NCBI GenBank assembly: GCA_028344855.1
Contig: JAOMCC010000007.1
Span: forward strand, 1 to 35,905
Length of the DNA: 35,905 nt
Reading direction: 5' to 3'
Source: Nitrosomonadales bacterium
GTDB lineage: Bacteria > Pseudomonadota > Gammaproteobacteria > Burkholderiales > Methylophilaceae
Below, piece after piece: positions 1 to 35,905 of the stretch; within the stretch, counting starts at the first letter, position 1, and every line of letters begins with the position of its first letter. The translations under genes were made by a program, and so were the position numbers. The notes under the pieces are model-generated. The model was given only the letters and a program-made list of their open reading frames with translations. It had not been told where the DNA came from and did no database searches.

Positions 1-461
1 ACTAATTCTTGATTGTCATTGAAAATAGGTTCTTGGGCAGTAAATCCTGGATAAATTTCAATACCGAGATTCTCTGCTTCCTTTGTAAGCCAAACACATA
101 GCTCACCTAAACTAACTATGTAGTTTTGTTTGTTACTCATAATAGGAGGCATAAGCCAGTGAGGTATTTTTAAATTTCTTTTTTTACTAAATAAATTAAA
201 TATGTCTTTAGTAACTATAGTATTGAGCGGCGCTCCCTTCTCTTTCCAATCAGGAATTAGTTCTGATAATGCAACTGGATCGATAACAGCCCCTGATAAA
301 ATATGAGAACCAACCTCAGGACCTTTTTCGACAAGACAAACACTTATCTCTTTATTTTCTCTAGTTGCAATTTGTTTAATTTTTATAGCCGCAGAAAGAC
401 CTGCTGGCCCTCCGCCAACTATTAAAACATCATATTTCATTACATCTCGTTCAATTGTCAT
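1..461 (-). CDS. Electron transfer flavoprotein-ubiquinone oxidoreductase, N-terminal part (cut by window edge)
   Basis: Inner-membrane-associated FAD/Fe-S enzyme that moves electrons from reduced ETF to the quinone pool. About 153 N-terminal residues are visible; the rest lies before position 1. The protein opens MTIERDVMKYDVLIVGGGPAG, with an FAD-binding GGGPAG loop, followed by the family segments VEKGPEVGSHILSGAV, WKEKGAPLNT and NYIVSLGELC. I chose the ATG at 461 over the one at 440 because family members carry a short ERE-like lead before the Rossmann strand. It lies 7 bases downstream of the LysR gene on the same strand, so the two are probably co-transcribed, and it diverges from etfBA, its electron donor. 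The quinone-binding and 4Fe-4S regions cannot be checked here. Confidence 0.93.
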   Translation of the reverse strand, partial: MTIERDVMKYDVLIVGGGPAGLSAAIKIKQIATRENKEISVCLVEKGPEVGSHILSGAVIDPVALSELIPDWKEKGAPLNTIVTKDIFNLFSKKRNLKIPHWLMPPIMSNKQNYIVSLGELCVWLTKEAENLGIEIYPGFTAQEPIFNDNQEL

Positions 462-468
462 AAATTTG

Positions 469-1395
469 TCACGCAATTAAAGGTAAGTCGATTTGATCGC
501 TACTTTCCAAACCTTCAGTCATATCTCTACACATTTTTAAAAACTTTTTCATACCATTAGTTTGATATTTACTTTTTGGCCATAAGAAATAGAAATAACG
601 ATTTAATTGAATATTTTTAACATCTAAAGGAACTAGACTCCCCCTTCGAAATGCATCTTTCAAGGCGAGTTTGGAAATGCAACCAATCCCAATACCTGAT
701 TCAACTGCACGTTTAATTGCTTCGGTATGTTCTAATTCAAGCCTTATATTCATATTCTTTTCATTAACACCAAAAACTTGATCAAATGTCTCACGAGTAC
801 CTGATCCTTTTTCCCTTAAAATCCAAACTTGTTTAATTAGTTTATTGATACTAATATTTTTTTCTCTCGTAAGTGGGTGATCGGGAGCGCTAAAGATTAC
901 AAGTTCATCAGCTATCCATGGTTGGACTTCAAGATCTGGATGATCACAATCCCCCTCTATCATGCCTAAATCTAACTCATGATTTACAATTTGTTGAACA
1001 ATATTCTTGGTATTATGAACTTGCAATTTTATATTACTATCCGGATATGTTTGTAAAAATTTTGCAACTAGTAAGTTAGCTAGATAGTTTCCAATAGTTA
1101 AAGTTGCACCAATATGCATTTCTCCGAATCCTGCGAGAGCTGATAGTTCAGATTCAATTTCTTTTGCTCTATCAAGTAACTCTATTGCTTTTGGTAATAA
1201 TTTCTTACCTGAATCATTAATACTTAAAGATCTACCAACACGATCAAATAATTGCAAGCCAAATTGTCGTTCAAATTCACCAAGAGATGAGCTGGTTGCT
1301 GATTGTGACAGACACAATAATTTAGAAGCTTTAGAAACATTATCTAATCTACTTACAGTTACAAATATTTCTAATTGTCTTAATGTGTATCTCAT
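469..1395 (-). CDS. LysR-family transcriptional regulator (YeiE/CbbR-like)
   Basis: DNA-binding regulator of 308 residues. Residues 1-60 form the winged helix-turn-helix (MRYTLRQLEIFVTVSRLDNV, then LSQSATSSSLGEFERQFG and LFDRVGRSLSIN). Residues from about 90 onward form the type-2 periplasmic-binding-like effector domain. The start MRYTLRQLEIF resembles the YeiE/CbbR branch. Its position, divergent from etfB-etfA-fpr and directly upstream of the ETF-QO gene, suggests that it controls the electron-transfer module on both sides. The inducer cannot be deduced. The ATG has no clear Shine-Dalgarno sequence. Family assignment is firm; target assignment is inferred from position. Confidence 0.92.
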   Translation of the reverse strand: MRYTLRQLEIFVTVSRLDNVSKASKLLCLSQSATSSSLGEFERQFGLQLFDRVGRSLSINDSGKKLLPKAIELLDRAKEIESELSALAGFGEMHIGATLTIGNYLANLLVAKFLQTYPDSNIKLQVHNTKNIVQQIVNHELDLGMIEGDCDHPDLEVQPWIADELVIFSAPDHPLTREKNISINKLIKQVWILREKGSGTRETFDQVFGVNEKNMNIRLELEHTEAIKRAVESGIGIGCISKLALKDAFRRGSLVPLDVKNIQLNRYFYFLWPKSKYQTNGMKKFLKMCRDMTEGLESSDQIDLPLIA

Positions 1396-1416
1396 AATAA
1401 ATTAAGTAAATTCTTC

Positions 1417-1448
1417 TTATCTATTTTACTGATATATTATACAGATAA
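1417..1448. promoter_or_regulatory. Possible LysR operator in the divergent lysR/etfB gap
   Basis: An inverted repeat TTATCT (1417-1422) ... AGATAA (1443-1448) sits in the 120-base gap between the regulator and etfB, with an inner CTG/CAG pair. If transcription of etfB starts near 1488, the repeat covers about -71 to -40, where LysR proteins usually bind. The arms are short and AT-rich, so this is tentative. Confidence 0.35.
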
Positions 1449-1475
1449 TAAATATAATAAAACTGTATCAACCTA

Positions 1476-1481
1476 TATAAT
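1476..1481 (+). promoter_or_regulatory. Candidate -10 element for etfB-etfA-fpr
   Basis: TATAAT, 34 bases before the etfB ATG, with no recognisable -35 element 17 bases upstream. A good -10 without a -35 would fit activator-dependent transcription by the divergent LysR protein. In DNA this AT-rich a lone TATAAT is weak evidence. Confidence 0.35.
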
Positions 1482-1515
1482 CAAATTTGTTCAAGATTGA
1501 GATAAATAATTAGTT

Positions 1516-2268
1516 ATGAAAATATTAGTAGCGATCAAAAGAGTTCAGGATTATAACATCAAAGTTCAACCTAAATCAGATGGCTCTGATGTTGATATAG
1601 AAGGCGTAAAAATGGGTGTGAATCCATTTGATGAAAATGCGATTGAAGAAGCAATTCGTCTCAAAGAAAAAGGAGTTGTCTCGGAAATAGTTGGGGTATC
1701 AATAGGCTCTAGTTTAAACCAAGATGTATTGCGACAAGGTTTAGCTATGGGAGTAGATAAAGCAATTTTGGTCGAAACAGACAAAGTTCTTCAGCCTTTA
1801 GCTATTGCCAAATTAATTAAAAAAGTTGTAGAGAAAGAAAAGCCAGATTTAATTTTATTTGGTAAATTAGCATTAGATAGTGATGCAGGTCAGACGGGAC
1901 AAATGTTAGCAGGTCTGCTAAATTGCAGTCAAGGTACATTCGCCTCTTCAGTCGAGATTAAAGGTACCGAAGTATTTATTACAAGAGAAATTGATGGTGG
2001 TACTGAATCAATAGTAACCAAACTACCAGTTGTACTAACAGCCGACCTAAGGCTTAATGAACCAAGATTTGTAAAACTCCCAGATTTAATGATGGCAAGA
2101 AAAAAATCTATTGAAACAATAAAAGCTGATGATTTAGGGGTAGATGTTTCTTCAAAACTAAAAACAATTAATGTCTCAGAGCCACCACAAAGAAAAGAAG
2201 GGATCAAAGTTAAGGATATTAAAGAGTTATTACAAAAATTAAATGATATTGAAGGGATTAAGATATAA
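1516..2268 (+). CDS. etfB: Electron transfer flavoprotein beta subunit
   Basis: Beta subunit of the soluble ETF heterodimer, which accepts electrons from acyl-CoA and related flavin dehydrogenases. It has 250 residues, the usual length. It opens MKILVAIKRVQDYNIKV and keeps the family landmarks GVNPFDENAIEEAIRLKE, FGKLALDSDAGQTGQM and the C-terminal LPVVLTADLRLNEPRF. It is the first gene of an etfB-etfA-fpr run; etfA begins about 8-17 bases after its stop. It diverges from the LysR/ETF-QO pair, so donor and acceptor of the same electron route lie back to back. Confidence 0.96.
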   Translation: MKILVAIKRVQDYNIKVQPKSDGSDVDIEGVKMGVNPFDENAIEEAIRLKEKGVVSEIVGVSIGSSLNQDVLRQGLAMGVDKAILVETDKVLQPLAIAKLIKKVVEKEKPDLILFGKLALDSDAGQTGQMLAGLLNCSQGTFASSVEIKGTEVFITREIDGGTESIVTKLPVVLTADLRLNEPRFVKLPDLMMARKKSIETIKADDLGVDVSSKLKTINVSEPPQRKEGIKVKDIKELLQKLNDIEGIKI

Positions 2269-2285
2269 ATACTTCGATAAAAATT

Positions 2286-3218
2286 TTGATTCTAGCCGAG
2301 CATGACGGTAAAAAACTTAATAATGTGGTTTTTAATGCTATCGGGGCTGCAGAAATTTTTGGAGGATCCATTGATTTACTAATTATTGGTAAAGGGGTTG
2401 ATGAATTAGCAAGACTTGCAAGTAAAATTGATGGTGTTGATAAAATAATTAAATTTGATGCACCTCACCTTGAGCATCCACTGGCAGAGGATGCTGCTAA
2501 TATAATTTCTGAGATAGGGCAAGATTACAGGGTAATTTTAGCCCCGCACACATGGTTTAGTAGAAATATTCTGCCTCGTGTTGCAGCATTATTAGACGTT
2601 TCAATGATCTCTGATGTTTTAAAAATTACTGGTGATAATACTTATATTCGATCAACTTATGCTGGTAATGTGCATGCTACAATCAAAAGTGACGAACCAA
2701 TTCAAGTTTTTACAGTCCATTCTAGTAAGTTTAAAGCAGTTGGTTTGAATGGAGGAGATGCTTTAATTGTTGATTCTAAAGCTCCAGAACCACTCAACTT
2801 ATCACGATGGGAAAAAGAACGAAAAATAGAATCTGATCGACCTCCACTTATTAATGCAAAAGTAGTAATTTCAGGAGGGCGCTCACTTGGAAGCGCCGAA
2901 AAGTTTAATGAAGTATTATCACCTCTAGCTGATAACTTAGGGGCGGCAATTGGGGCAACTCGAGCAGCAGTAGATGCAGGTTATGCTCCTAATGAGATTC
3001 AAGTAGGACAAACTGGAGTGGTTGTAGCACCAGAGTTATATATAGCAATTGGCGTATCAGGAGCTAATCAACACATTTATGGGATGAAAGATAGTAGAGT
3101 TGTGGTAGCCATTAATAATGACCCAGATGCTACAATTTTTCAATTCGCAGACTATGGTTTGGTAGCAGACTTATTTGAGGCAGTCCCAGAAATGGCTACC
3201 TTAGTTTCAAAAACTTAA
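2286..3218 (+). CDS. etfA: Electron transfer flavoprotein alpha subunit (non-ATG start)
   Basis: FAD-carrying subunit of ETF. Residues from about 190 to the end hold the FAD-binding domain: VISGGRSLGSAEKFNEVL, LGAAIGATRAAVDAG, QVGQTGVVVAPELYIAIGVS and INNDPDATIFQFADYG. The 310-residue length is normal. The start is odd. Homologues begin M-K-I-L-x-x-AEHD, and here AEHD is preceded by ATA (2277), AAA, ATT (2283) and TTG (2286). No ATG or GTG is available, and no Shine-Dalgarno sequence is evident. I use the TTG at 2286, but alignment favours the ATA at 2277. Product identity is certain; the start is not. Confidence 0.93.
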   Translation: MILAEHDGKKLNNVVFNAIGAAEIFGGSIDLLIIGKGVDELARLASKIDGVDKIIKFDAPHLEHPLAEDAANIISEIGQDYRVILAPHTWFSRNILPRVAALLDVSMISDVLKITGDNTYIRSTYAGNVHATIKSDEPIQVFTVHSSKFKAVGLNGGDALIVDSKAPEPLNLSRWEKERKIESDRPPLINAKVVISGGRSLGSAEKFNEVLSPLADNLGAAIGATRAAVDAGYAPNEIQVGQTGVVVAPELYIAIGVSGANQHIYGMKDSRVVVAINNDPDATIFQFADYGLVADLFEAVPEMATLVSKT

Positions 3219-3232
3219 AGAAAGAAATAATA

Positions 3233-4009
3233 ATGAGTAAATATTCAACAGAAAAAGTTTTAAGTGTGCATCATTGGAATGACAGATTGTTCAGCTTTAA
3301 AACAACACGACAACAGGGCCTACGCTTTGAAAATGGACAATTTGTAATGATTGGTATAGAAGTTGAAGGGCGACCCTTAACCAGAGCTTATAGTATGGCA
3401 AGTCCCAATTATGAGGAACATCTTGAGTTTTTCAGTATTAAAGTACCGAATGGACCTCTAACTTCAAGACTGCAACATATAAAAGTGGGGGATGATCTTT
3501 TGGTTAGCAGAAAACCAACAGGTACCCTTATTATTCACGATTTAAGACCCGGCAAAAATTTATATTTATTATCAACAGGAACAGGTTTAGCGCCATACAT
3601 GAGCTTAATTCAAGATATTGAAATGTATGAAAGATTTGAAAAAATTATACTCGTTCATGGAGTAAGAACTGTTAATGAGCTAGCTTATGCTGATTTTATT
3701 GAAAATGAATTACCAAATAATGAATTTTTTGGTGAAGAAGTGAAAAATAAATTAATATACTACCCAACTGTCACTCAAGAGGATTTTAGAAATCAGGGTA
3801 GGTTAACTAATTTAATCAAAAGTGGAAAATTATTTACTGATATTGGATTACCACCAATAAACCCAAAAGAAGATAGAGCAATGATCTGTGGTAGCGCAGA
3901 AATGCTTAAAGATACACAAGAGCTTTTAGACTCATTAGGACTTGAAGTTTCGCCAAGAATTGGACAGCCAGGTGATTACGTTATCGAGCACGCTTTCGTA
4001 GAAAAGTAA
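3233..4009 (+). CDS. fpr: Ferredoxin/flavodoxin-NADP(+) reductase
   Basis: FAD enzyme that exchanges electrons between NADPH and ferredoxin or flavodoxin. It has 258 residues, the length of the Azotobacter/Pseudomonas type. Visible landmarks are the FAD-binding RAYS at 51-54, the NADP-binding STGTGLAP around 114-121, FSIKVPNGPLTSRLQ, PTVTQEDFRNQGRLT and the conserved C-terminus EHAFVEK. It starts 14 bases after etfA and is probably in the same transcript, which would add a low-potential link to the flavin electron carriers. AGAAAGAAA before the ATG is a weak ribosome binding site. Confidence 0.95.
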   Translation: MSKYSTEKVLSVHHWNDRLFSFKTTRQQGLRFENGQFVMIGIEVEGRPLTRAYSMASPNYEEHLEFFSIKVPNGPLTSRLQHIKVGDDLLVSRKPTGTLIIHDLRPGKNLYLLSTGTGLAPYMSLIQDIEMYERFEKIILVHGVRTVNELAYADFIENELPNNEFFGEEVKNKLIYYPTVTQEDFRNQGRLTNLIKSGKLFTDIGLPPINPKEDRAMICGSAEMLKDTQELLDSLGLEVSPRIGQPGDYVIEHAFVEK

Positions 4010-4277
4010 TATAAAATGCAGTCCAACTGAAAGTTAATATATCCTGTGTTAGCAAAAAAATCCGTATCCCAACAAACATTATGCCAATTGTTTTTTACAT
4101 TTTCTTTTAGATGATTAATATCGCCTAATTCTGTCTTTTGAGTATAAAATTATTGAAACTGTAATAATCTTTTTAAATTATAAAAAAGAATAATAAATTA
4201 TTTAGTCATATATTTAAAAATAAATTATGTGTTGTTTCAAGTAGAATATTAATTATTTAAGACTTGTGGAATCAATT
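4010..4277. other. Intergenic region between fpr and dapA, with a weak minus-strand coding trace
   Basis: No intact gene is seen in these 268 bases. On the minus strand a 57-codon stretch open between two stops (about 4150 down to the end of fpr) has no ATG and reads with a protein-like composition (for example NNWHNVCWDTDFFANTGYIN). It may be the decayed end of a gene, possibly a SurE-like C-terminus, but that resemblance is slight. The last 100 bases are very AT-rich and must contain the dapA promoter, which I could not place. Confidence 0.3.
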
Positions 4278-5147
4278 ATGTTTCAAGGAAGTATTGTTGC
4301 TCTAGTTACTCCAATGAACCCTGATGGTTCAATCGATATAGGTAATTTTAAAAATCTTCTTGATTTTCATATTAAAAATAAAACTGACGGGGTAGTTGTT
4401 TTGGGAACTACAGGTGAGTGCCCAACGATCGATTTTGAAGAGCACACTTTTTTAATAAAAGAAGCCGTTGCTCATATAGATAGAAAAATTCCAGTAATTG
4501 CTGGTACGGGAGCAAATTCAACAAAAGAAGCAATTTTTTTAACACAAGCTGCGAAGGAAGTTGGTGCAGATGCTTGTTTATTAGTTACCCCTTATTACAA
4601 TAAGCCAAATCAAAAAGGTTTATATGAGCACTACAAAGCTATAAATGATTCAGTTGATATCCCACAAATTTTGTATAACGTTCCTGCAAGAACTGGATGT
4701 GACTTAGAAAATGATACGGTAATTTCTTTAAGTAAACTTTCAAATATTATTGGAATAAAAGATGCAACTGGTGAATTAGATCGTATAAATATATTAAAAG
4801 ATAAAATTCAAAATGAATTCATTTTTATTAGTGGGGATGATCTTACTTTTTTAGAATATATGGAAAATGGGGGATGTGGTGTTATTTCTGTAACTGCGAA
4901 CATTAGACCCGACTTAATGCATAATATTTGCAATAACTTCTTGAATGGAAATACTGAAAAATCTTTTAGTATTAATGAACAGTTAAAAAGTCTTCATGAA
5001 GCTATGTTTATTGAATCAAATCCCATTCCGGTTAAATGGCTCTTGAATTATTTAGGCTTAATACAAAAAGGTATCAGGCTGCCTTTAGTTGAGCTTGATA
5101 AAAAATATCAAGATGATTTAATTAAGATTGTTAGAGCTATAAAATGA
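4278..5147 (+). CDS. dapA: 4-hydroxy-tetrahydrodipicolinate synthase
   Basis: First committed enzyme of lysine and meso-diaminopimelate synthesis; condenses pyruvate with aspartate semialdehyde in the cytoplasm. From the ATG at 4278 it has 289 residues and begins MFQGSIVALVTPMNPDGSID like E. coli DapA, so I prefer it to an in-frame GTG at 4266. The Schiff-base lysine is K161 in IGIKDATG, Y133 lies in ILYNVPARTG, and GTTGE is at 43-47. The gene overlaps bamC by 4 bases (ATGA), as in the conserved dapA-bamC operon. Aspartokinase, the step that feeds this pathway, is at the other end of the window. Confidence 0.97.
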   Translation: MFQGSIVALVTPMNPDGSIDIGNFKNLLDFHIKNKTDGVVVLGTTGECPTIDFEEHTFLIKEAVAHIDRKIPVIAGTGANSTKEAIFLTQAAKEVGADACLLVTPYYNKPNQKGLYEHYKAINDSVDIPQILYNVPARTGCDLENDTVISLSKLSNIIGIKDATGELDRINILKDKIQNEFIFISGDDLTFLEYMENGGCGVISVTANIRPDLMHNICNNFLNGNTEKSFSINEQLKSLHEAMFIESNPIPVKWLLNYLGLIQKGIRLPLVELDKKYQDDLIKIVRAIK

Positions 5148-6499
5148 AAAATATTTTATTAACTTTATTATTATTATTTTTATTAATCTCATGTGCTGAT
5201 TTTGATGTAATGGATAGTGAAGTTGTTCAAGCAGTTACACAGCCAGATTATGTAAGCTCTTCAAGGGCAAAAAAACTTGACGTGCCTCCAGATTTAACTG
5301 ATGTCGAAACTAACGCTCAATATGGTGTTCCGGGTGAAGCTGTTTCATATAAAGATTATGAGGATGCAAAACAAGCAGGATATAAAGAAGTTAAAGTTCT
5401 TCAAAATCCAGAAGGTATGCGAATTGTTAAGTCAGGAAATTTAAGATGGCTGGTAGTATCTGAAGAACCTGAAGCATTATGGCCTCATTTAGAGGCTTTT
5501 TGGCAGGAGTTAGGTTTTGGAATTAAAGTCATAAATAAGCGAACTGGAGTAATGGAAACAGAATGGATAAAGTCATCAAAATTACAAGTTGATACAAATA
5601 AAGGATTAGCAAGTAGGTTTGATGCATGGTTAGATGGCCTTTCAAATTTAGCCGATAGAAGAAAATTTAGAACACGACTTGAAAATGGAGTAGAGAAAAA
5701 TACTACCGAAATTTATGTTTCTCAAAGAAGTATCGTTGGAATGGATGAAGAAGCTAGAGAGAGGATAAAAAGGCTAAAAGAAGGATCATGGTCAACAGAT
5801 GTTTACAAAATTGAAGAATATATCCCAGATGAAGAAGAAGCAGTAGAAATGACTGAAAAATTAAAAAAAGAAACAACAATTGATGAGTATGAAATAAATG
5901 CAGAAATTTTAAGAAGATTAATGACTAAGTTAGGAATGACAGATTTTGATGCAAAACAAAGACTTGCGAATCCAATACAAAAAACAAATGCAACACTTGT
6001 TGAAAATGAGCGGGGAGATTATTTAATTTTAAATGATCCTTATGATCGATCTTGGAGAAGACTATCGTTAGCCCTTGATATTATTGGATTCGTTACTGAA
6101 GATAAAAATAGATCTGATGGTATTTTCTATGTTAAATATAAAGATCTTGATTTTGATGGGCCAAAGAAAAGAAAAAAAGGATTAATTGATAAATTAGCTT
6201 TTTGGGAAGATGATGATGAAGAATTACAAAGAAAACAAGAAGAGGAAGAGAGAATTAATAATTCAGTTGACGGCGAAGAAACAGAAATTGTCGAAGATAA
6301 ATCATTAACTGAAGAAATTATGAGCTTATGGGGTTCTGATGATGAGGATGGTCTTGGAAAAAATGAAAAGAGGTACCGTATTAGAATAAAAGAAGACAAT
6401 CAAGGAGCCAGAGTGTTTATGGATTATCCTAATGGTAAATTAAATAATACAAGAACAGCAAAGAGTATCCTAAAGATAATTTATGAGCACCTAAGGTAA
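5144..6499 (+). CDS. bamC: BamC (NlpB/DapX) outer-membrane assembly lipoprotein, with acidic insert
   Basis: Lipoprotein of the BAM complex, which inserts beta-barrel proteins in the outer membrane. The signal peptide MKNILLTLLLLFLLISC ends in a lipobox with Cys17; Ala at +2 fits outer-membrane sorting. The next segment (QPDYVSSSRAKKLDVPPDL) matches the BamC N-terminal tail, followed by two helix-grip-type domains. At 451 residues it is longer than E. coli BamC (344). Much of the excess is a highly acidic, low-complexity stretch at about residues 338-406 between the second domain's beta strands. Its place directly behind dapA with a 4-base overlap is the classic arrangement. Confidence 0.9.
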   Translation: MKNILLTLLLLFLLISCADFDVMDSEVVQAVTQPDYVSSSRAKKLDVPPDLTDVETNAQYGVPGEAVSYKDYEDAKQAGYKEVKVLQNPEGMRIVKSGNLRWLVVSEEPEALWPHLEAFWQELGFGIKVINKRTGVMETEWIKSSKLQVDTNKGLASRFDAWLDGLSNLADRRKFRTRLENGVEKNTTEIYVSQRSIVGMDEEARERIKRLKEGSWSTDVYKIEEYIPDEEEAVEMTEKLKKETTIDEYEINAEILRRLMTKLGMTDFDAKQRLANPIQKTNATLVENERGDYLILNDPYDRSWRRLSLALDIIGFVTEDKNRSDGIFYVKYKDLDFDGPKKRKKGLIDKLAFWEDDDEELQRKQEEEERINNSVDGEETEIVEDKSLTEEIMSLWGSDDEDGLGKNEKRYRIRIKEDNQGARVFMDYPNGKLNNTRTAKSILKIIYEHLR

Positions 6500-6543
6500 A
6501 ATATTCGATGTTATTTTTTCTAGCAAAAAGTTAAAACCATATA

Positions 6544-7554
6544 ATGTACAATATAATACGTTTTTTTTTGTTTCTGTTTAATCCAGAATTTGCTCATCAT
6601 TTAGCTATGAAGTCTTTAAAGATAGCAAACTTTTTTGGTTTATTAAATTTAATTTCAAAAAGAAATCGATGTAAACCAAGAACAATTATGGGTTTACAAT
6701 TTGAAAGCCCAGTTGGTTTAGCGGCAGGCTTAGATAAAAATGCAGAATATATTGATTGCTTATCAAAACTTGGATTTGGTTTTATAGAAATTGGAACTGT
6801 TACTCCAAGACCGCAAAAGGGAAATCCAAAACCTAGATCGTTTAGGTTAACAAGAGAAAAAGGAATTATAAACAGATTTGGTTTTAATAATGATGGTATT
6901 GATAAAGTAATTCAAAATATTAAAAAATCAAAGTTCAGAGGTATTTTAGGTATTAATATAGGAAAGAATTTTGATACTCCAATTAATAAAGCCATAGACG
7001 ATTACCTTATTTGTTTTAGAAAGTCTTATTTATTTGCTAGCTATATTACTTTAAATATATCTTCACCAAACACCAAAGGTCTTAGAAAATTACAAGGGAG
7101 TGATAACTTAGAGAAATTGCTTAAGAAGATTAAAACAGAACAAAAAATACTAAATAAGCAATATAAAAAATATGTTCCTTTTTTAATAAAAATTTCTCCA
7201 GATAATACAAATTTACAACTCACTTCTATTTGTAAATTACTAATTAAATATAAAATTGATGGCGTGATAGCAACAAATACAACACTTTCAAGAAAAAGAG
7301 TTTCTGCTTCAAACAAAAGAAATGAATCAGGTGGACTGTCAGGGCTACCATTAAAATCAAGTTCATTGAAAACACAAAAATTTTTAAAACTAAAACTTGA
7401 CGGAAAAATACCGATAATTGGTGTTGGTGGAGTAATGTCTGGAGAAGATGGTAAAGAAAAAATTGATAATGGAGCAGATTTGATACAAATATATTCAGGT
7501 TTAATTTTTAAAGGATATGGACTAATACATGAATTATGTAGAGCAATTAAATAG
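6544..7554 (+). CDS. pyrD: Dihydroorotate dehydrogenase (quinone), class 2
   Basis: FMN enzyme of pyrimidine synthesis that oxidises dihydroorotate and passes electrons to quinone at the inner membrane. It has 336 residues. The N-terminal helices (residues 1-40) that dock class-2 enzymes to the membrane are present. Then come GLAAGLDKN (58-66), NRFGFNNDG (110-118), the catalytic serine in NISSPNTKG (S174) and the FMN-phosphate segment IIGVGGVMSGEDG. The last 26 bases overlap the start of the GST-like gene. Identity is firm. Confidence 0.96.
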   Translation: MYNIIRFFLFLFNPEFAHHLAMKSLKIANFFGLLNLISKRNRCKPRTIMGLQFESPVGLAAGLDKNAEYIDCLSKLGFGFIEIGTVTPRPQKGNPKPRSFRLTREKGIINRFGFNNDGIDKVIQNIKKSKFRGILGINIGKNFDTPINKAIDDYLICFRKSYLFASYITLNISSPNTKGLRKLQGSDNLEKLLKKIKTEQKILNKQYKKYVPFLIKISPDNTNLQLTSICKLLIKYKIDGVIATNTTLSRKRVSASNKRNESGGLSGLPLKSSSLKTQKFLKLKLDGKIPIIGVGGVMSGEDGKEKIDNGADLIQIYSGLIFKGYGLIHELCRAIK

Positions 7555-8170
7555 ATCAAAATCTAAACCATATTTATTTTCTTATAGAAGATGTCCGTAT
7601 GCTATGAGAGCGAGAATGGCTCTAGTTGAATCAAAAATTGAATTTGATATTTATGAAATATCGCTCCGAAGTAAACCGCAAGAAATGCTTTCTATTAGCC
7701 CAAAAGGAACAGTACCTGTTTTAAGAGTCAATGAATTAGTCTTAGATGAAAGTTTAGAAATAATGAAGTGGGCTTATAAAAATAGTAAATCTAATCAATC
7801 AAATTTTTTAGAATCAGATCAACAAACTGCTGCGAAAAAATTAATTGAAATAAATGATGGAAAATTTAAAGACTTTTTAGATTGCTATAAGTATTTTGAA
7901 AGATATCCAAATAAATCTAAACAAGAGCATCGTGAAAACTGCTATTTTTTTTTAGATATTTTAGAAAAGAGATTGAAAGACACATTATTTTTAATTAATG
8001 ATGAGAGAACATTTGCTGATATATCAATTTTTCCTTTTATAAGACAATTTATGAATGTTGATAAAGTTTGGTTTGATGAATCAGATTATACAAAAATAAA
8101 AAAGTGGCTTACATTACTTGTGGATAGTGATTTATTTAAGAAAATTATGGTTAAACCATCTTGTAGTTAA
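7529..8170 (+). CDS. Glutathione S-transferase family protein
   Basis: Predicted soluble protein of 213 residues. The N-terminal thioredoxin-fold domain (about 14-85) contains CPYAMRARMAL, the glutathione-site segment PKGTVPVLRVN and DESLEIMKW. An all-helical C-terminal domain follows (about 95-205), with DISIFPFIRQF at the position of the usual N-capping box. Substrate unknown. It starts inside pyrD (26-base overlap) and ends on the same TTAA that ends clpA from the other strand. The CPYA motif suggests cysteine-type chemistry rather than classical tyrosine or serine GST chemistry, which is an inference. Confidence 0.85.
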   Translation: MNYVEQLNRSKSKPYLFSYRRCPYAMRARMALVESKIEFDIYEISLRSKPQEMLSISPKGTVPVLRVNELVLDESLEIMKWAYKNSKSNQSNFLESDQQTAAKKLIEINDGKFKDFLDCYKYFERYPNKSKQEHRENCYFFLDILEKRLKDTLFLINDERTFADISIFPFIRQFMNVDKVWFDESDYTKIKKWLTLLVDSDLFKKIMVKPSCS

Positions 8171-10422
8171 ACTGACAATTTTTCTTTATTTTTAAAATTT
8201 AAAATAATTTTATTTTTATCATCAATATCTATTTCAACCTCACCCCCATTTATTAATTTACCAAATAAAAGTTGGTCAGCAAGAGCTTTTCTTATTGTAT
8301 CTTGAATTAACCTTTCCATAGGCCTTGCGCCCATTTGAGGATCAAATCCGGTTTTTGCTAAGAAAGACTTTAATTTTGTTGTAAAAGTAGCATCAACTTT
8401 TTTATCGTGCAATTGATTTTCAAGTTGGATTAAGAACTTATCAACAACTTTTAAAATAATTTCATTGTCAAGAGCACTAAATGAAACTATTGCATCAAGT
8501 CTATTTCTAAATTCGGGTGAGAATATTTTTTTAATTTCTATTTGTTCATCACCCGTTTTTTTATTATGAGTAAATCCAAAATCTAATTTAGACAATGATT
8601 CAGCACCAGCATTTGTTGTCATAATTATAGTTACATTTCTGAAGTCAGTTTTTCTTCCATTACTATCGGTGAGTGTTCCGTCATCCATTACTTGAAGAAG
8701 AATATTAAAGATTTCGGGGTGAGCTTTTTCAATCTCATCTAATAATAAAACTGCATGCGGTGTTTTATTTATTTGTTCAGTTAAAATCCCTCCATTATCA
8801 TAGCCGACATAGCCTGGAGGAGCTCCAATTAATTTTGATATTGAGTGTCTTTCTATAAATTCACTCATATCAATACGAATTAATTCAATACCAAGGGTGT
8901 AGGCTAGTTGTTTTGCTACTTCAGTTTTTCCTACACCAGTTGGACCACTAAAAAGAAAGCTACCGATAGGTCTATTTTCTGGGCCCAAACCACTTCTAGC
9001 CATTTTAATTGCTGATGAGAGAGAATTAATTGCTTTGTCTTGGCCAAAAATTACTGCTTTTAAATCTCGCTCAAGTGTTTTTAGAGCATTTCTATCATCC
9101 TTATTAATTGTTTTTGCTGGAATTCTTGCAACTTTAGAAATTACAGTTTCTATTTCTTTACTTCCGATTATTTTTTTCTTTTTATTTTGAGGAAGTATTC
9201 TTTGCGCAGCTCCTGCTTCGTCGATAATATCAATTGCTTTATCTGGAAGCTGTCTATCATTGAGGTATTTCGCAGAAAGTTCAGCAGCACTAACTAATGC
9301 GTCTGTAGAAAATTTAACATTATGATGATCTTCAAAGTGGGATTTTAAACCTTTAAGAATACTAATAGTAGTTTGAACATCTGGTTCTTCTATATCTATT
9401 TTTTGAAATCTTCTTGTTAAAGCATGATCTTTCTCAAAAACTGATCTATATTCTTGATAAGTAGTTGCCCCAATACATTTTATTTGTCCATTTGCTAATG
9501 CAGGTTTTAGTAAATTCGACGCATCTAAAGTACCACCACTTGCCGATCCTGCTCCAATAATTGTATGTATTTCATCAATAAATAAAATTGAGTTTTTCTC
9601 TTCATTGAGCTGTTTTAAGACTGTTTTTAATCTTTGTTCGAAGTCACCTCTATATTTAGTCCCAGCAATTAATGCACCTAAATCGAGTGAATAGATTATT
9701 TTATCTTGAAGGACTTCCGGTATTTCTTTTTCAACTATTTTTTTTGCAAGGCCTTCTGCTATTGCAGTTTTTCCTACACCAGCTTCACCTACAAGAAGTG
9801 GATTATTTTTTCTTCGTCTACACAATATTTGAACAACTCTTTCAACCTCTATTTCTCTCCCAATTAAAGGATCTATTTTATTTTCAGAAACCAATTTATT
9901 GAGATTAATCGTATATGTTTCAATATTCTTATTTGTTTTTACTTCAGAATCACTTTCACCTTGGATTGATTCTTTGTTTTCGGTCTCAGCTACTTTGGAA
10001 ATCCCATGAGCTATAAAGTTAACAACATCCAGCCTAGCAATTCCTTGTTGATGAAGAAAATAAACTGCATGAGAATCTTTTTCCCCAAAAATAGCAACTA
10101 AAACATTTGCTCCGGTAACTTCTTTTTTCCCAGAAGATTGGACATGGAGCATCGCTCTTTGAATAACTCTTTGAAAGCCTAGAGTTGGTTGAGTATCAAC
10201 ATCATCACTTCCAGCGACTATTGGAGTATGTTCTTCAATATGCCCAGCAATATCAGAACGTAATTTTTCTATTTTGGCTCCGCACGCATTCAAGACTTCG
10301 GATGCTGACGGATTATCAAGCATTGCAAGTAAGAGATGTTCGACAGTAATTAACTCGTGCCTTTTTTGTCGAGCATCCATAAACGCCATGTGAAGACTAA
10401 CTTCTAATTCTTGTGCAATCAT
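8167..10422 (-). CDS. clpA: ClpA, ATPase subunit of the ClpAP protease
   Basis: Hexameric AAA+ unfoldase that feeds substrates to ClpP. It has 751 residues (E. coli 758). An N-terminal Clp_N double repeat (about 1-145) is followed by AAA module 1 with Walker [10 protein letters not shown] and Walker [10 protein letters not shown], and AAA module 2 with Walker [10 protein letters not shown] and [12 protein letters not shown]. The ClpP-docking loop tripeptide at 615-617 is FGF, where most homologues have IGF or IGL. It is co-transcribed with clpS, its adaptor, 8 bases upstream. No clpP is in this window. Confidence 0.97.
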
Positions 10423-10430
10423 AAATTAAA

Positions 10431-10742
10431 CTATATCTTTTCTATAATACATTGCAAGGGGTGTTGCGATTCTTTTGCTAAATTTAATACTTGATTCATT
10501 TTTGTTTCTGCTATCTCCAAAGGATATGTACCGCAAATACCAATTCCCTCTGTGTGTATTTTAAGCATTATACGCGTTGCATCATCAGCAGTTTTATTAA
10601 ATACTTTTTGTATAACACCTGCAACAAACTCCATTGGGGTAAAATCATCATTTAAGATTATAACCTTGTAAACACTAGGAATTTTAGGTTTTACCTTTTC
10701 TGGTTTTAGTTTAAGACTCTCTGAATTATTGGTTTGTTCCAT
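10431..10742 (-). CDS. clpS: ClpS, adaptor for ClpAP (N-end rule)
   Basis: Small cytoplasmic adaptor (103 residues) that binds N-degron substrates and delivers them to ClpA. The flexible lysine/proline-rich N-terminus (1-25) is followed by the core [20 protein letters not shown], whose NDD-TPMEFV loop shapes the N-degron pocket, then [20 protein letters not shown]. It lies immediately upstream of clpA and 4 bases after the CBS-domain gene, so all three may share a transcript. Confidence 0.96.
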
Positions 10743-10746
10743 TTTT

Positions 10747-12030
10747 TTAATTTTTTATTTTTTTAGTATTACTGTAAATTTTTACGCTTTTTACATTTTT
10801 ATCTTGAGCGTTAATTATCTCAAAAGTTATATTTTTGATTTTAAAACCTGTATTAGGTTCCGGGATATCTTCAAAAAATTCAAGAATTAATCCATTTAAA
10901 GTTTTTGGTCCATTAAGTGGTAAGTTAATATTTAATTTTTTATTTAGCTCTCTTATCGAAATACCTCCATCTACTATCCAACCATTTTCATCAAAAATAA
11001 TTTTTGATAACTTTGAAGGTAATTCAATATTAAATTCTCCAATTACTTCCTCCAAAATATCTTCAAGGGTAACTAAACCTATGAATTCTCCATGCTCATT
11101 CACAATTAATCCAATTTTTTCTTGGTTATCTTGAAATTTTTGCATTTGTTTATAGATTGGTGTGCCAGATGGAATAAAATATGGTGGATCTATAAGATTA
11201 ATTAACTCATTTTGATCTAAAATTTGCATGTTTTCTTTTATATAGAACTTGAAAAGTTTATTAATATCTAAAACACCTTGTATTTCATCGTTATTTTTCT
11301 TTTTTACAAGTATTCTATTATGGTGAAAATTTTCTATTTTTTCTAAGACTTCTTCAATACTCTGATTTAAATTAATAGATTCTATATTAGTATGAGGCAT
11401 CATAATTTCATCAATAGTCACTTTCTCAAGATCTATTAAGTTCAATAATAGAGATTTATTTTTATTTGGGATGAATTTACCTGAATCACTTATGATACTT
11501 TTTAATTCGTCCATTGTAATTAAGTGATTTTGGGTAAAATTAATTTTAATATTAAAAATCTTTAATATACCTAATACAAATATATTAACAAAGAGAACTA
11601 TTGGGTAAAGAATTTTTAGTATAGGAAACAACAAAAAACTGCATGATAATGCTAATCTTTCAGAGTGGGCTGCAGCAATTACTTTTGGAGAAATCTCACT
11701 AAAAATTAGAATTAAGAATGTAGTAACTAATGTACCTGCCATTATTATAATTTGTTGCTCTCCGTAAAGTTGGACTGCTATTACAGTAACTAATGTAGCT
11801 GCTGCTGCATTAGAGAAGTTATTACATAATAAAATTACACTTAATAATTTATCTGTTTCATTAAGAAGCTTGGTTGCTAGTTTTGCCCCAGTATTTCCAT
11901 TTTTAGCTAGGTGTCTTAATCGATATCTATTTATAGACATTAAGCTTGTTTCTGATATAGAAAAGAATGCTGAAACTATTAATAGAACAGCTAAAAGAAT
12001 AATTTGATTTGTGAGTGAGAAGTTAAACAC
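10747..12030 (-). CDS. CNNM/CBS/CorC-domain membrane protein (CorB/YfjD type)
   Basis: Membrane protein of 427 residues. Residues 1-190 form a DUF21/CNNM domain with several hydrophobic segments and the signature [23 protein letters not shown] pair of CBS domains (about 205-325) follows, containing the typical [31 protein letters not shown] and IGEFNIE. A C-terminal CorC_HlyC domain (about 340-420) includes [16 protein letters not shown]. Relatives are linked to Mg2+/Co2+ efflux or Mg2+ transport; the ion here is not determined. It sits between secF (9-base gap) and clpS (4-base gap) in one minus-strand run. Confidence 0.88.
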
Positions 12031-12039
12031 TTTGTAAAT

Positions 12040-12981
12040 TTATATTTTGGTATTTTCTTTCTGTTTTTCCGGGGCAGTAATCGCCAAATTACTTTGATTA
12101 GTTCCAAGCCACATTGCCATGGGACATCCAACCATAATTGAAGAGTAAATACCAAACAATATTCCTATAGTTAATGCTAATGCAAAATTATTAAGTATTT
12201 CACCACCAAAAATTAACATTGATACTACAACAGTTTGAGTTGATAGGTGAGTCATAATAGTTCTTGACATGGTTCTAGTAATTGCATTATTTATAACTAC
12301 AGATACAATTGAATTTCTATATTTAGGTAACCTAAAGTTTTCTCTTACTCGATCAAATACCACTACTGATTCGTTAACTGAATAACCTAAAACAGCTAAT
12401 ACTGCAGCGAGTACAGTTAGATTAAATTCCCATTGAAAAAAAGCAAAAAAACCTAGAATAATTATCACATCGTGCATATTAGCCATAATTGCTGCTATTG
12501 CAAATCTCCATTCAAATCTTAGTGTTAAATAAAGCATAATTCCAATACATACAAAAAGTACAGCTAGTGCTCCATTTTCATATAATTCATCTCCAACTTG
12601 AGAACCAACAGATTCAACTCTTTTGACCTCCATAGAATTATCTGAGGATTTAAGAGCTGCTGAAACTTTCTCTGATAGCTTAGCAATAGATAAATCTTCT
12701 CTAATGGGGAGTCTTATTAAAACATCTTCTTCAGTACCAAAATTTTGTACTTGTGTATCTTCTAAATCTATCTGCTTTAAAGTTTTCCGAATATTTTCTA
12801 TATTTGCAGCTTTTGGGTAACTAACTTCCATCATTGTTCCCCCAGTAAAATCTACACCAAGATTTAGACCTTTGGAAAAAATGAAGAAAATAGCTAAGAT
12901 GAATGTAGTAATTGATATTACTGCAGATATTTTGCTATATTTCATAAAAGGAATATCTTTTTTTACTCTGAAAATTTCCAT
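12040..12981 (-). CDS. secF: SecF, protein translocase accessory subunit
   Basis: Inner-membrane RND-type protein that with SecD uses the proton gradient to complete protein export. The ATG at 12981 gives 313 residues starting MEIFRVKKDIPFMKYSKIS. A longer frame reaching 13053 would overlap secD by 68 bases and adds nothing conserved. Landmarks are GLNLGVDFTGGTMMEV after TM1 and the TM4-TM5 motifs AVLGYSVNESVVVFDRVRE and NNAITRTMSRTIMTHL. It starts 4 bases after secD ends. The C-terminal tail is polar and short. Confidence 0.96.
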   Translation of the reverse strand: MEIFRVKKDIPFMKYSKISAVISITTFILAIFFIFSKGLNLGVDFTGGTMMEVSYPKAANIENIRKTLKQIDLEDTQVQNFGTEEDVLIRLPIREDLSIAKLSEKVSAALKSSDNSMEVKRVESVGSQVGDELYENGALAVLFVCIGIMLYLTLRFEWRFAIAAIMANMHDVIIILGFFAFFQWEFNLTVLAAVLAVLGYSVNESVVVFDRVRENFRLPKYRNSIVSVVINNAITRTMSRTIMTHLSTQTVVVSMLIFGGEILNNFALALTIGILFGIYSSIMVGCPMAMWLGTNQSNLAITAPEKQKENTKI

Positions 12982-12985
12982 AACT

Positions 12986-14863
12986 TTAGTTATTGTCCAC
13001 TTTAAATATTTCACCAATTGATAATTTAATTTTTTCGCGTTTATTATTACCATAAATGTAATTAACTATTACACGCGATACAAAAATTGCGCTATACACA
13101 GAAGTTAGAATTCCTAACACGTGAACTACTGCAAAACCTTTAATTGGACCAGAACCAAACATAAAGAGTGCTAATCCAGCTATCAAAGTTGTTATATTAG
13201 AATCTACTATAGTACCCCAAGCCATTTGATAACCTCTAGCAATGCAAGCTTGAGGTGTATTGTCATTTCTTAATTCGTCACGAATTCTTTCATTAATAAG
13301 AACATTTGCATCAATTGCCATTCCTAACGTTAAAGCAATAGCTGCCAAACCAGGAAGAGTAAGGGTTGCTTGAAGTGCAGAAAGTAATCCTATTAAAAAT
13401 AATAAATTAACAGAAAGTCCAATAACTGAAACAATTCCGAATACCATATAATAAATAGCCATCATAATTATAATCGCTACAAATCCCCAAATTGTTGATT
13501 GAACACCTCGCGAAATATTCTCTTTTCCCATACTTGGCCCTACGGTTCTTTCTTCAATAATCTCCATTGGGGCTGCTAGTGAACCTGCTCTCAAGAGTAA
13601 TGCAATATCTGTAGCCTCTTGAGCATTTCTCATACCAGTAATTTGAACACGACCACCACCTATTTCACTTCTTATAACCGGCGCTGTAACAACCTCTGTT
13701 AAGTTCTTTTCAATTAAAAGTAGGGCCATTCTTTTGCCAATATTTTCTCGTGTTACTTGTTTGAAAATACTGGCACCTTTGCCATCAAGTGATATAGAAA
13801 CTATAGATTGCCCTGTTTGCGAGTCAACTCCTGGCCCTGCATTAGTTATTCTTTCACCAGTTAGAATTACTTGTTTTTTTACCAGGATAGGATTACCAAA
13901 TCTATCTTCAAAAATTTCTGAATTTATTGGTATTTGATCTTCATTACCCTCTTCAAAAGCAATAGGGTCAACATTATCCTCATTAACCATTCTCATTTCT
14001 AAAATAGCTGTTCGACCAAGAATCTCTTTGGCTTTTGCTGTATCTTGAACTCCAGGAAGTTGAATAACAATTCTATCAAGACCTTGTTGTTGAATTAATG
14101 GTTCAGCTACACCTAACTCATTAACTCTATTATTTAAAGTTTCTAAATTTTGTTTAATAGCAAATTCTGTAATTGATTTTTTTGTTTGAGCACTAATAAT
14201 GATTTTGAGTATAATTTCATCGTTTACTGAAATTTCTTGGAAATCGAAGTTATTATTAATGCCTCTAATAATATTTTTACCTTTTTTTAATTCATCTTTA
14301 GATTTAAATTTAATTTGCATAACATCATTTTTTTTGGTTGCATCGTAATAACCAATTTTTTCTTTTCTTAACTGACTCCTGAATTCACTTAAATAACTAG
14401 CAGTTGTTTTTTCAAGAGCTTTTGACAAATCAACTTGCATAAGAAAATGCACCCCTCCCCTTAAATCTAGACCTAAATACATAGGAAGTGCACCAAAACT
14501 TGATAGCCAATTTGGAGAATTTGATATTAAATTTAAAGCAACTATATGTTCACTGCCCAATGAATTTTGTATCAGACTTCTAGCCTTCAATTGTTCTTCA
14601 GCTGTTTTAAATTTAACTTTAATATTAGAGCTTTCTAAAATAAACCCTATATTTTGGATATTTGATTTATTCAGTGTCTCTTCGATTGATTGCAGAAGTG
14701 AGGTATCAATTTTTTCACCTGCTTTAATTGGCATGACTTGTATAGCTGGAGATTCCCCGTAAAAATTTGGCATAACAAATAGCAAACTTAACAAGATTGT
14801 TATTAAGACTAAAATATATCTCCATGGTGCAGAATTGTTTTTTTCTAATAAATTAGTGGCCAA
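12986..14863 (-). CDS. secD: SecD, protein translocase accessory subunit
   Basis: Large partner of SecF (625 residues). TM1 is at residues 14-31, then comes the periplasmic P1 head domain (about 35-440) with LGLDLRGGVHFLMQVDL and NRVNELGVAEPLIQQQG. The RND transmembrane block (about 450-610) contains LTLGMAIDANVLINERIRDE, the conserved proton-path region. The start is a TTG at 14863, 4 bases after the yajC stop; no in-frame ATG lies nearby and no clear ribosome binding site is seen, so coupling to yajC is likely. Confidence 0.96.
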   Translation of the reverse strand: MATNLLEKNNSAPWRYILVLITILLSLLFVMPNFYGESPAIQVMPIKAGEKIDTSLLQSIEETLNKSNIQNIGFILESSNIKVKFKTAEEQLKARSLIQNSLGSEHIVALNLISNSPNWLSSFGALPMYLGLDLRGGVHFLMQVDLSKALEKTTASYLSEFRSQLRKEKIGYYDATKKNDVMQIKFKSKDELKKGKNIIRGINNNFDFQEISVNDEIILKIIISAQTKKSITEFAIKQNLETLNNRVNELGVAEPLIQQQGLDRIVIQLPGVQDTAKAKEILGRTAILEMRMVNEDNVDPIAFEEGNEDQIPINSEIFEDRFGNPILVKKQVILTGERITNAGPGVDSQTGQSIVSISLDGKGASIFKQVTRENIGKRMALLLIEKNLTEVVTAPVIRSEIGGGRVQITGMRNAQEATDIALLLRAGSLAAPMEIIEERTVGPSMGKENISRGVQSTIWGFVAIIIMMAIYYMVFGIVSVIGLSVNLLFLIGLLSALQATLTLPGLAAIALTLGMAIDANVLINERIRDELRNDNTPQACIARGYQMAWGTIVDSNITTLIAGLALFMFGSGPIKGFAVVHVLGILTSVYSAIFVSRVIVNYIYGNNKREKIKLSIGEIFKVDNN

Positions 14864-14867
14864 GGTT

Positions 14868-15149
14868 CTAAATAGATTTAATTGTGCCTTTAGGCAAAAG
14901 AGTATGGATTGTTTGCTTTTGTATTTTTACTTCCACATTTGATGCTACTTCAATAGTGGCAAATTGATTATTTAATTTAGTTATTTTTCCTAAAATACCA
15001 CTATTGGAAACAATTTCATCACCATTCTTAAGTGATTCTAGTAAAGCCTTATGTTCTTTAGCTTGTTTCATTTGTGGTCGAATCAACATAAAGTAAAATA
15101 AAACAAAAATTATAATAAAAGGTAGAAAACTAGCGAGTCCTTCATTCAC
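14868..15149 (-). CDS. yajC: YajC, Sec translocase accessory protein
   Basis: Small single-span membrane protein (93 residues) that joins SecDF. One hydrophobic helix (about 8-25) is followed by RPQMKQAKEHKALLESLKNGDEIVSNSGILGKI, the family signature. The start is GTG at 15149, with Shine-Dalgarno AGGA at 15159-15162 on the minus strand, 9 bases upstream. That AGGA lies in one arm of a perfect 7-base-pair hairpin (see the separate entry), so translation may be structure-sensitive. Confidence 0.95.
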   Translation of the reverse strand: MNEGLASFLPFIIIFVLFYFMLIRPQMKQAKEHKALLESLKNGDEIVSNSGILGKITKLNNQFATIEVASNVEVKIQKQTIHTLLPKGTIKSI

Positions 15150-15157
15150 GATATTTT

Positions 15158-15175
15158 ATCCTTTAAAAAAAGGAT
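15158..15175 (-). promoter_or_regulatory. Hairpin covering the yajC ribosome binding site
   Basis: ATCCTTT (15158-15164) and AAAGGAT (15169-15175) are perfect inverted repeats around a 4-base loop. On the minus-strand RNA the downstream arm is AAAGGAU, which holds the AGGA Shine-Dalgarno of yajC. No U-tract follows it on that strand, so it does not look like a tgt terminator. A role in limiting translation of yajC-secDF is inference. Confidence 0.4.
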
Positions 15176-15197
15176 GATTCTAACATAACTCATGCAT

Positions 15198-16382
<1,185 letters not shown>

Positions 16383-16405
16383 CTAGGATAAAATTTCAAA
16401 TAGTT

Positions 16406-17203
16406 ATGGCGAAAAAAAATGAAAATTTGAAACAAGACACTTCAGGAAAGAAAAAATTCTATCTTCTTCCTAATCTTTTCACGACTGCATCATTATTTGC
16501 CGGGTTTTATTCTATTGTTCAGGCAATGAATGGTAGATATGATCATGCTGCTATAGCAATTTTTGTTGCATTAATTCTTGATGGGCTTGATGGAAGAGTT
16601 GCAAGACTTACAAATACTCAAAGTACATTTGGTTCAGAATATGATAGCTTATCTGATATGGTCTCTTTTGGAGTTGCTCCAGCTCTTGTTATATATGTTT
16701 GGGCATTGCAGCCCTTAGGTAAACTTGGTTGGATTGTTTCATTTATTTATTGTACCTGTGCAGCAGTAAGACTTGCTCGATTTAATATTAAATTAGATTT
16801 AGATAATAAAAAATATTTCTCTGGACTTCCTTCACCTGCAGCAGCAACTTTGTTAGCTAGTTTTATTTGGATTTCCTTTGATAATGGAATTAGTGGAAAT
16901 GAAATATTTTTAGGTTTTTTTCAGATGCAGTGGTTTGCATTAATCATAACTCTTTTTGTTGCTTTATCCATGACTACTGATGTTCGATTTTATAGCGGTA
17001 AAGATATAAATCTTAGAAAAAGTCAGCCTTTTATAACAATTTTTCTAATAGTATTATTGTTTGGATTGATATCTCATAACCCAGCTGAAATTATTTTTAT
17101 AATTGCTTTTGGATATACTTTATCTGGATACTTTGCTTTAATAAAAAATAAAATTAAAAATAATAAAAATTTTTTAGATGTCGATATATTTGATGAAAAA
17201 TAA
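16406..17203 (+). CDS. pssA: CDP-diacylglycerol-serine O-phosphatidyltransferase
   Basis: Integral membrane enzyme making phosphatidylserine, precursor of phosphatidylethanolamine. It has 265 residues with about seven or eight hydrophobic helices. The CDP-alcohol phosphotransferase motif is complete: D62-G63, A66-R67, G76, D80 and D84 (DGRVAR...GSEYDSLSD). The type-II family is identified by [17 protein letters not shown] and [10 protein letters not shown]. The C-terminus overlaps leuA by 11 bases. The pssA-leuA pairing is seen in many beta- and gammaproteobacteria near ilv genes; no ilv genes are in this window. Confidence 0.94.
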
Positions 17204-18728
17204 ATTAATAATCTTTGATACTACATTACGCGATGGAGAACAAAGTCCAGGCGCATCTATGACTCAAGAAGAAAAAGTAAGAATTGCTAAACAGCTTGAA
17301 AAATTAGGTGTTAATGTTATTGAGGCAGGTTTTGCTGCTGCAAGTCCTGGAGATTTTGAAGCTATTAAAGCTGTAGCAAAAACAATAAAAAAATCTACTG
17401 TTTGTTCGTTAGCTAGAGCACTTGAATCTGATATTGATAAAGCTGGAGTTGCAATAGAATTAGCACCAAATAAAAGAATCCATACTTTTATTGCAACAAG
17501 TAAAATACATATGGAAAATAAATTAAGGATGTCACCGGATCAAGTTCTTAATCAGGCAATAAAGGCAGTAAAGTGGGCTTTAGCTTATACAAAAGATGTA
17601 GAGTTTTCTGCAGAGGACGCTGTTAGGTCAGATGTTGATTTTCTTGTTGAAGTTTTTGATGCTGCTATTCAAGCAGGAGCAAAAACTATTAATGTTCCAG
17701 ATACAGTAGGGTATTCCATTCCAGATATTTGGGGAAAGAGAGTTAAAACTTTAATTGAAAGGGTACCTAATTCAGATAAAGTTATATGGTCTACTCATTG
17801 CCACAATGATCTTGGAATGGCTGTTGCTAATTCATTATCAGCTGTTTTAAACGGAGCTAGGCAAGTTGAATGCACAATTAATGGCCTTGGTGAAAGAGCA
17901 GGAAACGCAAGTTTAGAAGAAATTGTTATGGCTGTGAAAACTAGGAAAGATATTTTTAATCTAGAATCACAAATCAATACTAAGCAAATTGTGCCAACCT
18001 CACGATTAGTTTCTACAATAACGGGATATCCAGTCCAACCAAACAAAGCTGTAGTTGGAGCGAATGCCTTTGCCCATGAATCCGGCATTCATCAAGATGG
18101 AGTTTTAAAACATAGAGAAACATATGAAATTATGCTTGCTCAAGATGTTGGTTGGGGAGCAAATAAAATATCACTTGGAAAACTATCAGGAAGAAATGCA
18201 TTTAAAAGCAGATTAAAAGAGTTGGGTATTGAAATAGAATCTGAAGAAACATTTAATGCCACATTTGATAGATTTAAGTTATTAGCTGATAAAAAAACAG
18301 ATATTTTCGATGAAGATATTCATGCTTTAGTAAGCGAAGAGTATGTTGAAGAATCTTATGATTTATTTAAATTAGTTGGTCTAAAGACTTCTTCAGAATC
18401 AGGTAAAACACCAATTTCTGAAATTGAAATCATTATGGATGGAAAAACACATAAATCTAATGCTAAAGGGAGTGGTTCTGTAGACGCTGCTTTTAAAGCT
18501 ATTGAATTAATTGTTAAATCACAAGCTGAATTATTATTATTTTCTGTAAATAATATTACTTCAGGAACAGATTCGCAAGGAGAGGTTACCGTTCGTTTAT
18601 CAAAGGGTGGAAGAATTGTAAATGGTCAAGGTTCAGATACAGATATTGTTATTGCATCTGCCAAAGCTTACATTAGTGCACTTAATAAACTATATTCTAA
18701 ATACGAACGTGCACATCCCCAAGTTTGA
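17193..18728 (+). CDS. leuA: 2-isopropylmalate synthase
   Basis: Condenses acetyl-CoA with 2-oxoisovalerate, first step of leucine synthesis. The ATG at 17193 gives 511 residues beginning [20 protein letters not shown]; an earlier in-frame ATG at 17178 adds five non-conserved residues. The TIM-barrel catalytic domain (1-270) holds DTTLRDGEQ, the metal-binding [11 protein letters not shown] and [13 protein letters not shown]. The C-terminal regulatory LeuA_dimer domain (about 385-505) suggests leucine feedback. No leader peptide or attenuator is seen, because the start lies inside pssA. Confidence 0.96.
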
Positions 18729-18741
18729 AAGAGATAATCAT

Positions 18742-19404
18742 TTGAATTTAGCTATTTTTGATTTAGATAACACACTCCTTGATGGAGATTCTGATTATAA
18801 TTGGGCTCAATTTTTAATTAAGGAAGGCCTAGTTGATAAAAAAATTCATGATGCTTCTAATAAGCAATTTTATGATGAGTATAATGCTGGTAAATTAGAT
18901 ATTTATGAATTTTGCGAATTTCAATTTAAATTTTTCAAAGATAATCCAAGAGATTTTACAAATAAACTTCTAGAGCATTATGTTGAAGAAATCGCAGAAC
19001 CAATGATAACAGCAAAGGCAAGAAGTCTTATTGAAAAACACAAGAAAAACGAGGATAAATTATTAATAATCACTGCAACTAATAGTTATATAACTAAACC
19101 CATAGCTAATTTACTTGGAATAAATAATCATATTGGAACTGATCTTGAAGAGATTAATGGAGAATTTACTGGAAAAGCTAAAGGAATTCCTTCATTTAGA
19201 GAAGGTAAAGTTGAAAGATTAAATCTTTGGCTCAATGAGCAAAAACTTAATATTAATGACTTTGAAAAAACTTTTTTTTATAGTGATTCTCAAAACGATA
19301 TACCATTACTTAAAATTGTGAGTAATCCAGTTGCTGCAAACCCTGATGAAATATTACAAAAAGAAGCAATTAAAAATAAATGGCCGATAATTAACTTAAA
19401 ATAA
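18742..19404 (+). CDS. HAD-superfamily (subfamily IB) phosphatase
   Basis: Soluble hydrolase of 220 residues. Motif I FDLDNTLLDGDSDYNW carries the nucleophile and acid (D7, D9), motif II is IITATNSY, and the acidic motif is FYSDSQNDIPLL, followed by PVAANPD. It belongs with SerB-like IB phosphatases; the substrate is not evident. I start it at TTG 18742, because the conserved motif begins within five residues and GAAAGAGA lies just upstream, rather than extending the frame back into leuA. It begins 13 bases after leuA and ends 1 base from the convergent CcsA-like gene. Confidence 0.85.
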   Translation: MNLAIFDLDNTLLDGDSDYNWAQFLIKEGLVDKKIHDASNKQFYDEYNAGKLDIYEFCEFQFKFFKDNPRDFTNKLLEHYVEEIAEPMITAKARSLIEKHKKNEDKLLIITATNSYITKPIANLLGINNHIGTDLEEINGEFTGKAKGIPSFREGKVERLNLWLNEQKLNINDFEKTFFYSDSQNDIPLLKIVSNPVAANPDEILQKEAIKNKWPIINLK

Positions 19405-19405
19405 A

Positions 19406-19852
19406 TTATTTTAACAATACTTCTATAACAAATTTTGTACCAAAGTAAGCTAGAAAAAGAAATACAAATGCAAAAAGAGAAATGACAACGGCTTTTTTAC
19501 CCCTCCATCCATATTTAGTTCTTCCAAATAACATTGCACCATAAGTAACCCAAGCCATCAAAGAAAATATAGCTTTATGGTTCCATATTATTGCTGATCC
19601 AAATATTTCGTTAGAAAATAAAATACCAGAAAATAAAGTTATTGATAAAAGAATAAAACCTAACCAGTAAAGTTTAAATAAAAAATTTTCCATTGATAGT
19701 AATGAATAACTATTAGAAAAAAAACTAAATATTTTCTTTTTTTTGGCTAAATTATTTTCAAATAATAGAATAAAGATTGAAAAAATAGCGCCAACTGCCA
19801 AAAGACTGTAAGATAAAATCGCAACATTTACATGTAAAGAATGGTATTCCAT
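19406..19852 (-). CDS. CcsA/YpjD-like cytochrome c assembly family membrane protein, short form
   Basis: Four hydrophobic segments in 148 residues. SLHVNVAILSYSLLAVGAIFS, WNHKAIFSLMAWVTYGAMLF and the ending GWRGKKAVVISLFAF...AYFGTKF match the C-terminal half of YpjD/CcsA-type proteins (usually about 265 residues), and the two conserved histidine positions are kept. The N-terminal half of about 115 residues is missing, and only 90 bases separate this start from ffh, so it cannot lie upstream. Either a shortened but functional protein or a decaying gene. Divergence from ffh is the usual context for this family. Confidence 0.75.
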   Translation of the reverse strand: MEYHSLHVNVAILSYSLLAVGAIFSIFILLFENNLAKKKKIFSFFSNSYSLLSMENFLFKLYWLGFILLSITLFSGILFSNEIFGSAIIWNHKAIFSLMAWVTYGAMLFGRTKYGWRGKKAVVISLFAFVFLFLAYFGTKFVIEVLLK

Positions 19853-19942
19853 AAGTATTATTTGTTCAAAAAATTAAACACAATTATAATGGATTTCTAA
19901 CACAAACAGTGAATTAGAAAATTAAATCGAGAACCTAGAATA

Positions 19943-21295
19943 ATGCTTGAAAATTTAACTGAAAAACTTCAATCTGTAATAAAGACAATTCGAGGACAGT
20001 CGCGTTTTAGCGAAGAGAATATAAGTGAGGCAATGAGAGAGGTAAGAATTGCTTTAATTGAAGCAGATGTTGCTTTACCTGTTGTAAAATTTTTTATAGA
20101 TCGTGTTAAACAAAAAGCCTTAGGAGTAGAAGTTTTAAAAAGTGTAACACCCGGTCAAGCGATTATTAAAATTGTTCAAGATGAACTTACAAGTTTAATG
20201 GGGAATGAAAATGTTGGTCTTGAACTTGCCACAAAACCTCCAGCAGTAATTTTAATGGCGGGATTACAAGGGTCTGGAAAGACAACTACTGTTGCCAAGT
20301 TAGCCAAAATTTTAACTAATGAGAAGAAAAAGGTTTTAGTTTCAAGTGCAGATGTATATAGACCTGCAGCTATCGAACAATTAAAAACCTTAGCAGAGAA
20401 TATAAAAGTTGATTGTTTTGATTCATCGTCTAAAGATAAACCAAATAAAATTGCCTTGGCGACATTAGATTTTGCAAAAAAATATCTTTTTGATGTTGTA
20501 ATTTTTGATACTGCTGGTCGTTTAGGTATTGATGAAATTATGATGAAAGAAATTAAACAATTACATAAAACCTTGGCACCAATTGAAACTTTATTTGTTG
20601 TTGATGCAATGCAAGGCCAAGATGCAGTAAATACAGCTAAAGCATTTGGAGAAGCATTACCTTTGACAGGAGTTGTATTAACTAAATTGGATGGTGATTC
20701 AAGAGGCGGTGCTGCACTTTCAGTAAGGCATGTAACGGATAAACCAATAAAATTTATAGGGATTAGTGAAAAAACAAGTGGATTAGAACCTTTTCATCCT
20801 GAACGCATGGCTTCTAGAATTCTAGGTATGGGTGACATTGTAGGCTTGGTGGAAGAAGCCCAAAAAAATGTTGATACTAAGGAAGCAGAAAAGCTAGCAG
20901 AAAAAGTTACATCCGGGAAAAATTTTGATTTAGATGATTTTAAAAATCAGATTTCACAAATGAAAAAAATGGGAGGGGTTGGAGCAATGATGGATAAGAT
21001 GCCTTCGCAAGTATCAGATGCAACTTCAAAAATTAACCCTGAAGAAGGCGATAAATCTTTGGTGCAGATCGAAGCAATAATTAGCTCAATGACTTTTCAT
21101 GAAAGAAAAAATCCTAATGTAATTAAAGCTAAAAGAAAAATAAGAATAGCAAATGGGTCAGGAGTTCAAGTTCAAGATGTAAATCGACTTCTTAAGCAAT
21201 TTGAAGAAATGCAGAAAATGATGAAAATGTTTTCAAAAGGTGGAATTGGTAAAATGATGCGAGGCCTGACTGGAAGATTTCCAGGCATGAACTAA
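19943..21295 (+). CDS. ffh: Signal recognition particle protein Ffh (SRP54)
   Basis: GTPase that with 4.5S RNA delivers nascent membrane proteins to FtsY. It has 450 residues. The N domain (1-85) is followed by the G domain with P-loop GLQGSGKTTT, the DTAGR motif, and TKLDGDSRGGAAL. The methionine-rich M domain (about 300-450) contains MMDKMPSQ, MKMFSKGGIGKMMRGL and the ending GRFPGMN. The 4.5S RNA gene was not found in this window. Confidence 0.97.
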   Translation: MLENLTEKLQSVIKTIRGQSRFSEENISEAMREVRIALIEADVALPVVKFFIDRVKQKALGVEVLKSVTPGQAIIKIVQDELTSLMGNENVGLELATKPPAVILMAGLQGSGKTTTVAKLAKILTNEKKKVLVSSADVYRPAAIEQLKTLAENIKVDCFDSSSKDKPNKIALATLDFAKKYLFDVVIFDTAGRLGIDEIMMKEIKQLHKTLAPIETLFVVDAMQGQDAVNTAKAFGEALPLTGVVLTKLDGDSRGGAALSVRHVTDKPIKFIGISEKTSGLEPFHPERMASRILGMGDIVGLVEEAQKNVDTKEAEKLAEKVTSGKNFDLDDFKNQISQMKKMGGVGAMMDKMPSQVSDATSKINPEEGDKSLVQIEAIISSMTFHERKNPNVIKAKRKIRIANGSGVQVQDVNRLLKQFEEMQKMMKMFSKGGIGKMMRGLTGRFPGMN

Positions 21296-21314
21296 TTTAA
21301 ATTGAAAATGACCA

Positions 21315-21343
21315 TTGACCAATTTCTAATATTGCAGGATAAT
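21315..21343 (+). promoter_or_regulatory. Sigma-70 promoter for tRNA-Lys
   Basis: TTGACC (21315-21320), a 17-base spacer, then GATAAT (21338-21343), followed by a G+C-rich CGCG discriminator typical of stable-RNA promoters. The tRNA begins 17 bases after the -10. Confidence 0.7.
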
Positions 21344-21359
21344 CGCGTTTTCCAATAAT

Positions 21360-21435
21360 GGGGTGTTAGCTCAGCTGGTAGAGCACCGGACTTTTAATCC
21401 GATGGTCAGGAGTTCGATCCTCCTACACCCTACCA
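21360..21435 (+). tRNA. tRNA-Lys (anticodon TTT)
   Basis: A full cloverleaf of 76 bases with encoded CCA. The acceptor GGGGTGT pairs with ACACCCT (G1-U72 wobble). The D stem is GCTC/GAGC, the anticodon loop CTTTTAA, and the T arm AGGAG-TTCGATC-CTCCT. The first anticodon-stem pair is a C27-A43 mismatch; otherwise it is regular. It decodes AAA and AAG. Confidence 0.97.
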
Positions 21436-21440
21436 TTTAA

Positions 21441-21484
21441 TTTTCAAAAAATCTGTAGACACATCTCTGCAGATTTATTGAAAA
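21441..21484 (+). terminator. Long hairpin after tRNA-Lys, probable terminator
   Basis: Arms 21441-21459 and 21466-21484 form a 19-base-pair stem with one A-A mismatch and one G-U pair around a 6-base loop. The outer part is TTTTCAA/TTGAAAA, so an inner hairpin with a U-rich right side is also possible. It separates tRNA-Lys from the MarR gene and may act in both directions. Confidence 0.6.
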
Positions 21485-21526
21485 TATGTTTAAATAGTGT
21501 ACTAATAAAACATATACATTTATACC

Positions 21527-21997
21527 ATGACTAAGTTTAAAAATTTATTATTAAATAATCAGCTTTGCTTTGCATTATATGCTGCAACAAATTCAGTAAT
21601 TCGTTATTATCGAATTTATCTTAATGAAATTGGCATCACTTATTCACAATATTTAGTTTTATTAGTTCTTTGGGAGTCAGAATCTTCTAGCATAAATAAT
21701 ATCGCTAAGATTTTAAAGCTTGATAGCCCGACTATTACACCTATTGTTCAAAAACTAGAAAAAATGAATTTAGTTCAGAGGGTTCGTTCTGAAAATGATG
21801 AGAGAGTAGTAATGGTTTCTCTAACCAAAAATGGAATAGATTTAGAAGAGCAGGTAGCAGCTATACAAGACAAAGTTGCTTGTAAAACGCACTTAAATCC
21901 AAAAGAGTTTAATGAGCTTAAAGAGAATCTTAATAACCTTACTGATACAATGAGCTCAAAGCAAGAAGGCGAAGAAAATCTTTTAAGTCAGAAATAA
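21527..21997 (+). CDS. MarR-family transcriptional regulator
   Basis: Winged-helix regulator of 156 residues. The N-terminal helix includes CFALYAATNSVIRYYRIYLNE, followed by the DNA-binding core ITYSQYLVLLVLWE, IAKILKLDSPTITPIVQKLE and the wing RVRSENDERVVMVSLT, all typical of MarR/OhrR proteins. A cysteine at position 14 sits where peroxide-sensing OhrR proteins carry theirs, but sensing is only a guess. Its neighbours (tRNA-Lys before, a secreted protease after) give no sure target. Confidence 0.88.
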   Translation: MTKFKNLLLNNQLCFALYAATNSVIRYYRIYLNEIGITYSQYLVLLVLWESESSSINNIAKILKLDSPTITPIVQKLEKMNLVQRVRSENDERVVMVSLTKNGIDLEEQVAAIQDKVACKTHLNPKEFNELKENLNNLTDTMSSKQEGEENLLSQK

Positions 21998-22073
21998 ATA
22001 AGATTAATTTCATAGCTTTATTTATTATTAAAATAAATATGGAATTTAATTTTTTAAAAAATGTCATCATATT

Positions 22074-23069
22074 ATGATCAAAAAAATTTATTTCCTTTTT
22101 TTATTCCTAATATCAACAAACCTGCAAGGATATCCGGCACAATCAGAATTATTTGGGCTAAGTGAGTCAATGGTTCATGTTTGGGTAACTTATGGTAATG
22201 GGGTTACTGGGACAGGTTCTGGGGTTGTAATTAAAGAAAATCATGTAGCAACAGATTGCCATGTATTTGCAGACTCAAAGGGTGTTAATGTTGTTAAGAA
22301 TTTTAAAAAATATGTTCCCATTGCTGTTTTTGCAGACTGGAAAAGAGATTTATGTGTATTAAAGTTTGATGATTTGCCACTACCTGCAGTGAGTATGAAG
22401 AATTCAGAAGAGCTTAATTACGAAGATAAAGTATTTGCATTAACATATCCAAATGATAGTCCAATAGCACTTCCATCTTATGGAAAGATAAAAGGTATTC
22501 ATCCATTTGAAGATAGTAACATCATTAGAACGTCAGCAGCTTTTACTGTTGGATCAAGTGGAGGAGCATTATTTGATTTAGATTTTAATTTAATTGGTAT
22601 AACTACTTTTAAAAGTCCAGGAAAACGATATGGCAATTTTTATTGTTTACCAGTTGAATGGATAGACCAATTACTAAGAAAAAAACCACAAGTAAATTTG
22701 GTCAGTGATGCAGCACCTTTCTGGAGTTTGCCTGATAATCAAAAACCTTTCTTTATGCAAGTTATTATGCCAATGCAAAAAGAAAATTGGCTAGAGGTGG
22801 TTAGAATTTCAAAATTGTGGACTCAAAATGAGGATGATAATTCTGACGCATGGTTTTATTTAGGCTTCGCACAAAAAAAAATGAACAATCTAGATTTTGC
22901 AAAACTATTTTTAACGCAAGCATACAAGCTTAACGAAAATCATCTGGATTCACTAAAGGAGCTTTATGAAATCGCAAAGAAACAGGATAATCCTGAAGAG
23001 GCCTCACGCTTAATAAAATTAATATCTGATATTGATTCAGATGAAATTTCAAATATTTTAAAAATATAA
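22074..23069 (+). CDS. Exported trypsin-like serine protease with TPR-like C-terminus
   Basis: Predicted periplasmic or secreted protein of 331 residues. A signal peptide (about 1-20) precedes an S1-type protease domain (about 30-220). The triad is visible: His63 in ATDCHVF, Asp92 in KRDLCVL and Ser162 in TVGSSGGALFD. There is no PDZ domain as in DegP/DegQ. Instead residues about 235-320 form helical repeats of TPR type (DAWFYLGFAQKKMNNLDFAK and AYKLNENHLDSLKEL). The substrate is unknown. It ends 10 bases from the convergent tRNA-Arg genes. Confidence 0.83.
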   Translation: MIKKIYFLFLFLISTNLQGYPAQSELFGLSESMVHVWVTYGNGVTGTGSGVVIKENHVATDCHVFADSKGVNVVKNFKKYVPIAVFADWKRDLCVLKFDDLPLPAVSMKNSEELNYEDKVFALTYPNDSPIALPSYGKIKGIHPFEDSNIIRTSAAFTVGSSGGALFDLDFNLIGITTFKSPGKRYGNFYCLPVEWIDQLLRKKPQVNLVSDAAPFWSLPDNQKPFFMQVIMPMQKENWLEVVRISKLWTQNEDDNSDAWFYLGFAQKKMNNLDFAKLFLTQAYKLNENHLDSLKELYEIAKKQDNPEEASRLIKLISDIDSDEISNILKI

Positions 23070-23079
23070 AAATTGGTGT

Positions 23080-23156
23080 TGGCGCGCCCGAGAAGATTCG
23101 AACTCCTGACCCCTTGGTTCGAAGCCAAGTACTCTATCCAGCTGAGCTACGGGCGC
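23080..23156 (-). tRNA. tRNA-Arg (anticodon TCG)
   Basis: Cloverleaf of 77 bases with CCA encoded: acceptor GCGCCCG/CGGGCGC, discriminator G, D stem GCTC/GAGT, anticodon loop CTTCGAA and T loop TTCGAAT. It is identical to the next tRNA-Arg except for base 34 of the anticodon (plus-strand position 23122). It is second in transcription order. Confidence 0.96.
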
Positions 23157-23169
23157 AAACCCGAGTAAT

Positions 23170-23246
23170 TGGCGCGCCCGAGAAGATTCGAACTCCTGAC
23201 CCCTTGGTTCGTAGCCAAGTACTCTATCCAGCTGAGCTACGGGCGC
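23170..23246 (-). tRNA. tRNA-Arg (anticodon ACG)
   Basis: Cloverleaf of 77 bases with CCA encoded and anticodon loop CTACGAA; A34 would be deaminated to inosine by TadA to read CGU, CGC and CGA. It is one half of a 90-base-period tandem pair; 13 bases separate it from the TCG copy. It is first in transcription order. Confidence 0.96.
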
Positions 23247-23255
23247 GTGAGCGAT

Positions 23256-23261
23256 ATTATA
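23256..23261 (-). promoter_or_regulatory. -10 element of the tRNA-Arg pair
   Basis: TATAAT on the minus strand, 9 bases before the first tRNA-Arg and followed by the G+C-rich sequence ATCGCTC. The -35 region is not close to consensus. Confidence 0.5.
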
Positions 23262-23305
23262 ACTTATTGCTATGATTGCATGACTGCTAATTTTTTAAAT
23301 TTATT

Positions 23306-23971
23306 CTAAATAGCAGATTTATTTTGTAAGACTAAAAAAATTGAGCGCGTGCCAGAAGTAAAGTCACAGTTAATAATGTTCCAACCTGCTTGTTTAACTA
23401 CATTTTTCAATTTTTTTAATGGATAATTTTTAAAACCTATTTCCCATTGATGACCTAGTTGTCCATCAACTGGGGGTTCTATTTTGAATTCTCGTAAACT
23501 ATTTCTAAATTTAAAAGCCGTATTTTTCTTAATAGTGTGTTGGTTTATATATAAATTTAAATTTAGTTGTGGTGCATTATAGGGAACGGATAAAATTAAA
23601 TAAGGTACGTTACTTTTATAAAAAGTTGATAGTAAGTCGCATGATTTTTCAAAAGGAAAATGTTCTAAAACTTCGCAACATAAAATACAGTCATGACTTG
23701 AGTATGTTTTAGGTGGAGATTTCCATAAGTCGGCAATAATATGAGAGGATGCCCCTATAAGATCACGCTTCATAAAATCTAAAGTGGTAACCTCATATCC
23801 GGCATTAGCAAGTAATGCAGTTGGAACACCATATGCAGGACCTATTTCTAGAATATGCTGTACTGGTAAATTTTCTAGAAGTTTAACTTGAAACCATTGA
23901 TGAACAATTCTTTTTTCAGAATAGTATGCATACCATTGACGTTTATGATCATCTATTTTTTTATTATTCAT
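23306..23971 (-). CDS. SAM-dependent methyltransferase (class I), substrate unknown
   Basis: Soluble protein of 221 residues from the ATG at 23971. The Rossmann motif I is HILEIGPAYGVPTALLANAG, motif II ends in TTLDFMKRD, and CILCCEVLEHFPF resembles the motif IV of class I methyltransferases. QLGHQWEIGFKNYPLKKLKNVVKQAGW matches the C-terminal region of the Methyltransf_11/23 type. The ATG is preferred over a TTG at 23992. It overlaps the stop of the decayed frame upstream (TATGAATAA), which suggests that the two once formed a coupled pair. The target is not predictable. Confidence 0.78.
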   Translation of the reverse strand: MNNKKIDDHKRQWYAYYSEKRIVHQWFQVKLLENLPVQHILEIGPAYGVPTALLANAGYEVTTLDFMKRDLIGASSHIIADLWKSPPKTYSSHDCILCCEVLEHFPFEKSCDLLSTFYKSNVPYLILSVPYNAPQLNLNLYINQHTIKKNTAFKFRNSLREFKIEPPVDGQLGHQWEIGFKNYPLKKLKNVVKQAGWNIINCDFTSGTRSIFLVLQNKSAI

Positions 23972-24146
23972 ATAATAAAATACTATCTGCAATATTGATA
24001 TGACCAGATGGTCTTAGAACTATATCAGTTAATCGAAATTCATTATTAATAGCCTTTAAAATTCCATCTGCAATCTTAATATGACCAGATGGTCTTAAAT
24101 GCTTGTCAGTTGACCAAAATTCATTAAGATTTACGATCGGAAGAGG
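23964..24146 (-). pseudogene. Remnant 3' end of a gene, with a duplicated 27-residue unit
   Basis: An open frame of 60 codons plus a TAA stop, with no ATG, bounded upstream by TAG. It encodes ...LPIVNLNEFWSTDKHLRP then SGHIKIADGILKAINNE, and the phrase LRPSGHIxIADxIL appears twice, 27 codons apart. The shape (H-x-R/H-P-S-G-H-x-x-IAD) recalls the last block of SGNH/GDSL hydrolases, where the catalytic His sits, but the rest of the domain is gone. The stop overlaps the methyltransferase ATG, so this is probably what is left of the upstream gene of a former operon. Confidence 0.5.
23983..24130. repeat. Imperfect 81-base tandem duplication
   Basis: Two units start near 23983 and 24064. The first 34 bases differ at about three positions (both contain ATGACCAGATGGTCTTA); the remainder is more diverged. 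The period of 81 is a multiple of three and keeps the minus-strand frame open. Confidence 0.75.
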
Positions 24147-24270
24147 CTATATTTTTTTTTAACAAGATTTAATTAAACCTTTATTATAAATTTAATTTAT
24201 TTTTACATTGTAAAACTATAGAACGATTTTAACTGAAATACTTATTAATGCTAATACTTTATTTTAACAC
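24147..24270. other. AT-rich gap between the gene remnant and the Fur-type promoter
   Basis: About 125 bases with runs of T and A (for example near 24151-24160). Nothing beyond an AT-rich upstream region of the next promoter is seen here. Together with the remnant and the promoter it makes up the only stretch above 300 bases (23972-24333) without an intact gene. Confidence 0.5.
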
Positions 24271-24299
24271 TTGAAATGAGAATGATTCTCATTTACAAT
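24271..24299 (+). promoter_or_regulatory. Sigma-70 promoter with a Fur box in its spacer
   Basis: TTGAAA (24271-24276), exactly 17 bases, then TACAAT (24294-24299). The spacer is occupied by the palindrome AATGAGAATGATTCTCATT (24275-24293): mirror-perfect arms around one central base. It matches the Fur 7-1-7 pattern (TGAxAAT-N-ATTxTCA). Binding of Fe-Fur here would block RNA polymerase. The next start codon is 34 bases downstream. The sequence match is direct; iron control is inferred. Confidence 0.85.
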
Positions 24300-24333
24300 T
24301 AGAAATTATTATCAGTTAGAAAAGATTACGTTT

Positions 24334-24813
24334 ATGAATTATACAAAAAATATTACTAAAGATTTTATTAAAAATAAAGTTTTAACTTTAGATCTGGAGG
24401 TCTCAGAGACAATGATTGTTTGGGGTCTAAGGCATTGGACAAATGCTCCAAAAATAGATGAAGATCCCCGTGAACTTTTTGCTTTATGTATAGAGCAGCA
24501 TAAACTTCCAGATATATCAGTATTATTTGAAGAATTAGTTAATGGAATAACTGAAGGAACTTTATTTAAAGGAGTTGTTGGTCAAGAATTTTGTAATCAT
24601 TTACATTATGGTGAATTTAAAGTTTTAGAGACCTTATATCTCCTTCAAAATGATCAGTTCAATTTGGCAAATGAATCTTTATCTGGATGGTTAGAGGCAA
24701 ACCAAGCAAGAATATTGTTAAAAATTCTATCTGCTCTAAGTGTGATATTAGAAAAATCTAATCTTATAATACCTCCGCGAAAAGAATATAAAACAAATTG
24801 GCAACCTCACTAA
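24334..24813 (+). CDS. Uncharacterised protein behind a Fur-type promoter
   Basis: I do not recognise a named family. It has 159 residues with no signal peptide or membrane segment, and is largely helical in composition. The region MIVWGLRHWTNAPKI ... LFALCIEQHKLPDISVLFEEL is followed by a CNHLHYGE segment (Cys87, His89, His91) and by LSGWLEANQARILLKILSAL. The general shape (VWxLRxW near the start, a Cys-containing turn, then two helices) recalls short uncharacterised alphaproteobacterial proteins, but I cannot confirm this. The Cys/His cluster could bind a metal. It is first in an apparent operon with rpsD (27-base gap) and pseudoazurin, directly behind the Fur box. Confidence 0.75.
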   Translation: MNYTKNITKDFIKNKVLTLDLEVSETMIVWGLRHWTNAPKIDEDPRELFALCIEQHKLPDISVLFEELVNGITEGTLFKGVVGQEFCNHLHYGEFKVLETLYLLQNDQFNLANESLSGWLEANQARILLKILSALSVILEKSNLIIPPRKEYKTNWQPH

Positions 24814-24840
24814 AAATTTTATTAATACTGGAAAAAATAA

Positions 24841-25461
24841 ATGGCTAATAGAAGAACAAAACCAAAAAATAGATTATCAAGACAAATGGGCGAAAGTATA
24901 TGGGGTAATGAAAATTGCCCAACAAAAAATAGATCATACGGACCTGGTCAACATGGCCCTAAAGGAGTAAGGAGAAGGAGTGACTTCGCTTTTCAATTAA
25001 GAGAAAAGCAAAAGTTGAAGGGTTATTATGGAAATATTGGAGAAAAACAATTTAGAAATATATTTAAGGAGGCTTCATCACAAAAAGGTGATTCAGGCGA
25101 AAATCTTTTAGTAATGCTTGAGTCAAGATTAGATGCAATTGTATATAGAAGTAATTTTGTTCCTACTGTTTTTTCCGCTAGACAGTTAGTTAATCACAAA
25201 CATGTAAAAGTGAACGGAAAAATTGTCAATATTCCTTCTTATAGATGTAAACCAAATGATGAAATTGAAATAAAGGAAAAAAGCAGAAGCATACCCTTAG
25301 TAGTTGACTCAGTTCAAAAATTGATTAGAGATATACCAGAATATTTAAAGTTGAACCAAAAAGATTTTAAAACCTCATATATAAGGTTTCCGTCATCAGA
25401 CGAAATTCCATATGCAACACAAATGCTGCCAGCTGCAGTTATTGAATATTACAGCCGTTAA
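24841..25461 (+). CDS. rpsD: 30S ribosomal protein S4, alphaproteobacterial-type
   Basis: Primary 16S rRNA-binding protein of the small subunit (206 residues). The N-terminal S4 domain is followed by the S4 RNA-binding fold (about 95-160) with RLDAIVYRSNFVPTVFSARQ, NHKHVKVNGKIVNI and PSYRCKPNDEIEI. From memory, LKGYYGNIGEKQFRNIF, the PTVF-ARQ-VNH-HVKVNG block, the DIPEYL turn and the ending IEYYSR match alphaproteobacterial S4 much better than gammaproteobacterial S4. The expected neighbours (rpsK, rpoA, rplQ) are absent; instead it sits between an unknown gene and pseudoazurin behind a Fur box. Whether a second rpsD exists elsewhere cannot be seen. Confidence 0.95.
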   Translation: MANRRTKPKNRLSRQMGESIWGNENCPTKNRSYGPGQHGPKGVRRRSDFAFQLREKQKLKGYYGNIGEKQFRNIFKEASSQKGDSGENLLVMLESRLDAIVYRSNFVPTVFSARQLVNHKHVKVNGKIVNIPSYRCKPNDEIEIKEKSRSIPLVVDSVQKLIRDIPEYLKLNQKDFKTSYIRFPSSDEIPYATQMLPAAVIEYYSR

Positions 25462-25485
25462 AAATTTAAATTGGAGAATTTTAAA

Positions 25486-25935
25486 ATGAAAAAAATAAAG
25501 ATTTTAGTAGTATCTATTTTATTGTTAAGTTTAAATAATGTTTTTGCAGCAGAACATCAAATAAAAATGCTTAATGGATCAAGTGATGATATGTTTAAGT
25601 TTGAACCAGCAGTTTTAAAAATTAAAAAAGGGGATACAGTTAAATGGATTGCTACTGACCCAACACACAATACAGCTTCAATAAAAGAAATGCTTCCAAA
25701 GGGGGCAAAGTCTTGGAATGGAAAAATGAATGAAGAAGTAAGTGTTAAATTCGATGTAGAAGGTCTTTATGGTTATAGTTGCACACCTCACGTAATGTTT
25801 GGAATGGTTGGACTAATAATCGTTGATGACCCTAGTTCAAATCTAGAAACATCAAAAGCATATGCATTGAAACAAGAAGGAAAATGGGTTGCAAACAAAG
25901 GACGATTTTCAAAGTATTTTAATCAAATTAAATAA
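25486..25935 (+). CDS. Pseudoazurin (periplasmic blue-copper protein)
   Basis: Small type-1 copper electron carrier, 149 residues. A signal peptide (1-21, ending VFAA) precedes the mature start AEHQIKML, the usual pseudoazurin beginning. The copper ligands are all present with family spacing: His61 (PTHNTAS), Cys99 and His102 (SCTPH) and Met107. The ATG at 25486, with GGAG at 25473-25476, is chosen over an upstream TTG. It starts 24 bases after rpsD. Pseudoazurins feed electrons to periplasmic reductases or oxidases; no partner enzyme is in this window. Confidence 0.93.
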   Translation: MKKIKILVVSILLLSLNNVFAAEHQIKMLNGSSDDMFKFEPAVLKIKKGDTVKWIATDPTHNTASIKEMLPKGAKSWNGKMNEEVSVKFDVEGLYGYSCTPHVMFGMVGLIIVDDPSSNLETSKAYALKQEGKWVANKGRFSKYFNQIK

Positions 25936-26025
25936 CTCTAAAAATTCCTGTTTATTATATTAGACATTTTTAATAATCATAGATATTATGTTTTATTAAT
26001 TAACACCACATGAGGTATTTTAAAG

Positions 26026-26217
26026 ATGGAAGAACAAAACCAAATGTTGATTGATATATCGACACTTCTTGATATTGAATACAAAGAAGTTAAAAAATTT
26101 GTCGAATTAATGCTTGATGGTTATAACTTTGAAGATGGTGTTAATGGATGCTCACTGACTACAGACGAATGTAAATTAGTTTTAGATGAGATACAAAAAA
26201 GAAAGCCAAAAGAATAA
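26026..26217 (+). CDS. Small uncharacterised protein (63 residues)
   Basis: Not recognised. An acidic, soluble, probably helical protein: MEEQNQMLIDISTLLDIEYK, then FVELMLDGYNFEDG, a single NGCSLTTDEC segment with two cysteines, and a lysine-rich end. The ATG has a credible Shine-Dalgarno, TGAGG at 26011-26015. It follows pseudoazurin by 90 bases, so it may have its own promoter. Good start signal and clean frame support a real gene. Confidence 0.6.
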   Translation: MEEQNQMLIDISTLLDIEYKEVKKFVELMLDGYNFEDGVNGCSLTTDECKLVLDEIQKRKPKE

Positions 26218-26291
26218 ATACCCTCAGATATTACCTGAAATTTTTCCTGATTTATAATTCAAAATTTATACTACTTTGCGGAGATTTATAG

Positions 26292-26798
26292 ATGAGCTTA
26301 ACAATGTATGACATTTCAATTCCAATGTTTATTAATAACTTTAATATACTTTCTAATATCCTATTAAAAGCAGAAAGACATGCTGAGAAACGAAAAATTG
26401 ATAAATCAGTTTTTATAAATGCAAGATTATATCCAGATATGCTTCCTCTTTCAAAGCAAATACAAATTGGAACAGATATGGTTAGATTAGGAGTTGGAAG
26501 ATTAGCGGGTATTGAAGCTCCTTCATTTCCTGATGATGAAGAAACTTTTTCTGAACTCCAAAAAAGATTAAGTAAAACTGTTACCTTTCTCAAAAAAGTT
26601 AAAGCGAAACAAATAGATGATTCTGAAGTTAAGAAAATAGAATTTAAAATACGAAAAAGAACATTTAAATTTAAGAATGGACAAGCATATTTAATTAATT
26701 GGATTATCCCTCATTTCTTTTTCCATATGACTACTTCATATGATATCTTGCGAGCTAATGGAGTCAATTTAGGCAAACGAGACTTTGTAAAGATGTAA
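26292..26798 (+). CDS. DUF1993 family protein
   Basis: Soluble helical protein of 168 residues matching DUF1993: start MSLTMYDISIPMFINNFNIL, middle INARLYPDMLPLSKQIQIGT, DMVRLGVGRLAGIEAPSFPDDE, and the ending YLINWIIPHFFFHMTTSYDILRANGV. The family has a DinB-like four-helix-bundle shape; its biochemical role is unknown. It ends 10 bases from the convergent renalase-like gene. GGAG upstream (26280) helps define the start. Confidence 0.88.
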   Translation: MSLTMYDISIPMFINNFNILSNILLKAERHAEKRKIDKSVFINARLYPDMLPLSKQIQIGTDMVRLGVGRLAGIEAPSFPDDEETFSELQKRLSKTVTFLKKVKAKQIDDSEVKKIEFKIRKRTFKFKNGQAYLINWIIPHFFFHMTTSYDILRANGVNLGKRDFVKM

Positions 26799-26808
26799 AA
26801 TATTATTC

Positions 26809-27792
26809 TTATAATTCCTTATTTATTGATTTAGCTAACATTAAGCCAGCTTTAAAAGCACTTTCTATTCTTCCATGAATTAACCAATCCCCGCATGAGG
26901 CAAGTTTATTTTTATAATCAATTAATGAATTGGAATCTTCTTGTTTTTCAATATTTGCATACCTCCATCCATGGAGATCAATGTGTTCAGCAACACTAGT
27001 ATCATGACCAATAATATTAGAAGTAACTTCAATTAAATGTTTTTTTACCTTTTCTGGATCATTATTAATATTTTTATCAGCCCAAGCATTAGTTGAATGG
27101 ATTAATAATGTGAAACCTTTTGGTCTCATTGGTTTTGAACTATTTACCGAAATCCAACTTATATCTGCTTCAGAAATAAGAGCCGCATCCCATGATAGAT
27201 TTAACGGTTCTTTAAAACCTAGCATTAATGAAAAGCAACCTAACATTTTTTTATTTAACAGTTGACTGTGGTATTTATAAATTTGTGGAAGTATTGATGC
27301 AGATTGAGGAGCTGGTGCAGTAGAAATAACCCAATCATAATCTCCTAAATTTTCTCCATTAGTATTAAAAAGATTCCAACAATCATTATTATTTTTAGTT
27401 ATATTATGAATCTCAGTATTTAACTTAATATTAAGATCATCTGATAAATGTTTGAGAATATTTCTCATCCCTGGGGCCCCAACATAGTGGGGGTATTCAG
27501 AATCCCAAGTATGCTGTCTAAGTATCATATTATTCTTGAACTCAGCAAAACGAGCATCCCATCTTTGTATAATATTTTTTTTGATAATTGGCGCTATAAA
27601 GTTCTTAAAATCTTTATTTTTTGCCGTAAAGAATTGTGCGCCATGATCAAATTCATATAACTTAGATCTTCGAGTAGAAATTCTTCCACCAACATCTCTT
27701 GATTTCTCAAATAAAGTTATAAAATTATCTTTCTTAAGATGTTTGGCAAGAGTTATAGCAGAAATTCCTGTACCAATAATAGCAATCTTCAT
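26809..27792 (-). CDS. Renalase-like NAD(P)/FAD-dependent oxidoreductase
   Basis: Flavoprotein of 327 residues. The N-terminal FAD fold is MKIAIIGTGISAITLAKHLK, then LFEKSRDVGGRISTRR and DHGAQFFTAKNKDF, the typical renalase/amine-oxidase pattern. The C-terminal part contains ASCGDWLIHGRIESAFKAGLMLA, the closing FAD segment. Bacterial renalases oxidise wrongly isomerised NAD(P)H; whether this one does is inference. The first glycine motif is G-T-G-I-S-A, with Ala in place of the third Gly. No signal peptide. Confidence 0.82.
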   Translation of the reverse strand: MKIAIIGTGISAITLAKHLKKDNFITLFEKSRDVGGRISTRRSKLYEFDHGAQFFTAKNKDFKNFIAPIIKKNIIQRWDARFAEFKNNMILRQHTWDSEYPHYVGAPGMRNILKHLSDDLNIKLNTEIHNITKNNNDCWNLFNTNGENLGDYDWVISTAPAPQSASILPQIYKYHSQLLNKKMLGCFSLMLGFKEPLNLSWDAALISEADISWISVNSSKPMRPKGFTLLIHSTNAWADKNINNDPEKVKKHLIEVTSNIIGHDTSVAEHIDLHGWRYANIEKQEDSNSLIDYKNKLASCGDWLIHGRIESAFKAGLMLAKSINKEL

Positions 27793-27840
27793 TTTTAATT
27801 AATAAATATTTTGAAAGTGAGATTTTACTCTAAAGTAGTA

Positions 27841-28398
27841 TTATTTTGTAAAGTCAAAGTCACGAATAAAGTGACAGCTATATCCTTCTGGATTTTTAAT
27901 GAGGTACTCTTGATGAGATTCTTCAGCTGTATAAAAATTAGTAAAAGCTGAAATTTCAGTGACAATAGGTTTCTCCCATACTAAAGATTTATCAATTAAA
28001 TCAATAACTTGATTAGAAACAATTTTCTGATTTTGGTTAGTATAAAAAATTGCAGATCGGTATTGAGTTCCGTTGTCATTTCCTTGTTGATTAAGAGTGG
28101 TTGGATTATGCATTTTAAAAAAATTAAGAAGTAATTTTTTAAAACTTAATTTGTTAGTATCAAATTGAATTTTAATAGTTTCTGCATGCCCAGTATCACC
28201 TCTTGTAACTTCTTTGTAAGAAACATTTTTAATATGACCACCAGAAAAACCAACTTCTGTATTTACTACTCCAGGAATTTTTCTGATCAAATCCTCTAGG
28301 CCCCAATAGCAACCTCCAGCTAAATAAGTTGTTTCAATAGGTTTATTAGCAAAAGTTAAATTAGACATTAATAAGATTAATACAATATATTTTCTCAA
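27841..28398 (-). CDS. msrA: Exported peptide-methionine (S)-S-oxide reductase
   Basis: Repairs oxidised methionine. It has 185 residues. The N-terminal 17 form a signal peptide (MRKYIVLILLMSNLTFA), so it acts in the periplasm. The catalytic Cys30 lies in AGGCYWGLEDLIRK; Tyr replaces the more usual Phe after it. RGDTGHAETIKIQFD and NGTQYRSAIFYTN are the substrate-pocket segments, and Cys175 near the end (YSCHF) is a likely resolving cysteine. The start is TTG at 28398. A reductant for the periplasmic enzyme is not encoded in the window. Confidence 0.92.
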   Translation of the reverse strand: MRKYIVLILLMSNLTFANKPIETTYLAGGCYWGLEDLIRKIPGVVNTEVGFSGGHIKNVSYKEVTRGDTGHAETIKIQFDTNKLSFKKLLLNFFKMHNPTTLNQQGNDNGTQYRSAIFYTNQNQKIVSNQVIDLIDKSLVWEKPIVTEISAFTNFYTAEESHQEYLIKNPEGYSCHFIRDFDFTK

Positions 28399-28474
28399 GT
28401 ATATTATTATAAAATATTTGAAAGATTTAGTGAATAAGAGTAGATTAATTAATATTTATTTCTAATAGTTATTT

Positions 28475-28870
28475 ATGATTGGTAAAACTGAAACTGTGGT
28501 TGCAATCGCTATATTGGGTGTTGGATATTCTGAAAGTAGAGATTATTTTGAGGATTATAAAAATACCATAGTTGATTATTATTGTGATCATTATCAAAAA
28601 ATTTACGAAGCAGATACTGAGGCTATCAATCCTCAAGAATTATATGATGAAATTTTTCAAACGTGTGCTGATTTAAAAGTATTAATTATGGGAAAAGATC
28701 AAGCTGAAGAAAATACTGAATCATTTGAACGACATCTAAAAAGAACCTCAAAATTAAGGAAAAGATTTTTTAGAGAATTAAGATTTGATAATGGTATTTT
28801 CGAAGATGATCGTGATGACGATGAAGTTGCAAATCAAATTGATAAATCTAAAGAAAAAATGGGATTCTAA
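28475..28870 (+). CDS. Uncharacterised acidic protein (131 residues)
   Basis: Not recognised. It begins MIGKTETVVAIAILGVGYSE, which is hydrophobic enough for a weak membrane or signal segment, and continues with a tyrosine/aspartate-rich helix (YFEDYKNTIVDYYCDHYQKIY), a second Cys in FQTCADLKVLI, and a charged tail with RDDDE. No known motif. It diverges from msrA across 76 bases and converges with the SOUL gene. ATG start without a clear ribosome binding site. Confidence 0.65.
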   Translation: MIGKTETVVAIAILGVGYSESRDYFEDYKNTIVDYYCDHYQKIYEADTEAINPQELYDEIFQTCADLKVLIMGKDQAEENTESFERHLKRTSKLRKRFFRELRFDNGIFEDDRDDDEVANQIDKSKEKMGF

Positions 28871-28902
28871 AATTATTATAAGTAATTGATTAAATTAATA
28901 TT

Positions 28903-29571
28903 TTAATTAATTTTTATCATTAATTCATTACGCCGGAAAAAAGGCAGTGTCCATGGAGGATTATACCTAGCAATTTTTACTGTCCCAGTTGCCGTTAACT
29001 TTTTTTCTTTAATGAATTCAAAAAGTAATTTTACTTGTTCATTATAATTTGATGCTCTCACCAAACCAGAAAAAACAATTACTGCATACTTCTCTATCGG
29101 TAAAGTAATAATATTAATATTTCTATTATTGGGTTTGGGTAACGTATTTAATGAATATTCTTTTGGCATGACAAAAGACACAATCCATTCATTATTTTTT
29201 CCTTCAGTTATAACGGGGGCTGTCATTTCTATCTTGTCAGATTTAGGAACCATTTCAACAGGAGCCGTCATATCAATTTTTGTATCACCCTTAATACTGG
29301 TATTATTTCCAAATATAAAATCTGCAAGCGCCTTGAATCCTTCTGATGAGGCTTCATTAAAATTACCTGTCACTGAAACCTGAGCTAAAATTTTGGGGGC
29401 ATATTGCCTTATTTCAAACCTATCTTCTTTAGAAATTAAATTGAATTCTGGTTCATCTACTCCAATAAAAATATTTGAAAAAATTTTCCCAATGTTCATT
29501 ATTGGTTCATTAACTGCCATAACAATATTTGAAAACATTAAAGTAAGGATTAAAAAGATTGTAATTTTCAT
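28903..29571 (-). CDS. SOUL/HBP family haem-binding-like protein, exported
   Basis: Protein of 222 residues with a signal peptide (about 1-19, ending VMA). The SOUL domain starts near residue 38: FNLISKEDRFEIRQYAPKIL, GFKALADFIFGNN, DMTAPVEM and EMTAPVITEG (the doubled MTAP motif), then SFVMPKEYSLNTLPKPNN and the closing ARYNPPWTLPFFRRNELMI. Family members bind haem or tetrapyrroles, although the bacterial role is unsettled. Its closeness to a Fur-type promoter and redox genes makes an iron/haem link attractive but unproven. Confidence 0.9.
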   Translation of the reverse strand: MKITIFLILTLMFSNIVMAVNEPIMNIGKIFSNIFIGVDEPEFNLISKEDRFEIRQYAPKILAQVSVTGNFNEASSEGFKALADFIFGNNTSIKGDTKIDMTAPVEMVPKSDKIEMTAPVITEGKNNEWIVSFVMPKEYSLNTLPKPNNRNINIITLPIEKYAVIVFSGLVRASNYNEQVKLLFEFIKEKKLTATGTVKIARYNPPWTLPFFRRNELMIKIN

Positions 29572-29648
29572 AATTTATTATAATCAATTTTTTGCCATCT
29601 TTATTAATTAAGGCTAAATTATTAATATGAATCAATAAGGAATCATAA

Positions 29649-30464
29649 ATGATCAATCTGAAAAGAAATAATAAGCAAGAACTCGTTGACGCTAAGGGCA
29701 TAAGAAAAGAATCATCTATATATAAACCAAATCAGAAAGAAAATTTCAAATTAAGTCGGAGTAAATTTGAAGATTTTTTAAAATGTCAGAGGTGTTTTTA
29801 TTTAGATCGAGTTAAAGGACTTATTAGACCAGGTATGCCAAGCTGGACTTTAAATGAGACTACCGACCTTTTATTAAAAAAAGAATTTGATCAATGTCGT
29901 GAGGATCAAGTTGCCCATAGATTGTTCTCTAAAAATAGATTAGACCACCTAGTACCTTTTAAACATGAGCAAATGGATAAGTGGCGTGATTCTCTTCGAC
30001 ATGGACTTATTGCACGCTTTGAGGATACAAATATAATTCTTAGTGGAGGCATTGATGACATTTGGCAGGATACTAATACTAAAGAATTAATTGTTGTTGA
30101 TTATAAAAGTCAGGCCAGTTCATATGAAGTAAAAGCTGAATCCTACCTTAATTCAGGTTGGCATGAAGGTTATAAAAACCAGATGGATTTTTATAATTAC
30201 TTACTGAATCTAATGGGATTTAAGACAGCAGATACTTCTTATTTTTTAGTAGTAAATGCTAATAGGGCTGCTGATGGATTTCATGGGGTAATGGAATTTA
30301 GTGAAACATTAATACCTTATCACTATGATACTTCTTGGATTCCTGAAAAAGTTAATGAAATGATTAAATGTATGAATCATGATGAAGTGCCTAAAAATCA
30401 CCCTAGCTGTGAAAATTGTGCTTATAGTAAGCAAATTTTCAATTTGGTCAAAAATAAATCATAA
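29649..30464 (+). CDS. Stand-alone PD-(D/E)XK nuclease family protein
   Basis: Protein of 271 residues related to the RecB/Cas4-type nuclease fold. SRSKFEDFLKCQRCFYLDRV (about 36-55) is the usual entry motif. The catalytic core is GGIDDIW (Asp136), VVDYKS (Asp151, Lys153) and the helix QMDFYNYLL (Gln178, Tyr182). Two CxxC pairs (Cys46/49 and Cys254/257) bracket the domain and could hold an Fe-S cluster as in AddB/Cas4, though the 2+2 pattern differs from the usual 1+3. No helicase or cas gene is adjacent. AAGGA lies 10 bases before the ATG. It ends next to tRNA-Ser. Confidence 0.82.
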   Translation: MINLKRNNKQELVDAKGIRKESSIYKPNQKENFKLSRSKFEDFLKCQRCFYLDRVKGLIRPGMPSWTLNETTDLLLKKEFDQCREDQVAHRLFSKNRLDHLVPFKHEQMDKWRDSLRHGLIARFEDTNIILSGGIDDIWQDTNTKELIVVDYKSQASSYEVKAESYLNSGWHEGYKNQMDFYNYLLNLMGFKTADTSYFLVVNANRAADGFHGVMEFSETLIPYHYDTSWIPEKVNEMIKCMNHDEVPKNHPSCENCAYSKQIFNLVKNKS

Positions 30465-30483
30465 AAAAATTAAATCTTTATTT

Positions 30484-30576
30484 TGGCGGAGAGCGAGGGA
30501 TTCGAACCCTCGATACAGGTTAACCCCGTATACTTCCTTAGCAGGGAAGCGCTTTCAACCACTCAGCCAGCTCTCC
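30484..30576 (-). tRNA. tRNA-Ser (anticodon GCT)
   Basis: Class II tRNA of 93 bases with CCA encoded. The acceptor is GGAGAGC/GCTCTCC, the anticodon stem-loop CTTCC-CTGCTAA-GGAAG, with a long variable arm (TACGGGG/CCCCGTA) and T arm GAGGG-TTCGAAT-CCCTC. It reads AGU and AGC. Its place behind lysC matches the serV position downstream of alaS-csrA or lysC-csrA in other gammaproteobacteria. Confidence 0.97.
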
Positions 30577-30587
30577 TAGAAGGCGGT

Positions 30588-30616
30588 AACATACTTTAAA
30601 AATTATTATAAATCAA
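30588..30616 (-). promoter_or_regulatory. Candidate promoter for tRNA-Ser
   Basis: On the minus strand TTGATT (30611-30616), a 17-base spacer and TATGTT (30588-30593), followed by the G+C-rich ACCGCC and then the tRNA 11 bases after the -10. It lies just past the lysC stop. Confidence 0.5.
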
Positions 30617-30623
30617 TACTTTT

Positions 30624-31850
30624 TTAAGCATCTGCTAGGTTAAATGCTTTATGTAATGATGTAACTGCTTTCTTTAAAGACTTTTCTTCCAAAATCACAG
30701 AAATTTTTATTTCACTAGTTGAAATCGTACTTATGTTAATACCTTCTTCAGCAAGCGTTCTGAACATTTTACTTGCAACTCCAACATTTGATCGCATACC
30801 AACTCCAACTATTGATAATTTTGCAATTTTGTTATCACTATTTATTTCTCGGGCTTTCACATGCTGCTTTACTTTTTTATTGAGGATGTTTAAAGTTTTA
30901 TCCATATCATTTTGATGAACTGTAAATGTAAAGTCAGTTAACCCATCTGTACCAATATTTTGAATAATCATATCAACATCTATATTAGCTTCTGCAACAG
31001 GCCCCAGAATTTGGTAGGCTATTCCTGGCATGTCCGGGATTCCCAATAAAGACAATTCTGCCTCATCTTTAATAAAAGCAATTCCTGAAACAATCGGTTC
31101 TTCCATATTTTTTTTATCCTCAAAAGTAATAATTGTACCCTCTCCAGATGTATGAAAACTCGAGAGAACCCTTAGTTTAACTTTGTATTTACCTGCAAAT
31201 TCTACTGCTCTTGTTTGGAGAACTTTTGATCCTAAACTTGCCATTTCTAACATTTCCTCAAAAGTAATCGAATCTAGTTTTTTTGCTTCAGGAACCATTC
31301 TTGGGTCAGTTGTATAAATTCCATCGACATCAGTATAAATTTGACATTCTTCTGCTTTAAGAGCAGCTGCAAGTGCTACAGCAGTTGTATCTGAGCCTCC
31401 TCTTCCAAGTGTGGTTATATTACCCTCAATATCTGAACCTTGGAATCCAGCTACTACTACAACATAACCATTATTTAAATCTTTTTTAATCAATTTTGAA
31501 TCAATATTTTCAATTCGAGCTTTTGTATGCGATTTATTTGTAAGTATTTTAACTTGATGTCCTGCATAACTTTTAGCTTTTATTCCTAGATTTATCAAGG
31601 CTAAAGCAGTGAGTCCACTAGTAACCTGTTCTCCAGTTGATACAATACTATCCATTTCTCGTGGTTCAGGTGATCGCATCATTTTCTCTGCCAGCTTAAT
31701 TAATTTATTTGTTTCACCAGACATTGCGGATACGACTACAACTATTTTGTTTCCATTAGAAGCAAATTTAGCAACTTTTTCTGCTACAGCTTTTATTTTT
31801 TCTGGACTAGCTACTGAAGTACCACCAAATTTTTGTACGATTATTGACAT
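30624..31850 (-). CDS. lysC: Aspartate kinase
   Basis: Phosphorylates aspartate, first step toward lysine, threonine and methionine. It has 408 residues, the Pseudomonas-type alpha-chain length. The catalytic domain (1-240) begins VQKFGGTSVASPEKIK and contains VVAGFQGSDIEGNITTLGRGGSDTT (split here as two conserved blocks) and YTDVDGIYTTDPR. Two ACT domains follow (about 265-335 and 345-408), with VSGIAFIKDEAELSLLG and KLSIVGVGMRSNVGVA, which imply allosteric feedback by lysine and/or threonine. It follows alaS by 17 bases. Confidence 0.96.
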   Translation of the reverse strand: MSIIVQKFGGTSVASPEKIKAVAEKVAKFASNGNKIVVVVSAMSGETNKLIKLAEKMMRSPEPREMDSIVSTGEQVTSGLTALALINLGIKAKSYAGHQVKILTNKSHTKARIENIDSKLIKKDLNNGYVVVVAGFQGSDIEGNITTLGRGGSDTTAVALAAALKAEECQIYTDVDGIYTTDPRMVPEAKKLDSITFEEMLEMASLGSKVLQTRAVEFAGKYKVKLRVLSSFHTSGEGTIITFEDKKNMEEPIVSGIAFIKDEAELSLLGIPDMPGIAYQILGPVAEANIDVDMIIQNIGTDGLTDFTFTVHQNDMDKTLNILNKKVKQHVKAREINSDNKIAKLSIVGVGMRSNVGVASKMFRTLAEEGINISTISTSEIKISVILEEKSLKKAVTSLHKAFNLADA

Positions 31851-31867
31851 AATTTATAATTTATAAT

Positions 31868-34504
31868 TTATTTCTTAAGATTTTCTTTGATGAGGTCAAA
31901 TGCTTCTGGGATTAGATTAATTTCAGTGCCCCCCGCCATTGCCATATTTCTTTTACCACCACCTTTACCACCAACTTTTTCTCCGAGTTGTTTTGCAATA
32001 TCACCAGCATCGATTGAATCAATAAGATTGTCTGTTACTCCAATAACAAAAGAAATTTTATTATTATTGACCGAGCATAGTATTATAACGGCACTTTTAA
32101 GAATATCCTTTAATTTATCAATCATTTCTCTTAATTGATTTGAATCTTGATTATCAATTAATTCTGCTAAATACGAAAAATTTTTAATTTTAATAGCATT
32201 GTTTACAATCTCATTACCTTCATTTGAAGCAATTTTAGATTTAAGAGTATTAATTAGTTTCTCATTTTCTTTAATTTGAGATAAAAGCTGATTTAATTTT
32301 TCGGGAATATCTTGAGTTCCAGTTTTTAGTTCTAAAGCAAGTTTTTCTAATATATTTTCTTGCTGCTCCATAATTTCAATTAAATTTAACCCAGTTGAAG
32401 CTTCAATTCTTCTGATACCAGATGCTATCCCAATTTCTGATTGTATTTTAAATAATCCAATATCACCCGTTTGATTAACATGAGTTCCTCCGCAAAGCTC
32501 AGCACTATTTCCAATATTTAAAACTCTTACCTGCTCATTATATTTTTCTCCAAATAACATCATAGCTCCTTCTTTTTGAGCTTCATCTATTTTCATGAGT
32601 CTAGTTTGAGTAGATTGATTTTTTAAAATTTCCGTATTTACAATTGTTTCTATTTCTTTGATTTCTTTTGTGGCTAAGGCTTTGTGGTGAGAAAAATCAA
32701 AACGCGTTTTTGCACTATCAACTAGCGACCCTTTTTGCTCAACATGATCACCAAGAATCATTTTTAGAGCTTTATGTAAAAGGTGAGTAGCAGAGTGATT
32801 TCTCTTTACATTACTTCGATGATGAATATTAATTATCGCTTTACCTTTATCTTTTAGTTTAATCGACCCAGACTGAACAAAACCTAAATGTCCAAAAACA
32901 TCAGATTTAATTTTATAGGTATCGTTAACGATAAATTCATAATTTTTTCCTTGAATTACACCAATATCTCCAACTTGCCCGCCTGATTCTGCATAGAATG
33001 GTGTTTGGTTTAAGATAAGAATTCCTTCGTCACCCTTGGAAAGTGTTTTTGAAAGGTCTTCATCTTTAAATATTCCATCAATGATCACTTGACATTCATT
33101 ATGTTCATAACCAATAAAAACTGTATCTTTACCTTGATAATTTAGTGTTGGTTTATTTTTGAATTTACCAGCTTCTCTAGCTCGGTTTTTTTGTTTACTC
33201 ATTTCCTTTTCAAATTCTTTTTGATTAATAGTTAGGTTATATTCTCTACAAATATCTGCAGTTAAATCTAAAGGAAAACCAAAGGTATCATGAAGTTTAA
33301 AAGCTAATGTTCCAGGTAATATTTTCTTTTTTTGACCTGTTATTTTTTTTATTGATTCATCTAATATGAGCATTCCATTTTCAATAGTTTCAAAGAATTT
33401 TTCTTCTTCTAACTTTATTTCATTTATTATTTTTTCTTCTTTATCTTTTTTTATAGCAAAATCACTTTTCATTAAATTTATTAGAGTAGGTATCATTTTG
33501 AAAAAAAATGGCTTGCGACAACCTAATTTATAACCATGCCTTATTGCTCTTCTAACGATTCTTCGTAAAACATAACCTCTACCTTCATTTGAAGGCATTA
33601 CTCCATCGGATATTAAGAATGTAGTTGCACGAATATGATCTGAAAGAACTTTTAAAGAAGGATGATCCTTATCTTTAATTTTTGTGATTTCCATAGCTTT
33701 ATTAATTAAAGATTTAAATAAATCAATTTCATAATTTGAATGCACACCTTGAAGGACTGCTGAGATTCTTTCTAAGCCCATACCTGTGTCTACAGAGGGT
33801 TTAGGAAGTTTTTTCATATTTCCTGTTTCATCTCGATCATATTGCATGAATACTAGGTTCCAGATTTCAATATAACGGTCACCTTCTTCATTTTTAGATC
33901 CAGGCGGCCCACCAGGAATAGAGTCACCATGATCATAAAAAATTTCAGTACATGGTCCGCAAGGCCCAGTATCCCCCATCATCCAAAAATTGTCCGAGGA
34001 ATATTTAGAGCCTTTATTATCTCCAATACGAATAATTTTTTTATCTGGAAGCTTAATTATTTTTGACCATATATCATATGCCTCTTGATCATCTTCATAA
34101 ACTGTTACCAAAAGTTTATCTTCTGGGACTTTATAAATTTTAGTTAAAAGCTCCCATGCATATTCAATGGCTTCTTTTTTAAAGTAGTCACCAAAACTAA
34201 AATTTCCCAACATCTCAAAAAATGTATGATGTCTTGCAGTATAGCCAACATTTTCTAGGTCATTGTGTTTTCCTCCAGCTCGAACACATTTTTGACTTGA
34301 TGTAGCAGTTTTAAATTTTGTTTTTTTAGTACCGAGAAAGATATCTTTAAATTGATTCATTCCAGCATTTGTAAATAATAACGTAGGATCTTCAAAAGGA
34401 AGTAAACTACTTGAATTAACCACTTCATGCCCTTTGCTCTTAAAAAATTCTAAGAACATAGATCTAATCTCAGCTGTTGTAAGCATGTGTTTTTTTAATG
34501 TCAT
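31868..34504 (-). CDS. alaS: Alanyl-tRNA synthetase
   Basis: Charges tRNA-Ala; 878 residues, full length. The class II catalytic core contains PFEDPTLLFTNAGMNQFKD, GGKHNDLENVGYTARHHTFF and RGYVLRRIVRRAIRHG. The editing domain has NHSATHLLHKAL and the zinc-type CGGTHVNQTGDIG. The C-terminal DHHA1 region ends GEKVGGKGGGKRNMAMAGG. The ATG at 34504 overlaps the recX stop as ATGA, so I keep it although a second ATG at 34486 aligns slightly better with E. coli AlaS. Confidence 0.97.
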   Translation of the reverse strand: MTLKKHMLTTAEIRSMFLEFFKSKGHEVVNSSSLLPFEDPTLLFTNAGMNQFKDIFLGTKKTKFKTATSSQKCVRAGGKHNDLENVGYTARHHTFFEMLGNFSFGDYFKKEAIEYAWELLTKIYKVPEDKLLVTVYEDDQEAYDIWSKIIKLPDKKIIRIGDNKGSKYSSDNFWMMGDTGPCGPCTEIFYDHGDSIPGGPPGSKNEEGDRYIEIWNLVFMQYDRDETGNMKKLPKPSVDTGMGLERISAVLQGVHSNYEIDLFKSLINKAMEITKIKDKDHPSLKVLSDHIRATTFLISDGVMPSNEGRGYVLRRIVRRAIRHGYKLGCRKPFFFKMIPTLINLMKSDFAIKKDKEEKIINEIKLEEEKFFETIENGMLILDESIKKITGQKKKILPGTLAFKLHDTFGFPLDLTADICREYNLTINQKEFEKEMSKQKNRAREAGKFKNKPTLNYQGKDTVFIGYEHNECQVIIDGIFKDEDLSKTLSKGDEGILILNQTPFYAESGGQVGDIGVIQGKNYEFIVNDTYKIKSDVFGHLGFVQSGSIKLKDKGKAIINIHHRSNVKRNHSATHLLHKALKMILGDHVEQKGSLVDSAKTRFDFSHHKALATKEIKEIETIVNTEILKNQSTQTRLMKIDEAQKEGAMMLFGEKYNEQVRVLNIGNSAELCGGTHVNQTGDIGLFKIQSEIGIASGIRRIEASTGLNLIEIMEQQENILEKLALELKTGTQDIPEKLNQLLSQIKENEKLINTLKSKIASNEGNEIVNNAIKIKNFSYLAELIDNQDSNQLREMIDKLKDILKSAVIILCSVNNNKISFVIGVTDNLIDSIDAGDIAKQLGEKVGGKGGGKRNMAMAGGTEINLIPEAFDLIKENLKK

Positions 34505-34998
34505 AACAATTCAGGTGATTTTCCAGATAAAATTTGATGGATTATAGATAGTTCAATACCTCTACTTTGCATAAATCTTATTTGTTTAGCTTTTTCATCA
34601 ATTGTAACTGGTATCTGGTTAAATTTTTTCTCCCATATTTGCTTAGCTAAAAAGAATTCGTCATTTTTAATTTCTTCAATAACTCGAATTATTATAGATT
34701 CATCTACTCCACGCATTTTAAGTTCGTGTGCAATTTTTCTGGTACCAAATTTCCTTTTTTTTGTAGATACAAATTGTTCGGAAAATCTATCATCAGATAA
34801 CCAATCTTTCTTTTCTAATTCATCAAGAATCAATTCCAAATGAGTTTTACTTATTTCAAGAGATTCAGAATACGATAGAATTTTTTTTCTTAATTCCATT
34901 CTTGAATAATCTCTCTTACCTAAATAATAAAGAGCTCTTTTTTTTAGTTTTATCTGATTATTTGTATTATTCGTCAGTTTGCGTATCTTCCTCTTCAA
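34501..34998 (-). CDS. recX: RecX, modulator of RecA
   Basis: Small helical-repeat protein (about 158-165 residues) that inhibits RecA filament growth. Landmarks are [38 protein letters not shown] and [17 protein letters not shown]. The start is uncertain: there is no ATG. TTG at 34998 overlaps recA by 32 bases, while a CTG at 34977 would have GAGGA about 11 bases before it. It is coupled to alaS by a 4-base overlap. Confidence 0.9.
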
Positions 34999-35905
34999 AA
35001 TTTTCTATTTCTTGGTTAGCTTCAGTAAGGCTAGATTGATCTCTAATAAGATTTTCTATCTCTTTTGACACCTCAGGGTTATCTTTTAAATAATCTCTAG
35101 CATTGTCTTTACCTTGCCCAATTTTTTCTCCTTTATAGCTGTACCAAGACCCAGATTTTTCTACTAAATCTAGATTTACTCCCTCGTCTATAATTTCACC
35201 TTCCAGGGATATTCCTTCTCCGTATAAAACATCAAATTCGGCCTTTTTAAATGGTGGAGCAACTTTATTTTTAACTACTTTGACTCTTGTTTCTGCTCCA
35301 ATAACCTCATCTCCTTTTTTAATGGCTCCAATCCTTCTAATATCTAGACGTACAGAAGAATAAAATTTTAGTGCATTTCCTCCTGTGGTAGTTTCTGGAT
35401 TACCAAACATTACGCCAATTTTCATCCTCAATTGATTAATAAAAATAACTAACGTATTAGTTCTTTTTATATTGCTTGTTAGTTTTCTTAGAGCTTGTGA
35501 CATCAGTCTAGCTTGTAATCCCATATGAGAATCACCCATATCACCCTCTATTTCTGCCCTGGGTGTGAGTGCAGCAACCGAGTCAATAACAACAATGTCA
35601 ACCGAACCACTTCTAACTAACATATCAGTAATTTCGAGTGCTTGTTCACCAGTATCCGGCTGTGAAATTAATAAGTCTTCAATATTTACACCTAATTTAG
35701 CTGCATATTGAGTATCTAATGCATGTTCTGCATCTATAAATGCTGCTGTACCACCAATTTTCTGCATCTCAGCAATAACTGATAAAGTTAATGAAGTTTT
35801 ACCTGACGATTCTGGTCCATAAATTTCGACTACTCTACCGCGCGGTAAGCCACCAATACCCAATGCTATATCTAGCCCTAAAGAACCTGTAGAAACTGAT
35901 TGAAT
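34967..35905 (-). CDS. recA: RecA recombinase (N-terminus outside the window)
   Basis: Strand-exchange ATPase and SOS co-protease. The frame stays open to the window edge; [20 protein letters not shown] matches about residue 40 onward of E. coli RecA, so roughly 40 N-terminal residues are missing. Walker [11 protein letters not shown], Walker [15 protein letters not shown], loop L1 [11 protein letters not shown], loop L2 [15 protein letters not shown] and [11 protein letters not shown] are intact. The C-terminal tail is strongly acidic ([13 protein letters not shown]), as usual. recX starts inside its last codons. The promoter and any LexA box are outside the window. Confidence 0.97.

Follow-up and report, generated by a model that had tools for sequence, protein, structure and literature searches.

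A cysteine-poor ribosomal protein S4 paralogue behind a Fur-type box in marine OM43-type Methylophilaceae: a candidate iron-sparing exchange of S4

The stretch of DNA analysed here (35,905 nucleotides, referred to as the window) belongs to a marine OM43-type member of the Methylophilaceae, whose assembly, of 0.81 Mb and rated 61% complete, has it as contig 35. It contains a presumed operon of three genes, orf1, rpsD2 and pseudoazurin, preceded by a Fur-type palindrome that overlaps a promoter. The comparison with related genomes makes it likely that this operon serves a Fur-controlled, iron-sparing swap, in which an iron-sulphur S4 gives way to a cluster-free S4, here together with a copper electron carrier. 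That Fur controls the orf1-rpsD2-pseudoazurin operon is, on the same kind of evidence, highly probable. The features are as follows.

24271..24276, + strand: -35-like hexamer TTGAAA; 10/12 matches together with the -10 hexamer; TTG[TA]AA in 8/8 aligned OM43 promoters.
24275..24293, no strand assigned: Fur-type palindrome AATGAGAATGATTCTCATT; conserved in 7/8 congeners with the S4 paralogue.
24294..24299, + strand: -10-like hexamer TACAAT; TA[CG]AAT in 7/8 aligned promoters, TAGTAT in one locus (L009).
24334..24813, + strand: orf1, 159 aa, all-helical, heads the presumed operon; without a match in Pfam, in NCBIfam or among PDB folds.
24841..25461, + strand: rpsD2, cysteine-poor (C-) uS4 paralogue, 206 aa, alphaproteobacterial type; identified by TIGR01017, alignment, tree, identity and fold.
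25486..25935, + strand: pseudoazurin (blue copper protein); identified by TIGR02375 and PDB pseudoazurins.

The original prediction had described a promoter TTGAAA-N17-TACAAT with a Fur-type palindrome inside its spacer. The sigma-70-like promoter is present at 24271-24299, with a 17-base spacer and 10/12 matches; the palindrome fills the spacer as predicted, but also extends over the two final bases of the -35 hexamer. Apart from its central base, AATGAGAATGATTCTCATT is its own reverse complement. By chance, 0.05 matches to this 19-mer with at most three mismatches are expected per window, and there are four places in the 0.81-Mb assembly where it occurs. Against the Fur consensus AATGATAATNATTATCATT, the window palindrome matches at 16/18 positions, and against a Zur consensus at 10/18. 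The promoter match by itself is not significant (22 found versus 26.2 expected in 5 kb); what carries the argument is the palindrome, together with its conservation.

All three genes lie on the + strand, with gaps of 27 bases between orf1 and rpsD and 24 bases between rpsD and pseudoazurin, and no terminator-like site was seen on this strand from 24300 to 25935, in agreement with the predicted run of an unknown protein, rpsD and pseudoazurin without an obvious terminator. From this arrangement and the box we infer that the three genes are co-transcribed, that Fur binds in front of them and that they respond to iron. Since promoter-like sites also occur inside orf1 (24742-24770) and before pseudoazurin (25458-25487), there may be additional promoters within the run.

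The genome carries a second S4 gene, located in the alpha operon on contig 7, between rpsK and rpoA. Its product has the cysteines C9, C12, C26 and C31, which make up the C+ motif CxxC...CxxxxC. The window S4 is 43% identical to it; in the alignment it lacks three of the four cysteines. C26, where the fourth ligand lies, is the sole one retained, and the 6-residue segment bearing the third ligand is missing. With the motif disrupted and a C+ copy in the alpha operon, the window S4 is a C- form. It scores well above the cut-offs of the bacterial S4 models TIGR01017 (rpsD_bact; 231.3 bits, cut-off 177.2) and NF003717 (246 bits, cut-off 116). The predicted structure (pLDDT 77, pTM 0.66) is of low confidence over the first 50 residues, which include the metal-site region, and finds its best structural matches in S4 chains of solved ribosomes (E 7.5e-19). 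A reading of the window rpsD as the core gene was rejected, as the genome has an alpha-operon S4. The idea that iron control of a core 30S protein ties ribosome output to iron supply is thus not borne out: the window gene is a paralogue, and the housekeeping S4, which sits in the alpha operon, has no Fur box.

In a maximum-likelihood tree, the window S4 falls together with S4 from other classes of the phylum (98/91) and not with the C+ S4 of the family it belongs to. Two trees were calculated, the first leaving out 15 near-duplicate loci and the second ten more, with one and fourteen C+ sequences, respectively; they used every second of 29 reference S4 sequences, L126 being absent, and both carry a long-branch warning for deep joins. 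Identity to the S4 of 84 matching reference genomes is 45-56%. On named plasmid records the closest S4 are those of Sinorhizobium, Shinella, Paracoccus and Methylobacterium (51.5-55.4% identity to the window S4), and the label alphaproteobacterial type was given because these closest named S4 belong to alphaproteobacterial genera. Among congeners, dN/dS of the paralogue was 0.04-0.11 in six of the seven pairs printed, the seventh being saturated; by this sequence measure the paralogue is under purifying selection. An assembly artefact or contamination is unlikely, as orf1 and a C- S4 occur together in eight other genomes of the genus with differing isolate names; orf1-bearing loci among Methylophilaceae/OM43 isolates and bins include AH-578-B19, AG-390-L14, RIS_SAG_48 and FRAM18_bin325.

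The first gene of the run, orf1, has no Pfam or NCBIfam match, and its all-helical model (pLDDT 79, pTM 0.79) has no match among PDB folds, the best E value being 1.1. Its invariant residues include E25, W30, R33, H34, E85, C87, H89, H91 and E94. When one genome for each species (stated as 84,980 species) was scanned with a pattern, eight orf1 loci were returned, each followed by a C- S4; that orf1 is a helper of an S4 swap is a guess. Pseudoazurin was identified with 130.5 bits in TIGR02375 (cut-off 109.85). Its THN and CTPHVMFGM segments align with GHN and CAPHVGMGM of the solved pseudoazurin 3tu6, and we take them to be the copper-ligand positions. The N-terminus is hydrophobic and looks, by eye, like a signal peptide. 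Pseudoazurin follows S4 in 8/9 OM43 loci, once with a broken frame, and is present in 11/31 genomes of the genus; three of these have no full S4 paralogue, and in these three no box of 15/18 was found near pseudoazurin. It is hence the looser partner in the arrangement.

A full-length S4 paralogue is present in 9/31 genomes of the genus, and a box of 16-18/18 lies upstream of orf1 in eight of these nine loci; in the ninth, G011, the contig ends 736 bases upstream of S4. In the eight promoters, TTG[TA]AA and 17 of the 19 box columns are invariant, and the flanks on both sides have diverged. The 19-bp palindrome that overlaps the promoter is thus kept in relatives, and the same box that was sought before this gene run is present in seven of the eight congeners with the paralogue. 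Elsewhere in the genus, boxes resembling that of the window adjoin genes for an FTR1 iron permease, a ferritin-like protein and Porin_O_P. An exact copy of the OM43 box was also found in G017 (L166), with neighbours that have no evident link to iron.

For the family as a whole, 187 genomes plus G065 from another family yielded 67 C- S4 loci in 66 genomes. A box was counted if a site scoring 15/18 or more lay no further than 800 bases upstream of the C- S4. Two consensus forms were scored and the higher value taken; one of them is the window's own palindrome, which makes the count partly circular. In genomes with two S4 matches, the box precedes the C- S4 in 51/52 cases, and with the Fur consensus AATGATAATNATTATCATT alone in 49/52. 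Dinucleotide shuffles of the same upstream regions reached 15/18 in 3/520 cases, and 24 alpha-operon-type S4 loci, searched over their full length, gave no site of 15/18. Two S4 genes here means two S4 matches; among the 52 genomes, the sequence of the second copy was read for 17, and it has all four cysteines in 17/17. The 52 genomes are those covered out of 53, G149 being left out because the place of its second match is not listed. G107 was set apart, as its S4 genes are both of one form; they are C-, score equally and lie 143 kb from each other, a pair of C- S4 genes being reported for Methylobacillus flagellatus KT as well. Five genomes with one S4 match and no recovered alpha-operon S4 (G011, G012, G124, G169 and G178) were counted apart as well, with a box in 4/5, and no box lies upstream of the C- S4 of G065. 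As to its position, the box is near the start of the first gene in 43/52 genomes; in 8/52 it lies 255-294 bases before the leader gene, off its promoter, one of these having 14/18 sites nearby as well.

Where the C- form is the only S4, a box was found in 0/8 genomes (9 loci). All eight have an alpha operon of rpsM-rpsK-rpoA without rpsD. Five of them were included in the tree, where they cluster together (99/90) inside box-bearing lineages, and for this reason Fur control seems to be lost once the C- form is the sole S4. The likely order of events, as judged from the sequences, would be acquisition of the C- S4 under Fur, loss of the C+ S4 and then loss of Fur control. As boxes are shared by descent within the family, 51/52 represents few independent events and not 52, and independent recruitment and iron-related neighbours therefore matter.

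Other genera of the family carry a C- S4 of another type, C-(IV), distant from the window type in the tree and usually located behind a different leader gene of ~90-113 aa. No relation between orf1 and this leader was found by profile comparison, and none of 15 leader members has a Pfam match. Boxes stand in front of both C- S4 lineages, so that, as far as sequences tell, two unrelated lineages have been recruited behind a Fur-like box. Outside the family, G293 has a window-type S4 and two S4 matches in its genome, with a 17/18 box 37 bases before the S4 start and no leader gene seen between. Since the leader genes are unrelated and the box of G293 directly precedes S4, S4 is the common factor behind the boxes. 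This speaks against an arrangement in which the box governs orf1, and perhaps pseudoazurin, with S4 having its own promoter and owing its position to an accident of transfer. The promoter-like sites at 24742-24770 and 25458-25487 would fit such an arrangement, which the orf1-S4 gaps of 12-27 bases in 9/9 OM43 loci, the unrelated leader of the other lineage and the G293 box make very improbable.

The two lineages also bear on a further explanation, namely that the other S4 specialises the ribosome by altering accuracy, assembly rate or autoregulation/antitermination, the saving of iron being incidental. The two forms are ~43% identical overall, with differences beyond the metal site, and uS4 mutations can change accuracy and the behaviour under stress, as described for a uS4 mutant of E. 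coli (PMC8141631). Relative to the housekeeping gene, the two unrelated C- lineages have the loss of the metal site in common, and eight genomes live with a C- S4 alone, so a C- S4 can act as full S4. Specialisation as the main purpose thus appears improbable.

In other families of the order, the box is rarer at the C- S4 itself: a site of at least 15/18 within 800 bases was found in 1/12 C- S4 loci fetched (that of G293), and G539 has a 16/18 site ~1.2 kb upstream. G511, a relative of G293 that is 81% complete and has one S4 match, has no box. A class-wide survey (369 genomes, E <= 1e-43) gave eight matches, and none of the seven loci fetched has a site of at least 14/18. Of ten C-(IV) neighbourhoods in these families, five chosen by eye as TonB-like were scanned with Pfam (G413, G457, G539, G399 and G309), and in all five the C- S4 is near TonB-receptor, ExbB, PepSY or ferritin genes. 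The cluster of G413 comprises tonB, exbB, PepSY, receptor and ferritin genes with a 16/18 box at its head; the neighbourhood of G457 has receptor, CobN-type chelatase, ExbB-type and DUF2149 genes; G399, G539 and G309 have TonB receptors, accompanied in two of the three by ExbB or PepSY. G041 of the Methylophilaceae, the sole two-S4 exception in the box count, was scanned too: its C- S4 lies downstream of tonB, exbB, exbD, a TonB-dependent receptor and PepSY_TM, and a 15/18 box is found just before the receptor gene. By eye, G295 resembles G539, and nothing clear was seen at G485, G518, G065 and G567. TonB receptors can take substrates other than iron.

Exactly one Fur-family protein was found in ten of 11 OM43 genomes, including the near-complete G001 and G005, and none in G022. 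In other genera, a single Fur-family protein is present in G054 and G032, and there are two each in G044, G046, G107 and G040. The Fur protein of the window genome is matched by PF01475 with 133.6 bits (cut-off 23.1). The frame of its gene is broken near the C-terminus in this assembly, and relatives with a Fur match have no stop inside the matched region; the break is probably an assembly error or a recent change, and is a caveat for the window genome itself. Together with the conserved box, its recurrence across the family and the FTR1 and ferritin-like neighbours, the single Fur-family protein gives strong comparative support to the iron control through Fur that had been predicted.

The distinction of C+ and C- S4 goes back to Chen, Roberts & Luthey-Schulten 2009 (PMC3087516), who took the C+ site as zinc-binding. 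In the consulted text of their paper, C-/C+ pairs of other ribosomal proteins are described as Zur-controlled, Zur sites were looked for near S4 paralogues with none found, and the word 'iron' does not appear. In their Table 1, which contains no OM43 genomes, Methylobacillus flagellatus has C-(IV) as its sole form and Nitrosomonas europaea has both forms; two C- S4 genes are reported for Methylobacillus flagellatus KT. For Thermus thermophilus, two papers describe S4 as binding a [4Fe-4S] or iron-sulphur cluster (PMC11791143, PMC10450194). By analogy with Thermus, the local C+ S4 most likely carries a metal, with [4Fe-4S] as the likeliest form.

These two views of the site lead to different readings of the operon. 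In a zinc switch, the C+ S4 would bind zinc and the C- copy would spare it, under a zinc-responsive member of the Fur family or with iron starvation as a proxy. The zinc assignment of 2009 and the Zur-controlled pairs of other ribosomal proteins (both PMC3087516) fit this reading, as does the second Fur-family protein in G044, G046, G107 and G040. The boxes themselves point elsewhere: the window palindrome is closer to the Fur than to the Zur consensus (16/18 against 10/18), and no Zur-type match above 13/18 occurs in 51/52 of the upstream regions, scored over most of their length. One Fur-family protein is present in 10/11 OM43 genomes and in G054 and G032, which have a boxed C- S4; similar boxes lie by FTR1 and ferritin-like genes, and in five genomes of other families the C- S4 is near TonB-receptor genes. 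As a whole, a zinc switch seems unlikely. Likewise, Zur as the regulator is disfavoured by the Fur-like palindrome, the single Fur-family protein in 10/11 OM43 genomes, the lack of Zur-type matches above 13/18 in 51/52 upstream regions and the negative search of Chen et al. 2009 for Zur sites near S4 paralogues; the box of the window paralogue is not the Zur site that goes with a metalloregulated ribosomal-protein switch of the zinc type.

We therefore return to the iron-sparing swap of S4 variant and electron carrier, which the original prediction had offered as one possibility and which is favoured here. It is made sharper by the four-cysteine site of the housekeeping S4, where [4Fe-4S] is carried in Thermus. 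With sufficient iron, Fe-Fur would occupy the palindrome across the promoter and block the operon, and ribosomes would use the alpha-operon S4 with metal on CxxC...CxxxxC. When iron is short, Fur would depart and orf1-rpsD2-pseudoazurin would be transcribed. The C- paralogue, without three of the four ligands, would need no cluster and could provide S4 for new 30S subunits, whose assembly would thereby be freed from the supply of Fe-S clusters. Pseudoazurin would act as a copper electron carrier in place of a haem cytochrome c, and orf1 may be a helical partner, perhaps a helper of the swap. For this scheme we infer an Fe-S cluster on the local C+ S4, entry of the paralogue into ribosomes and the proposed role of pseudoazurin.

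The arrangement resembles the Zur-dependent C-/C+ switches of S14, L31, L33 and other proteins in that a paralogue free of the metal site lies outside the ribosomal operon, the form with the site is also present and a metalloregulator box precedes the paralogue. It differs in that S4 is not among the zinc-ribbon proteins reported as switched, in its Fur-type box and the [4Fe-4S] on the S4 site in Thermus, and in the copper electron carrier within the presumed operon. Known iron-sparing carrier swaps put plastocyanin in place of cytochrome c6 or flavodoxin in place of ferredoxin. As in those, a copper or flavin carrier would replace an iron carrier when iron limits; unlike in those, the carrier gene is here in a presumed operon with a ribosomal protein. 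With a Fur regulon the arrangement shares the 19-bp palindrome over the promoter, resembling sites also lying beside FTR1 and ferritin-like genes of the genus; it differs in having a ribosomal protein as a member. The C+/C- definition is that of Chen et al. 2009 (PMC3087516), who described zinc and found no regulator site for S4 paralogues, in contrast to the Fur-type box found here. In the literature searched, no earlier report of S4 or rpsD in a Fur regulon was found, a listed paper being on oxidative stress in Sulfolobus, and work beyond it may exist. Searches for a Fur box with rpsD under iron starvation, for an S4 paralogue with iron and for S4 of Nitrosomonas europaea under iron limitation returned no paper; in the searched passages of PMC11978286, neither rpsD nor Fur was found.

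On balance, we lean towards a wider reading, in which the bacterial ribosome takes part in the Fur iron-sparing response. S4 of the Methylophilaceae, and probably that of several other families in the order, would carry an Fe-S cluster in vivo and be exchanged under Fur for a cluster-free S4; this would have arisen at least two times from unrelated donors, with one lineage making the replacement permanent and losing Fur control. The exchange of ribosomal proteins driven by zinc is well known, and one driven by iron, if true, would add a different metal, regulator and cofactor. The [4Fe-4S] on Thermus S4 would then be no peculiarity of a thermophile but a physiological cofactor in mesophiles, and the cost of the S4 cluster would be big enough for evolution to bypass it. 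It would also be a candidate answer to the question, open since 2009, of what controls C- S4 paralogues, and one that is testable in cultured methylotrophs. For ocean biology, these genes could mark iron limitation in a streamlined marine methylotroph.

Two features follow the pseudoazurin gene in the window, and a family search with the first of them returned no match:

26026-26217, 63-aa open reading frame, starting 90 bases downstream of pseudoazurin
26292-26798, DUF1993 protein, next after this frame

In the relative G013, the pseudoazurin gene (loci L211/L007, G013:C4:50746-51193) has a broken frame, with two overlapping matches that each lie in a different frame. In G016, what remains of the S4 paralogue (residues ~160-195; L209:2956-3060, G016:C42:6452-6565) is located immediately upstream of a pseudoazurin gene, consistent with either operon decay or an assembly gap.

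The fur gene of the window's own assembly (L036, G000:C10:4402-4725 and following) is readable to about residue 110 and continues in a different frame. Among the relatives with a hit, the Fur-family matches contain no internal stop within the profile match region.

Within the family Methylophilaceae, a GCR(V/I)xxCExCxVAE-like motif recurs in small proteins that adjoin TonB-like genes downstream of the cysteine-poor (C-) S4:

L212:238-573, small motif protein, recognised by its start only
L017:2443-2682, small motif protein, on the reverse complement of the L017 strand
L024:2354-2656, small motif protein

Fur-type boxes were also observed upstream of porin genes in OM43 genomes, at loci L004, L161, L167, L169, L171 and L173. 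The porins at L161, L167 and L173 belong to Porin_O_P (Pfam), which those at L004, L169 and L171 resemble as judged by eye. The OM43 porins behind such boxes are possibly iron-responsive.
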